64,000 nt of DNA from Cellulomonas sp. URHD0024 (GTDB taxonomy: Bacteria > Actinomycetota > Actinomycetes > Actinomycetales > Cellulomonadaceae): contig NZ_AUEW01000007.1 in NCBI RefSeq assembly GCF_000426185.1, positions 62,001 to 126,000 on the forward strand, written 5' to 3'. The position numbers and the translations under genes are program-made. The notes beneath the pieces were generated by a model that was given only the letters and a program-made list of their open reading frames with translations, made no database searches and was not told where the DNA came from. Within the stretch, counting starts at the first letter, position 1; each line of letters starts with the position of its first letter. Shown here piece after piece: positions 1 to 64,000 of the stretch.

Positions 1-150
1 GACCTTCGCGAACGCGGGCAGCGCCTCGGTGGCCGGGGCGTCGAGGATGTCGGGCCAGCCGAACGTCACGCTCAGGCCGACGCTGGCAAGGGCTGCCAGC
101 GCGCCGGAGACGATGAGCGAGAGAGCGGCAGTGCGGCGGTCGGTGGTCAT
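1..150 (-). CDS. membrane protein, 5' part only (runs off the window)
   Basis: Only the first 50 codons are inside the window. The start ATG is preceded by a strong AGGAGG ribosome site about 7 nt upstream. After a short basic N-terminus (TTDRRT) comes one hydrophobic helix rich in Ala, Leu and Val, so this is a membrane protein or an exported protein with an uncleaved signal. The family cannot be named from this piece. It is divergent from a TetR gene, and three copies of a palindromic operator fill the space between them, so it is the likely target of that repressor. Confidence 0.6.
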   Translation of the reverse strand, partial: MTTDRRTAALSLIVSGALAALASVGLSVTFGWPDILDAPATEALPAFAKV

Positions 151-168
151 GTCGGCTCCTCCTGAAAC

Positions 169-237
169 GAGAACACTGTTCTCTGTTGTGCGAACAGTGT
201 TCTCGCTCGGCCGGTGCGTGTCAAGAACAGTGTTCTC
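169..237. promoter_or_regulatory. three 15-bp TetR-type operators in a divergent promoter
   Basis: GAGAACACTGTTCTC (169-183) is a perfect palindrome about a central base. Near-copies are GCGAACAGTGTTCTC (190-204) and AAGAACAGTGTTCTC (223-237). Centres are 21 and 33 bp apart. The third copy sits directly upstream of a TATGGT -10 at 241-246, so repressor bound there would block the TetR gene's own promoter. The first copy is next to the ribosome site of the divergent gene. Confidence 0.85.
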
Positions 238-252
238 GGTTATGGTCTCGGG

Positions 253-954
253 GTGGCCGGCACCCTCCGCGAGCAGCGGCGACAGGAGATGACCGAGGCG
301 ATCCTGCGCTCGGCGCGAAGGCAGCTGGAGACGGCGGGTGTCGAGGGCGTGACCCTGCGGGAGGTCGCGCGCGACATCGGGATCGCCGTCTCGGCGCTCT
401 ACCGGTACGTCGACGACCGCGACGACCTCATCACCGAGCTGCTGGTGGAGGCGTTCACGGACCATGCCGATGCGGTCGACGCGGCCGTCGACGCTGCCTC
501 GCCGGGCGATGTGCGCGGCGCGATCGTGGCTGCCTTCCGCGCCTACCGGTCCTGGTCGGTGGAGAATCCTGCGCAGTTCGGGCTGGCCTTCGGCGCCCCG
601 GTGCCCGGCTACCACGCGCCGGCCGGCCGCACGATCGCGGTCGCAGTGCGTCCGGGCGGGCGGGTCATGGCCCTGTTCGCGCAGGCGTACGCGGCCGGAC
701 TCGTCGACCCCGACGTGCTGGCTCGTCGTGAGTCGCTTCTCGACGAGGGCACGTCAGCCGGCTTCGAGGCACTCGCGCAGCGCCAGTCCTACCCTCTGCC
801 TGCCCCGGCGGTCGCGCTGGCCGTCGACGCCTTCGTCCGCGTCCACGGCTTCACCGTGATGGAGGTCTTCGGCCAGCTCCGTCCCCTGGTCAGCCCGGCC
901 GACGCCTACTTCGACACCCTGCTCTCGGAGATCGTCGCGAACCTGGGCCTGTGA
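253..954 (+). CDS. TetR/AcrR family regulator (WHG-type C-terminal domain)
   Basis: A 233-residue DNA-binding repressor. An N-terminal TetR helix-turn-helix (VTLREVARDIG then VSALYRYVDDRDDL, roughly residues 30-65) is followed by an all-helical ligand-binding half that resembles the WHG-type TetR C-terminal domain. A longer frame opens at GTG 214, but that start would put operator 3 inside the gene. GTG 253 lies 6 nt behind TATGGT, the usual spacing for a leaderless actinobacterial mRNA, so I chose it. It probably represses itself and the divergent membrane gene. The ligand is unknown. Confidence 0.85.
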   Translation: MAGTLREQRRQEMTEAILRSARRQLETAGVEGVTLREVARDIGIAVSALYRYVDDRDDLITELLVEAFTDHADAVDAAVDAASPGDVRGAIVAAFRAYRSWSVENPAQFGLAFGAPVPGYHAPAGRTIAVAVRPGGRVMALFAQAYAAGLVDPDVLARRESLLDEGTSAGFEALAQRQSYPLPAPAVALAVDAFVRVHGFTVMEVFGQLRPLVSPADAYFDTLLSEIVANLGL

Positions 955-1018
955 GTTCGTGCGCTCCAACCGAGTTCGTGCGTTTGAACGCTCGAACTCG
1001 GTTCGAGCGCACGAACTC
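953..1018. terminator. nested inverted repeat between convergent genes
   Basis: GAGTTCGTGCGCTC (953-966) pairs perfectly with GAGCGCACGAACTC (1005-1018). Inside lies a second pair, GAGTTCG (972-978) with CGAACTC (993-999). It starts on the TetR stop codon and ends just before the stop of the convergent dehydrogenase gene, so a bidirectional terminator is the simplest reading. There is no U-tract. Confidence 0.6.
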
Positions 1019-1023
1019 GGGGC

Positions 1024-2076
1024 TCAGCCGGCGGGGATCGTCGACGTGTCGATGACGAAGCGGTAGCGGACGTCGCTGGCGACGACACGGTCGTAGGCCT
1101 TGTCGACGTCGTCGGCCGTGATGGTCTCGATCAGCGAGGCGATCCCGTGCGCCGCGCAGAAGTCGAGCATCTCCTGGGTCTGGCGGATGCCACCGATGTT
1201 GGACCCGGAGATGGACCGCCGGCCCGCGGTGAGCGAGAAGACGCGGAACGACTGGGCGTTCTCGGGGAGGCCGACGAACACGAGCGACCCCTCGAACGCG
1301 AGCAGCCGCAGGTACGCGTCCAGGTCGAGGTCCGCCGAGACCGTGCTGATGATCAGGTCGAAGGTGCCCTTCAACGACCTGAAGGTCGACGGGTCGCTCG
1401 TCGCGTAGTAGTGGTCGGCGCCGAGCGCGCGGCCGTCGGCCTCCTTGGACAGCGACTGGCTGAGCACCGTGACCTCGGCGCCGAGCGCGTGCGCGAGCTG
1501 GACGCCCATGTGCCCGAGCCCGCCCATGCCGACGATGGCCACGCGGCGGCCCGGTCCTGCGCCCCAGTTCTTCAGCGGCGAGTAGAGCGTGATCCCGGCG
1601 CACAGCAGCGGCGCGGCGACGTCGAGAGCGAGCTCGTCGGGGAGGTGCAGGACGTAGTTCTCGTCGACGACGATCTGGGTGGCGTAGCCCCCGTAGGTCG
1701 GCTCGCCGCTGTACTGGCGGCCGTTGTAGGTGGCGACCATCCCGCGCTCGCAGAACTGTTCCTCGCCGGCCACGCAGCGTGCGCACTCGCGGCAGGAGTC
1801 GACGAAGCAGCCGACGCCGACGCGCTCGCCGACGGACCGCTTGGTGACGCCGGAGCCGACGGCGGAGACGACTCCCGCGATCTCGTGCCCGGGAACCATC
1901 GGGAAGATGCCCGCGCCCCATTCCGCGCGCGCCTGGTGGATGTCCGAGTGGCAGATGCCGGCGTAGGCGATGTCGATGAGGACGTCGTGCTCGCCCAGCT
2001 CGCGGCGGTCGATGGTGCCGCGCTCGAACGTCGCACCGGCAGAGGGGGCGAGCAGGGCGGGAACGGTCAGGGACAC
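1024..2076 (-). CDS. zinc-dependent NAD(P)-dependent alcohol dehydrogenase (YahK/AdhC-like)
   Basis: A 350-residue medium-chain dehydrogenase that interconverts alcohols and aldehydes. The catalytic zinc ligands are visible as Cys42 (GICHSD), His64-Glu65 (PGHE) and Cys159. The structural zinc site is the four-cysteine lobe at Cys95, 98, 101 and 109. The Rossmann motif GMGGLG is at 183-188. Length and layout match the cinnamyl-alcohol-dehydrogenase-like group that includes YahK and mycobacterial AdhC, which usually use NADPH on broad aldehyde substrates. It stands alone, convergent with the TetR gene. The physiological substrate is not evident. Confidence 0.93.
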
Positions 2077-2173
2077 AGAGGTCTCCTCGAGACGACGGCG
2101 GGGAGAGCCATCATGCCCCGGCGCCGATCCAGCCGCGCGTCAGCCCCTGCACCCCGGACCGTCGATCATCCGC

Positions 2174-2518
2174 TCAGGCGTCCTGCACCAGCCCGATGAC
2201 GTTGCCGTCCGAGTCGGCGACGGTCGCGACGGTCCGGCCCGGACCGACCTCGCTCGGCTCCTGGAGCACGCTGCCGCCGGCCGCGACGAGCGCGTCGCTC
2301 GCGGTCGCCAGGTCGGCGACCTTCCAGTAGTACGTCGGGCCGGTCATGCCCTGCTCGTGACCGTGCGGGTTGAGGCCGAGGTGGAGGCCCGCGGTCTCGT
2401 AGCCGACGTAGTACGGCGCGTCGTGCAGCGGCTCCACGCCCAGCAGCGCGGTGTAGAAGGCCTTGCCCGCATCGAGGTCCTTGACCGGCACCACGACGAT
2501 CTTCAGTCCGTCAGTCAT
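2174..2518 (-). CDS. VOC (glyoxalase/bleomycin-resistance) family protein
   Basis: A 114-residue single VOC module: an N-terminal beta-alpha-beta unit (KIVVVPVKDLDAGKAFYTAL) and a second with the closing strand TVATVADSDGNVIGLVQ. The frame stays open far upstream, but ATG 2518 follows GAGG by 6 nt and begins exactly at the domain edge; an ATG two codons earlier (2524) is too close to that site. Such proteins bind metal and small molecules, and the substrate is unknown. It lies between the dehydrogenase and a divergent two-component operon. Confidence 0.85.
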   Translation of the reverse strand: MTDGLKIVVVPVKDLDAGKAFYTALLGVEPLHDAPYYVGYETAGLHLGLNPHGHEQGMTGPTYYWKVADLATASDALVAAGGSVLQEPSEVGPGRTVATVADSDGNVIGLVQDA

Positions 2519-2659
2519 GTTCATCCTCATTCCATGTATCAGGGGCTCGTGCCCGCTCTCCTCCACCTGACGGATCATCCCTGTGACGTGTGACGACCGC
2601 CTCCGAGATCCGTCTCGGGACGGTGTCCGCGGGGCTCGGTGATCCATCACGATGACTGC

Positions 2660-3922
2660 ATGACGACAGTCGAGATCGACGCCGTGGCCCCAGCAGTGGT
2701 CCGGCCCGCGCAGGGGGCGGGCCGGCGCAGCTGGGGCCCTTCGGTGTTCCTGGCGACAGCTGTCGGCGCGGTCCTGCTCGCGACGCCCACCGTCACCCAG
2801 TACGAGCACGGGAAGAGCGGGACGTCCTACACGTCGATCGGTGGCTTCGCGCAGGCCGACTACACCTCGATGACGTGGACCTGGTTCCAGCCGGGGCTGC
2901 TCCTGGGGGTGCTCGTGGTGGGCGCGGTCGTGCTGGCTCGCCGACGGCCGGTCCTCGCCACCGGAATCGCCCTGCTCCCGTTCCTCACCGTGCCCCTGAA
3001 CGACGACCGTCTGTTCCCGCAGGGCTGGTGGCTGGGCCTCGTGGCGATCGCGATGCTCGCGGCCCTCGACGGGAGACGGAATGCGCTGGTGCCGTTCCTC
3101 GCCGCGACGACGGTCCTCGCGATGTGGTGCTTCGGCGGGTGGGTCGCCGTTCTTCCGGCCGGACCGTCTCCGGTGGCCTACACGGTGGTCAACGCGTGGC
3201 TGCTCTTCGGGGCGTGGTTCACGATCCAGGTCGTGGCCGTCGGGGCGTTCGCCGGCGCCGGTGTCGTCTGGCGCGCGCGCATCCGGTCGCGGGACGCGGC
3301 CGTCATCGAGCAGCACGCCCTCGAGGTCGAGTCGCTGGCCGGCGAACGGGCGCGGCTCGCCCGTGACCTGCACGACGTCGTCGCGCACCACGTGTCGCTC
3401 GTCGCCGTGCGTGCCGAGTCGGCGCCCTACGTGCACCCCGGCCTGGACGACACCGCGCGCGGGGTGCTGGCGGCGATCGCGACCGACGCCCGCGAGGCGC
3501 TGACGGAGCTGCGCCAGGTGCTCGTCGTGCTGCAACGCACCGACCACTCCGACGACCGGACGCCTCAGCCGACCGCGTGCGACGTCGACCAGCTCGTGGT
3601 GTCGGCGGTGGCGGCGGGCCAGCCGATCGAGGTCGTCGGGACGTGGAGGGACATCAGCGCGGCGAACGGGTACGTGCTCTATCGGGCGGTCCAGGAGGGG
3701 CTCACCAACGCCCGCCGGCACGCGCCGGGAACCACGACGCGGCTGGTTCGCCGGCAGGACGACGGCGGTGTCGGGTTCAGCCTCTCGAACCCGGCGGAGC
3801 GTGCCGACGAGCCTGGTCGCGGGCTGATCGGCATGCGGGAACGCGTCGAGGCGCTCGGTGGGACGTTCGGCACGCAGGTCGTCGACGGCACGTTCGTGCT
3901 CGACATCTGGTTGACCGCGTGA
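2660..3922 (+). CDS. membrane sensor histidine kinase (NarL-type, HisKA_3)
   Basis: A 420-residue sensor. The N-terminal half carries about five hydrophobic segments (residues ~25-200). A dimerisation/phospho-acceptor helix follows, with RDLHDVVAHH and phospho-acceptor His238, then a HATPase domain with an N-box (YRAVQEGLTNARRHA) and a GRGLIGMRERV lid motif. Its stop overlaps the response regulator start by 4 bp (GTGA), so the two are one operon and a cognate pair. ATG 2660 is preferred over the in-frame GTG 2639; neither has a good ribosome site. The stimulus is unknown. Confidence 0.9.
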   Translation: MTTVEIDAVAPAVVRPAQGAGRRSWGPSVFLATAVGAVLLATPTVTQYEHGKSGTSYTSIGGFAQADYTSMTWTWFQPGLLLGVLVVGAVVLARRRPVLATGIALLPFLTVPLNDDRLFPQGWWLGLVAIAMLAALDGRRNALVPFLAATTVLAMWCFGGWVAVLPAGPSPVAYTVVNAWLLFGAWFTIQVVAVGAFAGAGVVWRARIRSRDAAVIEQHALEVESLAGERARLARDLHDVVAHHVSLVAVRAESAPYVHPGLDDTARGVLAAIATDAREALTELRQVLVVLQRTDHSDDRTPQPTACDVDQLVVSAVAAGQPIEVVGTWRDISAANGYVLYRAVQEGLTNARRHAPGTTTRLVRRQDDGGVGFSLSNPAERADEPGRGLIGMRERVEALGGTFGTQVVDGTFVLDIWLTA

Positions 3923-4563
3923 CGACCGTCGTCGTCGCCGACGACCAGCCCGTGGTGCTGCAGGGGTTCGCGGCGATCATCGGCGCGGCGGCGGACCTGT
4001 CGGTGGTCGGTTCGGCCGTCGACGGGCAGGCGCTCCTGGACCTCGTCGCGACGACGAGGCCGGACGTGGCCGTGGTCGACATCCGGATGCCCGTGCTGGA
4101 CGGGATCGCGGCGACGCAGCGGATCACCGCCGACCACCCAGGCACGCGCGTGCTGATCCTGACGACGTTCGACCTCGACGAGTACGTGTACGACGCCCTG
4201 CGCGCGGGCGCGTCAGGCTTCCTGCTCAAGGACGTGACGGCGGACCGCCTGGTCGAGGCCGTGCGGTTGGTCGCCGACGGCTCGATGCTCCTGGGCCCGA
4301 CGGTGACCCGGCGGCTGGTCGAGGACTTCGCCGCCCGAACGCCCGTGCGCACGCCCGTGCCCGGCATCGACGACCTGACGCCGCGCGAGCGCGAGGTGCT
4401 GCTGGCCGTGGCGCGTGGCCTGTCGAACGGGGAGATCGCCGCGGAGCTGTGGATCGCCGAGCCGACGGTCAAGTCGCACGTGTCGGAGGCGCTGCGCAAG
4501 CTCGGTTGCCGCGACCGCGTCCAGCTGGTGATCGCCGCGTACGAGTCGGGGCTGGTGTCCTAA
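3919..4563 (+). CDS. NarL/FixJ-family response regulator
   Basis: A 214-residue regulator that starts at GTG inside the kinase stop codon. The receiver domain (residues 1-120) has the acidic pair in VVADDQ, phospho-acceptor Asp54 in VVDIRMPVLDG and the conserved Lys in FLLKDVT. A LuxR-type HTH (LTPREREVLLAVARGLSNGEIAAEL, then PTVKSHVSEALRKLG) ends the protein. It is phosphorylated by the upstream kinase and then binds DNA. Targets are not visible in the sequence. Confidence 0.93.
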   Translation: MTTVVVADDQPVVLQGFAAIIGAAADLSVVGSAVDGQALLDLVATTRPDVAVVDIRMPVLDGIAATQRITADHPGTRVLILTTFDLDEYVYDALRAGASGFLLKDVTADRLVEAVRLVADGSMLLGPTVTRRLVEDFAARTPVRTPVPGIDDLTPREREVLLAVARGLSNGEIAAELWIAEPTVKSHVSEALRKLGCRDRVQLVIAAYESGLVS

Positions 4564-4577
4564 AGCACGATCGTGCT
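4564..4577. promoter_or_regulatory. perfect 14-bp palindrome, probable TetR operator
   Basis: AGCACGATCGTGCT is a perfect palindrome starting on the base after the response regulator stop and ending in the -10 area of the next TetR gene (start 4589). The 13-mer AAAGCACGATCGT recurs at 5212-5224 in front of, or within, the next gene. That marks the motif as a specific operator. Confidence 0.75.
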
Positions 4578-4588
4578 AAAACTGCACG

Positions 4589-5176
4589 GTGAGCAAGGGT
4601 GACGAGACGCGGCAGGCGGTGCTCGACCAGGCGGTCGAGATCGCCGGCCGGCTCGGCGTCGCCGGTCTGACCATCGGCTCGCTCGCCACGGCGACCGGGC
4701 TCTCCAAGAGCGGCCTCTACGCGCACTTCCGGTCCAAGGAGGCGCTGCAGCTGGCCGTCCTCGGTCAGGCGCGCGAGCGGTTCGTCGAGCAGGTCCTCCG
4801 ACCCGCCCTCGCCGCGCCGAGGGGTGTCCCGCGCATCCGCACACTGTTCGACTACTGGGTGCGCCTGTCCGACGAGGGCTCGGCCGGCTGCCTGTTCGTG
4901 TCGGCGTCCACCGAGTTCGACGACCAGCCCGGCGTCGTGCGGGAGCAGCTGGTCCGCGACCACTGGGACCTGGCCGACTCGCTCGCGCAGATGTACCGGT
5001 CGGGCGCCAAGGACGGGCAGCTGCGCGACGCGGAGTCCCCCGAGCAGTTCGCCCACGACCTGCACGGGATCATGCTGGCGCACTTCCACGCGCACCGGCT
5101 CCTGCACGACCCGACCGCCGACGACCGGGCGCGCTTCGCGTTCGAGCGTCTGCTGGCCTCGCTCGTCGTCTCCTAG
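4589..5176 (+). CDS. TetR/AcrR family regulator
   Basis: A 195-residue repressor with a standard N-terminal helix-turn-helix (LTIGSLATATG then KSGLYAHFRSKEALQLAVL, residues ~25-60) and a helical effector domain of the type that follows the SGLYAHF subgroup. GTG 4589 lies just behind the palindrome and an A/T-rich -10-like stretch (TAAAAC), so the mRNA is probably leaderless and autorepressed. The alpha/beta hydrolase gene starts 13 bp after its stop and carries the second copy of the operator sequence. Confidence 0.88.
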   Translation: MSKGDETRQAVLDQAVEIAGRLGVAGLTIGSLATATGLSKSGLYAHFRSKEALQLAVLGQARERFVEQVLRPALAAPRGVPRIRTLFDYWVRLSDEGSAGCLFVSASTEFDDQPGVVREQLVRDHWDLADSLAQMYRSGAKDGQLRDAESPEQFAHDLHGIMLAHFHAHRLLHDPTADDRARFAFERLLASLVVS

Positions 5177-5189
5177 GAAGCGAACGTCG

Positions 5190-6044
5190 ATGACCCAGAC
5201 GACTGCACAGAAAAGCACGATCGTTCGTGCGACGGTTCCACGGACGCTGCGGCTGACCGTGCAGACGCTCGACCGCGTCTCGCCGAGGCTCGTCGCTCGC
5301 GGTGCGCTACGGATGTGGTGCACGCCGACCCATGCCAAGCCGGGTGAGCACGTGCCGGGTGGCACCCCCTGGCGCCTGGCACAAGGGATCGTCGGTGAGA
5401 CCTGGGGCGCCGGACCGCGCGTGTACCTCGTGCACGGCTGGGGCGGCCACCGGGCGCAGCTCGCGGCCTTCGTCGAACCGCTGGTGACCGCCGGATTCCA
5501 GGTGATCGCCTACGACGCCCCGAGTCACGGCGACTCAGGCCCGGGCGGTCTCGGGCGCCGCCGCAGCAGCCTCGTCGAGCTGATGGACGCGATCGAGACC
5601 GTCATCGCAGCCCACGGCACGGCCCACGCGGTGGTCGGTCACTCGCTCGGGGCGGCCGCCGTCGCGCTCGCGGTGCTGGACGGCACGCCCGCCGACCGCC
5701 TGGTGCTGATCGCGCCGCCCGCCGAGCCCGTCGAGTACACCCGGGCGTTCGCGCGGGCCCTGGGGTTCAAGGAGAAGACGAGGCAGCTCCTGCTGCAGCG
5801 CATGGAGGTCCTGGCGAACCGGCCGCTGAGCGACCTGGTGATCCCCACCCGGTCCGCCGGGCGGACCGACCTGCCGCCGCTGCTCGTGCTCGCCGACCGG
5901 ACCGACAAGGAGTCGGACCCCGCGGACGGCGAACGCATCGCCGAGTCCTGGCCGGACGCCGAGCTGCGGATGACCGACGGCCTGGGGCACCGGCGGATCC
6001 TGCGGGACCCCGCCACGATCGCGGCGGTGGTCGACTACCTGTAG
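5190..6044 (+). CDS. alpha/beta-fold hydrolase
   Basis: A 284-residue hydrolase with an oxyanion-hole motif VHGWGGH, the nucleophile elbow GHSLGAA (Ser in GxSxG) and a C-terminal His in GLGHRRILRDP. It is predicted to be a cytoplasmic esterase, lipase or acyl hydrolase. It follows the TetR gene by 13 bp, with AGGA about 12 nt before ATG 5190. A copy of the TetR operator lies within the first 12 codons, so either the operator is intragenic or translation begins downstream. The last 10 bp overlap the convergent methyltransferase-like gene. Confidence 0.87.
   Translation: MTQTTAQKSTIVRATVPRTLRLTVQTLDRVSPRLVARGALRMWCTPTHAKPGEHVPGGTPWRLAQGIVGETWGAGPRVYLVHGWGGHRAQLAAFVEPLVTAGFQVIAYDAPSHGDSGPGGLGRRRSSLVELMDAIETVIAAHGTAHAVVGHSLGAAAVALAVLDGTPADRLVLIAPPAEPVEYTRAFARALGFKEKTRQLLLQRMEVLANRPLSDLVIPTRSAGRTDLPPLLVLADRTDKESDPADGERIAESWPDAELRMTDGLGHRRILRDPATIAAVVDYL
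5212..5226. promoter_or_regulatory. second copy of the TetR operator half-site, at the hydrolase 5' end
   Basis: AAAGCACGATCGT (5212-5224) repeats 13 bases of the operator at 4562-4574. With the following bases it forms a looser dyad, GCACGA-TCGT-TCGTGC. It lies inside the predicted N-terminal codons of the hydrolase. Two sites about 650 bp apart could bracket the TetR gene or permit looping. Confidence 0.55.
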
Positions 6045-6523
6045 CGGCGCCGGCCGACGTACACGAGATGGACGGCGGCCGCGACGACTCCCGGGTCGGC
6101 CGCCGTGGCGACGAGCCGGTCCACCTGCTCGCGGTAGGCGTCCGGGTCGGCCAGCCGGAGGGCCTCCAGGCTGTCCTCGTCGCCTTCCAGGAACCCGTGC
6201 GTGGCGGCCACGGTCACGGTGTCGAACCCCGGCGGTACGAACGGCCCTCGTGCGATGGCCAGCGCGAGCAGACCGCCCGGACGCAGCACGTCAGGGGCTG
6301 GAACGCGGTGGACCGGGTCGAGCCCGAGCACCGCGTCGAAGACGGTGTCCGCGGCACCATGAACCTCCCAGCCCAGCTCGGTCAGCCAGACGGCGTAGGG
6401 CCCCGATCCGCCGTCGAGATCCAGCGCGACGCCGGGCGGTCCGAGGTGCGGCTCGACCAGCCGCGTGGTGAGCACGCGCTCGAGACACGTCTCCGGACCG
6501 GGCTCGGCCACGACGTCCGTCAC
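6035..6523 (-). CDS. reduced SAM-dependent methyltransferase-like protein
   Basis: 162 residues. The segment VALDLDGGSGPYAVWLTELGWEVHG matches motif I and the beta-2 acidic region of class I methyltransferases, and APDVLRPGGLLALAIARG matches the post-motif region. The core between them is much shorter than in typical enzymes of 200-280 residues, so activity is doubtful. It begins at GTG 6523 inside the stop codon of a 40-codon ORF that resembles another methyltransferase family's N-terminus. The 3' end overlaps the convergent hydrolase by 10 bp. Confidence 0.6.
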   Translation of the reverse strand: MTDVVAEPGPETCLERVLTTRLVEPHLGPPGVALDLDGGSGPYAVWLTELGWEVHGAADTVFDAVLGLDPVHRVPAPDVLRPGGLLALAIARGPFVPPGFDTVTVAATHGFLEGDEDSLEALRLADPDAYREQVDRLVATAADPGVVAAAVHLVYVGRRRYR

Positions 6524-6642
6524 GGTTGCTTCCGCAGCGCGGACACGCCCCGGCCGAGGTAGCGCCGCTGCTTCTCGTCAGTGAACGGGTCGAGGATCCG
6601 GTGGTTCGCCTCGCGGATCGCGTGCTGTCGAGGGATGTCCAT
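6520..6642 (-). CDS. 40-residue ORF resembling the N-terminal cap of a SAM methyltransferase
   Basis: Translation gives MDIPRQHAIREANHRI, then DPFTDEK and a short basic end. From memory this resembles the first ~30 residues of actinobacterial methyltransferases that open with DIPR, HRI-PFT-EKL and LG before the SAM-binding glycine loop. Here the frame stops instead, and the next gene restarts on an overlapping GTGA. TACCGT lies 7 nt before the ATG, so it has its own leaderless promoter. It may be a degraded fusion or a genuine split protein. Confidence 0.55.
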   Translation of the reverse strand: MDIPRQHAIREANHRILDPFTDEKQRRYLGRGVSALRKQP

Positions 6643-6702
6643 GAGCCGGACGGTACGTCCGGGCCCGCGAGACAACGAGCGAATACCGCAGACCGTCAGT
6701 CG

Positions 6703-6714
6703 AACTGATCAGTT
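6703..6714. promoter_or_regulatory. MarR-type operator AACTGATCAGTT
   Basis: A perfect 12-bp palindrome directly upstream of TATGCT (6721-6726), the -10 of the MarR/MFS operon. Binding here would overlap the RNA polymerase footprint, which fits autoregulation by the MarR protein. Confidence 0.7.
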
Positions 6715-6733
6715 GGGCTGTATGCTGCCTGAC

Positions 6734-7153
6734 GTGACGACCACCGACACCGCCGGGCTCGCGTTCGACCTGCGCGACGCGCTCGGCCCCATCTACCGGC
6801 GACTCATCGCCGAGAAGTCGCTGTCCATCGGGCAGAGCCGCGCGTTGAACCGGCTCGCGAACGTCGGCCCGGCGACGTCGGCGGCGCTGGCGGCCAGCGA
6901 GCACATCACCCCGCAGTCGATGGCCGTGATCGTCGCGGACCTCGAGCGTGCGGGCCGCATCACCCGCAGCGCCGACCCCACCGACGGGCGCCGCATGATC
7001 ATCGAGATCACCGAAGCGGGCCGTGCGGCGGTCGAGGCGGACCGGCGCGCGACGAACACCTGGCTGGCCGCTGCGGTCGCCTCGCTCGACGACGACGACC
7101 GGGTCGCCCTCGCCGGAGCCGTCGACGTCCTGCGCAAGCTGGCCACCCGATGA
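6734..7153 (+). CDS. MarR family transcriptional regulator
   Basis: A 139-residue winged-helix repressor. The recognition helix and wing region are ITPQSMAVIVADLERAGRI and SADPTDGRRMIIEITEAGR. GTG 6734 lies 7 nt behind TATGCT, so a leaderless start is favoured over the in-frame ATG 6722, which falls inside the -10. The stop overlaps the transporter ATG (ATGA), so it controls that efflux gene and probably itself through the palindrome at 6703-6714. The inducing compound is probably a substrate of the transporter. Confidence 0.9.
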   Translation: MTTTDTAGLAFDLRDALGPIYRRLIAEKSLSIGQSRALNRLANVGPATSAALAASEHITPQSMAVIVADLERAGRITRSADPTDGRRMIIEITEAGRAAVEADRRATNTWLAAAVASLDDDDRVALAGAVDVLRKLATR

Positions 7154-8631
7154 CCGGCAAGCGCTTCGTCCCGGCCCTCGTCTACGCGGCTCTGGCCGCC
7201 GCGATCATCAGCTCGCTCGGCCTCCTGCTGGTACCCACGCTGTCCGCCGAGTTCGGTGTCTCGGTCAGCACTGCGCAGTGGACGCTGACCGTGAACCTGC
7301 TGGTCGGGGCGGTCGCGACACCGGTCCTCGGGCGGCTGTCCGACGGGCCGCACAAGAAGCGGATCCTGCTCCTCACGCTCGCCGTCATCTTCGTCGGCTC
7401 CGTGCTGGCCGCGACCGCGCAGACGTTCTCCGTGATCCTCGTCGGCCGCGCGCTGCAGGGGCTGTCGTACTCCATCACGCCGATGGCCATCGCGCTGGCC
7501 CGCCGCTACGCACCGCCGGACAAGATCGGACCCGGCATCGCCGCGCTGTCCGTCACGGTGGCCACCGGTATCGGCATCGGGTACCCCCTGACCGGGATCA
7601 TCGCCGCGTCGTTCGACTTCCGCTGGGCGTTCTGGTTCGCGGCCGCGTTCGTCGTCTCGGCGTTCGTCGTGATCCTCGTGGCCGTGCCGAAGGGTCCCGA
7701 CGACCAGGGCCTGCGCCGCCGCTTCGACACCCTGGGCGCCGCCCTGCTCGGCGTCGGCCTGGCCATGCTGCTGCTCGGCATCAGCGAGGGCCCACGGTTC
7801 GGCTGGGCCTCGGCCACGACGATCGGGCTGCTCGTCGGCGCCGCGGTCGTGCTCGCCCTGTGGGCCTGGCGCGAGCTCAGCACCGACCACCCGCTCATCC
7901 GGCTCGACCTCATGCGCAAGCCCGACGTGCTGCTGGCGAACGCGACCGGCCTGTCGATGGGCGCGTCCATGTACATCGGCGTCTCGGTGATCAGCCTGGT
8001 CGCGCAGGCGCCGACGAGCACCGGCTACGGCGTCGGCATGCCGCTGTTCTGGGCGGGCTTCGTCATGCTGCCCCTCTCGATCGGCAGCCAGCTGGCCAGC
8101 CGCCTGTGCCGCGCGTTCGCGCACCGGCTCAGCTTCACGGTGATGCTGCCGCTCGGCGCGCTGTTCGTCACCCTGGCCAACCTGCTGCTCGTCGTCCGGC
8201 ACGACGCCCTGCCCGAGCTGCTCGCGGGCATGTTCCTCGTCGGCATCGGCATCGGCACCACCTTCGCCGCGATGCCCGGCCTGATCGCCCGCGGGGTCGC
8301 CGCGCAGGAGCTGGGGTCGGCGGTGTCGTTCAACCAGGTGCTGCGGACGATCGGCGGCTCGATCGGCGCGGCCGTCGCCGGCGCCGTCATCGCGGCCCAC
8401 CTGGCGCCGACCGGCCGGCCCGCGAGTCAGGGCATCGAGCTGACGTTCCTCATCGCGGCCGTTGCCTGCGGCCTCGTCTTCGTCGGGCTGGCCACGCACG
8501 CGGTCCTCTCGCTCCGGCGGGCTCGTCGGATCGCTCCGCACGACCTCCTCCACGAGCTCCAGCAGCTCGAGCCCCACGACGCGGTGCCGGTGGGCGCCGC
8601 AGAACGTGCCGAGGTGTTCGGTGCGCCCTGA
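7150..8631 (+). CDS. MFS efflux transporter (EmrB/QacA-like, DHA2 type)
   Basis: A 493-residue integral membrane protein with about 14 hydrophobic helices, as expected for the drug:H+ antiporter-2 family. Motif A is seen as GRLSDGPHKKRIL after helix 2, and the antiporter motif C region is around ATGIGIGYPLTGIIAA. It starts inside the MarR stop codon. The C-terminal cytosolic tail (HDLLHELQQLEPHD) is polar and unusual. Export of an antibiotic or toxic organic compound is likely; the substrate is not predictable. Confidence 0.9.
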   Translation: MTGKRFVPALVYAALAAAIISSLGLLLVPTLSAEFGVSVSTAQWTLTVNLLVGAVATPVLGRLSDGPHKKRILLLTLAVIFVGSVLAATAQTFSVILVGRALQGLSYSITPMAIALARRYAPPDKIGPGIAALSVTVATGIGIGYPLTGIIAASFDFRWAFWFAAAFVVSAFVVILVAVPKGPDDQGLRRRFDTLGAALLGVGLAMLLLGISEGPRFGWASATTIGLLVGAAVVLALWAWRELSTDHPLIRLDLMRKPDVLLANATGLSMGASMYIGVSVISLVAQAPTSTGYGVGMPLFWAGFVMLPLSIGSQLASRLCRAFAHRLSFTVMLPLGALFVTLANLLLVVRHDALPELLAGMFLVGIGIGTTFAAMPGLIARGVAAQELGSAVSFNQVLRTIGGSIGAAVAGAVIAAHLAPTGRPASQGIELTFLIAAVACGLVFVGLATHAVLSLRRARRIAPHDLLHELQQLEPHDAVPVGAAERAEVFGAP

Positions 8632-8641
8632 GAATGGGCCG

Positions 8642-9073
8642 ATGGACATCGACGAGCTCCTCGATCACGTCCGCCGTCTCGACGGAGTCCTCGAGCTGGC
8701 GCCGGGAGAAGGCAGCGAGTTCCCGCCCATCGCCTGGGGTGACCACTTCTTCTACTACGCGCCTGACGGACAGGTCCCGACGAGCACCCAGCCGTTCGCG
8801 ACGATCGTCACCAAGAACTACCCGGACGACGAGCTGTCGCGGCTGGACGACGAGGGTCGCTGGCGGGTCAACGTCCACGTCGGCCGCGGCGCCGTGCCTG
8901 GTGCGCCGTCAGACCCCGGCGAGGCGGACGTCGTCCACCGGCATCCGGTCTACGGCGACGTGGGCTGGGTCGCGGTGGTCAACCCGGGCGAGCGCACCAG
9001 CGCCACCGTGCTCGACCTGATCGACCGCGCCCACGTCGCCGCGCGTGCCCGCTGGGACCGCCGAGCCGGCTAG
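8642..9073 (+). CDS. DUF6194 family protein
   Basis: 143 residues, recognised by the conserved blocks FDGV-like LDGVLELAPGEGSEFPPIAWG, FFYYAPDG and FATIVTKNYPDDE, and a C-terminal HPVYGDVGWVAVVNPG. Function is unknown; it is a small soluble actinobacterial protein. ATG 8642 is the first start at the domain edge. The stop codon overlaps that of the convergent oxidoreductase, leaving no intergenic space. Confidence 0.8.
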   Translation: MDIDELLDHVRRLDGVLELAPGEGSEFPPIAWGDHFFYYAPDGQVPTSTQPFATIVTKNYPDDELSRLDDEGRWRVNVHVGRGAVPGAPSDPGEADVVHRHPVYGDVGWVAVVNPGERTSATVLDLIDRAHVAARARWDRRAG

Positions 9074-9699
9074 GCCTGCGCGAGTGCGTTCGTCATGCCG
9101 GCCAGGTCCGCCTTCAGCCCGTAGGCCGGGTGGTCCTTCTCGAACCGCCAGCTCTCCGCGAGCGGGCCGACGTCGACGGCGTCGAAGCCGAGCTCGTCGA
9201 TGAGGCCGATGACGGCCTGCCGGGCGTCGGGGTCGTCGCCCGCGACCGAGAGGGCGAGGCGGTCGGGCGAGCCGGCGGGGACACCGAGCGAGCCGAGGTC
9301 GCCGTAGTAGATGTTGTTGAACGCCTTGACCACCGACGACGTCGGCAGGTGCTGCTGGAGGTATCCGGAGACGGTCGTCGCGCCCTCGTCGAGGACCGCG
9401 ATCTGGCCGTCGCGCTGCGGGTAGTAGTTGTTCGTGTCGATGACGAGCTTGCCGGCCAGCTCGGCGACGGGCACGGACGGGACGGCCTTGACGGGGATGG
9501 TCACGACCACGAGGTCGGCGCCGGCGGCCGCCTCCGCAGGCGTGGCGGCGCGGGCCCGGTCGCCGAGCTCGGACACGAGGTCCGTGAGCGTCGCAGGCCC
9601 GCGGGAGTTGCTGACGATGACGTCGTAGCCGTGCGCGACGGCGAGCCTGGCGAGCGTGCCGCCGATCTGGCCCGCCCCGATGAATCCGATGGTGGTCAT
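9070..9699 (-). CDS. NADPH-dependent F420 reductase-like oxidoreductase
   Basis: A 209-residue single-domain Rossmann protein with the N-terminal dinucleotide motif GFIGAGQIGGTLARL, the phosphate-binding SNSRGP after beta-2, and VKAFNNIYYGDL near the hydride-transfer site. This organisation is that of the F420_oxidored domain family, whose members reduce F420 or act as NAD(P)-binding dehydrogenases. Without the rest of the genome F420 use is not certain. It is divergent from the stress-protein operon and convergent with the DUF6194 gene. Confidence 0.82.
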   Translation of the reverse strand: MTTIGFIGAGQIGGTLARLAVAHGYDVIVSNSRGPATLTDLVSELGDRARAATPAEAAAGADLVVVTIPVKAVPSVPVAELAGKLVIDTNNYYPQRDGQIAVLDEGATTVSGYLQQHLPTSSVVKAFNNIYYGDLGSLGVPAGSPDRLALSVAGDDPDARQAVIGLIDELGFDAVDVGPLAESWRFEKDHPAYGLKADLAGMTNALAQA

Positions 9700-9773
9700 G
9701 CCGAGGCCAACCACGAGGGCCCCCAGGCTGTTCCACGGACTCGGCGGTACCGTGACGAACGGAGGCAGCCCGC

Positions 9774-10298
9774 ATGGCCCGTTCGGCACCGCACCCCTGG
9801 CACGGCAGCCCGGTCGAGGGCGCGCGGGCGGTGGTCGTCGGCGTCGTGCCCGGGCAGTCGGCGCGGGTGGTGCACGCCGCCGCGGAGCTGGCCCAGGCGT
9901 TGGGCGCGAACCTCGTGTGCGTGTGGTCGGACTCGGCGCGGATCCTCGTCGGGACCCATGACGACGGCTCCCTGGAGTCGACGACGCTCGATCCCGACCA
10001 CCTCGACGCCGACGAGGCCTCGGTCGCGGCCGACGACGAGTGTGCCGCCGAGGTGACCGAGCACCTGAGCGGCTACAAGGGCGCGTGGCGGTTCGTCTAC
10101 ACGGTCGGTGAGCCGACACACGCCCTCGCACACGTCGCGCACGAGCACGATGCCTGGATGATCGCCGTGGGGAGTCGTCGCGCCGGCCTCGGTGGGTGGA
10201 TGAACCACCTGGTCGGAGGGTCGACCGCTGGACGCCTCGCGCACACGCAGCCGATTCCCGTCACCATCGTCCCGCAGCACCCGAAGGAGAGCCCGTGA
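9774..10298 (+). CDS. universal stress protein (UspA family)
   Basis: A 174-residue single Usp domain. The ATP-binding loop is seen near the C-terminus as AVGSRRAGLGGWMNHLVGGST, matching the G-2X-G-9X-G-S/T pattern. GGAGG lies about 8 nt before the ATG. The stop overlaps the first crcB start (GTGA), so stress protein and fluoride channels are co-transcribed. Confidence 0.9.
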   Translation: MARSAPHPWHGSPVEGARAVVVGVVPGQSARVVHAAAELAQALGANLVCVWSDSARILVGTHDDGSLESTTLDPDHLDADEASVAADDECAAEVTEHLSGYKGAWRFVYTVGEPTHALAHVAHEHDAWMIAVGSRRAGLGGWMNHLVGGSTAGRLAHTQPIPVTIVPQHPKESP

Positions 10299-10723
10299 CC
10301 CGTCCGCCGCACCGCGACCCGCGCCTGATCGCGGTCGTGGCCCTGGGCGGGATGGTCGGCACGACGGCTCGGTGGGCGCTCACCCACGCGGTCGGCGCGT
10401 CGGCGAACGGGTTCCCGACGGCCACCCTGATCGAGAACGTGCTCGGGTCGTTCCTGCTGGGCGCACTCCTGGAAGGGCTGTTGCGACGAGGTGCCGAGAG
10501 CCCGCGCGGTCGCGTGCTGCGGCTCGGCCTGGGCACCGGGCTGCTCGGCGGGTTCACCACGTTCAGCGCGCTCGCCTACGAGCTCGAACGGCTGATCGCG
10601 GGCGGCCAGGTGACCATGGCGCTGGTCTACGCAACGCTCAGCCTGGTCCTCGGGATCCTCGCGTGCGTCGGCGGCATCGCGCTGGGCGCGGCCCGCGGGC
10701 GTCCCCGGACGGACCCCACCTGA
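10295..10723 (+). CDS. crcB: fluoride efflux channel subunit CrcB (first copy)
   Basis: A 142-residue protein with four membrane helices. Family motifs: GGMVGTTARW in helix 1, IENVLGSFLLG with the conserved Asn in helix 2, and GLLGGFTTFSALAYE in helix 3, where the phenylalanines line the fluoride path. Known Fluc channels are dual-topology dimers; actinobacteria often carry two paralogues that form a heterodimer. It overlaps the stress protein by 4 bp and the second crcB by 1 bp (TGATG). Confidence 0.93.
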   Translation: MTRPPHRDPRLIAVVALGGMVGTTARWALTHAVGASANGFPTATLIENVLGSFLLGALLEGLLRRGAESPRGRVLRLGLGTGLLGGFTTFSALAYELERLIAGGQVTMALVYATLSLVLGILACVGGIALGAARGRPRTDPT

Positions 10724-11088
10724 TGGTCGTGCTGATCGCCGTGCTCGGCGGGGTCGGGGCGGCGAGCCGGTTCGTCGTCGACGGCTCGATCCGGGCCCGC
10801 TGGACCCGCGTGTTCCCGCTGGCGACGCTGCTGATCAACGTCTCGGGCTCGCTGCTCATCGGGCTGCTCAACGGTGCCCACCTGTACCACGACCTCGGCT
10901 CGACAACCCTGGCCGTCGCGGCGACCGGGTTCTGCGGCGGGTACACCACGTTCTCGACGGCGATGGTCGAGACCGTCCGCCTGATCCAGGCCGGGGAGGT
11001 GCGCCGCGCGACCTTCAACGCCGTCGGCTCGGTCGTGCTCTGCCTGGGCGCCGCGGCCCTCGGCGTCGCGGTGATGGCGGCCTGGTGA
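10723..11088 (+). CDS. crcB: fluoride efflux channel subunit CrcB (second copy)
   Basis: A 121-residue second Fluc subunit with LGGVGAASRFVVDG, LLINVSGSLLIGLL and GFCGGYTTFSTAMVE. It is shorter than the first copy and diverged from it, consistent with an antiparallel heterodimer. Its stop overlaps the next gene (GTGA). No fluoride (crcB) riboswitch was recognised upstream of the operon. Confidence 0.93.
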   Translation: MVVLIAVLGGVGAASRFVVDGSIRARWTRVFPLATLLINVSGSLLIGLLNGAHLYHDLGSTTLAVAATGFCGGYTTFSTAMVETVRLIQAGEVRRATFNAVGSVVLCLGAAALGVAVMAAW

Positions 11089-11831
11089 CCGTCGTCCCGG
11101 CCTGGCGGCTCGCGCTGGCGCTGGCGGTGCTGCTCGCGGTGGTCATGCTGGTGCTCACCGTGGCGCAGGTCCGGGTCCGCCGGGACGCCCTGGTGGCGGT
11201 CGCCCGTGCGGCGGTCCAGCTCACGCTCGTCGCCCTGGTGATCGCCTGGGTGTTCCAGCACCCTGGCGGGGTCGCGATCTACCTCGTCGTCATGCTCGCC
11301 GCGGCGTCGTGGACGTCGGTGCGGCGGATCGGGCTCGGCACCTCGACGTGGCCGCCCGTCGCGCTCGCGATCGTCGTCGGCGCGCTCGCCGCCGTCGTAC
11401 CGGTCCTGGCCAGCGGCGCCCTGCCCGTCCAGGCCCAGACGGTCGTGCCGTTCAGCGCGCAGATCATCGGCGGCGCGATGACCGCGGTCTCCCTGGCGGG
11501 CGGCCGGCTTCGCGACGACGTGCGCGGCGAGTGGGACCAGGTCGAGGCGTGGCTCTCCCTCGGTGCGACCCCACGTCAGGCGGTCGTCTGGCACGCGCGT
11601 CGCGCCGTCGCACGGTCGCTGGTGCCCGCCCTGGACCAGACTCGGAGCGCCGGCCTGGTCACGCTGCCCGGCGCGTTCGTCGGCCTCCTGCTGGGCGGTG
11701 CCTCCCCGGCGGCGGCCGCCCAGGTGCAGCTGCTCGTGCTCGTCGGCCTGCTCGCCGCCGAGTCGGTGGCCGCCGTGGTGGCGGCCCGGCTGCTCGCGCA
11801 CCGACTGGGCCTCCGGACTCCCACCGGATAG
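11085..11831 (+). CDS. FetB-like ABC transporter permease (UPF0014)
   Basis: A 248-residue membrane protein with about six to seven helices. The segments AVQLTLVALVIAWVF, IIGGAMTAVSLAGGRL, LSLGATPRQA and LPGAFVGLLLGGASP are typical of the FetB/YbbM permease family linked to iron export and oxidative stress tolerance. The partner ATPase (FetA) is not next to it, so it must pair with a distant one or work in another way. It is the last gene of the stress/crcB operon. Confidence 0.8.
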   Translation: MTVVPAWRLALALAVLLAVVMLVLTVAQVRVRRDALVAVARAAVQLTLVALVIAWVFQHPGGVAIYLVVMLAAASWTSVRRIGLGTSTWPPVALAIVVGALAAVVPVLASGALPVQAQTVVPFSAQIIGGAMTAVSLAGGRLRDDVRGEWDQVEAWLSLGATPRQAVVWHARRAVARSLVPALDQTRSAGLVTLPGAFVGLLLGGASPAAAAQVQLLVLVGLLAAESVAAVVAARLLAHRLGLRTPTG

Positions 11832-12040
11832 TTCCCGGCCGCGAGCCCTCAGGGGCCGTCTACTGTGCCACCGTGACCTCGCGCCGCTCCCGCAGGATCG
11901 TCATGATCGTCACCTTCTCGTGGCTCACCGTCGTGATGGCCACGATGGTCGCGTTCGGCGGGTGGGATGGCGTCGTCCTCGCTCTCGGTGCGGTCGGCTT
12001 CTTCGCGTTGCTCGTCGGGACGGTCCTCACCCTTTCCCGG

Positions 12041-12054
12041 CGAACGAACGAACG
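12041..12054. repeat. CGAA tetranucleotide repeat, 3.5 units
   Basis: CGAACGAACGAACG, located where two open frames of one protein meet. Gain of one unit moves the upstream frame into the downstream one. Slipped-strand change here would switch the full-length product on or off. Confidence 0.7.
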
Positions 12055-12066
12055 CCGACCCGTGAG

Positions 12067-12492
12067 GTGGCAGCCGTCCGGCCCGAGTGGGAGTACCTCG
12101 ACGTCGTCAGCACTCCAGACCAGACCACAGAGATGCGCGTCACCGGCCAGCGCCGCGTCGGTGGCATCGTGGCAACCCTCGTGTACGGCGCCGGGGGTCT
12201 CGAACTGTGGGCCCGTCACAGGAACGGCACCGTCGTCCCCGTCCTCGCTCTCGCCTGGGCGCAGGTCGTCGACATCGTCGGCACCGACGTGTCGGACTGG
12301 CGGGGCTACCAACGACGCGGCCTGCGGATCACATTGACCGACGGACGTCGCGAGGACCTCGTCGTCCCTCCGGTACTCGCCGAGGTCCGGGCCGCGCGTG
12401 GGTCCGGTACCCCCTGGAACGTCGTGGTCGCGTCGCGGATCCTCGCCGCGCACACCGCCGTCACCCCTCAGGGTCCAACGACGCTTCCGTGA
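12067..12492 (+). CDS. hypothetical protein (soluble half of the split gene)
   Basis: If translated alone from GTG 12067, this gives 141 residues: a beta-rich domain with EWEYLDVVSTPDQ, VYGAGGLELWARHRNGTVVP and RRGLRITLTDGRREDLVVPP. The alternation of strands suggests a PH-like or similar small barrel, but I cannot assign a family. There is no convincing ribosome site, so it is more likely the C-terminal part of the upstream membrane gene, read after a frameshift. Confidence 0.5.
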   Translation: MAAVRPEWEYLDVVSTPDQTTEMRVTGQRRVGGIVATLVYGAGGLELWARHRNGTVVPVLALAWAQVVDIVGTDVSDWRGYQRRGLRITLTDGRREDLVVPPVLAEVRAARGSGTPWNVVVASRILAAHTAVTPQGPTTLP

Positions 12493-12550
12493 GCCAAACT
12501 TTCTCGTCGCGACGAAATCCGTGCTGACCTGGCCAGACGGCGACGGTTTC

Positions 12551-12597
12551 CACCGGTAGCGGGTGATGTCCGGAACGTCCGGTATCACGCACCGGTG
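12551..12597. promoter_or_regulatory. composite dyad upstream of the peptide cassette
   Basis: Outer arms CACCGGT (12551-12557) and ACCGGTG (12591-12597) enclose GTGAT (12563-12567) and ATCAC (12584-12588), which in turn enclose CCGG (12570-12573) and CCGG (12579-12582). This layered symmetry lies 66 bp before the 25-codon ORF in otherwise non-coding DNA. It could be an operator or a folded 5' leader. No regulator of the right kind is adjacent. Confidence 0.5.
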
Positions 12598-12662
12598 GAC
12601 CCTCTCTTCCTCCCCGTGCAGCCGACGCGGGCGGCACGGACAGCAGGGGGGAGGTGACAGCA

Positions 12663-12740
12663 ATGACGATCGAGATCGTGGTCGTCGAGGAGATTACGGC
12701 TACCCGGATCCACCTCGACCCTGACGCCGGCGGCGCCTGA
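12663..12740 (+). CDS. 25-residue peptide, candidate RiPP precursor
   Basis: ATG 12663 follows a near-ideal ribosome site (GGGAGGTGA, 5 nt before it). The product is rich in Ile, Val and Glu at the front (MTIEIVVVEE) and ends RIHLDPDAGGA. It has no cysteine and no serine, and three threonines. It is followed by a strong hairpin, then by an adenylating enzyme and a protease gene on the same strand. Precursor, attenuator, modifying enzyme, protease is a classic RiPP order. I infer that the peptide is activated or modified by the ThiF-like protein. No known precursor family was recognised. Confidence 0.65.
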   Translation: MTIEIVVVEEITATRIHLDPDAGGA

Positions 12741-12752
12741 GTTCCCGCCGCT

Positions 12753-12788
12753 GAGGGCTGGCCCGGCCGTGTGGCCGGGCCGGCCCTC
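12753..12788 (+). terminator. strong hairpin between peptide and enzyme genes (attenuator)
   Basis: GAGGGC (12753-12758) and GGCCCGGCC (12760-12768) pair with GGCCGGGCC (12773-12781) and GCCCTC (12783-12788) around a GTGT loop, giving a 16-bp stem with one T-G wobble. CTACGTTTT follows. A partial terminator here would keep the peptide mRNA in excess over the enzyme mRNA. Confidence 0.8.
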
Positions 12789-12829
12789 CTACGTTTTCCA
12801 GCCCATCGCAGACGACGAAGGACGACGAC

Positions 12830-13909
12830 ATGCTCCCGCGACTCAAGTCGCTCAACGTGCTGGCCTCGGGCACGGACCTGCTGGTCAGCCTGGACCCGAA
12901 GGTCCGCGTCCGGCTCGCCGACCCGGACGGTTCCGTGCTCGCACTCTTGCGGCTGTTGCAGGACGGGTCACGGACGCCTGACGAGCTCGCGGCGCAGGTC
13001 GGTTCCGACGTCCGGCCCGTGCTCGACCACCTCGACCGGCTCGGCTGGCTGGAGGACGCGTCGGCGCGGTCGCCGTTCGACGCGCACGACACCGAGCGCT
13101 ACTTCAGCAACCTCGCGTTCTTCGACGCGTTCACCACCCTGTCGCTGCCGCGCGACGAACCGCAGGAGCGACTGCGGGCCTCGCACGTGCTCGTGCTCGG
13201 CGCGGGCGGGCTCGGGTCTGCCGTGCTGATGAACCTGGCCGGGCTGGGTGTCGGCGCGCTGACCGTCGTCGACCAGGACCTCGTCGAGCTGCGCAACTTC
13301 GCGCGACAGTTCACGTACACGGAGGCCTCGCTCGGGCAGCCGAAGGCCGACCGGGTCGCCGACTGGCTGCGCGCGTTCGACCCCTCGCTGCGCGTCGCCT
13401 CCGAGAGGCGGCGCGTCGAGTCCACCGAGGACGTCGCCGAGCTCATCCGCGCGACGAAGCCCGACCTGGTGGTGTCCGCGATCGACGAGCCCGACGAGGT
13501 CGACCGGTGGGTCAACGCGGCGTGCGTCGCCGCGGGTGTGCCCTTCGTCCGCGGGGGTCTGGCCTACACGCAGGGGCTCTACTGGTCGGTCGACCCCGGC
13601 CGCAGCGCGTGCCGGGAGTGCCTGGAACGGCACCGCGAGAGACTGGCCGGCGGCGTCGACGCCGAGATCGTCGACGTCCCCCGGGTCCTGCGCCAGGACC
13701 GCGTCAACCGCGCGATCGGCCCGGTCGCGGGCGTGCTCGGCGGCCTGGTCGCGATGGAGGCGCTGCGCTACCTGACCGGTCTCGGCGAACCCGTGGCCGC
13801 CGGGCGTTACCAGCTGCTCGACTTCGCCGGTGACTGCTCGACGTCGTCCGACGCCTGGCCCGCGGACCCCGACTGCCCGGTGTGCGCGACGGCTCTGGTC
13901 CCGGCATGA
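12830..13909 (+). CDS. ThiF/E1-like adenylating enzyme with N-terminal RRE-like domain
   Basis: 359 residues. Residues ~10-80 form a winged-helix-like region (VSLDPKVRVRLADPDGSVLALLRLL, then TPDELAAQV and LDRLGWLED) resembling the RRE/PqqD clamp that binds precursor peptides. The E1 domain follows: GAGGLG 124-129, the acidic pair near VDQD, NFARQ 156-160 with its Arg, Lys172, and a four-cysteine zinc site (CREC 261-264, CPVC 349-352). In ThiF, MoeB and MccB this fold adenylates a peptide C-terminus. AAGGA precedes the ATG, and the stop overlaps the protease gene. Substrate: probably the 25-residue peptide. Confidence 0.85.
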   Translation: MLPRLKSLNVLASGTDLLVSLDPKVRVRLADPDGSVLALLRLLQDGSRTPDELAAQVGSDVRPVLDHLDRLGWLEDASARSPFDAHDTERYFSNLAFFDAFTTLSLPRDEPQERLRASHVLVLGAGGLGSAVLMNLAGLGVGALTVVDQDLVELRNFARQFTYTEASLGQPKADRVADWLRAFDPSLRVASERRRVESTEDVAELIRATKPDLVVSAIDEPDEVDRWVNAACVAAGVPFVRGGLAYTQGLYWSVDPGRSACRECLERHRERLAGGVDAEIVDVPRVLRQDRVNRAIGPVAGVLGGLVAMEALRYLTGLGEPVAAGRYQLLDFAGDCSTSSDAWPADPDCPVCATALVPA

Positions 13910-15108
13910 CCACCCTCACCGCCGACTCGGTGCTCCGGTTGCGCCCGCTGACGATGACGCCGCAGGCGGGCAGCGTCATCGTCGGGCGTGCGGACATCGG
14001 GCGGTTCGTGGCGCTCCCGCCGATCGGCGCCCAGGCTGTCGAGCTGCTTCACCAGGGGCTGAGCATCGCGGCCGTCGAGGCCGCCGTCACGCCGCCGGAC
14101 GCCACCGAGCCGGTCGACGTCCTCGGCTTCGCCACCTCGCTCGTCGGCCTCGACTTCGTGGAGTCCGTGGACCTCGTCGCGACGCGGAGCGAAGAGGCAC
14201 GACGTGGGCCGGGGCTCGTCGTCGCGCCTGGGCCGCACGCCCGCTGGCTCTTCTCCCGAACGGGCGCGGCGCTCGCGGCCCTCGCCGGGCTGGCCGCCGT
14301 CGTGCTGATGATCGCCGTGCCGTCGTCGCGACCGCACCCGCTCGACGCGTTCTTCCTCAGCACCCCCGCGGAGAGCCTCGCGGCACTGACCGTGCTCACC
14401 TACGCGCTGGCCGGGCTGCACGAGCTCGCGCACGTCATGGCGGCCGCGGCCCTCGGCGTGCCGGCCCGGCTGCGGATCACGCGACGGCTCTACTTCCTGA
14501 CCTTCGAGACGAACCTGACCGGTCTGTGGGCGCTGCCTCCGCGGCGTCGGCTCGGGCCGCTGCTGGCCGGGATGGCGTTCGACGCGGTGGTGCTGTTCGC
14601 GCTCCTGGTCCTGCGCGTCACCGGGACCGGCCCGGACAGGCTCGTCGCGGCGCTCGTCCTGGTCGAGGTGTCGGCGCTCGTCGTGCAGCTCTTCGTCTTC
14701 CTGCGCTCCGACGTCTACGCCGTGATGACGGCGCTGCTCGGCTGCACCAACCTCGCCCAGACCACCCGGCTGCTGCTGCGGCGCTCGCTGCGTCGACTCT
14801 CTCCGGCCCAGGCGGCCGACCTGGCTGCGATGCCGGAGCGGGATGTCGCGGTCGCCCGCTGGTACCGGTTCGTGCACGTCGCCGGGCTCGCGGTCGCCGC
14901 CTGGTTCTTCGTGGCGTTCTTCGTCCCGACGACGCTGCACCTGCTGGTCTGGATGCGCGATGCCCTCGTCGAGGCCGGGCCGACGCACGTCGCGTTCTAC
15001 CAGGCGCTCGTCCTGGGCGTCCTGCTGCTCTCGCCGCGCGCGATCACCGGGCTGGTCGCACTGCGCGACCTCGTGCAGAGCCGCCGCCTCAAGGTGGAGC
15101 CGTCCTAA
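13906..15108 (+). CDS. membrane zinc metalloprotease (M50/site-2-like) with PqqD-like N-terminus
   Basis: 400 residues. The first ~95 resemble PqqD/RRE modules (VIVGRADIGRFVALPPIGAQAVELLHQG). Several membrane helices follow. Helix 2 carries HELAH at 172-176, the HExxH zinc motif, and Asp226 in AGMAFDAVV is a possible third ligand. This is the layout of putative peptide zinc metalloproteases found in RiPP clusters. It overlaps the ThiF gene by 4 bp, so the two are made together. It could cleave or export the modified peptide. Its stop codon overlaps that of the convergent sigma gene. Confidence 0.85.
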   Translation: MTTLTADSVLRLRPLTMTPQAGSVIVGRADIGRFVALPPIGAQAVELLHQGLSIAAVEAAVTPPDATEPVDVLGFATSLVGLDFVESVDLVATRSEEARRGPGLVVAPGPHARWLFSRTGAALAALAGLAAVVLMIAVPSSRPHPLDAFFLSTPAESLAALTVLTYALAGLHELAHVMAAAALGVPARLRITRRLYFLTFETNLTGLWALPPRRRLGPLLAGMAFDAVVLFALLVLRVTGTGPDRLVAALVLVEVSALVVQLFVFLRSDVYAVMTALLGCTNLAQTTRLLLRRSLRRLSPAQAADLAAMPERDVAVARWYRFVHVAGLAVAAWFFVAFFVPTTLHLLVWMRDALVEAGPTHVAFYQALVLGVLLLSPRAITGLVALRDLVQSRRLKVEPS

Positions 15109-15947
15109 CGCAAGAGCGCCTCCACACCCAGTGCGGCGACGCGGACCGGCGCGGCGATCTCGTCGATCTCGGCCACCTGGCCACCGACGACCGTGAACGC
15201 CAGGACCGCGGCGACCTGACCCTGGGCCGTGACGACCGAGCCGGCCGCGTTGTTGATCAGCACGTGGTGCGACGTCGACCGCACCCGGCCCAGCATGACC
15301 GCGCGCCGCGCCATCTGCTCGGCGCCCTCGACGACCGCCGACATCGCGTGCCCACCGGCGTCGGCCCGCAGGACCGCGTCCGGTCGGATCATCGACCGGA
15401 CCGCGTCCTCGTCGCCCGCCCGGACGGCCTTGAAGAACGCGTCGAGTACTGCTCGCTGCCCACGGAGGTCGCCGTCGGGGGCCAGGGGCTCGCCGACCGC
15501 TGCGCGGGCTCGGTCGGTCAGTGCGGTCACGGCCGTCGCGGGCAGCCCGAGCACGTCGGCGATCCTGTCCACCTCCAGGCCGTACCCGTCGTGCAGCACG
15601 AACGCGACGCGCTCGTGGGCCGAGAGGGCGTCGAGCGTGACGTACAGCACCGAGCCGACCGACCCGGCCAGCAGCTCGAGCTGCTCGGGAGTGTGCTGGT
15701 CCGCCGTCGTCACGACGAGGTCCGGTACGTGCCAGTCGTCGCGCGGTGCCTTCGCGCGCCGGCTCAGCGTGTCGAGGCACAGCCGGGCCACGGCGAGATC
15801 CGTCTCGTCGGAGGAGCCTTCGCGCTCGGAGGCCTGTCGAACGGCCGTGTCGGTCTCGTCGAGAGAACCGAGCAACCGGAACGCCAGCCCGCGGAGCCGC
15901 GGACCTCTCGGCGCGGACCGGACGATCTCTGAGGCCTGCTGGGCCAT
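15105..15947 (-). CDS. ECF sigma factor-like protein with SnoaL-like C-terminus (ECF41/SigJ type)
   Basis: 280 residues. The start resembles ECF41 region 2 (PRLRGLAFRLLGSLDETDTAV), but the usual conserved stretch after it (DAVQETWLRW type) is replaced by a shorter non-matching segment. Region 4 is intact (LSAHERVAFVLHDGYGLEVDRIADVLG). Residues ~175-280 are a SnoaL-like domain (VLDAFFKAVRAGDEDAVRSMI), which in ECF41 proteins senses a signal and controls the sigma activity in cis. ATG 15947 is the first start before the domain. No carboxymuconolactone-type partner gene is adjacent, which is unusual for this group. Confidence 0.78.
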   Translation of the reverse strand: MAQQASEIVRSAPRGPRLRGLAFRLLGSLDETDTAVRQASEREGSSDETDLAVARLCLDTLSRRAKAPRDDWHVPDLVVTTADQHTPEQLELLAGSVGSVLYVTLDALSAHERVAFVLHDGYGLEVDRIADVLGLPATAVTALTDRARAAVGEPLAPDGDLRGQRAVLDAFFKAVRAGDEDAVRSMIRPDAVLRADAGGHAMSAVVEGAEQMARRAVMLGRVRSTSHHVLINNAAGSVVTAQGQVAAVLAFTVVGGQVAEIDEIAAPVRVAALGVEALLR

Positions 15948-16199
15948 CGCGCACCATCCGTCGTGAGAGCTCGTCGAGACGTGGTCGCGGCGGCCCGAAC
16001 CGTCGCGACTGCCGGCTCGTGGTGCGCCTCGTTGGGCTGTCCTCGACCATATGCCGCCGGCCTCGTGGCATTCCCGACTGACCTGCGAAATCACCCGCGC
16101 GACTCCTGGACCCCGAAGCCAACGCCCCGAGTCGCACGCCTGCGCTCGCAGGCGCCGAACTTGTGGTCGTGCACGTCAAAAGGCTCGTTGACGCGCACA

Positions 16200-16215
16200 G
16201 GCACAAGCTCGTGCC
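16200..16215 (-). terminator. short hairpin behind the MFS gene
   Basis: GGCACAAGCTCGTGCC is a near-perfect 16-bp palindrome immediately after the stop codon of the MFS gene on the minus strand. The remaining intergenic DNA to 15948 shows no gene or other clear signal. Confidence 0.35.
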
Positions 16216-17459
16216 TACTCCGGCGCGGGCGCGTCCTGGGCGTCCGTGTGGGCGACGTGACGGAGCTGGTGCCAGATCAGCGCGACGAAGATCGCCGACC
16301 CGCCGAACGCGAACCAGAACGGCGCCGTGATCCCGTACCTCTGCGCGAGCACGCCGCCGATGCCCGCGCCGATCACCAGGCCGCCGTACACCCCGACGAG
16401 GTTGACGCTGCCGACCCGCCCCTGCAGCGCCGTCGGGACCGCCCGCTGCCGGATCGTGACCGACGTGGTGCCCCAGACGAACGCGTGCGCGCCGAAGACG
16501 AAGAAGATGCCGAGGGCGACCGCCGGCGTCGTGGTCAGCGCGAGGCCGAGGTGGGTGAGCGTCTCGATGATCAGGCCGACGCGCATGAGGTTGGCCAGCG
16601 AGATGCGCCGGGTGATCCAGCCGTAGGACAGCGTGCCGGCGAGGCCACCGAGCGCGCCGACCGTCGTGATGAGCCCGAACCCGACGGCCCCCAGCCCGAG
16701 TCGTTCGCGGGCGTAGAGGACCAGCACGGACCAGGCCGCCCCGAACGTGACGTTGAAGATCAGGATCGTCAGCACCAGGGTCCGCACGGCGGCGTGGTGG
16801 AGCACCCAGCGCACGCCCTCGGCGATGTCGTGGCGGATGTGGGTGTGGTGGTGCTCCCGGACCACGACAGGCAACGAGATCCGCGAGATGAGCCATGCGC
16901 CGGCGCCGACGAGCACGGCGTCGGCGGCGAACGGGAGAGCCTGCCCGGCCGCGAACAACAGGGCGCCCAGCGGCGGCCCGACCAGCTGGTTCACCGTGAC
17001 GAACCCGGCCTGGATGCGGGAGTTCGCCAGCGCCAGGTCGTCCCGGTCGACGAGCATCGGCACGAGCGTGCTCGACGCCGTGTCGGCGAACGTCTCGGCC
17101 GTGGCCAGCACGAAGATCGCGACCAGGACCACCCCGATCGTCGCGACGTCGGCGACGACGGCCACCGCGAGCAGCCCGACGATCGTGGCGCGGACGCAGT
17201 CGACCGTGATGACCAGCCGGCGCCGGTCCACGCGGTCCGTGATCGCGCCGGCCCACAGCCCGAACAGGAGCGCCGGCAGCCAGTTGAGGAGCGCGGCCAG
17301 CGCGACGAGGAAGGCGTCGTCCGTGCGGGAGGCCACCAGCAGCGGGCCGGCCGCGAGGATGATTCCGTCGCCGAGGTTCGACGTCCACGACGACGCGAGC
17401 AGCCACCGGAACCGTCGATCCAGCCGTGGCGGGACCACGACGTCGAGGATTCGGCTCAC
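16215..17459 (-). CDS. MFS transporter (EntS-like, MFS_3)
   Basis: A 414-residue membrane protein with about 12 helices. It has motif A (WAGAITDRVDRRRLVI) after helix 2, TLVPMLVDRDDLALANSRI in the loop after helix 4, typical of the enterobactin exporter-like MFS_3 group, and LQGRVGSVN in the second half. A His-rich stretch (REHHHTHIRHD) lies in the central cytoplasmic loop. GTG 17459 is chosen over ATG 17534, because the longer form would overlap the divergent VOC gene start and leave no room for promoters. The substrate is unknown. Confidence 0.85.
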   Translation of the reverse strand: MSRILDVVVPPRLDRRFRWLLASSWTSNLGDGIILAAGPLLVASRTDDAFLVALAALLNWLPALLFGLWAGAITDRVDRRRLVITVDCVRATIVGLLAVAVVADVATIGVVLVAIFVLATAETFADTASSTLVPMLVDRDDLALANSRIQAGFVTVNQLVGPPLGALLFAAGQALPFAADAVLVGAGAWLISRISLPVVVREHHHTHIRHDIAEGVRWVLHHAAVRTLVLTILIFNVTFGAAWSVLVLYARERLGLGAVGFGLITTVGALGGLAGTLSYGWITRRISLANLMRVGLIIETLTHLGLALTTTPAVALGIFFVFGAHAFVWGTTSVTIRQRAVPTALQGRVGSVNLVGVYGGLVIGAGIGGVLAQRYGITAPFWFAFGGSAIFVALIWHQLRHVAHTDAQDAPAPE

Positions 17460-17532
17460 AACGACCAGACGGTAGCCCGCGCTCCGTCGATAGGCTCGAC
17501 GGAATTCTGCGTCTCGACGAGAGGGCACTCCC

Positions 17533-17964
17533 ATGGACTGGACCCTGGAGGTCGTGGTCGTCCCGGTCAGCGACCTGGCGGCGTCGATCGCGTTCTACCG
17601 CGACCAGGTCGGCTTCGACCTCGACCACGAGACGGTCAACGACTACATGCACGTGGCGCAGCTGACCCCGCGCGGCTCGGGCTGCTCGATCGTCCTCGGC
17701 AACCTGCCGTCCCAGAACGAGATGGCCCCCGGCTCGTTGCGCGGTCTGCAGCTCGTGGTGGCCGACGCTTCCGCGGCCCGGGACGAGCTCCTGTCGCGCG
17801 GGGTCAAGGCCTCCGAGATCACCGTGTTCGACGAGCGCGACGGCGGCACGTTCTTCGGCTTCGCCGACCCGGACGGGAACACGTGGGCCGTCCAACAGCT
17901 GCGCGTCCGCGCTGACAAGCCCCTGATCCCGGTCGAGCACCGAACCCGCTTCGGCGGCGCGTAG
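17533..17964 (+). CDS. VOC family protein
   Basis: 143 residues, two beta-alpha-beta units in one VOC module: LEVVVVPVSDLAASIAFYRDQ at the start, and FDERDGGTFFGFADPDGNTWAVQQ at the metal-side closing strand. The closing pattern FADPDGNTW is typical of glyoxalase/dioxygenase-like small-molecule binders. It is divergent from the MFS gene, with 73 bp between starts, so the two may share a control region. Confidence 0.87.
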   Translation: MDWTLEVVVVPVSDLAASIAFYRDQVGFDLDHETVNDYMHVAQLTPRGSGCSIVLGNLPSQNEMAPGSLRGLQLVVADASAARDELLSRGVKASEITVFDERDGGTFFGFADPDGNTWAVQQLRVRADKPLIPVEHRTRFGGA

Positions 17965-17975
17965 TCGCCTGCGTC

Positions 17976-19451
17976 TCACGAACCGGTCTGGAACTCGCCG
18001 ATGACGGTCTTCCCGTCCGACTCCGGTTCCGTCCCGGAGGTTTCAGAGGATCTGCCGCGTTTTCGTCGGGGGATTCTCTGAATCCCGAGGCGGGGGAGCG
18101 CGAGAGGGGGCGGGTCGTCTGTCCCGAGGATTCGCGGGCGGGGTGTCGGGTCGCCGTAGCCGAGCAGGCGGGCGCGCAGGGCCTTGGCGACGAGGCTCGG
18201 GTGCAGCAGGACAAGAGGCGAGGCCATGAGGTGGTAGACGCTGCCGATCGACACCTGGGCCTCGACGGAGCCGTGCGCGCTCAGGCGGCCGAGCACGCGC
18301 GTCCATGCCGAGAACATCGCGGTGGCTCGCGGCACCGAGCCCTGCGCGGCGGGGTAGCGCAGGTCCTCACCGGTCGCGATCCGCCACGGCAGGTCGACGG
18401 CCTTGGCCAGGCGTCGCATGATCAGTCCCGCGTCCCTGCGCAGCAATGGCCCGGCGTCGCGGAGCACGAGCGCCTCGAGCGCCGCGACCGTGATGCCCTG
18501 GCCGTAGACCGGGTTGAACGCGCACAGGGCGTCGCCGACGACGAGCAGGCCGTCCGGCCAGTCACGCACCTGTTCGTAGTGGTGCCGCAGGTTGCCGGTC
18601 TGGCGGTGGATCGCGACCTCGCCCAGGTCGGTGTCGGCGACGAGGTCGGCCAGCGCGTCGTCGGGGAGGCCGACCAGAGCGTCGACGAACGCCTGCCGGT
18701 CCCGACCGGGCCGCAGGACCCCCGACCCGACCGTGGTGACGAGCCACCGGTCGCCCTCGACCGGGAGCGCGAGCCCACCCGCCCGCGCCGGCGTCTGCAG
18801 GAAGGCGATGCCCGGAACAGCCGTCCGGCCGCGGGCCACGCGGACCTCAGCGGTCGCGTACCCGACATGGGCGTTGACCTGCGACACCGGCGCCTCGGGC
18901 AGGCCGAGCCGTTCCAGCCACACGGGCAGACGCGACGACCGCCCGGACGCGTCCACGACCAGGTCGGCGCTCAGGGGCTCGTCGCCCTCGACCCGCACCA
19001 CCCACCGGCCGTCGGACGCCCGCTCGAGACCGGTGACCGCCGTCCCGTCGCGCACCTCGACGCCCTGCAGCGCCCGCACGTGCCGGAGCACGACGTGCTC
19101 GAACAGCGGGCGGGTGGCTGAGACGATCCCGTACTGCGGCGCTATCGGTGCCCAGCCGAACTCGCCCAGCCACGCCATGTCGCCGGTGTCGAGCGGGACG
19201 CCGCCCGCCGCGCGCAGGTCCGCGTCGACGCCGGGCAGCAGCTCCTCGACGGCCATGAGCCCGCGGTGCAGGAACACGTGCGGCTGCCGACCCTGCGGGA
19301 CGCCACGCCGGGGCGCGGGCTCGGCCGGCAGGGTGTCCCGCTCGAGCACCGTGACCCGGCGACCGTGCCCGGCGAGTGCCGCGGCAGCGAACGCGCCGGC
19401 CACACTGCCTCCGAGGATCACGATCCGTCGGGCCTCGTCGCGTCGTGTCAC
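17976..19451 (-). CDS. FAD-dependent oxidoreductase (geranylgeranyl-reductase/monooxygenase-like)
   Basis: 491 residues. The N-terminal FAD-binding motif is ILGGSVAGAFAAAALAGHGRRVTVLERD, and the second FAD motif is VVGDALCAFNPVYGQGITVAALEA. Between them lie ADLVVDASGRSSRLP and a beta-rich substrate domain. The architecture fits aromatic-ring hydroxylases and the related geranylgeranyl reductase group that often acts on lipids or halogenates. The last ~50 residues are a basic, low-complexity tail beyond the usual family end. It starts at GTG 19451, 6 nt behind CATGCT. It stands alone. Confidence 0.83.
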   Translation of the reverse strand: MTRRDEARRIVILGGSVAGAFAAAALAGHGRRVTVLERDTLPAEPAPRRGVPQGRQPHVFLHRGLMAVEELLPGVDADLRAAGGVPLDTGDMAWLGEFGWAPIAPQYGIVSATRPLFEHVVLRHVRALQGVEVRDGTAVTGLERASDGRWVVRVEGDEPLSADLVVDASGRSSRLPVWLERLGLPEAPVSQVNAHVGYATAEVRVARGRTAVPGIAFLQTPARAGGLALPVEGDRWLVTTVGSGVLRPGRDRQAFVDALVGLPDDALADLVADTDLGEVAIHRQTGNLRHHYEQVRDWPDGLLVVGDALCAFNPVYGQGITVAALEALVLRDAGPLLRRDAGLIMRRLAKAVDLPWRIATGEDLRYPAAQGSVPRATAMFSAWTRVLGRLSAHGSVEAQVSIGSVYHLMASPLVLLHPSLVAKALRARLLGYGDPTPRPRILGTDDPPPLALPRLGIQRIPRRKRGRSSETSGTEPESDGKTVIGEFQTGS

Positions 19452-19490
19452 CTGACCAGCATGGCGGCGACTGTCCGAGACGTCACGGGT

Positions 19491-20915
19491 TCAGTCCCAC
19501 CACACCGTCCACGCCTCGGGGTCGCCGTCCGGCTCCTGCGTGCTCGGGGCGCGCAGCTCGTCGGGCCGTGCGAGGGCGTCGTCGATCCCCAGCTCGACCA
19601 CCCGGCGCCACGCGGCGGCGAGGTCCGTCGGGTCGGTGCGGTCGAGCACCGGGTCGTGCCTGATCCGCAGCCCGTCGACGACGATGCGCTCGTCATCGCT
19701 GCTCGGTCCCGTGGCGTGGCCGGTCAGGAGGACCACGCCGGGGTGCGCGACTGCGGCCCGCAGGGCGTTCCCGAGCGTCGGTCCGGACCCGTCGGGAGCG
19801 TCGAGCACCTCCGGCCCGAGCAGGTGAAGCAGTCTGGCCGCGATCTCGTCGCCCAGGTCCCGGAACCGGAAAGAGGCCAGCCCCGGCTCGTCGGCAGTCG
19901 CGAGCAGCTCGGTCACGCCGGCGGCGACCGTGAAGCCGACCGGGCCGAACGTGCCCTGCGTGCTGCGCCCGGAGGTCAGTGCCTCGTACGCGTCGAGGCG
20001 CCAGCGCGCGACGGCCTCGTCGGCGGTCGGCGGGCGCTGCCCCCACCACGACATGTCGGTGAAGATCGAGCCACCGGGAGCCGGCGTCGGGATGTGATAG
20101 TTCCCGTCCGCCGGTGGCAGGGCGGGTTCGAGGGCGGCCTGCAGTCGCCTCATGGTCTCCACGGCGATCGCGGACGGGTCGTCGCCGAGCGTGACCCAGA
20201 CCCGTCCGCCCGGCAGCGGCCGGACGCGTGCGCCGGGGATCGCCTCGACCGGCGCGGTGCCTCCGACCCGGTCCAGGTGCTTCGACGACAGGAGCGTGCC
20301 CCAACCGACACCCCACAGCCGGTCGGTCGGGTCGCGGAAGACCTGGGACATCCCGATCCGCGTCTCCCAGGCGCTCTGGACGTCTTCGCTCCGGGCGATG
20401 TCGAGCACCGCGTAGCCGGTGTCCGCGCCGAGCGCGACGGCACTCTGCGTCATCCACCGGTCGAGCGCGCCGGAGAACCACGGCAGGTTCTCGCCCGAGC
20501 CGTACATCGCCCAGCGCTGCATCGACAGGCGTACCGATGTCTGGCCGATGAGCCGTCCCGCTTCGTCGTTGTCGTACGGGACGTCCGCGCCGACCATCGC
20601 GATCGTGTGGTGCGGGTTGCTCCACTGGGCGGCCAGCTGGGTGCAGGTGGCGCGGAGCCCGAACAGGTCGTCGATCTCGGTGAGGCCGGCCCAGAACTCG
20701 TCGGTGAGCTGGACCTCGTCGCCGTAGCGCGTCGACCAGGAGACCTCGACCCCGATCCAGCCGACCACCAGCTCGACCGCCGAGCGCAGGACCGCGACCA
20801 CGTCCGTGACGTCCCGGACGGCCGACGTCATCACGCCGCCGAACAGCGTCGGCAGGAAGAGGTCGCTCGGTGGTAGCTCCCAGGCCTCGCCGGGTTCGTG
20901 CCAACTGCTGCGCAT
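19491..20915 (-). CDS. hypothetical protein, weakly like DUF3396/type VI immunity proteins
   Basis: 474 residues, soluble, with no signal peptide. I do not recognise the family securely. The region around WGVGWGTLLSSKHLDRVGG, with flanking strands (GGRVWVTLGDDPS), recalls the DUF3396 'type VI immunity' fold, in which a WG-LL--HL motif recurs. The C-terminal third (RLLHLLGPEVLD, then VLLTGHATG) seems to be a separate domain. ATG 20915 is chosen; a further in-frame start lies at 20948. No toxin gene is adjacent, so an immunity role is a guess. Confidence 0.7.
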   Translation of the reverse strand: MRSSWHEPGEAWELPPSDLFLPTLFGGVMTSAVRDVTDVVAVLRSAVELVVGWIGVEVSWSTRYGDEVQLTDEFWAGLTEIDDLFGLRATCTQLAAQWSNPHHTIAMVGADVPYDNDEAGRLIGQTSVRLSMQRWAMYGSGENLPWFSGALDRWMTQSAVALGADTGYAVLDIARSEDVQSAWETRIGMSQVFRDPTDRLWGVGWGTLLSSKHLDRVGGTAPVEAIPGARVRPLPGGRVWVTLGDDPSAIAVETMRRLQAALEPALPPADGNYHIPTPAPGGSIFTDMSWWGQRPPTADEAVARWRLDAYEALTSGRSTQGTFGPVGFTVAAGVTELLATADEPGLASFRFRDLGDEIAARLLHLLGPEVLDAPDGSGPTLGNALRAAVAHPGVVLLTGHATGPSSDDERIVVDGLRIRHDPVLDRTDPTDLAAAWRRVVELGIDDALARPDELRAPSTQEPDGDPEAWTVWWD

Positions 20916-21038
20916 GCCCGGATCATCGGCACACCCCCAGCCGGACATGACCGACAGAGCGCCGGCCGATCCACACCCGCCGCCAGGGGCCCGGGCACCG
21001 TTGCTCGTCCGGGGCTCGGCGAGCGTGGCGTCAGACCC

Positions 21039-22323
<1,285 letters not shown>

Positions 22324-22324
<1 letters not shown>

Positions 22325-22821
22325 CAGATGACCTCGTCGAGCTCGGCGCGCAGGGTGCTCGCCGTCGAGTCCAGGTCGACGGCTCTGGCCAGCAGCGCCC
22401 GCATGACGAAGATGAGCAGCGCGATGCCGGCGGTCCCGACCCCGCCCAGCACGACGAGCAGAACCGCTCCGGGGGGCACCTGCTCGCCGGGGGCCAGCGC
22501 GAACGACATCGCGACGGCGAGCAGGGTGGCGACGACCGCCGAGCCGATCATGATGTCGACGTACCGGAAGGCCGCCCGGCTGAACACCGTGTCCCGCGAC
22601 ACCATCGTCAGCAGCCGCCAGATGCACACGAGTGCGACCTCGGCCGTGACGAGCCCGAGGATCGCCAGGATCACGAACGACCAGCGCAGGAACACCTCCT
22701 GCGGCAGCTCGTGGGCGATGTCGACTCCCAGCAGCGGCACGAGGACCGCCTGCACGAACAGGGTCCCGAGGAACAGCATCGCGATGACGGCCCGCAGACC
22801 CCAGATCGCCAGACGGCCCAT
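22324..22821 (-). CDS. DUF2975 domain membrane protein
   Basis: 165 residues with four membrane helices (residues ~5-30, 45-70, 90-110, 118-140). Between helices 2 and 3 is the family motif RLLTMVSRDTVFSRAAFRYV. A strong ribosome site (GGAGGA) lies 5 nt before ATG 22821. It is the first gene of a two-gene operon with the HTH gene. Function is unknown; a role as membrane sensor for the small regulator is inferred. Upstream, CTATCG occurs twice (from 22846 and from 22867), a possible operator pair. Confidence 0.85.
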
Positions 22822-22999
22822 CGTTCCTCCTCCGTCGCGGCAGATCTATCGACTAACGACCGAAAACTATCGTTCCTCGACGACAGGCGCAAGGCAGCTC
22901 GAGCCGGACCGCGATCTCGCCGGCGAACGCCGCACCGGGGCGCCGACGTGCCTCCGCAGTCATCTGGCACAGGCGGTCACGGCTGCGATGCTGGGCCTG

Positions 23000-24094
23000 A
23001 TGACGGTCCTCGACACCCGCGCGCTGAACCGGGCGACGCTCGCCCGCCAGCACCTGCTCGACCGTGCCGACCTACCGGTCCTCGACGCGGTCTCGCACCT
23101 GGGCGGCCTGCAGGCGCAGGAGCCGCAGGAGCCGTTCGTCGGCCTCTGGTCGCGGCTGCGCGCGTTCGACCCGACGGCGCTGGACGGCCTGCTGACAGAA
23201 CGACAGGTGGTCCGCAGCCACCTCATGCGCTGCACGGTCCACCTCGTGACGTCCGACGACATGGTCGCCTGGCGGGCCCGGCACGACGCCATGCTGCGCA
23301 GCCGGATGCTCGCGATCTACCGCGCCGAGGTCGTCGGCGTCGACCTGGACGAGTTCGCGGGCGTGGCCCGGGAGTTCCTGTCCGACGGCACGCCGCGCGC
23401 CATGTCCGAGCTCGCGCAGGTGCTCGTCGCGCGCTGGCCCGCTCCCCGCCCGCGCGCCCACGCCGAGCTCGCGATCGCCTGCCTGGTTCCCGTCGCGCAG
23501 ACGCCGCCGCGCGGCCTGTGGCGCGCCAAGGCCGGAGTCCAGATCGCCCTGCTGTCGACGTGGCTCGGCCGGGACATCGACCCTCTTTCTGCCGACGACG
23601 ACGAGGTCGGCCGGGCGATGGTCCGTCGCTACCTCGCCGCGTACGGCCCCGCGGCGACCGCCGACATCCGCTCCTGGTCCGGGATCGCCGGCCTGCCCGC
23701 CGCGGTGAAGGCGATGCGCGACGAGCTCGTGTCGTACACCGACGAACGCGGCCGCGTCCTGTGGGATCTGCCCGGCGCACCGCTTCCCGACCCGGACGCC
23801 CCCGCGCCCGTCCGCTTCCTGCCCGCGTTCGACAACGCGTTGCTCGGCTACGACGACCGCACACGCATCGTCGACGACGCCCACCGCGGCCTGTCCGTCG
23901 CCGGCACCCGCGTGGTGCTCGTGGACGGCCGGGTCTCGGCGAGGTGGAAGGTCGAGGCCGGCACCGTGAGCGTCACCCCGCTGCGCACCCTGACCCCTGC
24001 CGAGCGCTCCGCGGTCGCCGACGAGGGTGCTGCGACGGCGTCGTTCCTGTCCGATGGCGCCAGCGACCGGGTCGTGGTCGGCTCGACCCCGTGA
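23000..24094 (+). CDS. winged-helix DNA-binding domain protein (HTH_42/YcaQ-like)
   Basis: 364 residues. The start TRALNRATLARQHLLDRAD and HLGGLQAQEPQEPFVGLWSRL is diagnostic of this family. It continues with HLMRCTVHLV, WSGIAGL and a C-terminal FLPAFDNALLGYDDR. YcaQ-type relatives are DNA glycosylases that repair crosslinks or alkylated bases, but the actinobacterial branch is uncharacterised. ATG 23000 matches the usual family N-terminus; in-frame ATG 22988 is an alternative. It stands alone, divergent from the DUF2975 operon. Confidence 0.85.
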   Translation: MTVLDTRALNRATLARQHLLDRADLPVLDAVSHLGGLQAQEPQEPFVGLWSRLRAFDPTALDGLLTERQVVRSHLMRCTVHLVTSDDMVAWRARHDAMLRSRMLAIYRAEVVGVDLDEFAGVAREFLSDGTPRAMSELAQVLVARWPAPRPRAHAELAIACLVPVAQTPPRGLWRAKAGVQIALLSTWLGRDIDPLSADDDEVGRAMVRRYLAAYGPAATADIRSWSGIAGLPAAVKAMRDELVSYTDERGRVLWDLPGAPLPDPDAPAPVRFLPAFDNALLGYDDRTRIVDDAHRGLSVAGTRVVLVDGRVSARWKVEAGTVSVTPLRTLTPAERSAVADEGAATASFLSDGASDRVVVGSTP

Positions 24095-24106
24095 ACCGCA
24101 CCGACC

Positions 24107-24922
24107 TCAGCCGAGCGACGGCATCACCGTCGTGACCTGGGCGGCCGGGGGTGCGACGACCGGTGTGCCCAAGCCGACGTTCGAGATGTCGGTGGTCGTG
24201 GTCGAGGCGCCGACGTCCAGCACCGTGCGGACGGGAAGGTTGCGGTCGTCGAGCCAGAACGTGCACCGGACCCTCGCGGGCAGCGGCGCGGCGGGGTCCG
24301 TGGGCAGGCTCGCGGCGGCGTCGGGGGTGAGCAGGGACGTGTCGAGGACGACCGTGTACGCCGTCGCCACGACGCCGTTGACGTCCTCGTGCGCGCCGTT
24401 GCTGGCGATGCTGGTGATGGCCCCTTCCATGCCGACGTAGCCCGACCGGAGCACGTCGTCGCGGAACCCCGAGAACTCCGCAGCGAGGGGGTTGGACGTG
24501 TCGTCGGGCGTGATCTTCACGAACTTCCCGCGGGTGCGCTCTCCCAGCCGGACGTACAGAATCCCGTTGACGAGCCGGATCTCCGCGCCGTTCGTCGACG
24601 CCGCGAAGTTCTTCCTGCCGTCCGCGAGGTCTGCGGAGCCGGCCAGCTGCACGGGTGCCGGGCCGGTCGTCGCCATCGTCAGGTCGTAGCTCTGGACCGC
24701 GGCGAGCGCGGCGTCGAGGCGCGGGAAGAGGGTCTTGGCGGTCACCTCGTCGGCGGTCGCAGTGGGAGTGGGAGTGGGAGTCTGCGAGGGCGCCGCCGAG
24801 GCCGCCGCGGGCGCCGCACTGGGCGGTGCGGACGGCTCGTCGGCGGCGGCGCCACCACAGGCGGACAGGGCGACCACCAGGACCGCGGCGAAGGGCAGGG
24901 CGAGGAGATTCGGACGCTTCAT
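24107..24922 (-). CDS. lipoprotein, LppX/LprG-like
   Basis: 271 residues. A signal peptide ends in the lipobox LSAC, with the modified Cys around residue 22. A Ser/Ala/Pro-rich linker with a PTPTPT run follows, encoded by GTGGGA hexamer repeats near 24761-24780. The mature domain (residues ~60-271) has the half-barrel pattern of LppX/LprAFG lipid-binding lipoproteins: NGAEIRLVNGILYVRLG, FWLDDRNLPVRTVLD. These carry or sense lipids at the outer face of the membrane. It is divergent from the next gene. Confidence 0.8.
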   Translation of the reverse strand: MKRPNLLALPFAAVLVVALSACGGAAADEPSAPPSAAPAAASAAPSQTPTPTPTATADEVTAKTLFPRLDAALAAVQSYDLTMATTGPAPVQLAGSADLADGRKNFAASTNGAEIRLVNGILYVRLGERTRGKFVKITPDDTSNPLAAEFSGFRDDVLRSGYVGMEGAITSIASNGAHEDVNGVVATAYTVVLDTSLLTPDAAASLPTDPAAPLPARVRCTFWLDDRNLPVRTVLDVGASTTTTDISNVGLGTPVVAPPAAQVTTVMPSLG

Positions 24923-25073
24923 GTGAGGACCCCCCGGTCGTCGCCTGTCTCGGGCGGGCGTCCCGGACATCGGCGCGCGGTCAGTTTGGCAGCCGGAGTG
25001 TCGGCCGCGCAGGTGACATTTCGCACCCGGGGGATGTCGTGACGGCGACGATCCGGTGGAGTAGTTTCCGCGC

Positions 25074-25409
25074 ATGGAGCTCTCCGAGAGCCGGCTGCCC
25101 GGTCGCCTCGTGCCCACCGGCGGCGGCCACGTGCCCGTGCGGGTGCACGGGTTCCTCGGGTCGGCGGCCCCGCGCCGGGCCGGTCGGTCGGAGCGGGGAT
25201 TCGCGGTCGAGCTGGCCCGCACGTCGCACGGCGTCGTGAAGGTCCTGGACGGCGCGACGGTGCTCGGGTTCCTGACCGAGGCGTGGTCGCAGACCATGGA
25301 CTTCGATCTCTGGTCCTGCGAGCAGGCCGGTGAGCCGGCGCTCGCGCGTGCGGTGCTGGAGGAGGACGACCTCTTCGTCATGCTGGCATGGAAGCGGCGT
25401 CGCGCCTAG
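25074..25409 (+). CDS. hypothetical protein, 111 residues
   Basis: A short soluble protein with VHGFLGSAAPRRAGRSERG and the tail LEEDDLFVMLAWKRR. No family recognised. ATG 25074 lies 6 nt behind TAGTTT (25062-25067), a clear leaderless promoter, which supports expression. It precedes the ParA-like gene by 152 bp and is divergent from the lipoprotein gene. Confidence 0.65.
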   Translation: MELSESRLPGRLVPTGGGHVPVRVHGFLGSAAPRRAGRSERGFAVELARTSHGVVKVLDGATVLGFLTEAWSQTMDFDLWSCEQAGEPALARAVLEEDDLFVMLAWKRRRA

Positions 25410-25561
25410 GTCACGACTGGCGTCCGAGAGCGCGCTCGAGGTCGACGCCCCGCGGCGACACAGCCGGATCGACGGCAGCGCTACCGCAGGTCGGGCGCGC
25501 GTGAGACCGTGCCAGCGTGTCGCTCGCTCGACACCACGCACGGTCCCGCCGGGAGGCACTC

Positions 25562-26302
25562 ATGAAGGTCTACGCGTCCTACAACATCAAGGGCGGGGTG
25601 GGGAAGACCTCCACGGCGGTGAACCTCGCCCACCTGGCGTCGGCGGAGGGCCGGCGGACGCTCCTGTGGGACCTCGACCCACAGGCCGCGGCGACGTACA
25701 TGTTCAAGGTCAAGCCGCGGGTCAAGGGCGGCGGCCACGGCCTGGTGACCGGCAAGAGGCCGCTCGAGGACGCGATCAGGGCGACCGACTTCGGCGACCT
25801 GGACCTGCTTCCGGCCGACTTCTCCTACCGCAACCTGGACCTCGAGCTCGACGACGCCAAGAAGCGCACACGGCGCCTCGACCAGCTGATCGGCAGCCTC
25901 CCCGGCGTCTACGACGTCGTGTTCCTCGACTGCCCCCCGAGCATCTCGCTGATGTCCGAGAACGTCCTGCACGCCGCCGACACGCTCGTGGTGCCCCTGG
26001 TCCCCGCGACGCTGTCCGTGCGCACGTTCGAGCAGCTGAAGTCGTTCGTCGCCGACTCGGACAAGCCGCGACCCGACCTGGTGGCGTTCTTCTCCATGGT
26101 CGACCGGCGCAAACGGCTGCACGGCCAGGTCGTCGACTCGATCGCCCGGGACGGCGGTGCGCGGGTCGCGCGGACGGAGATCCCGGCCCTGTCGATCATC
26201 GAGCAGATGGCCGAACGGCAGGCGCCCGTGACCGCGTTCGCCCCGAGGAGCCGTGCCGCACTGCTCTACCAGCGCCTGTGGGCCGAGGTCCGGGCCGCGT
26301 AG
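25562..26302 (+). CDS. ParA/MinD-family ATPase, orphan
   Basis: A 246-residue P-loop ATPase. The deviant Walker A motif is KGGVGKTS (residues 10-17), Walker A' is WDLDPQAAAT, and Walker B is VVFLDCPPSISLM. GGGAGG precedes ATG 25562 by 6 nt; a longer frame opens at 25517 but starts before the domain. No parB or parS-like sequence is adjacent, so it is an orphan ParA, perhaps positioning a protein complex rather than DNA. Its 3' end is 5 bp from the convergent transporter gene. Confidence 0.88.
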   Translation: MKVYASYNIKGGVGKTSTAVNLAHLASAEGRRTLLWDLDPQAAATYMFKVKPRVKGGGHGLVTGKRPLEDAIRATDFGDLDLLPADFSYRNLDLELDDAKKRTRRLDQLIGSLPGVYDVVFLDCPPSISLMSENVLHAADTLVVPLVPATLSVRTFEQLKSFVADSDKPRPDLVAFFSMVDRRKRLHGQVVDSIARDGGARVARTEIPALSIIEQMAERQAPVTAFAPRSRAALLYQRLWAEVRAA

Positions 26303-26307
26303 CGCCG

Positions 26308-27366
26308 TCAGTGGTCGTGCCGGTGGTGCGCGTCCGGGTAGTGGTCGTGCGCGTGGGTCGTCGCCGTGTGCGTGTGCACGTGACGGTGCCGGACCCCCGG
26401 CGCGACCGGTTCGGGGTGCTCGTGAGCGTGGTGTCCGTCGCCGTGGGTGTGCCAGTGCTCGTGCGTCACGGCGGCGTGCGTGTGCTCGTGCCCGTGCCGT
26501 TCGGTCAGGTGCAGCCAGACGCCGGACGCCATCAACGTCCCGGCGACGGCGAGCTGCCAGGTGAGTGGGTCGCCGAGCGCGAGGGCCAGGACCGCGCCGA
26601 AGAACGGTGCGACCGAGAAGTACGCGCCCGCCCGGGCCGTGCCCACGTGCCGCAGCCCGACGATGAACAGCGCGAGGCTCAACCCGTACGCGACGAAGCC
26701 CAGCGCGAGCGCCCCGGCGGTCGTGGCCGCGGACGGCAGGTGAGCGCCGAGCGCCAGGGCGAGCACGAGGTTCGTCGGCCCGGCGACGGCACCCTTGACC
26801 GCGGCGAGCCAGGTCGCGTCGCTCAGCGCGACCTTGCGGGTCAGGTTGTTGTCCAGCGCCCAGCAGGCACACGCGCCGACGACCGCGACCGCCGGCCACA
26901 CGCTGTCGACCTGTGCCTGGCCCGTCGGAACGGCGATCACGACCGCGCCGGCGAGGATGGCCAGCATGCCCGCGACGACGCGACGCCCGGCGGGCTCGTG
27001 GAACACCACCCAGGCGATCACGGCGGTCAGCACACCCTCGGCGTTGAGGAGCAGAGACGCACCCGACGCGGGCATCGCGGCGAGCCCGAACATCAGGAGC
27101 ACCGGTCCCGCGACGCCTCCCGCGACCACAGCGCCGAGCAGCCACGGGACCTCGGGCCGCGCGAGCCGGACGCGGGGGGTGCGACGCACCAGCCGCCACA
27201 GCCCGAGCCCGAGACCCGATCCGACGTACAGCAGCCCGGCGAGCAGCCACGGACTCACGTCGCCGAGCAGGAGCTTGGCCAGCGGCGCGCTCGCACCGAA
27301 CAGCACCGCGGCCGCCAGCGCGGCGCGCACCCCGGTGTTGCCCAGCCCGCGGCCCGACTCGCTCAC
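26308..27366 (-). CDS. EamA-family transporter with histidine-rich C-terminal tail
   Basis: 352 residues. About ten membrane helices make two EamA repeats, with AAVLFGASAPLAKLLLG in the first and ACACWALDNNLTRKVALSD at the start of the second. The last ~64 residues are soluble and contain 23 histidines in runs such as HGHEHTH and HHRHDH. Such tails bind Zn, Ni, Co or Cu in metal transporters and chaperones, but are unusual on EamA proteins. GTG 27366 is preferred over ATG 27462, whose extra residues are not membrane-like. Metal efflux or metal sensing is inferred. Confidence 0.85.
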   Translation of the reverse strand: MSESGRGLGNTGVRAALAAAVLFGASAPLAKLLLGDVSPWLLAGLLYVGSGLGLGLWRLVRRTPRVRLARPEVPWLLGAVVAGGVAGPVLLMFGLAAMPASGASLLLNAEGVLTAVIAWVVFHEPAGRRVVAGMLAILAGAVVIAVPTGQAQVDSVWPAVAVVGACACWALDNNLTRKVALSDATWLAAVKGAVAGPTNLVLALALGAHLPSAATTAGALALGFVAYGLSLALFIVGLRHVGTARAGAYFSVAPFFGAVLALALGDPLTWQLAVAGTLMASGVWLHLTERHGHEHTHAAVTHEHWHTHGDGHHAHEHPEPVAPGVRHRHVHTHTATTHAHDHYPDAHHRHDH

Positions 27367-27498
27367 GGGTCCATCCTCGTCCGCCGCGGTACTCCCCGTC
27401 GCCCATGCACGCGGCGTATACGGTTGTGGGTGCGGATTCCACCTGCACCTGCGTCCTCCCACGCCTCAGTGACCGGTATCTGCGGCTAGGCTCGCACG

Positions 27499-27909
27499 GT
27501 GCCCACCTACCGGATCAAAGACGCCGCCGACCTGCTCGGTGTGAGCGCCGACACCGTTCGCCGCTGGGCCGAGAGCGGTCGCGTCGCGACGACCACGGAC
27601 CCGTCGGGTCGCCAGGCGATCGACGGCGCGGTGCTGGCGAGGTTCGCCGAGGACCTCGCAAAGGACGCCGCCCAGCTCCCGCCCGGTGACATCGCCGCCG
27701 CCTCCGTCCGCAACCGGTTCACTGGCCTCGTCACCCGCGTCGTGCGGGACACTGTCATGGCCCAGGTCGAGATCCAGTCGGGGCCGCACCGCGTCGTCTC
27801 CCTGATGAGCCGGGAGGCCGCCGACGAGCTCGGTCTGGAGCCCGGCGTTCTCGCCGTCGCGGCCGTCAAGGCCACCAATGTGTCCGTCGAGATCCCCCGA
27901 AGCCACTGA
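27499..27909 (+). CDS. molybdenum-binding HTH/TOBE protein (MopI-like)
   Basis: 136 residues. Residues 1-50 are an excisionase/MerR-like HTH (YRIKDAADLLGVSADTVRRWAESGR). Residues ~70-133 are one TOBE/Mop domain (SVRNRFTGLVTRVVRDTVMAQVEIQ, ending VKATNVSVEI), which binds molybdate. GTG 27499 is 6 nt behind TAGGCT (27487-27492), leaderless. It precedes modABC on the same strand by 11 bp, so it is the likely molybdate-responsive regulator or buffer for the uptake operon. Confidence 0.9.
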   Translation: MPTYRIKDAADLLGVSADTVRRWAESGRVATTTDPSGRQAIDGAVLARFAEDLAKDAAQLPPGDIAAASVRNRFTGLVTRVVRDTVMAQVEIQSGPHRVVSLMSREAADELGLEPGVLAVAAVKATNVSVEIPRSH

Positions 27910-27920
27910 GGAGCGACCCG

Positions 27921-28709
27921 GTGCCTCGTCGTCTCGCCGTCGCCCTCGTCGCCGCGGCGGTCGGTCTGGGCTCCGCCAGTTGCGCCTCGGGCTCGTCGGA
28001 CACCCCGAGCGCGACCTCGAGCTCGTCGCTGACCGGCGACATCACGGTGCTCGCTGCGGCCTCGCTCACGGAGTCGTTCACCACGCTCGGCCGGCACTTC
28101 GAGGCGGCGCACCCCGGGGTCACGGTGCGGTTCAGCTTCGCCGCGAGCTCGGCGCTCGCCCAGCAGATCACCGACGGTGCCCCGGCGGACGTGTTCGCGT
28201 CGGCGAGCGCCACGACGATGCGCGACGTCGTGACCGCGGGCGAGGCGAGCGACCCCGTCGTCTTCGCGACGAACAGCATGGAGATCGCCGTCCCGCCGAC
28301 GAACCCGGCCAAGGTCACGGGCGTGCACGACCTGACGAGCACGGCGGTGACGACCGCGCTCTGCCAGCCGCAGGTGCCGTGCGGCGCGACGGCCGCCGCG
28401 GTGTTCACCAACGCCGGGATCACGGTCACCCCCGTGACGCTCGAGCCCGACGTCAGGTCGGTGCTGAGCAAGGTGGAGCTCGGCGAGGTCGACGCGGGAG
28501 TCGTGTACGTCACCGACGTGCTGGCAGCGGGCGAGAAGGTGCGGGGCGTCGAGATCCCGGACGACGTGAACGCCTCGACCGACTACCCCATCGCGCCGCT
28601 GGCACACTCCACCCACGCCGAGGCTGCCTCCGCGTTCGTCGACTACGTCCTGTCCGCGGACGGCGCGCGGGTGCTGTCCGCGGCCGGCTTCCGCCAACCG
28701 GGCGCCTGA
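27921..28709 (+). CDS. modA: molybdate ABC transporter, substrate-binding lipoprotein ModA
   Basis: 262 residues. A signal peptide ends in the lipobox SASC. The mature protein has the ModA opening ITVLAAASLTESFTTLG, then SFAASSALAQQITDGAPADVFASA and a C-terminal HAEAASAFVDYVLSADGARVL. Ser residues in the AASL and SSALA loops bind the oxyanion. GAGGAG precedes GTG 27921 by 8 nt. It delivers molybdate or tungstate to ModBC. Confidence 0.95.
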   Translation: MPRRLAVALVAAAVGLGSASCASGSSDTPSATSSSSLTGDITVLAAASLTESFTTLGRHFEAAHPGVTVRFSFAASSALAQQITDGAPADVFASASATTMRDVVTAGEASDPVVFATNSMEIAVPPTNPAKVTGVHDLTSTAVTTALCQPQVPCGATAAAVFTNAGITVTPVTLEPDVRSVLSKVELGEVDAGVVYVTDVLAAGEKVRGVEIPDDVNASTDYPIAPLAHSTHAEAASAFVDYVLSADGARVLSAAGFRQPGA

Positions 28710-28713
28710 CACC

Positions 28714-29550
28714 GTGCAGACGCTGAGCTCCCGGGAGCGCGAACGCCGGGCGACGAGCGGGGGCGGGTCGCGGTCGGCGCCGGTCCCGCTGCTCGTGCCC
28801 GCGATCGTGGGGATGCTGTTCCTCGTCGTCCCCCTGCTCGGCCTGGTCTTCCGCGCGCCCTGGGGTCAGGCGTGGACGATCCTGCACGGCTCGGCGGCGG
28901 GCGAGGCGCTGCGGCTGTCGCTGTGGACCTCGACGACGGCCACCGCGATCTCGCTGGTGGTCGGGGTACCGCTGGCCTGGGTGCTGGCCCGCACGCACTT
29001 CCCGGGCCTGCGGCTGGTGCGCGCCCTCGTCACGCTTCCGCTGGTGCTGCCTCCGGTGGTCGGCGGCGTCGCGCTGCTCCTGGCCTTCGGGCGCAGCGGG
29101 TTCGTCGGGCAGTACCTGGACCAGTGGTTCGGGATCACGCTGCCGTTCACGCCGGCCGCGGTCGTCATCGCCGAGACGTTCGTGGCCATGCCGTTCCTCA
29201 TCGTGACGGTCGAAGGGGCGCTGCGGTCCGCGGACCAGGGCTTCGAGGAGGCCGCTGCCACCCTCGGCGCAGGGCGGATGACGGTGTTCCGACGAGTCAC
29301 CGTTCCGCTGGTCGCGCCGTCGCTGGTCGCCGGTGCGGTGCTGTGCTGGGCCCGGGCGCTCGGTGAGTTCGGCGCGACGATCACGTTCGCGGGCAGCTAC
29401 CCGGGGCGCACGCAAACCATGCCGATCGCCGTCTACTACGCCCTGGAGACCGACCCGGACGCCGCGATCCTGCTCAGCCTGGTGCTGCTGCTCGTGTCGG
29501 TCGTCGTGCTGGTCGCCCTGCGTGACCGCTGGCTCAGGGGAGCGGTGTGA
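28714..29550 (+). CDS. modB: molybdate ABC transporter permease ModB
   Basis: 278 residues with six membrane helices. The EAA loop that contacts the ATPase is GFEEAAATLGAGRMTVFRRVT, and GEFGATITFAGSYPGRTQTMPIAVY is the family signature of ModB. A basic, disordered N-terminus (RERERRATSGGGSR) precedes helix 1. It starts 4 bp after modA and overlaps modC by 4 bp. Confidence 0.95.
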   Translation: MQTLSSRERERRATSGGGSRSAPVPLLVPAIVGMLFLVVPLLGLVFRAPWGQAWTILHGSAAGEALRLSLWTSTTATAISLVVGVPLAWVLARTHFPGLRLVRALVTLPLVLPPVVGGVALLLAFGRSGFVGQYLDQWFGITLPFTPAAVVIAETFVAMPFLIVTVEGALRSADQGFEEAAATLGAGRMTVFRRVTVPLVAPSLVAGAVLCWARALGEFGATITFAGSYPGRTQTMPIAVYYALETDPDAAILLSLVLLLVSVVVLVALRDRWLRGAV

Positions 29551-30629
29551 CCGCCGGACTCGTCGCGCGGGCCGAGGTGACCCGGGGCGCGTTCACCCTG
29601 CACGCCGACCTCCGCGTCGCGCCGGGAGAGGTCGTCGCGGTCCTCGGTCCGAACGGCGCAGGCAAGTCGACGCTGCTCAGCGCGGTCGCGGGGCTGACGC
29701 CCGTCTCCGCCGGACAGATCCTGCTGGACGGCGACGTCCTCGACGACGCGAGCACAGGTGCGTTCCTCGACGCCGCGCACCGACCGGTCGGCTTCGTGTT
29801 CCAGAGCTACCGCCTCTTCCCGCACCTCAGCGTCCGGGAGAACGTCGCGTTCTCGCCGAGGGCGCGCGGGTCGAGCCGGGCCGACGCCCGGTCGGCAGCG
29901 GACGACTGGCTCGCCCGGCTGGGCCTCACCGAGCTGGCCGCGCGTCGTCCCGGCGACCTGTCCGGCGGACAGGCGCAACGCGTGGCCCTGGCCCGCGCCC
30001 TCGCGGGCGGCCCGAGCCTCCTGCTCCTCGACGAGCCTCTGTCCGCGCTCGACGCCGGCAGCCGGCTCGACGTGCAGACGGAGCTCAAGAAGCACCTGTC
30101 GGGCTTTGCGGGCGCCTGCCTCGTCGTCACGCACGACCCGCTCGAGGCGCTGCTGCTCGCGGACCGGCTGGTCGTCCTGGAGCATGGCCGCGTCGTCCAG
30201 GAGGGCACCCCGGCGCAGGTCGCCCGCCGGCCGGCCACCGAGTACGTCGCCAAGCTCGTCGGCCTGAACCTCTACACCGGAACGGTCGACGGCTCCCAGG
30301 TGGCTCTCGACGGTGGGGGCACGTTCGTCGTGCCGAACCACGGTGAGCACGGCGACGTCCTGGTCGCGCTGCGCCCCTCGGCGGTCGTCGTCAGCCCGCA
30401 CCGGCCCGACGTCTCCAGCGCCCGCAACACGTGGTCGGCCACGATCGTCGGCCTGACGATGCTGACCGACCGGGTACGGCTCGACCTCGTCGGGAAGCCG
30501 TCGGCGCTTGTCGACGTCACGCCCGCCGCGGTCGCGGAGCTCGGGCTCGCTCCGGGGGGCGAGGTGTGGCTGTCCGCCAAGGCGACCGAGCTCGAGGTGT
30601 ACGGCCAGGTCCCCGGATCGCGCTCGTGA
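29547..30629 (+). CDS. modC: molybdate ABC transporter ATPase ModC
   Basis: 360 residues. Walker A is GPNGAGKST, the Q-loop FVFQSYRLFP, the signature LSGGQAQRVALARAL, Walker B LLLLDEPLSALD and the switch His in VVTHDPLEA. Residues ~240-360 carry C-terminal TOBE-like sheets (DVLVALRPSAVVV) that can sense molybdate and inhibit transport. It starts inside the modB stop (GTGA). An inverted repeat after its stop belongs to the next operon. Confidence 0.95.
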   Translation: MTAGLVARAEVTRGAFTLHADLRVAPGEVVAVLGPNGAGKSTLLSAVAGLTPVSAGQILLDGDVLDDASTGAFLDAAHRPVGFVFQSYRLFPHLSVRENVAFSPRARGSSRADARSAADDWLARLGLTELAARRPGDLSGGQAQRVALARALAGGPSLLLLDEPLSALDAGSRLDVQTELKKHLSGFAGACLVVTHDPLEALLLADRLVVLEHGRVVQEGTPAQVARRPATEYVAKLVGLNLYTGTVDGSQVALDGGGTFVVPNHGEHGDVLVALRPSAVVVSPHRPDVSSARNTWSATIVGLTMLTDRVRLDLVGKPSALVDVTPAAVAELGLAPGGEVWLSAKATELEVYGQVPGSRS

Positions 30630-30645
30630 TCGTGGTCGCGCACAG

Positions 30646-30672
30646 GTATCGGGCCGTTGCGCCGCCCGATAC
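30646..30672. promoter_or_regulatory. perfect 9-bp inverted repeat before the ABC-2 operon
   Basis: GTATCGGGC (30646-30654) and GCCCGATAC (30664-30672) flank a 9-nt spacer and end 9 nt before the permease ATG. The span of 27 bp suits a dimeric repressor or activator. A short terminator for modC is the other possibility; no U-tract follows. Confidence 0.6.
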
Positions 30673-30681
30673 GTTCGTCGC

Positions 30682-31728
30682 ATGAAGGCGATGGTCGTCA
30701 AGGAGTTCCGGGAGCTGGCACGCGATCGGCGCACGTTGGCCATGCTGATCGTCCTGCCGCTGCTGCTGCTCGTGATCTTCGGGTACGCGGCCAACTTCTA
30801 CGTCTCGTCGGTCAAGGCGGCGGTCGTCGGGCCGCAGGCGGCTCAGGTGACGGCGCAGCTGCCCGCGTTCTTCGAGGTGACGGTCGACGCGCCGACCGAC
30901 ACTCGGGCCGATGCCGAGAAGCTGCTGCAGGACAACACGGTCGACGTCGCGTTCGTGGCAGACCAGACGCCGGTCCTCGCCCTCGTCGACGGCTCGAACC
31001 TGTTCGCGGCGCAGTCGATCGTCGGGACGCTCAACTCGTTCGGCTCCAGCGTGCAGACCGAGGTCCTGTACAACCCGGACCTGACCACCGCGTGGGTGAT
31101 GATCCCCGCGATCATCGGCCTGATCCTGACGTTCATCGGCACGATCGTGACCAGCATCGGGCTGGTCCGCGAGCGTGAGGCCGGCACGCTGGAGCAGCTG
31201 GCCGTGATGCCGATCAAGCCGAGCTCGGTGATCCTCGGCAAGATCGCGCCGTACTTCCTGCTGGCTTCCCTCGACATGATCATCGTGACCGTGCTCGGCA
31301 TGACGCTGTTCGACGTCCCGTTCAACGGCAGCGTGGCGGTCTTCGCGCTGGGCGCGGCGCTGTTCCTGTTCGTCGTGCTCGGGATCGGCGTGTTCATCTC
31401 CACGATCTCGCGGACCACCGGGCAGGCGATCCAGACCGCGTTCCTCGTGATGCTGCCGTCGATCCTGCTGTCCGGGATGATCTTCCCGCTCGACGCCATG
31501 GCCCCGGGCGTGCGGTGGATCGGGTACCTGCTGCCGCTGACCTACTTCGTGATGATCTCCCAGGGTGTGATGCTGCGCGGGGCCTCGCTGGTCTCGCTGT
31601 GGCCGGCGTTCGCGGTGCTGGCGGTGATGGCGACGGTCGTCTTCACGGCTGCGACCCTGCGGTTCCGTCGCGACCTCGCACCGGGCGAGCGGAGGCGGGC
31701 ACCCGCTGCCGCGCGGGTCGACGCATGA
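30682..31728 (+). CDS. ABC-2 type exporter permease
   Basis: 348 residues. Helix 1 (LAMLIVLPLLLLVIFGYAANFYVS) is followed by a large extracytoplasmic domain (residues ~45-150) and five C-terminal helices. The motif EREAGTLEQLAVMPIKPSSVILGK between helices 2 and 3 is typical of the YhhJ/YbhR-like ABC-2 group. It is the first gene of a three-gene operon with two ATPases, each overlapping by 4 bp. Substrates of such systems are drugs, lipids or polyketides. Which one is moved here is unknown, and no membrane fusion protein is present. Confidence 0.9.
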   Translation: MKAMVVKEFRELARDRRTLAMLIVLPLLLLVIFGYAANFYVSSVKAAVVGPQAAQVTAQLPAFFEVTVDAPTDTRADAEKLLQDNTVDVAFVADQTPVLALVDGSNLFAAQSIVGTLNSFGSSVQTEVLYNPDLTTAWVMIPAIIGLILTFIGTIVTSIGLVREREAGTLEQLAVMPIKPSSVILGKIAPYFLLASLDMIIVTVLGMTLFDVPFNGSVAVFALGAALFLFVVLGIGVFISTISRTTGQAIQTAFLVMLPSILLSGMIFPLDAMAPGVRWIGYLLPLTYFVMISQGVMLRGASLVSLWPAFAVLAVMATVVFTAATLRFRRDLAPGERRRAPAAARVDA

Positions 31729-32537
31729 CCTTCGGGCTGCGGTCCGCGACCGTGCGGTTCGGTGAGACCGTCGCGCTCGACGACGTCACCGTCGAGGTCC
31801 CGGCGGGCTCGGTCGTGGCGGTGGTGGGAGGCGACGGCGCCGGCAAGACGACGCTCCTGCGCGCGTTGGTCCGCGAGCAGCGCCTGGACGGCGGTGAGGT
31901 CGAGGCTCCCGGCAAGCAGGACCTCGGCTTCCTGCCGGCGTCGTCGGGAAGCTGGGCGTCGCTGTCGGTGAGGCAGAACATCGACTTCGTCGGGGGGATC
32001 TACGGCCTGTCGGGCGCCGTCCTGGACGCCCGCCGCGCGGAGGTGCTCGAGGGCGCGGACCTGACCGCGGCGTCCGAGCGTCTGGCGTCCCAGCTGTCGG
32101 GCGGGATGCGGCGCAAGCTCGGCTTCTGCCTGGCCAGCGTCCACCGCCCCGCCCTGCTGGTTCTCGACGAGCCCAGCACGGGCATCGACCCCGTGAGCCG
32201 CATCGACCTGTGGCGGATGGTGTCGCAGGCAGCCGCCGCCGGCGCCGCGGTGATCATGTCGACGACGTACCTCGACGAGGCCGAGCGTGCCGGGCACCTC
32301 GTCGTCATGGACGCCGGACGGGTGCTGGTGCAGGGCTCGTACGAGCAGGTGCGCGCCCAGTTCACGGGCACCGTGTCGAGCGGTCGCACAGCGGTCAGGC
32401 CACAGTGGTCGTGGCGGCGCGGCCCCGAACGGCACGAGTTCTGGCCCGTCGGCCAGACGCCGACCGACGGGCGCGTGATCGAGCCCGACCTCGAGGACAT
32501 CGTCATCGCGCTCTCGCTGCAGCGGACGACGGCATGA
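31725..32537 (+). CDS. ABC transporter ATPase (first of a pair)
   Basis: 270 residues. Walker A is GGDGAGKTT, the signature LSGGMRRKLGFCLAS, Walker B LLVLDEPSTGIDP, and the switch region STTYLDEAERAG has Thr-Tyr where the usual His would be. After residue ~215 is a tail that ends DLEDIVIALSLQ. With the next gene it resembles a split YbhF, which carries two ATPase domains in one chain. It starts in the permease stop codon. Confidence 0.88.
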   Translation: MTFGLRSATVRFGETVALDDVTVEVPAGSVVAVVGGDGAGKTTLLRALVREQRLDGGEVEAPGKQDLGFLPASSGSWASLSVRQNIDFVGGIYGLSGAVLDARRAEVLEGADLTAASERLASQLSGGMRRKLGFCLASVHRPALLVLDEPSTGIDPVSRIDLWRMVSQAAAAGAAVIMSTTYLDEAERAGHLVVMDAGRVLVQGSYEQVRAQFTGTVSSGRTAVRPQWSWRRGPERHEFWPVGQTPTDGRVIEPDLEDIVIALSLQRTTA

Positions 32538-33400
32538 GCGACGTGCTCCTGCGGGCCGCGTCGGTCACCCGTCGCTTCGGGGACCTGACGGCCGTCAGTG
32601 ACGTGTCGATGCAGGTCGGACCCGGTGAGGTCGTCGGCCTGCTCGGTGCGAACGGCGCCGGCAAGACCACGCTCATGCGGATGCTGCTCGGCCTCCTGGG
32701 GACGACCTCGGGGACGGTCGAGGTGCTCGGCGGCCCGCCCACCCGCGAGCGGCGGCGACGGCTCGGGTACGTCCCGCAGAACCTCGGCCTCTACCCCGAC
32801 CTGACGGCGACCGAGAACATGCGGTTCGCCGCCGACTCCTACAGGACGCCCGTGCCGAACCTGCCCGCCGACCTCGCCCGGTACGCCGGTTCGCTGGTCG
32901 GGGAGCTGCCGCTGGGTGCGCAGCGCAAGCTCGCGTTCGTCATCGCCCTCTCGCACGACCCCGAGGTCCTGCTGCTCGACGAGCCGACGTCCGGCGTCGA
33001 CGCCCTGTCCCGGTCGGCGCTCTGGGACACCATCCGCGAGCAGTCCGCCGATGGCACCGGCGTCCTCGTGACCACCCACTACATGCAGGAGGCGCAGCAG
33101 TGCGACCGGCTCCTGCTGATGTCCGACGGGCAGCTGGTCGGGCAGGGCAGCGAGGCGGACCTCATCGGGGCGACGGCTGCGGCGGCGGTGCGCACCGACG
33201 ACTGGGCGGCGGTGTTCGGCGTGCTGAACGGCGCCGGCGTGCCGGTCATCCTGGACGGCCGGGACGTGCGCGTGGCCGACGCCGACCTGGACGAGGTTCG
33301 CCGCATCCTCGCCGGCGCGGGGCTGGCGGCAACCGTCGAGCCCGTGCCCGCGACCCTCGAGGAACGGATGCTGACCCTGGCCCGCGCAAAGGCGCGGTGA
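32534..33400 (+). CDS. ABC transporter ATPase (second of a pair) with degenerate signature
   Basis: 288 residues. Walker A GANGAGKTT, Walker B LLLDEPTSGVD and switch His in VTTHYMQEAQQ are intact, but the signature loop reads GELPLGAQRKLAFV instead of LSGGxxxR. With the first ATPase, which has a good signature but lacks the switch His, it would make one consensus and one degenerate ATP site, as in many heterodimeric ABC exporters. The C-terminal ~80 residues form an accessory domain. GGTGAG/CTCACC (33396-33416) flanks its end as a small hairpin. Confidence 0.88.
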   Translation: MSDVLLRAASVTRRFGDLTAVSDVSMQVGPGEVVGLLGANGAGKTTLMRMLLGLLGTTSGTVEVLGGPPTRERRRRLGYVPQNLGLYPDLTATENMRFAADSYRTPVPNLPADLARYAGSLVGELPLGAQRKLAFVIALSHDPEVLLLDEPTSGVDALSRSALWDTIREQSADGTGVLVTTHYMQEAQQCDRLLLMSDGQLVGQGSEADLIGATAAAAVRTDDWAAVFGVLNGAGVPVILDGRDVRVADADLDEVRRILAGAGLAATVEPVPATLEERMLTLARAKAR

Positions 33401-33411
33401 GTTCGGGCGCC

Positions 33412-34431
33412 TCACCACGCAGGGTCGGACTCCGGCGCGGAGAGCCCGGTCACGGGTGAGGGCCGGAGGTCGAACGAGACGTGCGGGAGCGTCGGCGCCC
33501 GGTACGTGCCCGGGACCGGGGCCAACGTGTCCGCGAGGTCGGTCGCCTGCTCCGGCAACAGGCCGACCACCCAGCAGTTCGGCTGCTCGCGGTGCGGCCC
33601 TGCTCCGGCCTCCGGGACGAGCAGCAGCTCGGCATCGGGACCCCGGACCATCAGCGGCTCGCCGCGGGCGAGCCGGCCGAGCAGCGCCCGTCGCAGGGAG
33701 TCGATCGGATGGGTCGTCATCGTCACGGTGATGCGTCGACGCCCGGCCAGCCGATCGGCGAGGTTCCGCGACGGGGTCACCTGGAGTGTCGACACCACGC
33801 AGACGGCCCTGATCGAGCCCTCGGTCTCGGCACCCGCCGCGACCGCTTCCATGACACCGGGAAGCGCCAGCGTCGAGGTGCGCGACGGTCGGGTCACGAA
33901 CCCCGGCACGTTCTGCGCGAGAACGGCCGCGAAGCCGGACCACTGTTCCAGGGCCGCGAGCTCGTCCGACGTGATCCCGACCGCCTGCACGAACAGGGCG
34001 CCGAGGTCCGGGTCCGGCGCGAAGAAGAGGTGGCGCAGCGCAGAGCGCGAGTCCGGGACGACCGGCGCGTTGAGGTCGAACGTGTGGCCGGGGCCGACGT
34101 CGTGCCCGGTCTCGAGCACGTAGTCCGCGACGTGCTGGATGAGGTCCGCGGGCCACTGCGGCGGAAGGTCCTCGTCGCCGCGCTCCAGCCGGAAGGTCAG
34201 CTCGCACCGGAGGGCGCCGTCGTGGCCCAGATCCGGGGAGCTGAGGCCGAGACCCACGTAGTGCCAGTGGGCGTCCGGCTCCTCCCGCTCGTAGGCACGG
34301 ACCGTGTCGACGGGGGCGGTCGCGCTCGCCTCCTGCGTCCTGGGGAAGGCCCAGATCCGGACGGGCTCGGTCTCGCCGTAGACCTGCTCGATGGCCAGCT
34401 CGACACCGAACCGCCAGAACGGATCACTCAT
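33412..34431 (-). CDS. suppressor-of-fused (SUFU) domain protein
   Basis: 339 residues. The N-terminal half matches the bacterial SUFU domain: HWHYVGLGLS, LRCELTFRLERGDEDLPPQWPADLIQ and HTFDLNAPVVPDSRS, then FVQAVGITSDELAALEQWS. Function in bacteria is unknown, though the domain is often found among toxin-immunity loci. No toxin gene is seen here. The C-terminal ~130 residues are a less conserved addition. Its start overlaps the 3' end of the upstream SRPBCC gene by 8 bp. Confidence 0.85.
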   Translation of the reverse strand: MSDPFWRFGVELAIEQVYGETEPVRIWAFPRTQEASATAPVDTVRAYEREEPDAHWHYVGLGLSSPDLGHDGALRCELTFRLERGDEDLPPQWPADLIQHVADYVLETGHDVGPGHTFDLNAPVVPDSRSALRHLFFAPDPDLGALFVQAVGITSDELAALEQWSGFAAVLAQNVPGFVTRPSRTSTLALPGVMEAVAAGAETEGSIRAVCVVSTLQVTPSRNLADRLAGRRRITVTMTTHPIDSLRRALLGRLARGEPLMVRGPDAELLLVPEAGAGPHREQPNCWVVGLLPEQATDLADTLAPVPGTYRAPTLPHVSFDLRPSPVTGLSAPESDPAW

Positions 34432-34885
34432 GGCACCAGCATCGCTGACCAACCACGTGGTGCGCTCGGGACCGTCGACCGGGACGCAACGTGCCCCCCG
34501 CCCGCCCGACCCGCTCGGCCAGGGGTGCCAACCAACCAGGCCGGCAGGTGAAGCTGTACCGCCAGACGGCTCGGGTCCCGGCGTCGTCGAGAAGGGGTGT
34601 GAACCGCCACGCGCCGGCCATGACCGCGAAGAACCACGGGCCGTCGACCATCTTCATCCCGACGTTCGTCGGCGGCGTGTAGGAGACGTACTCGCTGACC
34701 ATCCGCATCCCCGACCTGTGCCGGGTCAGGGTGCGGACGCCCCTGGCGGGGGCGGTCGCGCCGTCGAGGAACGCCTGGCGACGGATGAACGGGTCCCAGC
34801 GCAGCCGGGCGGCGCCGGTGGTCTGTGACACGGCGAAGGCGATACCGGGTGCCAGTGGGACATCGACGGAGGACTCGACGATCAT
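34424..34885 (-). CDS. SRPBCC-like protein, C-terminus apparently lost
   Basis: 153 residues. The START-like fold is visible: IVESSVDVPLAPGIAFAV at the start, RWDPFIRRQAFLDG, MVSEYVSYTPPTNVGMKMV and WRYSFTCRPGWLAP. After PLAERVGRAGG the sequence turns into Arg-rich low-complexity text with two cysteines, where the family should have its long C-terminal helix. A frameshift or truncation is likely. ATG 34885 is 6 nt behind TAGGGT, leaderless. Confidence 0.7.
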   Translation of the reverse strand: MIVESSVDVPLAPGIAFAVSQTTGAARLRWDPFIRRQAFLDGATAPARGVRTLTRHRSGMRMVSEYVSYTPPTNVGMKMVDGPWFFAVMAGAWRFTPLLDDAGTRAVWRYSFTCRPGWLAPLAERVGRAGGTLRPGRRSRAHHVVGQRCWCHE

Positions 34886-34905
34886 CCGTCGACCCTAGTG
34901 AGGGT

Positions 34906-34936
34906 CCCGGGTGCACCGGCTTCCGATGCACCCGGG
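34906..34936. terminator. 10-bp hairpin behind the GH81 gene
   Basis: CCCGGGTGCA (34906-34915) and TGCACCCGGG (34927-34936) form a perfect stem with an 11-nt loop, 6 bp past the stop codon of the GH81 gene. It sits between that gene and the SRPBCC gene promoter. Confidence 0.75.
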
Positions 34937-34942
34937 GTTCCA

Positions 34943-37900
34943 CTACTGGAACGTGAACCAGTTGACGTTGACGTAGTCCGCCGGCTGCCCGGAGTCGAAC
35001 GTCAGGTACACGGTGTGCGTGCCGGTGGTGGGCACGATGTTCGCCGGCACGGTCTGCCAGGTCTGCCACCCGCCGGTAGTCGCGATCGCGAAGCTGCCGA
35101 TCGACGGGCCGGTCAGACTGTCGAGCCGCACGTTGACCAGCCCGCTGACCCCGCCTGCCGCGCCGGAGGCAACCCGGGCGACGAACGTCCGGCGCTCCGT
35201 GGTGCCGAAGCTGACGTTGTCGAACCGGACATGGTCGCCGTTGGCGATCCAGCCGATGTTCTGGCCGCCGTCCACGTCCTGGGTCGCCTGCTTCTGGACG
35301 CCCGCCATGCCGTTGTACGACTCAGCCTGGATCCGCGACGTCGCGTCGGTGCCGGTCGACGTGCCGGTCGTCGTGACCGTGACCGGGTAGCTGCTCCCGG
35401 ACCTGTTGCCCGCAGCGTCGTACGCCCGCACGGTGAACGTGTAGGCGGTCGAGGCCGCGAGGCCGCTCGCGGTGAAGGTCCGGGCGCTCGTGGCCCCGAT
35501 CACCGAGCCGTTGCGGAGCACGTCGTACCCGGTGACACCCACGTTGTCGGTCGAGGCCGACCACGCGAGGTTCGTCGCCGACGACGTGGTGCCCGAGGCG
35601 GTGACCCCGCCCGGTGTCGACGGAGCCGCCGTGTCTCCGCCCGAGCCCGAGGTGGTGACCGTCAACGAGGTGCCGCTCGCGGAGCGGTTGCCGGCCGCGT
35701 CGAGGGCGCGGACGGCGAACGTGTACGAGGTGGACGGGGACAGGCCCGTCGCCGCGTACGAGGTGCCCGACGCGGTGCCGACCACCGAGCCGTTGCGCAG
35801 CACCTCGTACCCCGTGACGCCGACGTTGTCGGTCGACGCGGACCACGAGAGCGAGGTCGACGTCGAGGTCGTCCCCGAGGAGCCAAGGCCCGACGGGGTC
35901 GAGGGTGGGCTCGTGTCCGTGGGCGGCGCGGTGGTGTTCGAGCTCGCCACCGACCGGGCAGGGACCGCCAGAGTGACGCCGTTGGAGAACGTCACGGTGA
36001 TCGGCGACGCGCTCATGTTCGCCGCCTCGTAGGTTCGGACGCCGTTCTTGACGAACACGGCGTGCAGCGGCGTGTTCGCGGTGACCGACCGGTCCACCGT
36101 GCCCAGCCCCGACAGGTTCTTCAGCCAGTAGAACGTGTGCGCCTTCGACTCGCCCTCCTCGACCGGGTACGAGCCGGCCTGGGCTCGGAACTGGGACAGC
36201 GCGGTCGGGGCGTCGGCCAGCGCCTGGTACTCCCAGATGATGTCCTGCCAGACCGTCGGCGGCCCGCCGTTGTTGCGCGTCAGCTCCGTGAGGTTGCGCG
36301 TGATGTCGGCCGGGTCGTAGCCGAGGTAGAGGTGCCCGCCCGTGCTCGGCAGCCAGTTGATGCCCTGGATCATCTCGGGCTCGCCCGAGAACCAGGTGGC
36401 GTACGCGCCGCCGTCGCCCCACACCATGCCGACCGACGAGTGCCCGAACGCGGCCGGGAACGCCTCGTCGTCGGTGTCGAACCAGTAGTTCGAGATGGCC
36501 GAGGCCTGGGTCGTGTACAGGTAGATGCCCAGGTCGCGGACGGCCTTGTCCCCCGTGGCCTGGCCCCACTGGATGACGCCGCTGGCGAAGTTCATGCCTT
36601 CCGACGAGGACTCCTGGTTGTTCCCGGCGGCGAAGGCGCCGTGACCGGACGCCCAGTCGTGGCCCGCGTAGATGTCGAAGTCCCGCAGGAACGGGAACCG
36701 GGTGTCGGCGCGGTCCGAGTTCGCGGCGTCCTTGATCAGCAGGTTCAGCATGCCGCCGTACGCGGAGTCGGCCGCCCATGCCGGGTCGAACTCCGCCACG
36801 GTCGCCGCGCCCACCACGAAGTAGCCGTAGTGGAAGTGGTGGTCGTTCAGGTCGGTGTCGGACCCGTACGACGCGGGGTAGCCGATCAGCGTGCCCCAGG
36901 CCGAGTTGTACCAGAACGACCGCGTCGCCTCCCCGGGCGTGGCCGTCAGCCAGTCCGTGAGCCGGGTCCGCATGGCGCCGACGAGCTGGTCACGGGCGGC
37001 CGGCTTCCCGGTGAGGTTGGCGATCTGGGCAGCCTGGGCGATCCGCCCGAACGCCTTGCCGGTCCAGTACGTGTCGTCGCCGAACCCGGCGAACGGGTCG
37101 CCGGTGGCCACCTGGTCGACGTAGCCGCTCAGCTGGGCGGCGTCGGCGGAACCCGCCGGGAAGCCGGTGTTGGCGAGCTGCGGAAGCACCCCGTTGAACG
37201 GCGTGACGGTCCGGAACTGCGAGCTGCCGACGACCACGCGCATCGGGCCGCGCGGGGACACGTAGGAGTAGCCGCTCATGGTGGCGCCCGTGAGGTTGTC
37301 CCGCTGGTGCGGGTACAGCGCGTACACGGTTCCGGTTCCGGATCCCTGCCGTGCCGTCGTCGTGAAGCCGTACGTGGCAGTCATCGTGGCGGTGGTCTCG
37401 TCGTACGACCACGACACCTTGGTGCCGGTCACGTGGTTGTGGGCGTAGGGCGCGAACGCGTTCAGCGCGGCGGTCTTGTCGGCGACGCTCGCTCCCGGCG
37501 TGGTCGGCAGCACCGCGACCGAGAAGAACGACCCGCCGTTCAACGACGAGCTGATCGTGCTTCCCGAGACGCTCCAGACCGACCCCGTCGGCCCGAACGC
37601 GGCGTAGTCGTGCCCGTTGATCGTGTAGCCGACCGTCGCGTTCCCGTTGCTCCACACCGTCGGGGCCCCGGCGCCGGTCAGCGTGGCGTTCCCGCCGGTC
37701 TTCGTCGCGTAGACGAACGGCAGACCGTGCCCGAACGTGGTCCGCAGGCTGCTGGTCCCGTTGGTCCACAGCTCGCTGACGGTCCAGTCCGAGTAGCCGT
37801 CGACCTTGCCGTCCGAGGACAGTCCCGCGATGCCGAGCCGGAAGTCCTCCGCGTACGAGTAGTGGTACTCGCCGACCCCGGTCGCCGTGCCGGAGATCGT

Positions 37901-38305
37901 CGCGGTGGTCGGGTAGCTCACTCCGAGACCGTCCGTGAACGCGTGCAGCGCCAGCGGGTGGGCCATGAGGTTCTCGGAGATCGACGCACAGTCGAACTTG
38001 TGCCACAGCAGAGACGTCCACCAGTCGTTGGTGGGGATCGCCCCTGCCGGGAAGTTCGCGGTGACGTGGGCCCGGGGGTTCGTGATCGGTGCGTTGTTGC
38101 ACTCCGTCGGGACTGCCCCCCCGGGCGGCGTCCCGTCCGCATAGCTCCCCGAACCGACTGCGACGGCGGCTGCCCGGGGAAGTGGCAGGACCGTGACCTG
38201 CGCAACGAATGCCAGCAGAGCGCCGGCGAGGATCAGGGCCACCCAACGGCGACCGTTCGAGGAGATGCGTGGTCCCAGCTTCTTGAGACCTGTCTGACCA
38301 GACAT
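34943..38305 (-). CDS. secreted GH81 endo-beta-1,3-glucanase with two FN3 domains and a CBM6-like module
   Basis: 1120 residues. Twin basic start and a hydrophobic signal peptide (residues ~18-46), then a GH81 catalytic region (~70-760) with NDWWTSLLWHKFD near its start and the acidic catalytic motif NQESSSEGMNFASG. Two fibronectin type III repeats (~793-885 and ~888-978) are very alike (SWSASTDNVGVTGYEVLRNG and its twin). The last ~135 residues are a CBM6-like beta-sandwich (RIQAESYNGM to VNVNWFTFQ). It hydrolyses beta-1,3-glucan, such as fungal wall or laminarin, outside the cell. A CebR-type operator lies 166 bp upstream, so control by cello- or gluco-oligosaccharides is likely. Confidence 0.93.
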   Translation of the reverse strand: MSGQTGLKKLGPRISSNGRRWVALILAGALLAFVAQVTVLPLPRAAAVAVGSGSYADGTPPGGAVPTECNNAPITNPRAHVTANFPAGAIPTNDWWTSLLWHKFDCASISENLMAHPLALHAFTDGLGVSYPTTATISGTATGVGEYHYSYAEDFRLGIAGLSSDGKVDGYSDWTVSELWTNGTSSLRTTFGHGLPFVYATKTGGNATLTGAGAPTVWSNGNATVGYTINGHDYAAFGPTGSVWSVSGSTISSSLNGGSFFSVAVLPTTPGASVADKTAALNAFAPYAHNHVTGTKVSWSYDETTATMTATYGFTTTARQGSGTGTVYALYPHQRDNLTGATMSGYSYVSPRGPMRVVVGSSQFRTVTPFNGVLPQLANTGFPAGSADAAQLSGYVDQVATGDPFAGFGDDTYWTGKAFGRIAQAAQIANLTGKPAARDQLVGAMRTRLTDWLTATPGEATRSFWYNSAWGTLIGYPASYGSDTDLNDHHFHYGYFVVGAATVAEFDPAWAADSAYGGMLNLLIKDAANSDRADTRFPFLRDFDIYAGHDWASGHGAFAAGNNQESSSEGMNFASGVIQWGQATGDKAVRDLGIYLYTTQASAISNYWFDTDDEAFPAAFGHSSVGMVWGDGGAYATWFSGEPEMIQGINWLPSTGGHLYLGYDPADITRNLTELTRNNGGPPTVWQDIIWEYQALADAPTALSQFRAQAGSYPVEEGESKAHTFYWLKNLSGLGTVDRSVTANTPLHAVFVKNGVRTYEAANMSASPITVTFSNGVTLAVPARSVASSNTTAPPTDTSPPSTPSGLGSSGTTSTSTSLSWSASTDNVGVTGYEVLRNGSVVGTASGTSYAATGLSPSTSYTFAVRALDAAGNRSASGTSLTVTTSGSGGDTAAPSTPGGVTASGTTSSATNLAWSASTDNVGVTGYDVLRNGSVIGATSARTFTASGLAASTAYTFTVRAYDAAGNRSGSSYPVTVTTTGTSTGTDATSRIQAESYNGMAGVQKQATQDVDGGQNIGWIANGDHVRFDNVSFGTTERRTFVARVASGAAGGVSGLVNVRLDSLTGPSIGSFAIATTGGWQTWQTVPANIVPTTGTHTVYLTFDSGQPADYVNVNWFTFQ

Positions 38306-38759
38306 ATGGAGTTGTCCCTGTTGCTCGACAGTTCGCTTCGCGCGACGGGCGACCCTGTTGTCGACCCGTTGCGGGAACCGCTGGTGAGGTGGCGAAACCG
38401 TGCTGGACGGTCACTCAGGACGGCGTCGGCTACCTGTCGCGGCGGCCGAGGTCGAGCAGGGTGCTCCGGATGGGAGCGCTCCCTCAACGCAGAGATGCCC
38501 CGCCTGTCGAACACGCGTCGGCACTGGCTCGCGCCGACAGGCTGCGTCCTCAGAGTCACCCCGCGCTCCCCGCAGGTCAAGTCGGGGACACGCGACGAGA
38601 GCCTCGTTCCTCCTGGGACGCGCCAGTGGCTCACCGGCAGGCGATGACCTTCGCTGCGGTCGTGGGCAGGTCTCGCAGTCGCGCTCGCGGTAGCCGGTAG
38701 TGCAGTCGCCGTCCGCGGTTCGAGGCGCGTTCGGGCAGTTCAGGCGCCATGATCGGCAC
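38306..38759. other. 454-bp divergent intergenic region
   Basis: Non-coding space between the GH81 gene and a divergent membrane protein gene. It holds one CebR-like operator (38471-38484). I see no RNA gene. Open frames here look like composition artefacts. Confidence 0.6.
38471..38484. promoter_or_regulatory. CebR/CelR-type operator TGGGAGCGCTCCCT
   Basis: Thirteen of 14 positions match the palindrome TGGGAGCGCTCCCA bound by the LacI-family cellulose-utilisation repressors CebR (Streptomyces) and CelR (Thermobifida). It lies upstream of the secreted GH81 gene. The repressor gene is not in the window. Confidence 0.82.
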
Positions 38760-39398
38760 ATGGACGACGAGTCGCCACCGCGGCACCCGGTGGACTGGCG
38801 GGAGGTCGTCGTCGTCGTCCTGCTGTCCGTGACGACGATCCTGACGGCGTGGGTCGGATTCCAGTCGAGCAAGTGGGGCGGGGCGATGTCGATCTCGTTC
38901 AGCCAGGCGTCGACCGCCCGGATCGAGGCGACCCGCTTCGAGGGCGTCGCCAACCGCAGGATCAGCGTGCAGTCGACGCTGTTCTCCCAGTGGGCGACCG
39001 CCTACGCGGGTGGCGACACCGCGCTCGCGGACTTCTTCGCCGCGCGGTTCCCCGAGCCGCTCGCCACCGCGTTCCCGGTCTGGCTGGCCTCCGACCCGCT
39101 GCAGAGTCCCGACGCCGCGGCGTCCCCCTTCGAGCTGCCGGAGTACCGGATCCCCGAGCTCGACCGGGCCAAGGCCGCCGACGCCCGGGCCGACGCCAAG
39201 TACCAGCAGGCGCTGAGGAACAACCAACGAGGCGACAACTACACGCTGCTGACGGTCGCGTTCGCTGCGGTGCTGTTCTTCGCCGCGATGTCCGGCCGGA
39301 TGAGGTCCACCCGCGGCGGGGACGTGCTGCTCGGGTTCGCGGTCGTCCTGTTCCTCGTCGCCTCGTCCTTCCTGATCACCTTCCCGAAGCTGGTCTAG
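38760..39398 (+). CDS. hypothetical membrane protein
   Basis: 212 residues. One helix near the N-terminus (VVVVVLLSVTTILTAWVGF), a soluble region of ~120 residues predicted to lie outside, including a coiled, Ala/Arg-rich segment (ELDRAKAADARADAKYQQAL), and two C-terminal helices. Such proteins occur in many bacteria as uncharacterised 'DUF4337-like' membrane proteins, but I cannot assign the family firmly. ATG 38760 is preferred over the upstream in-frame start. Confidence 0.75.
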   Translation: MDDESPPRHPVDWREVVVVVLLSVTTILTAWVGFQSSKWGGAMSISFSQASTARIEATRFEGVANRRISVQSTLFSQWATAYAGGDTALADFFAARFPEPLATAFPVWLASDPLQSPDAAASPFELPEYRIPELDRAKAADARADAKYQQALRNNQRGDNYTLLTVAFAAVLFFAAMSGRMRSTRGGDVLLGFAVVLFLVASSFLITFPKLV

Positions 39399-39514
39399 CC
39401 AGATCGGGGCGATGGCCGACGCCGTCCGTTCCTGGGCGGTCCATGGGCTGAGCAGCGGCATTCTGCCGTTGTGGGAGCCTGGAGGGACGCGGGCGCTCGA
39501 CGAGGAGGTCGCAG

Positions 39515-40351
39515 ATGTGTCGCTGGATCGCGTACGCGGGTTCGCCGGTGCTGCTCGACGAGCTCCTCTACAAACCCGCCAACTCGCTGGTCATGCAGAG
39601 CCTGCACAGTCGGCTCGGTGCGGAGCCGACCAACGGCGACGGGTTCGGCGTCGGGTGGTACGACGAGCACTCGCCCACCCCGGGGCTGTTCCGCAGCGTC
39701 GAGCCGGCGTGGAGCGACGAGAACCTGCGTGAGCTGTCGCAGCACGTGCGCGCGGGGGTCGTACTCGCACACGTGCGGGCGACCAGCGGCACGGCCGTGC
39801 AGCAGAGCAACTGCCACCCGTTCCGGCACGACCGGTGGCTGTTCATGCACAACGGCTTCCTCGCCCGGTTCGGTGAGCTGAAGCGCGACCTTCAGCTGGC
39901 CGTCGATCCCGAGCTCTTCCCGACGATCGCCGGCACCACCGACTCCGAGACGTTGTTCCATCTCGCGCTGACGTTCGGGCTGACGGACGACCCGCCCCGG
40001 GCGGTCGCCGCGGCGATCGGGCTCGTCGAGGACGTCGCGCGTCGGCGCGGGGTCGACTACCCGGTGCAGGGCACGATCGCCGTGTCGGACGGGGAGCGCC
40101 TGTGGGCCTTCCGGTACTCCTCCGAGGGCCGGTCGCGCTCGCTGTTCCACAACCAGGACGTCGCCGTGCTGCGCCAGCAGTACCCGGACAACCCGGTGCT
40201 GCACGACCTGTCCGAGGACACGCGCATCGTGGTGTCCGAGCCGCTCGGTGACCTGCGAGGAGCGTGGCTCGAGGTGCCGGAGGCGACGTGTCTCGTCATC
40301 GGCGGAGGGACGCTCGAGACTGTGCCGTTCGGGCCGGCCGCGGCTGGGTAG
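39515..40351 (+). CDS. class II glutamine amidotransferase (YafJ/EgtC-like)
   Basis: 278 residues. The N-terminal nucleophile is Cys2 (MCRWIAYAG), exposed by Met removal. NGDGFGVGWY, LAHVRATSGTAVQQSNCHPF and FMHNGFLARF form the glutaminase pocket, as in EgtC and YafJ. It hydrolyses a gamma-glutamyl amide. The ergothioneine genes (egtB, egtD) are not beside it, so a YafJ-type role is more likely than EgtC. GAGGAGG precedes the ATG. Confidence 0.92.
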   Translation: MCRWIAYAGSPVLLDELLYKPANSLVMQSLHSRLGAEPTNGDGFGVGWYDEHSPTPGLFRSVEPAWSDENLRELSQHVRAGVVLAHVRATSGTAVQQSNCHPFRHDRWLFMHNGFLARFGELKRDLQLAVDPELFPTIAGTTDSETLFHLALTFGLTDDPPRAVAAAIGLVEDVARRRGVDYPVQGTIAVSDGERLWAFRYSSEGRSRSLFHNQDVAVLRQQYPDNPVLHDLSEDTRIVVSEPLGDLRGAWLEVPEATCLVIGGGTLETVPFGPAAAG

Positions 40352-40389
40352 GCTGCGGCCTCGCACCGCCCGCCGAGACCAGGAGAATC

Positions 40390-40806
40390 GTGCTCGTCAC
40401 CGTCAACCGGGGATCGGTCGCCATGGGCGACGACGCCGTCAGCCACAAGTACCAGGTGGAGGTCGACCCCGACCTCAGCGTCGGTGCGTTCTTGAGCCAG
40501 CTGATCCACCCGGCCGGGCCGCCCCTCGCGAGCGTCCACGGCGAGGTGTCGTGGCTCGTCCAGCTGAGACTGGCCAAGGCCGACGATCCCTGGCACCTCG
40601 GTGAACGGATGACGCTCGCGGTCATCCACGTGCCGGTCGGCGAGCCGCCGTTCATCCTCCCGCTGACGTCGAGCTGGGCGTTCAAGGAGACCCTCGGCGC
40701 TGTGGCGGATCGCAGTGCGGACGGTTCGGTGACCGTGTACTTCGACTATGTCAGTGCGGGTCAGCGCAGGTCCTATGCGTGGTTCGCCAAGGACTTCGGC
40801 GGGTGA
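40390..40806 (+). CDS. hypothetical protein, 138 residues
   Basis: A small soluble protein: VTVNRGSVAMGDDAVSHKYQVEVDPD at the start and TVYFDYVSAGQRRSYAWFAKDFG at the end. No family is recognised. GTG 40390 has AGGAGA 3-8 nt upstream, and a TAGGCT hexamer lies inside the end of the amidotransferase gene, so it may have its own promoter. Confidence 0.7.
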   Translation: MLVTVNRGSVAMGDDAVSHKYQVEVDPDLSVGAFLSQLIHPAGPPLASVHGEVSWLVQLRLAKADDPWHLGERMTLAVIHVPVGEPPFILPLTSSWAFKETLGAVADRSADGSVTVYFDYVSAGQRRSYAWFAKDFGG

Positions 40807-40854
40807 CCCTGGCACGCGGCGCGCTCACGGTCCGCTGAGACGTGACCCGGCCCG

Positions 40855-41244
40855 TCAGCTCGACGAGAGTCCTGGGCCGAGCGTCGAGGGGTCGCCCTCG
40901 AACGGCCGCAGGACGTCCGGCGCCGGGAACGGCAGCACGTAGCTCGCGGTCACCACGTCCACCGCGCCGAAGTCGTCGACCTTCACGACGACCCGCTCGG
41001 GCGTCACCTCGACGATCCGCACGCGCTCACGGCTGCCGTCGGGCAGGTCGAGCTGCCACAGGTCCGCGAGCCAGTACAGGCCACGCTCCTCGAGCGCCTC
41101 CTCGGCGGCCAGCCAGTCGACCGTTCCCGTGGCCGCGCGCCCGAGCGCGTCGAGGGCGACGAACCCGTCACCGTCCGGGCGGATCCAGCCGAGGCGTTCG
41201 CGGTCGTCCGGGCGCCGGTGCTCGATCCAGTCCTGCGGTGGCAT
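40855..41244 (-). CDS. hypothetical protein, 129 residues
   Basis: A soluble protein with DWIEHRRPDDRERLGWIRPDGDGFVALDALG, ATGTVDWLAAEEALEERGL and a beta-rich end (RERVRIVEVTPERVVVKVDDFGAVD). No named family is recognised. ATG 41244 lies 6 nt behind TACGAT on the minus strand (leaderless). It is convergent with the gene at 40390. Confidence 0.7.
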   Translation of the reverse strand: MPPQDWIEHRRPDDRERLGWIRPDGDGFVALDALGRAATGTVDWLAAEEALEERGLYWLADLWQLDLPDGSRERVRIVEVTPERVVVKVDDFGAVDVVTASYVLPFPAPDVLRPFEGDPSTLGPGLSSS

Positions 41245-41291
41245 CGGGCGATCGTATCGAGCGGGTGCCCGCAGGTGCCGCCAGACAAGAG

Positions 41292-41324
41292 CGTTGGCCG
41301 CCCCCGCAGTGGGGACGGCCAACG
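41292..41324. terminator. strong hairpin (first of two behind 41412)
   Basis: CGTTGGCCG (41292-41300) pairs with CGGCCAACG (41316-41324), and the loop adds CCCC/GGGG. It is one of two consecutive hairpins downstream of the discoidin/beta-helix gene. Confidence 0.75.
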
Positions 41325-41360
41325 ACTCGCTGCTTCCCGCGAACCTCGAGGGCTCCGGGT

Positions 41361-41395
41361 CCGCGGCTCACCCAGAGGGACCAGGTGAGCCGCGG
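41361..41395. terminator. strong hairpin (second of two behind 41412)
   Basis: CCGCGGCTCACC (41361-41372) and GGTGAGCCGCGG (41384-41395) form a perfect 12-bp stem with an 11-nt loop, 16 bp past the stop of the secreted protein gene. A tandem terminator is expected for a highly expressed secreted enzyme. Confidence 0.8.
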
Positions 41396-41411
41396 GGCGA
41401 CGACGCTGGTG

Positions 41412-44123
41412 TCAGCCGCCGTAGTTGGTCACCGTGGCGGGCACGGTCGACGTGCCCTCCGCGGCGGGACCGACGCCGTTGATGACGTGGGCGTAGGAGC
41501 CCATGCCACCGAGCGACACCGTGGACAGGCTGTGCATCTTCACGCCGGGGACCGAGGGGACCTCGAACCCGTTGTCGACCCGGATCGTCGGGTCGCTCGT
41601 GAAGTTGCTGTAGGAGCCCAGGCCCCAGGCCTCGTGCTGCGTGACGCCTGCCGCGACCTTGTAGGCGGCGTAGCCCTTGATGCCGCCGTCGTGGGTGATG
41701 GCCGCGACGTTCGGCGCGTCGTACGGGAGCTCGTTCTGGAAGAAGATCGTGCGCCCGTTGTTGCCGTTCCACAGCAGGTTGTACTTCTCGTAGTGCTCGA
41801 CGAACAGGCCGTATGCGTTGACGTCGTTGCCGTTCACGATCAGGCCGTAGTCGGCGACGTTGTCGTTCCAGCCGGCGCCGGCTCCGTGGTCGGCACGCCA
41901 GGACCAGATGTGGTCGATGATCGTGTCGTCGGAGTTGATGACGATGGCGTTGGTGGTCTTGCCGGCGACGACGCCGCCGACGCGGATGAACACGTCCTGG
42001 ATGGACTGCGGGTTGCCCGCGCGGTCCGTGTGGTTGCCGGCGGAGCCGACGGTCAGGATCGTGTTCGACTTCGTCGTGCCCTGGTCGAACAGCAGGCCGG
42101 CGATCTTGATGCCGTCCACGTCGGCGGTCTGCAGAGCGTTGACGCCGCCGTCCGGGATGATCGTCGCCATACCCATGCCGAGGACGATCTGGTTGGCCTT
42201 CGTCACGTTGATCGTCTGGTTGGTGTGGTAGACGCCGGGCGTGAAGATGACGTTCAGGCCCTGCGAGAGCGCCTGGTTGATCGTCGCCGTGGCGTCACCC
42301 GGGTGTGCCAGGTAGAACGTGTTCAGCGAGAGCGAGGTACCGGCCGTGTTGGGCCAGGTCGTGCCCGTCGTGCCCGAGCGCAGGCTCGGGACGAACACGG
42401 ACCAGGAGCCGTTGGCGTAGTACAGGTACGGCTTCTCGCGGATCGCCCCGGTGGTGTTCACCGTGGTCGTCGTCGGGCTCGGGAAGGTGTTCGCGGGGGC
42501 GCCCTGGGTGCCGGAGAACACGACGTTCCACAGCGAGCCGTCCCAGCTGCCGACGCTCGAGTCACGCGTGTACCACTGCTGCTGCGTGTACGAGGTCACC
42601 TTGCCGTCGATCTTCGAGTCGGAGATGTATCCGCCCGAGGCCCAGCCGTAGGCCGACGAGTCGAGCGACAGGTCGCCCTTGACGTGCACGCGGCGGAACG
42701 GCGCGGCCTGGGCGACGGCCCAGCGAGCCTGGCCGGTGCTCGGCGTCACGGCGAAGTTCTCGGCGGAGCGCCAGAAGTTCTGCGTCGCGTTGCCGTTGAA
42801 CCACTGTGCGTCGACCCACACGCCGCCGTTGATCTGGACGTCGTCCGGGTTCTTCCCGGCTCCGGCGATGCCGGTGTAGAAGCCGATGTTGGCCTGCACG
42901 GCGTAGGTGCCGGGCAGGAACAGGAACTGGTCACGCTCCTCGCCGAACTGGTTCGCCTCCTGACGCTTGAACACCGCGTCGAGCGTCGACTGGATCGACG
43001 CCTGGGTGTCCGTCGGCTTGAAGATGAACGTGCTCGAACCGAAGTTCGGGTTGACCGGGTCGGCCGCGGCGACCGGGGGAACCGTCGGCGTGGGGGTCGG
43101 GGTCGGGGTCGGTGTGGGGGTCGGCGTCGGCGTCGGCGAGGTGGTCGACGACGAGCCGGCGTAGGCCCGCAGTGCCCACAGCGAGTAGCCGTAGCCGGTG
43201 CCGCGGGTGACGCCCTGCACGCGCAGGTAGCGACCCGAGCCGTTGACGGCCACCGTCTGGTTGCCGCCGGTGCCGTTGGTCACGGAACCGATCGTCGTGA
43301 AGCCGGAGGTCGCGCTGTTCGAGGCCTGGATGTTGAAGGCCTTGCCGTACGCGGCCTCCCAGTCGAGCTGGACGGAGCAGAGGGTCTGCGTCGAGCCGAG
43401 GTCGACCTGGATCCACTCGGCGTCCGTCGAGGCGCTCGCCCAGCGGGTGCCGCCGTTGCCGTCGACCGCGTTCGCCGCGACGTAGTCCGAGCCGGTCTGG
43501 ACGGACGAGGCGCTGGCCGCCTTGCCCTGCGCGACGTCAGCGGTGCCGCAGCCGGCGGCCGGCGTGGTCGGCGGCGGGGTCGTGGCGGTCGTCGTGGTGG
43601 TCGAGCTCGTGCCGGCCGTGCCGAACACCTGGAGCTCCCACAGCGAGTAGCCGTAGCCGGTTCCGCGCGTGACGCCCTGGAGGCGGACGTAGCGGCCCGA
43701 GCCGGCGGCGGGGACGCTCTGGTTGCCGCCGGTGCCGTTGGTCACGGTGGCGATCGTCGTGAAGCCGGAGGTCGCGGAGCCAGAGACCTGGATCTGGAAG
43801 GACTTGCCGTAGGCGCCCTCCCACTGCAGGTCGACGCGCTCGATCGTGGACGTCTGGCCCAGGTCGACCTGGATCCACTCCGCGTCCGTCGAGAGGCTCG
43901 CCCACCGGGTGGTAGCGCTCCCGTCGACGGCCGCCGAGGCGGGGTAGTAGGTGGCGTTCTCGGACGACGACGCGGTGGCCGTCTTGCCCTGCGAGAGATT
44001 GACCGCTGCCGCGCTCGCCCCAGTGGCGGCGACGAGGAGGCCACTAGCGACAAGTGTCGCGGCGACCGAAACGGTCAGCAGGGTCTGCACTCGTCGTGAG
44101 CGCAAGCTGCGTGGGATGGACAT
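41412..44123 (-). CDS. secreted protein: two discoidin (F5/8C) modules, PT linker and GH55-like beta-helix domain
   Basis: 903 residues. A signal peptide (to ~residue 38) is followed by two near-identical discoidin/CBM32-type modules (~40-165 and ~195-320; both contain WASxSTDAEWIQVDLG and GVTRGTGYGYSLW), a Ser/Thr linker between them, and a Pro-Thr run. The C-terminal ~540 residues form a right-handed beta-helix: PTDTQASIQSTLDAVF, FLFLPGTYAVQANIGFYTGIAG, DHIWSWRADHG and VNAYGLFVEHYEKYNLLWNGNNGRT. The pectate-lyase-like/GH55-related fold suggests a polysaccharide-active enzyme. The substrate is unknown. Homologues are sometimes mislabelled adenylyl cyclase. Confidence 0.85.
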   Translation of the reverse strand: MSIPRSLRSRRVQTLLTVSVAATLVASGLLVAATGASAAAVNLSQGKTATASSSENATYYPASAAVDGSATTRWASLSTDAEWIQVDLGQTSTIERVDLQWEGAYGKSFQIQVSGSATSGFTTIATVTNGTGGNQSVPAAGSGRYVRLQGVTRGTGYGYSLWELQVFGTAGTSSTTTTTATTPPPTTPAAGCGTADVAQGKAASASSVQTGSDYVAANAVDGNGGTRWASASTDAEWIQVDLGSTQTLCSVQLDWEAAYGKAFNIQASNSATSGFTTIGSVTNGTGGNQTVAVNGSGRYLRVQGVTRGTGYGYSLWALRAYAGSSSTTSPTPTPTPTPTPTPTPTPTVPPVAAADPVNPNFGSSTFIFKPTDTQASIQSTLDAVFKRQEANQFGEERDQFLFLPGTYAVQANIGFYTGIAGAGKNPDDVQINGGVWVDAQWFNGNATQNFWRSAENFAVTPSTGQARWAVAQAAPFRRVHVKGDLSLDSSAYGWASGGYISDSKIDGKVTSYTQQQWYTRDSSVGSWDGSLWNVVFSGTQGAPANTFPSPTTTTVNTTGAIREKPYLYYANGSWSVFVPSLRSGTTGTTWPNTAGTSLSLNTFYLAHPGDATATINQALSQGLNVIFTPGVYHTNQTINVTKANQIVLGMGMATIIPDGGVNALQTADVDGIKIAGLLFDQGTTKSNTILTVGSAGNHTDRAGNPQSIQDVFIRVGGVVAGKTTNAIVINSDDTIIDHIWSWRADHGAGAGWNDNVADYGLIVNGNDVNAYGLFVEHYEKYNLLWNGNNGRTIFFQNELPYDAPNVAAITHDGGIKGYAAYKVAAGVTQHEAWGLGSYSNFTSDPTIRVDNGFEVPSVPGVKMHSLSTVSLGGMGSYAHVINGVGPAAEGTSTVPATVTNYGG
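43086..43139. repeat. hexanucleotide minisatellite encoding a Pro-Thr linker
   Basis: Tandem 6-bp units of the type GGGGTC/GGCGTC encode alternating Pro and Thr between discoidin module 2 and the catalytic domain. Such linkers vary in length by slippage. Confidence 0.8.
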
Positions 44124-44604
44124 CGAGTTCCTTCGAACTGCCGACGACGTCGTCGGGAGAGGGGGAGGGGTAAGGCGATGGCCGCAGCCTCGTGAAGAAG
44201 CCGGCGGTCGTGTCCCGTCCGCTGCACAGCCAGACGGCCGAAGGGCCCCGCACAGGCGCTGTACAGTCCTCCGGCTCGACGATCTTGGGCCGCTGACCTG
44301 CGAATACTGTCTGTGACAGGAGTGATTACGCCGTTCGGCTCCCTAATTCCGGCGCGGTTGCCGGAAACGTCCGTATCCACCGTCCCGGCAGGTGGACGTC
44401 CGAGTGGGGGAATGCCTGGTCAGTTGCCGAAAAACACGTCAGTTCGCCGGCTGCGCCGGTCTGGGTCCGCACCTCGTCGGACGGACCCAGACGAACTGGT
44501 CCGACCGAGTGTCGTCGCGCGGGATGCTTGCGTTCGCCTTGCCGGACCGCCACCATCGTGGCGCGGCTGGCACGGTGCCGGACGCCCCACCAACGGAGCG
44601 CCCC
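44124..44604. other. 481-bp divergent intergenic region rich in dyads
   Basis: Non-coding. It holds CTGTCTGTGACAG (44307-44319), TTCCGGC/GCCGGAA (44347-44366), TCCACC/GGTGGA (44376-44396) and an 11-bp hairpin at 44459-44492. I looked for a c-di-AMP riboswitch, common upstream of secreted wall-active genes in actinobacteria, and did not find its conserved boxes. Confidence 0.55.
44459..44492. promoter_or_regulatory. perfect 11-bp inverted repeat upstream of the YiaA/B gene
   Basis: GTCTGGGTCCG (44459-44469) and CGGACCCAGAC (44482-44492) flank 12 nt, 112 bp before the ATG at 44605. No gene ends just upstream on the plus strand, so a plain terminator role is not obvious. A leader structure or operator is possible. 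Confidence 0.55.
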
Positions 44605-45063
44605 ATGTCGCAGCAGAGCTTCCCCGCCCGTCCGACCGCGGCCTTCGTCGGCGCGTCCTGGGTCGCCCTCGTCATCTCCGTGAGCGCTTTCGCCGTCGGG
44701 CTGTGGAACGCGGAGATGGAGCTCTCGGAGAAGGGCTTCTACGGCACGACTCTGCTGCTCGGCCTGTTCTCGGCGATCGCCTTGCAGAAGTCCGTGCGGG
44801 ACCGGGCGGAGGGCATCCCGGTGACGACGATCTTCCTCGGCCTCTCGTGGGCCATGGTCATCACCTCCGTCGTGCTCGTGACCGCGGGCCTCAGCAACGC
44901 GGAGCTGGCACTGTCGGAGAAGGGCTTCTACGGTCTGGGCTTCGCGATGGCGCTCTTCTCCGTGGTCGCGGTCCAGAAGAACGTCCGGGACCTCGCGGCC
45001 GCCGCGCCGCCGGCACCGCGGGTGGCCGCCGAGCCGGAGATCAAGCCCAACGTCTGGCAGTGA
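44605..45063 (+). CDS. YiaA/YiaB family inner-membrane protein
   Basis: 152 residues with four membrane helices in two repeats of the YiaAB domain. Each repeat has a helix pair around the motif NAEMELSEKGFYG (first) or NAELALSEKGFYG (second), and ends in ALQKSVRD or AVQKNVRD. Function is not known; the E. coli proteins are linked to membrane stress. It is convergent with the emfourin gene. Confidence 0.88.
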   Translation: MSQQSFPARPTAAFVGASWVALVISVSAFAVGLWNAEMELSEKGFYGTTLLLGLFSAIALQKSVRDRAEGIPVTTIFLGLSWAMVITSVVLVTAGLSNAELALSEKGFYGLGFAMALFSVVAVQKNVRDLAAAAPPAPRVAAEPEIKPNVWQ

Positions 45064-45158
45064 GCGCGCGGGTCACGTACGCGGCCGCCACTCGACCGAG
45101 CGGTGCTGCGCGGGCGCGTGACCATCGTCGTCGGACCTCGTGCTCCATGGCACTGACG

Positions 45159-45470
45159 TCAGGCGCTGGCCGAGCCGTTGTCACGGATCCAGTCGCGTAG
45201 CTGTGCGAACTGCGGCGACACGCTGCCGTCCGTCGCGGACAGGACGACGGGTGGCTCGTCGTCGGCCTCGATCGAGATCTGGTACGACTGGGCGTCGCGC
45301 AGCTGACCCGGCTCGTCTGCTCCCGTGCGCGCGTCGTCAGCCGCTGCGACCAGCCGGTGCAGGTGGTGGCGTGCGTCGTCGTCCAGGTCGTTCTCGTGGA
45401 CGACCGTGGGGGGCGCAGCGAAGGCCGCTGCCATGCCCCCCACGGTCACCAGCGTGAGCTTCTTCGTCAT
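45159..45470 (-). CDS. emfourin-type inhibitor of M4 protease (protealysin inhibitor)
   Basis: 103 residues. Signal-free, beta-rich protein with LTLVTVGGMAAAF at the start, VHENDLDDDARHHLHRLVAAADD and QSYQISIEADDEPPVVLSATDG. The pattern and its place directly after the M4 protease gene match emfourin, the tight-binding inhibitor of protealysin described in Serratia. It keeps the protease inactive in the cytoplasm. The genes are 32 bp apart and co-directional. Confidence 0.85.
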   Translation of the reverse strand: MTKKLTLVTVGGMAAAFAAPPTVVHENDLDDDARHHLHRLVAAADDARTGADEPGQLRDAQSYQISIEADDEPPVVLSATDGSVSPQFAQLRDWIRDNGSASA

Positions 45471-45502
45471 GCGGAGCCTCGTCTCGGAGGTCGTCGAACA
45501 GG

Positions 45503-46699
45503 TCAGGCCGGGACCTTCAGCGAGCGGACCAGCTTCGACAGCTCGTCGATCTCGGCAGAGAGGCGGTCCAGCTGGCCCGCGACACCCGAGGCCGGATCGG
45601 CCGCGACGAGCGCCGCCGCGGCTGCATGCGTCTTCGGGGCCGTGACCTTGATGCCGACCTGCCCCCAAGCATCCGTCACCGCGTGCACCTCGGTCGACGA
45701 CGCACCGTACCGCTGGCTCGCCTTCGTGGCGGTCAGCGTGGCGAACGCTTCGAAGTCGGTGTCCGGACGGGACGCGTTGAGCGCCTCGAACCAGATGTGC
45801 CCCGCCGTCTCCCACGCGTAGCCGCCGAGAGCCGTCGCGACGAGGTAGAAGGCGTGGTTCGGGATGCCGGAGTTGACGTGCACGCCGCCCCAGTCGCCGG
45901 CCTGCGTGTCGGGCAGGTGCAGGAAGTCCTTCATGTGGGCGGGCTGCTGGTCGTGGCCGAACGTCGGGTTGTCGTAGGCCTGCCCGGGCGCCTTGAGCGA
46001 CCGGAGCGCGTCACCCGCGAACTCCGGCGTGAAGACGTCGTTGCCGATCAGCCAGTCGGCCTCGTCCGACTTCTGGTTCGCCGCGTACTGCTTGACCAGC
46101 GAGCCGAAGACGTCCGAGATCGACTCGTTCAACGCCCCGGACTGGAGGTGGTACTCCAGGCCGGCGACGGCTTCCGTGACGCCGTGCGTCAGCTCGTGAC
46201 CGACGACGTCGAGCGAGCCGGCGAGGTCCGAGAAGATCCTTCCGTCGCCGTCGCCGAAGACCATCTCGCGACCGTCCCAGAAGGCGTTGTTGAACTTCGA
46301 GCCGAAGTGCACGTAGCCGTCGATCTGGCCGCCCCTGCCGTCGATGGAGTCGCGGCCGAGGACGTCGGCGTAGAACGCGCGCGTGTGTCCCAGCCCGTCG
46401 AAGGCGTGGTTCACCGACGGGTCGGCGACGTCGGGCTGGCTCTCCGAGCGGACCTGGGCTGCTCCGTGCGTGGTCTCGCGGTGCTGTGCGTCGTAGATGG
46501 ACCGCGCAGCGCCCGCCGCAGGAGCCGCGAACACCGCCAGAGAGCTGAGTCCGGAGGTGATCTGGCGCTCGCCGCGCAGCTGGGCGCTGGTCAGGAGCGT
46601 CGACTTGGCTGCCTCGCGAATCTCCGGGTCTTCGGACTCCAAGAGCTTCTCGAGCAGGAACGGCGGTGTGATGCAGTTGTAGTGCACGTCGGTGCTCAT
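45503..46699 (-). CDS. protealysin-like M4 metalloprotease
   Basis: 398 residues. The N-terminal propeptide (~1-50) is the short protealysin type, opening with CITPPFLLEKLLES. The catalytic domain has the zinc motif VVGHELTHGVTE, the third ligand Glu in SGALNESISDVFG, and the active-site His region GGVHVNSGIPNHAFY. No signal peptide is visible, as in protealysins, which act inside the cell or leave by another route. Residues ~350-398 form an extra coiled tail (QLDRLSAEIDELSKLV). Paired with the emfourin gene downstream. Confidence 0.93.
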   Translation of the reverse strand: MSTDVHYNCITPPFLLEKLLESEDPEIREAAKSTLLTSAQLRGERQITSGLSSLAVFAAPAAGAARSIYDAQHRETTHGAAQVRSESQPDVADPSVNHAFDGLGHTRAFYADVLGRDSIDGRGGQIDGYVHFGSKFNNAFWDGREMVFGDGDGRIFSDLAGSLDVVGHELTHGVTEAVAGLEYHLQSGALNESISDVFGSLVKQYAANQKSDEADWLIGNDVFTPEFAGDALRSLKAPGQAYDNPTFGHDQQPAHMKDFLHLPDTQAGDWGGVHVNSGIPNHAFYLVATALGGYAWETAGHIWFEALNASRPDTDFEAFATLTATKASQRYGASSTEVHAVTDAWGQVGIKVTAPKTHAAAAALVAADPASGVAGQLDRLSAEIDELSKLVRSLKVPA

Positions 46700-46841
46700 G
46701 ACGACCCCCGTCGGTTGTGGATGGGCTTCGTCTGAAAAGGGGACGAATCGCCCTCGCAGATACCACGACGCCCAGCCGGACGCCGCGCTGCGCACTGGCG
46801 ACGTCAGACCGGCCACTACCCGAGGGACAGATCCTGTCGAG

Positions 46842-47444
46842 TCAGGACAGAAGGCGAGTGCGCCGCTGCGCGGCCTGTGTCTGCATGACGAAGCGGAACA
46901 GCGCGTCCGCCTCCCTCTCGCGCAGCCCGACGAAGCGGCAGCCGTAGTGCGTCGACCTGGTGCGCGTGCGCTGCGACCGCAGCACCTCGGCGTCGAGCGG
47001 GACGGCGCGGTCGGGGGTGGGGAACTGGAACGTGATCCGGTCCTGCTCCGTCAGCCGCGCGGTCGTGGAGATGCGCATGCCGTGCGCGCCGAGGTCCAGG
47101 ACGACGAACGTGATCGACCGGTCGGCGTCCTGCGACGACTGCAGGACGCCCGTGCACAGCTGCGCGATCTTGACCCGCGCCACCTGGCGCTTCTGCAGCA
47201 TCGAGCGGAGCTCGAGGTCGGCGACGTACACCGTCGTCACGCTCACCCGGGCGACCCGACCGCTGTACCTGACCTCGCCGCGCACGTCGTCGAGCACGAG
47301 GACCTGGACGTCGTCGCCGACCCGGAGCTCCCCCCGGACCCCGTGGTCGGCGCGCAGCATCAGTGTCCCGTCCCCGCACGCGGCGACGTAGCCGTCGAGC
47401 ACGCGGTCGCCGGCCGCGAGGGCGCATCGAGCGAGGGAGTGCAT
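46842..47444 (-). CDS. PilZ domain protein (c-di-GMP receptor candidate)
   Basis: 200 residues. The N-terminal ~90 residues form a YcgR-N-like beta-domain (GYVAACGDGTLMLRADHGVRG, VQVLVLDDVRG). The PilZ core follows with the RxxxR-like motif KRQVARVKIAQ and the second motif LDLGAHGMRIST, a variant of (D/N)xSxxG with Ala-His in place of Ser. Loss of that Ser may weaken c-di-GMP binding. A GGDEF-EAL protein is encoded ~11 kb away. It stands alone. Confidence 0.85.
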   Translation of the reverse strand: MHSLARCALAAGDRVLDGYVAACGDGTLMLRADHGVRGELRVGDDVQVLVLDDVRGEVRYSGRVARVSVTTVYVADLELRSMLQKRQVARVKIAQLCTGVLQSSQDADRSITFVVLDLGAHGMRISTTARLTEQDRITFQFPTPDRAVPLDAEVLRSQRTRTRSTHYGCRFVGLREREADALFRFVMQTQAAQRRTRLLS

Positions 47445-47569
47445 GGTGACGTCCGTCCGGTCTGGGCCGCACCGTCGCGGCGGGGTGGTGCTGGTCCTCG
47501 ACCGTCAGATCGGCCGCTCGCGACAGGTCTTGAGCCACGACTGAGCCGTTGGAGTGACCCCTCTTCTTC

Positions 47570-47589
47570 GGTCGCCCGGCCGGGCGACC
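47570..47589. promoter_or_regulatory. perfect 20-bp palindrome in a divergent promoter region
   Basis: GGTCGCCCGGCCGGGCGACC lies between the PilZ gene and a divergent 57-codon gene. It is too symmetrical to be chance and could be an operator or a cruciform/hairpin. The rest of 47445-47696 shows no gene. Confidence 0.5.
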
Positions 47590-47696
47590 GTCCGGGTGAT
47601 CTGTGCCACGAACCGGTCGATCCGGTGCGTCCAGGTCTCACCATGAGACGCACGCGGCCCGACCCCGCAGGCCGCCACCCTCGTGGGAGGTGCGCC

Positions 47697-47870
47697 ATGG
47701 CCCAGGACGACACGACGCTGCACTGCCGTCAGTGCCGGACCCGCTTCCGGGTCGGCCGGCTCGCCCGCGAGTGCGAGCTGACGCACGGCGTCCGGCTGGT
47801 CTACGACAACTCGAGCTTCTGGATGGGCGCCGGCGACACCGGCCCCCGCTACTCGCAGGAACGCGGCTGA
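47697..47870 (+). CDS. small Cys-containing protein, 57 residues
   Basis: Opens with TTLHCRQCRTRFRVG, a CxxC knuckle, and later has ARECELTHG, so a small zinc ribbon is possible (Cys, Cys, Cys, His). GGGAGG lies about 6 nt before the ATG. Family unknown. The last 22 bp overlap the convergent VOC gene. Confidence 0.65.
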   Translation: MAQDDTTLHCRQCRTRFRVGRLARECELTHGVRLVYDNSSFWMGAGDTGPRYSQERG

Positions 47871-48598
47871 GCCACGCCGCGTAGACCTCCGGCTCGGACA
47901 CCTGACCTGAGACGGAACGCGTTGCCGTCCGGATCGGCCAGCTCGACCGCGTCGCCCTCGACGCTGCGAATTCTTGTCGCACCGAGTGCGACGAGCCGGT
48001 CGACCTCGCCGTCCAGGTCGCCGCCGCCGACGGTGAGGTCGAAGCGCTGGCGGTTCCGGTGCTTGGGGGTCCCGCCCGGGTCGTCCCACGAGACCTTGGT
48101 GCCGCCGCGCGGGGACTGGATCGCGGTCTGCGCGCCCTGGTCCCAGACCATGGGCCAGCCCAGCGCGTCGGCCCAGAACAGGCCGACGTCCCGGCTGCCC
48201 TCGCAGGTGAGCTCACCGAGGAAGCCGCAGCCGGCCAGGTAGGCGTTGCCCGGTTCGATCACGCACAGCTCGTTGCCCTCGGGATCCGCGAGGACCACGT
48301 GCTCCTCCTCGGGAAGCTGCCCGACGTCGAGGTGGCTGGCGCCGAGCCGGAGGGCGGTCTCGACGATGCTGTGCTGGTCCTCGGCGCTGGTGCTGGTGAG
48401 GTGCAGGTGCATCGGGTTCTGGCCGACCTTCGGCTCAGCGCTCACGACGAACCGCAGGCCGAGCTGGGTGGCTGACCCGGGGAGGACGACACCGTCGACC
48501 TCCTCGACCGCTCCTCGTCCCAGGAGGCGCGCCCAGAACTCGGCCAGCCGAACGGGGTCGTGAGCATCGAAGGTCAGGGCCGTCAGTCGACTGGGCAC
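47849..48598 (-). CDS. VOC family protein with two glyoxalase-like modules
   Basis: 249 residues. Two tandem VOC halves: LTFDAHDPVRLAEFWARLLG with VVLADPEGNELCVIEP, and ELTCEGSRDVGLFWADALGWPMVW with VELADPDGNAFRLRSG. This double glyoxalase_6 layout is common in actinobacteria and binds unknown small molecules. GTG 48598 is 6 nt behind TAGCGT (leaderless). The last ~15 residues are extra. Confidence 0.88.
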   Translation of the reverse strand: MPSRLTALTFDAHDPVRLAEFWARLLGRGAVEEVDGVVLPGSATQLGLRFVVSAEPKVGQNPMHLHLTSTSAEDQHSIVETALRLGASHLDVGQLPEEEHVVLADPEGNELCVIEPGNAYLAGCGFLGELTCEGSRDVGLFWADALGWPMVWDQGAQTAIQSPRGGTKVSWDDPGGTPKHRNRQRFDLTVGGGDLDGEVDRLVALGATRIRSVEGDAVELADPDGNAFRLRSGVRAGGLRGVAQPRSCE

Positions 48599-48723
48599 CC
48601 TCGAACGCTAGCGAACGACGCCCCTCGGAGCCTGTCCGGCTGGTTCATGCGGGCGCCCACGACCGCGGCCCGCGTGCCGACGACGGCCGCCCGGGGCCGA
48701 GGACCCGCGCTACCCTCGCCCGC

Positions 48724-49806
48724 ATGCCCGATCTGCCGGAACCGTCCCGTACGTACCGTGACACCGAACCTCTCGCGGTCTGGGGCTTCGTGCTCACCTT
48801 CCTGTTCTGGCCCGCGGGGCTCGTGCTCTCGTACGTGGCACTGCGCAGGGTACGTCGCACCGGTGACGGTGGCTGGGGACTGGCGGTGGCAGGCGCTGCG
48901 CTGTCGACGATCGCCGCCGCCGTGACGGTCGTCGCGGGGCTGACCCTCTTCGCCCGCTCGGACCTGCCTGACCAGTGGTCGGCGCAGGCGGCGGCCCGGG
49001 CCGACGCCTCCACCACCCGCCGCGTGATCAAGGACGTGGAGTCCGACCTGCTCGCACAGAAGAAGTCCGACGACGCGTGGCCGACCGATGTGGGAGACGG
49101 CTCGGACGACGGCGTACGCGTCGCCGTGTACCGCACGGGCGACACGCTCTGCGTCGAAGGTTCGCGCGGGGTGTATCACGCGTCCGTCCTGGGCGGAGAC
49201 GTCGACGCCGGCGTCGACTGTGCGACGCGTGGTGTCGAGGTGCCGTTCCTCTCGGCCGCGATCTCCGACGCGCACGACGCCGAGGCCGCCCGCCAGGCCA
49301 CGCTCGTGGACGACCTCCGGGGACGGGCCCAGGTGATCGCCGAGAAGTCGTCGGTGGACGGCACCCCGGACCTCGGGATCTCGCGGTCGAGACCCGCCGA
49401 CCTCGAGCTCTGCTCTGCCATGACCGACATGTGGCACCACCTGGACGATCCCGCCGCGCGCGAGGCGTTCTGGATCCTGACGCGCGACAGCGACGCCGAG
49501 ATGCAGATCGACCCGGTCTACTTCGAGGACTTCGCCGACATCGACCGCCCGGCGGACAGCTCGTTCGCGTACGGCCTGCTGTACGCGGAGGCCGACTGCT
49601 GGCGGGGCGGGTTCGTCGGTCCCAGTGGGGAGATGCCGCCGCTGCCGTCGATGTGGACGCAGCCGACGACCCAGGAGTCTTTCGACGCCGACCACGCCCG
49701 CTCGGACGCCGCCAAGGCCGGTGATCCCGCCGCCGTCGCGCTCTCGGACCAGCTCGGCCGTCAGGAGGAGGCGCAGATCGCCGCCGCGATCGCCGCACAC
49801 CTGTAG
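48724..49806 (+). CDS. membrane-anchored protein with DUF4190 N-terminus
   Basis: 360 residues. A DUF4190-like two-helix unit ([27 protein letters not shown], then [22 protein letters not shown]) anchors a large extracellular domain of ~275 residues with several paired cysteines (VEGSRG near [16 protein letters not shown]). The domain itself is not recognised. ATG 48724 is 7 nt behind TACCCT (48711-48716), leaderless. It stands alone. Confidence 0.8.
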
Positions 49807-49987
49807 GCCGCGCATCGCCGGGAGGTCCATCACCTGCCGCGAGCGCGAAGCCCGACAACCGACCCCGGTCCGGTCCGGTGCCCCGCGCGTCGACGCACCG
49901 ACCGGTGTGACTTCCGCTCAGGCGCTGGAGTGGTCGTGTCGGGGGAGACTGAGGCCAGCAAACCTTTGCTTTCGACGAGGAGTCACC

Positions 49988-50929
49988 GTGCCCGAGGGAA
50001 CAGTCCGCTGGTTCGACGCCGAGCGGGGGTTCGGCTTCCTCTCCCTCGGGGACGAGGGCGAGGACCTGTTCGTGCACGCTTCCGAGATCGTCGTCGACGA
50101 CGACCGGCCGAAGCTGCTCCGCGAGGGCCAGGTCGTCGAGTTCGAGGTGGGCGAGGGGGACCGCGGCCCGCAGGCTCGCCGCGTCCGGGTCACGGGCGAC
50201 CACGCCTCCGACGCACCCCTGGGCGTGCTCGGCACCGTCTCCTGGTACGAGCCGGGCAAGGGATACGGCTTCGTGACGCCCGACGGAGGCGGTGCGGAGA
50301 TCTTCGTGCACAGCTCGGCCATCGTGGGCGGCGGGGTGATCTCGGACGGGCAGCGGGTGGCGTTCCTGGTCGTCGACGGGGAGAAAGGGCCGCAGGCGGA
50401 CCACCTGCTGCCGCTCGGGGCCCAGGCGTCGAGGCCTGTGGCACCCGATGGCGCGGACGGCACCGTGTCCTGGTACGACGTCGACAAGGGCTTCGGGTTC
50501 GTCACTCCTGACGCGGGCGGCGAGGACGCCTTCGCCCACGTCCGGGACCTGGCCGGAGGGCTGGCTGAGCTGTCGGACGGGGATCGCGTGACCTTCGACC
50601 TCGCCCAGGGCGACAAGGGGCCACAGGCCCGCAACGTCCGGCTGGTCGGCGGCTCGGCACGCCACGGTGCGCCGGTCGTGTCGGGCCGCGGTCGATCGGG
50701 CCCCCGGAGCGTGCCGGCCGACCCGGTGCGTGGTGGCGAGGGCTTGGTGGCCCGGTACGACGCGGATCGCGGTTTCGGCTTCATCACGCCGGATGCGGGG
50801 GGTGCGGACCTGTTCGTGCACGTGTCGGTCGTGAGGGGCGCCGAAGCCCTGCAGGAGGGCGATCGGGTCCGGTACAAGGTGCGCCAGAGCGATCGCGGAC
50901 CGCAGGCGGACAGCGTCGAACGGGCGTGA
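49988..50929 (+). CDS. protein with four tandem cold-shock domains
   Basis: 313 residues made almost wholly of four cold-shock OB-folds at ~1-72, ~78-145, ~152-220 and ~245-313. Each has an RNP1-like motif: [24 protein letters not shown] and [11 protein letters not shown]2 is FVH in repeats 1, 2 and 4 but FAH in repeat 3. Bacterial CSD proteins are usually one domain of ~70 residues; four in one chain would give high RNA/ssDNA avidity. GAGGAG precedes GTG 49988 by 6 nt. Confidence 0.9.
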
Positions 50930-51061
50930 GCCAGAGCCGCGCGCACGGAACCGCCCATCCTGATCGTCACAGCCGGACGACGAGCGCGAAACCGCGACTG
51001 CCTCAGGTCGCCCTTCCTCGTGCGTGGCGCAGGTAGATCAGGCCTTGGCGCCTTCCGGCTC

Positions 51062-53116
51062 TCACGACCCGGTGGTGCCGTCCAGAAGCTCCCAGCGTGC
51101 GACGGCCTCGTTGCGGGAGGACACGCCGAGCTTGCGGTAGGTGGACACCGCCTGCGTCTTGACCGTGTTCCGTGAGATGCCGAGGCGTTCGGCGATCAGG
51201 GGAAAGGTGAGGTGGGTCGCGAGGAGCGGCAGGAGTCGGACCTCGGCGGGGGTCAGGGTGTCGGGCCGACCCTGGTCCACCCCTTCCTGAAGGGCCGCGA
51301 GCAGGGCCGCGACCTTGTCCGGCAGGTCGCCGAGACCCGGCCGCCGGCGCATGATCTCCTCGGCCTGCCGCGCTGCCGCGCCTGCCGCGTGGCGGTCGCC
51401 CAGGCCGAGCGACGCCTGCGCCGTGGCGAGGAGGGCCTGTGTGGAGACGACCGGGAGCGCGTAGGTGAGCAGCGGCCGAAGTGCCAGCGCTCGCCGCAGG
51501 TGCGCGATGGCCTCCGTGCGCAGGCCGAGGTGGACCGCGACGCGGGCGGCCCAGGCGAAGACGAGCGCGCTCGACCAGTAGGAGCCGTAGCCACCGTCCG
51601 TGACGATGGCGGTTGCGCGGCGGACGAGGTCGACGGCGGTCGGCCACTCGCCGCGCTCGACCGCGATCGACGCCCGCTCGCACAGGTCCATCGCGACGAG
51701 CGGGCCGACGCCGGCCAGCTCCGCAGCCTCCTCGGCCTCGACGAACAGGTCGTCGGCACGGTCGAGGTCACCGTCGAGCAGGTCGGCGAGTGCCTCGGTG
51801 TGGCGCATCGTCGCGCGAAGCGGGCTCGCGGGCGACAACCCGGTCCAGCCGGCCCGCGCGTCCCGGCGCATCGTCGCGGTCCCGGCCCGGCCCTCGATCG
51901 CGTCCAGGTACGCGAGCGTCCCCTCGACCGTGCTGCCGTCCGCCAACCGGCCGGTTCCGGGCCCTGCCTTCGCGATCGCCGACCACCTGTCGGCGCGGGC
52001 GGGCTCGCCGACCAGCCCGAAGGTCAACGCGGCGTGCGCGGCGATCGCGGGAAAGCCCACGCCGTCGTTCGCCTCCTCCAGCCACGTCATCCACCGGTGC
52101 ACGGAGTCGATGCCGCCGTTGGCCCAGGTCTGCTGCGACCACTCGAGGACGAGCCGGGCGAACTCGGCGACGTCACCGGCAAGGCGCGCATGCTCGATGG
52201 CCTCGTCCGGGGCACCGGCGTCGGCGAACCACCGGGTCGCGCGCCGGTGGAGCTCGGGGACCAGCGCGGGCTCCTTGCGGTGCAGCTCGGCGCTGAGCAG
52301 ATCGCGCAGGAGGGGGTGGCAACGGAAGCGATCGCCGCCCCGGTCCGCCGGCTGGATCACCCCGTCCGCAGCGAGATGCTCCAGCGCCGCCCCGGAGGAC
52401 CGGGTCCGCAGCACGGCGTCGCAGACGGGACCGGAGAGCTCGTCGAGGATCGAGCAGCGCACCAGGAGCTTGGTGTCGCGCGCCCGCAGGCCGGCGAGCA
52501 CCTCGGCGCGCAGGTACTCGCGCATGAAGACGTCGTCGCCCGTGAACGTCCGGCTGACGTCCGCGCGCAACGCCATCCCGGCGAGCGACACTGCGACCGG
52601 CCAGCCCTCGGTGCGGTCCAGCAGCTCCGCCGTCCGGCTCGGCGAGAGGACGACGCCCGACCGATCCAGCACCTGCGCGGTCTCGTCCGGACCGAGGGAG
52701 AGCTCGGGGACGCCGACCTCCAGCAGGTCGCCGACGGCTCGCAGCCGCGCAATCCGCAGGCGTGGCCGGGCACGTGAGGTGAGACCGGCCCGCCACGTGT
52801 CGGGTAGGCGGTCGATGACGTCGGTCAGCACGTTGAGGCTCCCCGCCGAGGTGATCGCGTGCACGTCCTCGACCAACAGGGTCCGTGGCAGGTACGGGGC
52901 GACTGCCTGCACGAGACCCGCGACGGTGACGATCCCCGGGCCTGCCCCGGCGGCCCGCCCGAGCGCCGTCAACAACGTGGCCGGGTCGTTGTCGGCGTCG
53001 GTGCACGTGTGCCAGAGCGCCGCACCGGCCAGCCGGTCCGCCCACTGGCCGAGGACCGCCGACTTCCCGTACCCGGGCCCGGCGACGATGGCCACGACCC
53101 GTGCCGGCGACTCCAT
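51062..53116 (-). CDS. MalT-like LuxR-family regulator (LAL type), N-terminus truncated
   Basis: 684 residues. Walker A is GPGYGKSAVLGQW at residues ~13-25, followed by a STAND ATPase, a helical TPR-like region and a C-terminal LuxR HTH (LTPAEVRLLPLLATHLTFPLIAERLG, NTVKTQAVSTYRKLG). Relatives have ~20-30 more residues before Walker A; here in-frame codons upstream (RNDLVDAL) look like that missing part but have no start. The upstream GMC gene lacks its C-terminus and ends at the same point, so a deletion probably joined them. Expression may depend on coupling to the GMC mRNA. Confidence 0.82.
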   Translation of the reverse strand: MESPARVVAIVAGPGYGKSAVLGQWADRLAGAALWHTCTDADNDPATLLTALGRAAGAGPGIVTVAGLVQAVAPYLPRTLLVEDVHAITSAGSLNVLTDVIDRLPDTWRAGLTSRARPRLRIARLRAVGDLLEVGVPELSLGPDETAQVLDRSGVVLSPSRTAELLDRTEGWPVAVSLAGMALRADVSRTFTGDDVFMREYLRAEVLAGLRARDTKLLVRCSILDELSGPVCDAVLRTRSSGAALEHLAADGVIQPADRGGDRFRCHPLLRDLLSAELHRKEPALVPELHRRATRWFADAGAPDEAIEHARLAGDVAEFARLVLEWSQQTWANGGIDSVHRWMTWLEEANDGVGFPAIAAHAALTFGLVGEPARADRWSAIAKAGPGTGRLADGSTVEGTLAYLDAIEGRAGTATMRRDARAGWTGLSPASPLRATMRHTEALADLLDGDLDRADDLFVEAEEAAELAGVGPLVAMDLCERASIAVERGEWPTAVDLVRRATAIVTDGGYGSYWSSALVFAWAARVAVHLGLRTEAIAHLRRALALRPLLTYALPVVSTQALLATAQASLGLGDRHAAGAAARQAEEIMRRRPGLGDLPDKVAALLAALQEGVDQGRPDTLTPAEVRLLPLLATHLTFPLIAERLGISRNTVKTQAVSTYRKLGVSSRNEAVARWELLDGTTGS

Positions 53117-54381
53117 CAGCGCGTCGACCAGGTCGTTGCGAGCGGCTGCCGGTTGTTGGGCGTGTACGTGAGCACGATGTCGCCGTGGCTGCCGAGCGTC
53201 ACGCGGTTGTCCGGGTCGGGCAGGTCCTCGGCCGAGAGCCAGAAGTCGACCGCGTGCTCGGCGACCTCCTCGAGGGCGAACATCGGCGCGAAGCGGGCCT
53301 CGACGGGCTTCTCCCCGCGATACATCGGTGCCGACGACTTGCCGACCATCTGCACGTTGCCCATCGGGAAGCCAAAGCTCTCGTCACCGAAGTAGTAGTC
53401 GTTGACGCCGAGCGTCTTCTGGAACCGGGTGTCGTTTCGTTCGACCGAGATCGCCAGGAAGGCCCGGCTGTTGTGGAACATGTAATGGCGTCCGACCTGG
53501 TCGGAGCCGTTGGCCAGCCCGTTCGGGTGCCGGTCGTTGGCGCTCTGGAGCAGCAGCTTCGCGGAGTTGGCCGCGCCCGCCGCCACGACGACCACGTCTC
53601 CGGAGAACCGCTGCTCGACCCCGTCGACGTCCGCGACGACCGACGTCACGCTCCGGCCGGAGTCGTCGGTCTCGAGGCGCCGGACCTCGGCGTTGCGCAC
53701 GAGCGTCACGTTGACGTGCCGGATGGCGGGCCGCACGGCGACCATCTCCGCGTCCGACTTCGCCTGCACGAGGCACGCGAAGCCGTCGCACGTCCCGCAC
53801 CGGATGCACGTGCTGAACGCCATGTCCGTCTCGTCGAGGTTGATGCCTGACGGCGAGTGGAACGGGTGCAGGCCGATCGCACCGAGATCGTCGAAGAGCT
53901 GCTGGATGCGCGGCTCGTGCGCGACCGGAGGGTAGGGGTACGGGCCGCTCGACGGGGGCTCGGTGGGGTCCTCGCCCCGGGCGCCGTGCACCCGGTAGAG
54001 CTCCTCGGCCTCCGCGTAGTACGGCTCGAACTCGTCGTACCCGACGGGCCAGGCGGGCGACACCCCGCCGTGGTGCTGCAGCTCGCCGAAGTCCTTCTCC
54101 CGCAGCCGGTACAGCGCCGCGCCGTAGAACTTCGTCGCGCCGCCCACGTTGTAGTGCACCTGCGGCTGGAACGCTCTGCCCTCGTGGTCGTACCAGGTGT
54201 CCTTGGAGACGTATCGGTTCTTGACGAACACCTCGGTCGCGTCCCAGTTCGCGGGTTCGCGCGGGAGCCAGTCGCCCCGCTCGAGGATGAGCACCTTCTT
54301 GCCCAAGGGTGCCAGGCGGTGGGCGAGCGTCCCGCCCCCTGCGCCCGAGCCGATGATGACGACGTCGTAGTGCTCGGTCAT
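53116..54381 (-). CDS. GMC oxidoreductase lacking its C-terminal catalytic part
   Basis: 421 residues. FAD motif VVIIGSGAGGGTLAHRL, GMC signature-1-like YNVGGATKFYGAALYRL, a four-Cys cluster (STCIRCGTCDGFACLV) and GAANSAKLLLQSA are intact. The chain ends after YTPNNRQPL, whereas family members run on for ~100 residues with the active-site His/Asn region (GTAHQ type). It is therefore probably inactive. The 3' end abuts the LuxR gene start. GAGGTG lies ~6 nt before ATG 54381. It follows the SDR gene by 10 bp. Confidence 0.82.
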   Translation of the reverse strand: MTEHYDVVIIGSGAGGGTLAHRLAPLGKKVLILERGDWLPREPANWDATEVFVKNRYVSKDTWYDHEGRAFQPQVHYNVGGATKFYGAALYRLREKDFGELQHHGGVSPAWPVGYDEFEPYYAEAEELYRVHGARGEDPTEPPSSGPYPYPPVAHEPRIQQLFDDLGAIGLHPFHSPSGINLDETDMAFSTCIRCGTCDGFACLVQAKSDAEMVAVRPAIRHVNVTLVRNAEVRRLETDDSGRSVTSVVADVDGVEQRFSGDVVVVAAGAANSAKLLLQSANDRHPNGLANGSDQVGRHYMFHNSRAFLAISVERNDTRFQKTLGVNDYYFGDESFGFPMGNVQMVGKSSAPMYRGEKPVEARFAPMFALEEVAEHAVDFWLSAEDLPDPDNRVTLGSHGDIVLTYTPNNRQPLATTWSTR

Positions 54382-54391
54382 CTCGTCCACC

Positions 54392-55159
54392 TCACAAGCC
54401 CGGGCTGCTGTGCATGATGCCGCCGTCGGCGAAGACCGTCGTCGCGGTGAGGTAGGTCGCGCCGTCGCCGGCGAGGAAGGCGACCAGGCTGGCGATCTCC
54501 TCCGGCTCGGCCATCCGGCCGAGCGGGATCGCCGCATCGAGGGTCTTCATCTTCTCGGGGTCGTTCATGGTCGACGTGTTGATCGGCGTCGCGACGGCGC
54601 CCGGTCCGACGCCCACCACCTGCACCCCCTGCGGCCCGAGCTCGACGCCCGCCGTCCGGGTGAGCATCCGCATGCCGCCCTTGGACAGGCAGTACGCGGT
54701 GTTCCCAGGCATGGGCCAGTCCTCGTGCACCGACGTCATGTTGATGATCCGGCCGCCGGTGCCCTGCTTGATCATCTGCTTGGCCGCGATCTGGGTGCCG
54801 AAGAACGCGCTCTTCAGGTTGATGTCCATGACGCGCTCGTACTGCTCCTCGGTGGTGTCGAGCACCGACGTGCGCGTCTCGATCCCGGCGTTGTTCACCA
54901 TGATGTCGAGGTGACCGAACGCCTCCACGGTCCGCGCGACGAGCATCTCCAGGTCTGCCACCTTGCTGACGTCCGCCTCGACCCCGATGGCCTGGTCGCC
55001 GAGGGCGTGCACCTGCTTCTCGAGCTCCTCGGTGGCCTCCGGGTGGGCGACGAAGTCGATGACGATGTTCGCCCCAGCCTCGGCGAGCGCGAGGACGACG
55101 GCCTTGCCGATGCCGCTGTTGCCGCCGGTGACGACCGCCACCTTTCCGTGCAGGCTCAT
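54392..55159 (-). CDS. short-chain dehydrogenase (glucose 1-dehydrogenase-like)
   Basis: 255 residues. Rossmann motif TGGNSGIGKAV, NNAG motif MVNNAGIETR, catalytic Ser in MTSVHED, and YCLSKGG with Tyr and Lys. This close match to glucose 1-dehydrogenase-type SDRs suggests an NAD(P)-dependent sugar or polyol oxidation, but the family is broad. It overlaps cydB by 4 bp and precedes the GMC gene, so it is in the cydAB operon. Confidence 0.92.
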   Translation of the reverse strand: MSLHGKVAVVTGGNSGIGKAVVLALAEAGANIVIDFVAHPEATEELEKQVHALGDQAIGVEADVSKVADLEMLVARTVEAFGHLDIMVNNAGIETRTSVLDTTEEQYERVMDINLKSAFFGTQIAAKQMIKQGTGGRIINMTSVHEDWPMPGNTAYCLSKGGMRMLTRTAGVELGPQGVQVVGVGPGAVATPINTSTMNDPEKMKTLDAAIPLGRMAEPEEIASLVAFLAGDGATYLTATTVFADGGIMHSSPGL

Positions 55160-56220
55160 GTGCGTGCTCCTTCGTCGAGGGGTGCGGACGGACCCGTGGT
55201 CGGGTCCGGTGGTTCTGGTAGTACAGCCGCCGGCGGGGCTATGACCCGGCGGCGGAAGACGAAGAAGGACCAGCCCTGGTAGAGCAGGATCAACGGCACG
55301 AGCACGAGGGCGACGACCGTCATGACCTTGAGCGCGTACGGCCCGGATGCCGTGCTCGTCACGGTGAGGGTGTCTGCGGCGGAGGTGCTCGAGACCAGCA
55401 CGTTCGGGTAGAGGTTGGCGAACAGGGTCACCACCGTGAGCGCGATCGCGACGGCCGTGGCGGTGAAGGCCCAGCCATCCCGGTGCGCCCGCACGAGCAG
55501 GGCGGCCGCCAGGACCGCGACGACGGCGACGACGGGCGGCACGGTTCCGCGCAGCACGGGAGCACCGGACACGGCGGGGGTCGCCACGGCGAACGCCAGG
55601 AGCAGCAGGACGGCCGGCACCAGCGCGACGCTCGCGGCGCGCTGCGCCCGCGTCCGCACCTGTCCGGTGGTGCGCATGGCGAGGAACGTCGCGCCGTGCA
55701 GGACGCACAGGGCGGTGAGCGTGAGCCCGACGAGCAGGCCGTAGCCGGTGACGGTGTCCGCGACCGAGCCCGTGAACTCCTCGGTGGAGTCGACCGGCAG
55801 GCCGGCCAGCAGGTTGCCGAGCGCGACGCCGAGGAGCAGCGGGCACAGCAGGCTGCCCAGAGTCAGGCTCCACGACCACGTCTGTCGCCACCGCGTCGCG
55901 TCCATGCGCCCGCGGAACTCGAACGAGACCCCGCGGGCGATCAACGCCACGAGCAGGAGCACGAGCGGCAGGTACATGGCGGAGAACCACGTGGCGTACC
56001 AGCCGGGGAACGCGGCGAAGATGCCGGCCGCCCCGACGATGAGCCACACCTCGTTGCCGTCCCAGAAGGGCCCGATCGAGTTGATCGCGACGCGTTGCTC
56101 CGTGTCCGTGCGCCCCACGACCTTGTGGAGCATGCCGACCCCGAAGTCGAAGCCCTCGAGGACGAAGAACCCGGTCCAGAAGAACGCGATGATCAGGAAC
56201 CACAGGTCAGGCAAGGTCAT
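55156..56220 (-). CDS. cydB: cytochrome bd ubiquinol oxidase subunit II
   Basis: 354 residues, eight to nine membrane helices. Family pattern: FWTGFFVLEGFDFGVGML in helix 1, NSIGPFWDGNEVWLIVGAAGIFAAFPGWYAT, SFEFRGRMD, and NLYPNVLVSST near the end. It binds no haem but is essential for assembly with CydA. It sits 12 bp after cydA. Its end overlaps the SDR gene by 4 bp. cydDC, needed for haem d insertion, is not in the window. Confidence 0.95.
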   Translation of the reverse strand: MTLPDLWFLIIAFFWTGFFVLEGFDFGVGMLHKVVGRTDTEQRVAINSIGPFWDGNEVWLIVGAAGIFAAFPGWYATWFSAMYLPLVLLLVALIARGVSFEFRGRMDATRWRQTWSWSLTLGSLLCPLLLGVALGNLLAGLPVDSTEEFTGSVADTVTGYGLLVGLTLTALCVLHGATFLAMRTTGQVRTRAQRAASVALVPAVLLLLAFAVATPAVSGAPVLRGTVPPVVAVVAVLAAALLVRAHRDGWAFTATAVAIALTVVTLFANLYPNVLVSSTSAADTLTVTSTASGPYALKVMTVVALVLVPLILLYQGWSFFVFRRRVIAPPAAVLPEPPDPTTGPSAPLDEGART

Positions 56221-56232
56221 CGGAACACCTCC

Positions 56233-57633
56233 TCAGAACGTCAGGGCGGGGACGCGGGGCTGGTCGTCGTCCACGTGCTCCTCGGGTTCCTCGAGCTCGA
56301 GGCCCCGGCGCGCGAAGCGCATCATCAGGAACACGTTGACGGCGCCGAGGAGCAGGAAGATGCCGTAGAAGACGGCAAGGCTGATGATCACGTCGGTCCT
56401 GCCGACGGACGTCGAGACGCCGTCCGTGGTGAGCATGAGGCCCTGCACGATCCAGGGCTGGCGACCGTTCTCGGTCAGCATCCAACCGGCCGTGTTCATC
56501 AGGAACGGGAAGACCACGGCCCACGTCGCGACGAACAGGAACACGCGCGCGGTGGGTAGTCGTCGTCGCCAGATGAGCCACAGCCCCCAGAGGGCCACGA
56601 GCGCGGCCAGGGAACCCAGGTAGGCCATCACGCGCATCGACCAGTACTGCACGAACACGTTCGGCACGTAGTCGCCGGGCCCGAACTCCTCCTGGTACTG
56701 GGCGTTCAGCTCGTTCATGCCCTGCACCTCACCGTTCCACGTCCCCGTCGCGAGGATGGACAGCAGGTGGGGGATCTCGATGATCTTGGTGGGGTTCTGG
56801 TCGTTGTTGCCGCCGCCGATCTGGAAGGCCGAGAACGAGCAGGGCTGGCACGTCTCCCACTGCCCCTCGGCGGCGGAGATCTTCATCGGCTGGTACGTGG
56901 CCTCGATGACACCGAGGTGGCTGCCGATGCCGAGCGCCAGGAAGATCGAGGGAAGCAGCACGGCGACTGACAGCTTGGCCGAGCGCGTGAACACCTCCGC
57001 GTGCTCCCCGCGTCGCAGGTACCACGCCGAGACGGCCAGCATGAGGACCGAACCCGTGACGAGCGACGCGGTCAGGACGTGGGCGTACCCCCACAGGAAC
57101 ACGGGGTTGGTCATCACCGCGCCGATGTCCGACAGCTGCGGCCGACCCGTGGCCTGGTCGACGGTGTACCCCACCGGGTGCTGCATCCACGAGTTGGCGG
57201 CCATGATGAACGCCGCCGAGCCCGCGGCGCCGACCGCGACGAGCCACACCGTGAGCAGGTGCACCCGGCGAGGGAGAACGTTCCAGCCGAACACCCACAG
57301 CCCGATGAACGTGGACTCGAGGAAGAAGGCAGCGAGCCCCTCCATCGCCAGCGGGGCGCCGAAGACGTCGCCGACGTACCGGGAGTAGGCCGACCAGTTC
57401 ATCCCGAACTGGAACTCCTGGATCAGTCCCGTCACCACGCCCACGGCCACGTTGATCAGCAGCAGCGTGCCGAAGAACTTGGTCAGCCGCTTGTGGTCCG
57501 GGTTGCCGGACCGGAACCACGTCGTGTGCAGAACGGCCACGAGGAAGCCGAGGCCGATGGTGACCGGCACGAAGAGGAAGTGGTAGATGCTCGTCGACGC
57601 GAACTGCAAGCGGGCCAGGTCGAGGTCGGACAC
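56233..57633 (-). CDS. cydA: cytochrome bd ubiquinol oxidase subunit I
   Basis: 466 residues. His18 in STSIYHFLFVP binds haem, FGAPLAMEGLAAFFLESTFIGLW contains the conserved Glu residues of the proton path, and GYAHVLTASLVTGS holds the second haem His. The Q-loop is the short type, as in most Gram-positives. The enzyme oxidises menaquinol with O2 at low oxygen tension. GTG 57633 has GGGAGG 4 nt upstream. First gene of the cydAB-SDR-GMC run. Confidence 0.95.
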   Translation of the reverse strand: MSDLDLARLQFASTSIYHFLFVPVTIGLGFLVAVLHTTWFRSGNPDHKRLTKFFGTLLLINVAVGVVTGLIQEFQFGMNWSAYSRYVGDVFGAPLAMEGLAAFFLESTFIGLWVFGWNVLPRRVHLLTVWLVAVGAAGSAAFIMAANSWMQHPVGYTVDQATGRPQLSDIGAVMTNPVFLWGYAHVLTASLVTGSVLMLAVSAWYLRRGEHAEVFTRSAKLSVAVLLPSIFLALGIGSHLGVIEATYQPMKISAAEGQWETCQPCSFSAFQIGGGNNDQNPTKIIEIPHLLSILATGTWNGEVQGMNELNAQYQEEFGPGDYVPNVFVQYWSMRVMAYLGSLAALVALWGLWLIWRRRLPTARVFLFVATWAVVFPFLMNTAGWMLTENGRQPWIVQGLMLTTDGVSTSVGRTDVIISLAVFYGIFLLLGAVNVFLMMRFARRGLELEEPEEHVDDDQPRVPALTF

Positions 57634-57789
57634 CGGACCTCCCGATCGATGGTGGTGCTGCGGCGGACGCACGCGCGACGGCATGTCGACCCGGTCCGAG
57701 GGTCGCACCGGTCTCGACGAGCGAACATCACCCCGTCGGGATGAAAGGGGTTCCTGGGCGCGGCGACAGCCGCTCTTGTCTCAGGCAGC

Positions 57790-57990
57790 GCTCCGGACCG
57801 CATGGCGCACGTAGAGCACGCTCAGCCCAGTCGTCGTCCTGCCAGACGCGCATCGTCGGTACATGCGACGGCCGTAGAGCGACGTGCCGATCTGTCGCTC
57901 GTGCTCGTTCCAGAACGCATGAACCTCGTCGTCGGGTACCGACCAGTCGAACGAGCCGGTCTCGTCCTCCAGGTAGCCGTCTGCTCAGGT
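57790..57990 (-). pseudogene. decayed fragment of a RibD-C/dihydrofolate reductase-family protein
   Basis: On the minus strand one frame reads LEDETGSFDWSVPDDEVHAF, then EHERQIGTSLYGRRMY, and another continues TMRVWQDDDWAERAL. Together these match the middle of reductase-family proteins that have SLDGY, EHxRxIG and YGRRxYExM-W. Start, glycine-rich region and C-terminus are missing, and at least two frameshifts are present. It lies in the 525-bp gap between cydA and the GGDEF-EAL gene (57634-58158). The rest of the gap shows no gene. Confidence 0.75.
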
Positions 57991-58158
57991 CGACGTCGGT
58001 CACGGCCGGCGCAGGGCGGCACCAGAAGCGTGCCTGAGCGGGTCCCGAAAGGCGACGCGAGCCGGGCCGGGAGGCCACACGCTCGGCGGAGCCGTGCGCT
58101 CATGTCCGGCGTGTTCCAGCCGATGGTGTGTGGTGACGACGTCCGAGCGAGGATCACG

Positions 58159-60480
58159 ATGCAGCGCACCCTCCCGCGTCCGGGCCCCGGGTCCGACGCG
58201 CCGCGAACCGACAGCGCCCTGCGCAGCCGGCTGCTCGTCACGATGTTCGTGCTCGCGGGGACGAACGTCCTGCTGTTCGGCGCCGAGCTCGCCGGGACGG
58301 CGTCGTGGGGACAGCGGATCGGTCAGACGCTCAACCCCGTCATCGCCGTCCTCGCGGTCCTGCTGTGCCGCCGTGCGGCGACCGACACCGGCAGCGAGCC
58401 TGCGGCCCGCCGGATCTGGGTGCTGACCTCCTGGGGCATGACGCTCATGGCCGCGGCGATCGGGGCCCGGCTCGCCGCGAGCATGGGCCCGGCCTCCCTC
58501 GGCCATGCCGCGAACGTCCTGCAGGCTGTCGGTGCGATCCTCCTGAGCATCTCCGTCTTCCGGATCCCGCTGGGGCCGCGGACGCGCGCGGAGCGTACGG
58601 CTCTCATCCTCGATGTCGCGACCCTTCTCGTGGGGGCCGCCGTGATCCTCTGGCACGGCCTCGGCGGCTCACGGATCCTGCTCGCCGGAGAGGACGTCCG
58701 CGCTGTGGCCCCCGTGTTCGTCGCCGCACTGGTGGCCGTGTTCCTCGCGTCGCGCGCCGCGGTCGGCGGGTCCGAGGTCGTGCCACCGCGCACTGTCTAT
58801 CTGCGCGCCGTCTCGGCCCTCGTCGGCGGCCTGGGGTCCGCTGTCTCGGTCGTGCTCCTCGCCCTGCGCCCGGAGCTCGACGCTCAGGTGCTGCTCAACC
58901 CGCTCGCGTCGTGCACGATCGCCCTCAGTGCCTGCTTCCAGATGGCCGACGGCGCCGATGCTCGCATGCGCGGCCGACGCAGGCGTCGCTACAGCCTCCT
59001 GCCCTATCTCGCCGTCGTCGCCGTGGGCGTCCTCCTCGTGCGCACCGCGGTGACGCACTCTCCCGACCTCGTCGTGGTGGCGCTCGGCGCGGTGCTGCTC
59101 ACTGCGCTCGTCGTCGTGCGTCAGCTCATCGCGTTCCGCGAGAACGACGCGCTGCTCTCGCGCCTGGGCGACCAGGAGGAACAGCTGCGCCACGAGGCCA
59201 CGCACGACGCGCTCACCGGGCTGGCGAACCGGGCCCTGTTCGCCGAGCGGCTGGCCACGGCCGTCGGCGGGATCACCGCGGGCCGCCGGCTGAGCCTCGT
59301 CCTCATGGACCTCGACGGCTTCAAGACGGTCAACGACACGCTCGGCCATGTCGTGGGCGACGGCTTGCTCGTCGCGGTGGCGGCGCGCCTGCACGCGGGC
59401 GTGCGAGCGACCGACACCGTGGCGCGGCTGGGTGGCGACGAGTTCGCGATCCTGGTCGACGGCCTCGGCGCCGACGCGCTCGAGCCCTTGCTCACCCGCA
59501 TCGCGGCATCGCTCGCCGACCCGGTGCGGGTCCACGAGCACGTCCTCGCCGCCCGCGCGAGCTTCGGCGTCGTCGACGTCCGTCCGGGGGACGACGCCGA
59601 CGCGCTCCTGCGCCACGCGGACGTCGCCATGTACGACGCGAAGGAGCGGGGTGAGGGCGGCTACAGGCAGTACAGCCCGGGGATGGAGACGCGCGGCGCC
59701 GAGCGCAGCCGCCTCGCCGAGGAGCTGCGAGCCGCGATCGACGGGTGCGAGCTCGTGCTGCACTACCAGCCGGTCGTCACCCTCCCGGAAGGCCGGATCA
59801 CGGCCGTCGAGGCACTCGTGCGCTGGCAGCACCCGAGCCGCGGGCTGCTCGCCCCGGGCGAGTTCGTGCCGCTCGCCGAGCAGACCGGGCTGGTCGTGCC
59901 CCTCGGTCGCTGGGTGCTTCGCGAGGCCACCCGCCAGACTGCCGCCTGGGCTCGGGAGCACGGGCCCGACCTGCTGCGTGGTGTCGCAGTCAACGTCTCG
60001 GCGCTCCAGCTCCAGGACCCGGGCTTCGTCGACGAGGTTGCTGCGGCACTGCGCGACAGCGGCCTGCCGGGCGGGTGCCTGACCGTCGAGATCACCGAGT
60101 CGACTGCGGTCGGCGGCGGCGTGATGCAGGACTCCCTGCGCGGGCTCCGAGCGATGGGAGTGCGCGTCTCGCTCGACGACTTCGGCACCGGGAACTCGAC
60201 GCTGAGCCTGCTCGTGGACTGCGTCGTCGACGAGATCAAGCTCGACCGGCGGTTCGCGCCCGCACCCGGCGAGGGCGCCATCGCCGGCGCCGTGCTGCAG
60301 CTCGCGCGCGCTCTCGGCATCGAGGCGGTCGCCGAGGGGGTGGAGACCCTCGCACAGGCCGACGACCTCGGTCGCCTCGGGTACGGGCTCGCGCAGGGCT
60401 TCCACTTCGCGCGGCCCATGACGGCGCAGGCGCTCGGCGAGTCCATGCGCGCGACGCCGGCGCGCCCCGTCCCCGCCTGA
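58159..60480 (+). CDS. membrane GGDEF-EAL protein (c-di-GMP synthesis/breakdown)
   Basis: 773 residues. Eight or nine N-terminal helices (~15-320) form an MHYT/MASE-like sensor of unknown type. The GGDEF domain has DLDGFKTVNDTLGH and an intact GGDEF at 425-429, with an RxxD inhibitory site (RATD) 5 residues before it. The EAL domain has EAL at 551-553, VEITES, DDFGTGNS and EGVET, all needed for phosphodiesterase. Both activities look possible. ATG 58159 has GAGGA ~6 nt upstream and is preferred over ATG 58102. No partner gene is adjacent. Confidence 0.9.
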   Translation: MQRTLPRPGPGSDAPRTDSALRSRLLVTMFVLAGTNVLLFGAELAGTASWGQRIGQTLNPVIAVLAVLLCRRAATDTGSEPAARRIWVLTSWGMTLMAAAIGARLAASMGPASLGHAANVLQAVGAILLSISVFRIPLGPRTRAERTALILDVATLLVGAAVILWHGLGGSRILLAGEDVRAVAPVFVAALVAVFLASRAAVGGSEVVPPRTVYLRAVSALVGGLGSAVSVVLLALRPELDAQVLLNPLASCTIALSACFQMADGADARMRGRRRRRYSLLPYLAVVAVGVLLVRTAVTHSPDLVVVALGAVLLTALVVVRQLIAFRENDALLSRLGDQEEQLRHEATHDALTGLANRALFAERLATAVGGITAGRRLSLVLMDLDGFKTVNDTLGHVVGDGLLVAVAARLHAGVRATDTVARLGGDEFAILVDGLGADALEPLLTRIAASLADPVRVHEHVLAARASFGVVDVRPGDDADALLRHADVAMYDAKERGEGGYRQYSPGMETRGAERSRLAEELRAAIDGCELVLHYQPVVTLPEGRITAVEALVRWQHPSRGLLAPGEFVPLAEQTGLVVPLGRWVLREATRQTAAWAREHGPDLLRGVAVNVSALQLQDPGFVDEVAAALRDSGLPGGCLTVEITESTAVGGGVMQDSLRGLRAMGVRVSLDDFGTGNSTLSLLVDCVVDEIKLDRRFAPAPGEGAIAGAVLQLARALGIEAVAEGVETLAQADDLGRLGYGLAQGFHFARPMTAQALGESMRATPARPVPA

Positions 60481-60621
60481 TCGCTGGTCGACGCCATGCG
60501 TGCTGCAGGACTCCTCGCAGATTCCCGGTACGCCGGCGACGCCCGCACTCACCGACCCGTCGCGAGTGCAACCGTGCGCACGTGACGCGTTCACTGCCGT
60601 ACTGGTAGGTATGTGCTGCGT

Positions 60622-60636
60622 GGTCTCGTCGAGACC
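60622..60636. promoter_or_regulatory. 15-bp palindrome GGTCTCGTCGAGACC upstream of the ZIP gene
   Basis: A perfect palindrome around a central T, 49 bp before the transporter ATG and downstream of a TAGGTA/TATGTG hexamer. It could be the operator of a metal-responsive repressor; it does not match the Zur box (TGAAAATGATTTTCA type). Confidence 0.5.
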
Positions 60637-60684
60637 GGGACGCGAGACGGTGCCTCGTCTGGTCCGTCGAGGGGGGTGCGGGAG

Positions 60685-61416
60685 ATGGCCGGTGCCTTCG
60701 GATGGGGGCTGCTCGCAGCCAGCTCTCTGGTGCTCGGCGCGCTGGTCGCACTGGCGTTCCCGACCAGCCGGCGGGTGATCGGCCTCGTCATGGGGTTCGG
60801 CTCCGGCGTGCTGATCAGCGCCGTGTCGTTCGACCTCGTGCAGGAGGCGGCCGCCAAGTCCACGGGACATGGCGCGCTCGTCGGCGGGCTCTTCGCCGGC
60901 TGTCTCGTCTTCTTCGGAGGCGACGTGCTGATCGAACGGTTCGGCGGCGGTGACCGCAAGGACACCGGCGGCGACCAGCAGAGCGGCTCGCCCCTGGCGA
61001 TCGTGCTCGGCACCGTGCTGGACGGCATCCCTGAGTCGATGGTGATCGGCCTGACGATCTTCCAGGGCGGGGAGGTCGGCGCTGCCTACCTCGTGGCCGT
61101 GTTCGTCTCCAACCTGCCCGAGGCGATCGGCTCGACGACCGGTCTGGTGTCCGCCGGCTGGCGCCGGTCGCGGATCGTGTGGATGTGGGTGGCGATCATG
61201 GTCGTGTCGGGTCTGGCCTCCGCCGCGGGCTATGGCCTGTTCCAGAGCTCGTCGCCCGAGGTCGTCGCCTTCGTGCTCACCTTCGCGGCCGGGGCCATCC
61301 TCACGATGCTCGCCAACACGATGATGCCTGAGGCCTACGACGAGGGCGGCCGGTGGGTCGGCGTCGCCACCACCCTCGGCTTCGCGGTGGCGTACGCGAT
61401 CCACCTGCTCGACTGA
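60685..61416 (+). CDS. ZIP family metal transporter
   Basis: 243 residues, about eight helices. The metal-site helices carry GTVLDGIPESMVIGL and AVFVSNLPEAIGSTTG, with the Pro-Glu pair of helix 5 and 4 type. A short, charged cytoplasmic loop (GGGDRKDTGGDQQ) lies where many ZIPs have a His-rich loop. It probably takes up Zn or another divalent metal. ATG 60685 is preferred over in-frame ATG 60613. An operator-like palindrome lies upstream. Confidence 0.88.
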   Translation: MAGAFGWGLLAASSLVLGALVALAFPTSRRVIGLVMGFGSGVLISAVSFDLVQEAAAKSTGHGALVGGLFAGCLVFFGGDVLIERFGGGDRKDTGGDQQSGSPLAIVLGTVLDGIPESMVIGLTIFQGGEVGAAYLVAVFVSNLPEAIGSTTGLVSAGWRRSRIVWMWVAIMVVSGLASAAGYGLFQSSSPEVVAFVLTFAAGAILTMLANTMMPEAYDEGGRWVGVATTLGFAVAYAIHLLD

Positions 61417-61428
61417 GCCCGCCCGGCC

Positions 61429-62076
61429 CTACCGCGTGAACGTGACGTGGGTCGTGCCGCTCTCGGACACCTCCGTCGTCACCGTGTGGGTGAGCTCGAG
61501 CCCTTGCAGGTGGTCCCAGAGCCGGTTGCCTCGTCCGAGGACGACCGGAGCGACCATGAGGTGCACCTCGTCGACCAGGCCGGCACGCAGGAAGTCGCGG
61601 GCGGTGCCGTACCCACCGCCGACGCGCACGTCTCGGTCGCCGGCAGCCGCGCTCGCCTCGGTGAGCACGTCCTCGATGGAGCCGTTGCGGAAGTGGAAGG
61701 TCGTTCCACCCTGCATGGGGATGGGCGGGCGCGGTGCGGTGTGGGTCAGCACGTAGACCGGGGTGCCGAACGGCGGCTGATCACCCCACCAGCCCTTCCA
61801 CTGCGGATCGTCGGGGAACGAGTGCAGGCCGAACATGCTCGCGCCCATGATCTCGGCCCCGATGCCCTCGAAGAAGGCGGCGGCGTAGGAGTCGTCGACT
61901 CCGGTCGTGCCGGCGCCGCTGGTGTCCCCGAAGACGCGCTCGCGGAAGGTCCGGGTCGCGGCATAGTCGGCCGTGAGGCGCCCCCAGTCCTCGCCCATCG
62001 GATTCTCGGCGTCCTCGCCCAGGATGGGGGTGTAGCCGTCCAACGAGACGAACAGGTCCATGCGCACGCGGGTCAT
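61429..62076 (-). CDS. dihydrofolate reductase/RibD C-terminal family protein
   Basis: 215 residues. MDLFVSLDGY at the start, EIMGASMFGLHSFPDD and DVRVGGGYGTARDFLRAGLVDEVHLMVAPVVLG are the hallmarks of the RibD-C (NADPH-dependent reductase) fold. It starts inside the stop of the ArsR gene (ATGA). ArsR-reductase pairs of this kind are frequent in actinobacteria, with the regulator controlling the reductase. The decayed fragment at 57790-57990 belongs to the same broad family. Confidence 0.9.
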   Translation of the reverse strand: MTRVRMDLFVSLDGYTPILGEDAENPMGEDWGRLTADYAATRTFRERVFGDTSGAGTTGVDDSYAAAFFEGIGAEIMGASMFGLHSFPDDPQWKGWWGDQPPFGTPVYVLTHTAPRPPIPMQGGTTFHFRNGSIEDVLTEASAAAGDRDVRVGGGYGTARDFLRAGLVDEVHLMVAPVVLGRGNRLWDHLQGLELTHTVTTEVSESGTTHVTFTR

Positions 62077-62414
62077 GTCAGCTCCTTCGGGGTGGTGCGG
62101 GCCAGCTGGCTGTCGAGCCGGTCGAATCGACGTTCTGCGGACATCCGTTGCTCGCCCACCCACAGGCGCAGGGTGTCGAGGGCACCCGGGCGCAGGCTCA
62201 CCGTGCGGACGCGGCCGTGCTTCTGCGAGGTGACCACACCCGCGTCCTCGAGGACGCGCAGGTGCTGCAGCACCGACGGCAACGCCATCGAGAACGGCGC
62301 CGCGAGCTCGGACACGACGGCCGGGGACTTCGCGAGACGCTCCACCATCGCTCGGCGCGTCGGATCCGCGAGAGCCCGCAGCACGGCGTCGAGCTCGTCG
62401 TGATACCTAGGCAT
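62073..62414 (-). CDS. ArsR family transcriptional regulator
   Basis: 113 residues. A winged helix with VLRALADPTRRAMVERLAKSPAVVSELAAPF, then LPSVLQHLRVLEDAGVVTSQKHGRVRTVSL. No metal-binding Cys pair is present, so it is the metal-free subgroup that controls reductases and SRPBCC proteins. Its ATG lies inside the palindrome TAGGCATCTGCCTA, so it likely represses itself and the overlapping reductase. Confidence 0.9.
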   Translation of the reverse strand: MPRYHDELDAVLRALADPTRRAMVERLAKSPAVVSELAAPFSMALPSVLQHLRVLEDAGVVTSQKHGRVRTVSLRPGALDTLRLWVGEQRMSAERRFDRLDSQLARTTPKELT

Positions 62415-62421
62415 CTGCCTA
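62408..62421. promoter_or_regulatory. ArsR operator TAGGCATCTGCCTA
   Basis: A perfect 6-2-6 dyad that covers the ArsR start codon. On the minus strand an AATAGT hexamer is 7 nt before the ATG, so the mRNA is probably leaderless and the operator overlaps the transcription start. Confidence 0.75.
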
Positions 62422-62555
62422 ACTATTGTCGCGAGTCCGTTGTTCGTCAACCCGTGTCCGACGAGGGATGCTGCGGTACGAGAGCACCGGGACGTACCCG
62501 CGGCGGCGGGTGTGGTCGGCGCGCCGACGACCCGATGTTCTTCTAACCTGCGGGG

Positions 62556-63233
62556 ATGCTCCCGCCCGATCCGCGCCAGCGCGCGCTCCTGCGAGCCACC
62601 GCCTTCGGCGCCGGGTTGTCCCTGCCGGTCCTCGTCCTCGCGTACCTCGTGCGCGTGGAGGCGCCAGGAATGGCGCGGCTCGACGACGAGGCGGTCGCTG
62701 CCGCCACCTCCTTCACTCGCGAGCACAGCGGCCTCCTCCACGGGCTGCTGGCGTGGCAGGAGCTGCTCAGGCCCGTCTGGGTGAACCTGGCCGTCGCACT
62801 GCTCTGCCTGCAGATCTGGCGGCGGCACGGACTGGGGACCCGCGCGCTGTGGGGCATCGTCACGCTCCTCGTCGCGTGGGTGCTGCAGGTCGGAGCGAAG
62901 GGGCTCGTCCACCGGGCGCGACCCGCGGTGGAGGACGCCCTCGAGCACGCACCGGGGTCCAGCTTCCCCTCCGGGCATGCGACCAACGCCGCCGCCGCGG
63001 CGCTGACCACGACGATCGTCCTGTGGCCGCTGCTCGGAACGCGTGGCAGGTTCGCCGTGGTGGTCGTCGGCGGCACCGTCACCCTGCTCACCGCCGCGGA
63101 CCGGGTCTTTCTCGGCGTTCACCACCCGTCCGACGTGGTTGCCGGCATCCTGCTCGGCACCGCGATGGTCGGCGCTTCGTCCCTCGGTTACCTCGGCTGG
63201 AGAACACAGCCACGCACGGAAGGGCTCACATGA
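62556..63233 (+). CDS. PAP2 family phosphatase (first of two)
   Basis: 225 residues, six helices. The three phosphatase motifs are KGLVHRARP, SSFPSGHAT and DRVFLGVHHPSD, with the catalytic His residues. It is predicted to remove phosphate from a lipid phosphate such as undecaprenyl pyrophosphate or phosphatidate at the membrane. ATG 62556 is 6 nt behind TAACCT (62544-62549), leaderless. It overlaps the second PAP2 gene by 4 bp. Confidence 0.9.
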   Translation: MLPPDPRQRALLRATAFGAGLSLPVLVLAYLVRVEAPGMARLDDEAVAAATSFTREHSGLLHGLLAWQELLRPVWVNLAVALLCLQIWRRHGLGTRALWGIVTLLVAWVLQVGAKGLVHRARPAVEDALEHAPGSSFPSGHATNAAAAALTTTIVLWPLLGTRGRFAVVVVGGTVTLLTAADRVFLGVHHPSDVVAGILLGTAMVGASSLGYLGWRTQPRTEGLT

Positions 63234-63952
63234 CCCTCCTCGTCGGCGAGACACGACAACGCAGCACGGTCCACTCGTTCGTCCATCGCTACGAGCTCGA
63301 CACGTCTCGCCCGACGTTCGGGTCGGCGTGCCGCGACCTGGCGAGGCGGGCGCTCCTCCCGGCCGTGCTGTGGTGGCTGGTCATGGTGGGGACCGGCCTC
63401 CTGATCGTCGGGCCGTTGCACGACCTGCCTGCCGAGACCGGCGTGGACCGGTGGTTCGAGGCGCGCCGCACCGCGGGCCTCGGCTCGCTCACGCTCGTGC
63501 TGTCGGACTTCGGGCAGACCCAGTTCGTCATCGCCGCGTGCCTGCTCGTGGTCGCGGTGTTCTGGTGGCGCACCCGACAGTGGTGGCTGGCCGTCGTCCC
63601 CGCGATCGCGATCGGGCTGCAGGCCGTCCTGTTCTTCACGTCGTCGCTGCTCGTCGGCCGCGGACGTCCTGACGTCGCCCTGCTCGACGACTCCCCGCCC
63701 ACAACCGCGTTCCCGAGCGGTCACACCAGCGCGTCCGCTGCGCTCTACGTCTCCCTCGCCCTCCTGTGCCAGCGGATCACCCGGCCGTGGTTGCGGTGGG
63801 GACTCACGGCCGTGTGCCTCCTCGTCCCCTTCGCCGTCGCGACGGCGCGCCTCTACCGCGGCATGCACCACCCCACGGACGTGCTCGTCGGCCTGGTCAA
63901 CGGCGTCCTGTGCGCGTTGCTCGCGTGGTGGTACCTGCGCCGGGACGTCTGA
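63230..63952 (+). CDS. PAP2 family phosphatase (second of two)
   Basis: 240 residues. Motifs: GRGRPDVALLD (a shortened motif 1 without the leading Lys spacing of the first copy), TAFPSGHTSAS and ARLYRGMHHPTDV. It starts with a longer soluble N-terminus (~40 residues) before helix 1. Translationally coupled to the first PAP2 gene through ATGA. The paralogues have diverged strongly, so they may handle different lipid phosphates. Nothing is seen from 63953 to the window end. Confidence 0.9.
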   Translation: MTLLVGETRQRSTVHSFVHRYELDTSRPTFGSACRDLARRALLPAVLWWLVMVGTGLLIVGPLHDLPAETGVDRWFEARRTAGLGSLTLVLSDFGQTQFVIAACLLVVAVFWWRTRQWWLAVVPAIAIGLQAVLFFTSSLLVGRGRPDVALLDDSPPTTAFPSGHTSASAALYVSLALLCQRITRPWLRWGLTAVCLLVPFAVATARLYRGMHHPTDVLVGLVNGVLCALLAWWYLRRDV

Positions 63953-64000
63953 GCGCCGAGCCTCCGAACTGCCGAGCCCGCACGGGCCGCGGTCGGGAGT

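Follow-up and report, generated by a model that had tools for sequence, protein, structure and literature searches.

A candidate three-gene RiPP operon of Cellulomonas that combines a ThiF-like enzyme, an M50 membrane protease and a 25-residue precursor

Three adjacent genes on the forward strand of Cellulomonas sp. URHD0024 almost certainly serve to convert a 25-residue precursor into a small modified peptide. The genes were found in a window of 64,000 nucleotides (contig NZ_AUEW01000007.1, positions 62,001 to 126,000) of a 4.47-Mb genome, in the order 25-codon peptide gene, hairpin, ThiF gene and M50 gene. We consider it likely that they form a minimal RiPP operon, in which an RRE-ThiF enzyme would adenylate the C-terminus of the precursor and an RRE-M50 protease would remove the leader. 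The 25-codon ORF, its ribosome site, the hairpin, the ATP motifs of the ThiF enzyme and the HELAH motif of the protease, all described in a first-pass annotation of this DNA, were confirmed in the sequence together with their coordinates.

The precursor gene encodes MTIEIVVVEEITATRIHLDPDAGGA and occupies 12663..12740 (+), with the stop codon at 12738-12740. It is preceded by the ribosome-binding site GGGAGGTGA (12649..12657, (+)), five bases before the ATG, and a strong purine-rich ribosome site was present ahead of the peptide in all relatives. The peptide had no match in Pfam, NCBIfam or PHROGs. Written as leader and core it reads MTIEIVVVEEITAT-RIHLDPDAGGA (12663..12737, (+)). The putative leader comprises residues 1-14 (12663..12704, (+)) and contains the motif x[IVL]x[IVA]xx[VL][ED]x[IVT]x[ALT]T, common to precursors at other actinobacterial loci; we placed the presumed border after its last residue, the invariant Thr14. 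The putative core, RIHLDPDAGGA (12705..12737, (+)), has the same letters in L003, L005, L006 and L046. It contains no Cys, Ser, Thr, Lys or Trp, and the whole window peptide contains no Cys.

Scanning a genome collection and searching at the family level yielded eight further distinct Cellulomonas loci, and peptide, ThiF and M50 genes kept their order unchanged in all of them (9/9 with the window). The peptide was near-invariant, with the consensus MTIEI(M/V)xVEEITATRIHLDP(D/E)AGGA. Residue 21 was Glu in the remaining Cellulomonas loci, outside L003, L005, L006, L007 and L008; residue 4 was D instead of E at one locus, and the peptides of L007 and L008 ended in DPDAYVYGAA. The C-terminal residue was Ala at the window and in all Cellulomonas relatives. 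This near-invariance of the core within the genus contrasts with the diversifying cores of antibiotics. Synonymous codon drift was found at conserved residues (2, 11-14 and 20) among the Cellulomonas loci. Since the peptide was present at all nine distinct loci and its conserved residues had undergone synonymous codon changes, the ORF is not a chance one. The precursor gene is under purifying selection.

Flanking genes mostly differed between the Cellulomonas loci, which marks the trio as the conserved unit. No transporter gene was present within the three-gene operon. An MFS_3 transporter gene (16215..17534, (-); Pfam MFS_3 7.8e-30) is a possible exporter, the association being weak: such a gene was also the immediate neighbour of the M50 gene at loci L007 and L008 and stood ~8 kb off in L005, and none was seen near L003, L004 and L006. 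A sigma-factor-like neighbour (15105-16094) was dropped as a dedicated regulator, as it was not kept beside other copies.

A promoter-like element, GGGTGA-N15-GTATC (12561..12586, (+)), lies ~76 bases before the start of the peptide gene. It was conserved in this position at all nine Cellulomonas loci, with a spacer of ~15-16, and L046 retained GTATCT preceded by GGGGAA. Only 2 exact sites exist in the whole genome, including that of the window; a regulon under this element was dropped, the single other site having no similar peptide seen behind it. Between the peptide and ThiF genes, a hairpin of 16 pairs with a loop of 4 (12753..12788, (+)) was predicted with an intergenic fold z-score of -4.2. 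The hairpin was kept in all loci compared, although the stem of L046 differs in sequence, and 8 of the 14 consensus stem pairs were changed on both sides across nine loci. The T-run that follows it was found in the window genome only and in none of the relatives, so a classical terminator is doubtful, as is the attenuator label originally given to this element. It may serve as a partial terminator giving more precursor, or as an mRNA end.

The second gene (12830..13909, (+); Pfam ThiF 4.7e-52) encodes a predicted RRE-ThiF (E1-like) adenylyltransferase of 359 aa. Its E1/ThiF catalytic domain, assigned from Pfam and invariant residues (residues 108-350; 13151..13879, (+)), retains GxGGxGS, the R/Q/K/D ATP residues and CxxC...CxxC intact. 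Among 12 diverse members the ATP, Mg and Zn residues of the family were invariant, with G124, G126, G127, D148, D150, N156, R159, Q160, K172, D219, C261, C264, C349 and C352 unchanged in all. When the family profile was compared with the PDB, the best match was MccB (8.7e-51), and PaaA (5.7e-47) aligned over near full length, RRE included. Foldseek likewise ranked MccB first and PaaA second for an AlphaFold model that was itself weak (mean pLDDT 58.9), and the earlier description of an MccB-like E1 thus held by profile and by fold. The N-terminal RRE/PqqD-like domain (residues 1-80; 12830..13069, (+)) was assigned from the PaaA/MccB alignment, from a low-confidence model with beta strands and three helices, and from hhalign, by which the ThiF and M50 N-termini aligned mutually over 81 columns (E 2e-4, probability 47%).

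The third gene (13906..15108, (+)) shares a four-base overlap with the ThiF gene and encodes a predicted RRE-M50 intramembrane metalloprotease of 400 aa. The zinc motif is an intact HELAH, and HExxH (14419-14433) and D269 (14710-14712) were invariant in 12 diverse members. Weak Pfam matches were obtained to Peptidase_M50 in 6/12 members and to PqqD in 2/12, and 2/12 weakly matched the daptide_HExxH model (best 5.1e-6). The window protein itself matched nothing in Pfam, NCBIfam (the daptide protease model NF041824 included) or PHROGs, and nothing relevant in the PDB by sequence. Its N-terminal RRE/PqqD-like domain (residues 8-90; 13927..14175, (+)) was modelled with good confidence (pLDDT mostly 77-93), and Foldseek matched it to the TbiB1, 6jx3 and ThcOx RREs with probabilities of 0.93-0.99 and weak E values of 0.3-0.8. 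The membrane part gave a faint match to SpoIVFB (probability 0.60). RRE-like N-termini on both enzymes, first suggested from the letters, were therefore borne out by Foldseek, the PaaA alignment and the mutual hhalign match.

We further investigated the spread of the system. A window-type ThiF was found at E<=1e-30 in 5 of the 200 genomes sampled in the family, all of one genus. The M50 profile search detected homologues in other actinobacterial families, and 15 such M50 loci outside Cellulomonas had a nearby ThiF of the window kind. A short precursor was present at 14 of these 15; at L064, where ThiF and M50 lie on a 6.4-kb contig, none was found. The trio and relatives of the precursor recur together across actinobacteria. 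The leaders of the relatives were alike, for example KIEVRKVExxxxT or KITIRLLDKIETT, and the cores mostly differed (QFMT, YFIPDYDS, QLIHPDS, INRGGQSG, GWRVIGAGG, TSSNSVGN, NASNSVGN, QTYSGNSNS and AFSQGNST). In a control of 355 kb of strand the loose leader pattern occurred 4 times (~1 per 89 kb) and the strict pattern 0 times, a rough comparison only, since the pattern had been shaped on these same precursors. The presence of a precursor with a shared leader at 9/9 Cellulomonas loci and 14/15 others supported the RiPP reading of the first-pass annotation. Its expectation of a conserved short ORF in relatives was met, but the DPDxGG end was no general feature: it occurred at most Cellulomonas loci and in one other family, and other relatives ended in, for example, QFMT, YFIPDYDS, INRGGQSG or TSSNSVGN.

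The other family is represented by L046, whose ThiF and M50 are 41% and 33% identical to those of the window. Its peptide, MKITVVKVERIEATRIHLDPDAGGA, is identical to the window peptide at 19/25 residues including the last 13, so that all 11 residues of the end RIHLDPDAGGA are the same. No RIHLDPDAGGA relative besides G604 was found in the family of that genome (5 genomes). A leader that is shared and a core that varies between lineages, yet is identical in the distant L046, is a pattern that favours a RiPP.

In the pathway that we propose, the leader (residues 1-14) would bind in strand form to the RRE of ThiF, and this enzyme would adenylate the C-terminal carboxylate of the precursor. A nucleophile would then capture the adenylate, most simply from within the peptide to give a macrocycle or imide, as with IndF and EnfB. 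Next, the protease would take up the leader through its own RRE and cut close to the invariant Thr14 at its M50 site, setting the core free at the membrane. A small signal or antibiotic-like compound is the probable product. Activation at the C-terminus was preferred because 9 of the 18 tabulated ThiF-linked cores have neither Asp nor Glu (QFMT, INRGGQSG, GWRVIGAGG, TSSNSVGN and AFSQGNST, for example), leaving the C-terminus as the sole core carboxylate common to all 18 precursors, and because EnfB and IndF act in this mode (PMC12250964, PMC12150305). An intramolecular nucleophile is not obvious in a core of the composition given above; Thr12/Thr14 at the leader border, His17 and backbone amides remain as candidates. 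Further points against the proposed pathway are that the operon has no transporter, that L064 gave no precursor on its contig, that the ThiF model and the E values of the protease RRE are weak, and that the core hardly varies within Cellulomonas.

A RiPP enzyme of this kind could instead activate a side-chain carboxylate, in the leader acid or in core Asp19/Asp21, with a Glu-Thr ester or a pantocin-like bicycle as examples of the product. PaaA, among the closest solved relatives, acts in this way on Glu16/Glu17 of PaaP (PMC12250964), and an acid with a Thr five residues on was invariant in all ThiF-linked precursors. However, a leader acid then T or T-S was also found at M50 loci without detectable ThiF (L062, L066 and L087, the short contig of L087 limiting the ThiF absence there). 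The acid and Thr therefore look like features of recognition or cleavage, not of the E1 reaction. Moreover, the Glu9-Glu10 pair was not kept in L046 (E-R), and the cores free of Asp and Glu also argue against side-chain activation, which we regard as unlikely.

C-terminal activation might also proceed as in microcin C, with the C-terminus joined to a nucleotide by a phosphoramidate to give a peptide-nucleotide compound. MccA ends in Asn and MccB acts on that C-terminal Asn (PMC12150305), whereas the window and all Cellulomonas precursors end in Ala and the three-gene operon has neither an exporter nor a further microcin C-type gene; in spite of MccB being the best solved match and of one related lineage with precursors ending in Asn (SNSVGN), this outcome is very improbable. 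Equally small is the chance of a scaffold peptide that is used repeatedly, with the M50 protease cutting off its C-terminal residue once this has been altered, in the manner of the pearlin proteins TglG and TmoG. Pearlin-pathway M50 proteases do remove C-terminal amino acids (PMC10885120) and conservation in Cellulomonas spans the whole peptide beyond the leader, but the operon has no PEARL/LanB-like amino-acid-adding gene and the cores differ strongly between lineages.

The short ORF, 89 bases upstream of the ThiF start with the conserved hairpin in the gap, could on its position be a leader peptide through which transcription of the two enzymes is attenuated, the hairpin serving as terminator. 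The peptide gene changes place: at L018 and L045 it lies between the two enzyme genes, and loci of the L050-L061 type have it behind ThiF, which rules against an attenuator leader. Its codons have drifted synonymously while the amino-acid sequence stayed conserved, domains of a peptide-binding type are present on both enzymes and relatives lack the T-run, so we consider regulation by attenuation extremely unlikely. Least credible of all is that the enzyme is an E1 of the housekeeping type that serves a sulfur carrier (ThiS/MoaD) and has nothing to do with the peptide. Matches of the catalytic domain to MoeB and ThiF speak for it, but the window enzyme scores far under every NCBIfam MoeB/ThiF cut-off and carries an RRE-like extension, and the sole ThiS-family protein found in the genome (C4:127231), the standard partner that would have spoken against the original reading, adjoins a better ThiF match (C4:123631) at ~3 kb on another contig.

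ThiF-like (TLAT) RiPP pathways form a known group with MccB, PaaA, GrcB, EnfB and IndF (PMC12150305, PMC12250964), whose characterised enzymes adenylate a peptide carboxylate (PMC12150305). RRE-fused M50 proteases served as the handle for discovering daptides (PMC10036551). The first-pass annotation had held that the system fits no named kind of RiPP, and this was not sustained. The window has the features of the ThiF-like group, namely an RRE-ThiF fusion, intact ATP, Mg and Zn residues and a linked precursor with a conserved leader, and we rated the candidate pathway as belonging with the known RRE-ThiF RiPPs rather than as a new class.

The enterofaecin (EnfB), ind (IndF) and grc (GrcB) clusters resemble the window in an RRE-fused active ThiF and an adjoining short precursor. 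They are from Firmicutes and use Trp/Ile or Cys core chemistry, whereas the actinobacterial cores mostly lack Cys and Trp. The ind cluster consists of precursor, ThiF, peptidase and transporter only (PMC12150305); here the protease is an RRE-M50 and the operon is without a transporter. EnfB depends on (V/I)RKA in its leader (PMC12250964), a motif similar to the VRKV/IRKL of several relatives; the window leader has lost the RK pair. Enterofaecin and ind cores are WWIVI or NWYFI, different from RIHLDPDAGGA, and grc forms a Cys-Glu thiolactone with radical SAM partners, while the window peptide is free of Cys and the contig carrying the locus had no radical SAM match. MccB and PaaA are the closest solved structures and share the domain order of the window ThiF; pantocin A, however, is made from the Glu-Glu-Asn core of PaaP with an oxygenase partner, and the window system has neither. 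Azol(in)e RiPPs need a YcaO, which was not found in the host genome.

On the protease side, DapP of daptides (NCBIfam NF041824) is an intramembrane site-2 protease with an RRE at its N-terminus (PMC10036551), an arrangement that the window M50 may share. Daptide clusters contain a decarboxylase, an aminotransferase and a methyltransferase and no ThiF, the reverse of the window operon on each count, and daptide precursors end in Thr instead of Ala. TglG and TmoG (pearlin) and EpeP (epipeptide) are also RiPP-processing membrane M50 proteases (PMC10885120), associated with different modifying enzymes.

RRE-ThiF RiPP enzymes and RRE-M50 proteases are thus already known, but their combination, the precursors and the actinobacterial spread look unreported. 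No paper joining ThiF, M50 and a window-type precursor was found among the open papers searched. It is quite possible, though we stop short of calling it probable, that the loci represent an undescribed actinobacterial RiPP family with one leader read by two RREs (E1 and protease), a product made by chemistry that uses no Cys, Trp or Lys (such as a Thr-linked macrolactone, or an imide or amide at the C-terminus) and a core shared across families. Since the three-gene system is complete and its 25-residue substrate can be synthesised, the reaction is directly testable in vitro. As the core lacks the usual nucleophile, any product of dehydration would probably represent new chemistry. From the sharing of the leader, leader and protease may form an exchangeable module in actinobacteria.

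In the window the operon adjoins a gene for an MFS_3-type transporter (16215-17534, minus strand), and the same transporter gene recurred at other Cellulomonas loci carrying the peptide, ThiF and M50 genes: in L007 and L008 it directly adjoined M50, and in L005 it was located at a distance of about 8 kb. The transporter is a possible candidate for the exporter of the operon's product. A gene convergent to the M50 gene (15105-16094, minus strand), whose product combined sigma-70 region 4 with a SnoaL-like end, was not conserved beside other copies.

At five loci with M50 homologues of this type (L019, L048, L049, L051, and L063), the M50 gene was immediately followed by a large gene of about 690-770 aa, and several of the products began like MxxHHWIRAARRRDR. 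An AfsR-like gene, as judged by eye, was located near the M50 homologue in L019, L048, L051, L056, and L057.

In one actinobacterial group (L050, L052, L053, L055, and L058-L061), a DUF6879-like gene, assigned to PF21806 by testing L053, was found between the precursor and M50 genes or nearby, and DUF6879 may be a component of a RiPP pathway in this group. Two of these loci carried an additional precursor-like ORF, ...RQIRIRLLDATETAVCSNSTGN, on the downstream side of M50, at 8680-8892 in L052 (coordinates of the reverse-complemented locus) and at 8909-9121 in L059.

ThiF was not detectable at the M50 homologues in L062, L066, and L087 (the last on a short contig), yet precursors of the same leader type were present (MKKLVVRKLEPIKTSANADCVPAAA, MPRMKKLIVRRLESVKTSAATSCSVVVA, and ...FAIRDVETVKTTAAALYIPFFCGGGGWPF). 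Modifying enzymes other than ThiF are presumably at work at these three loci.
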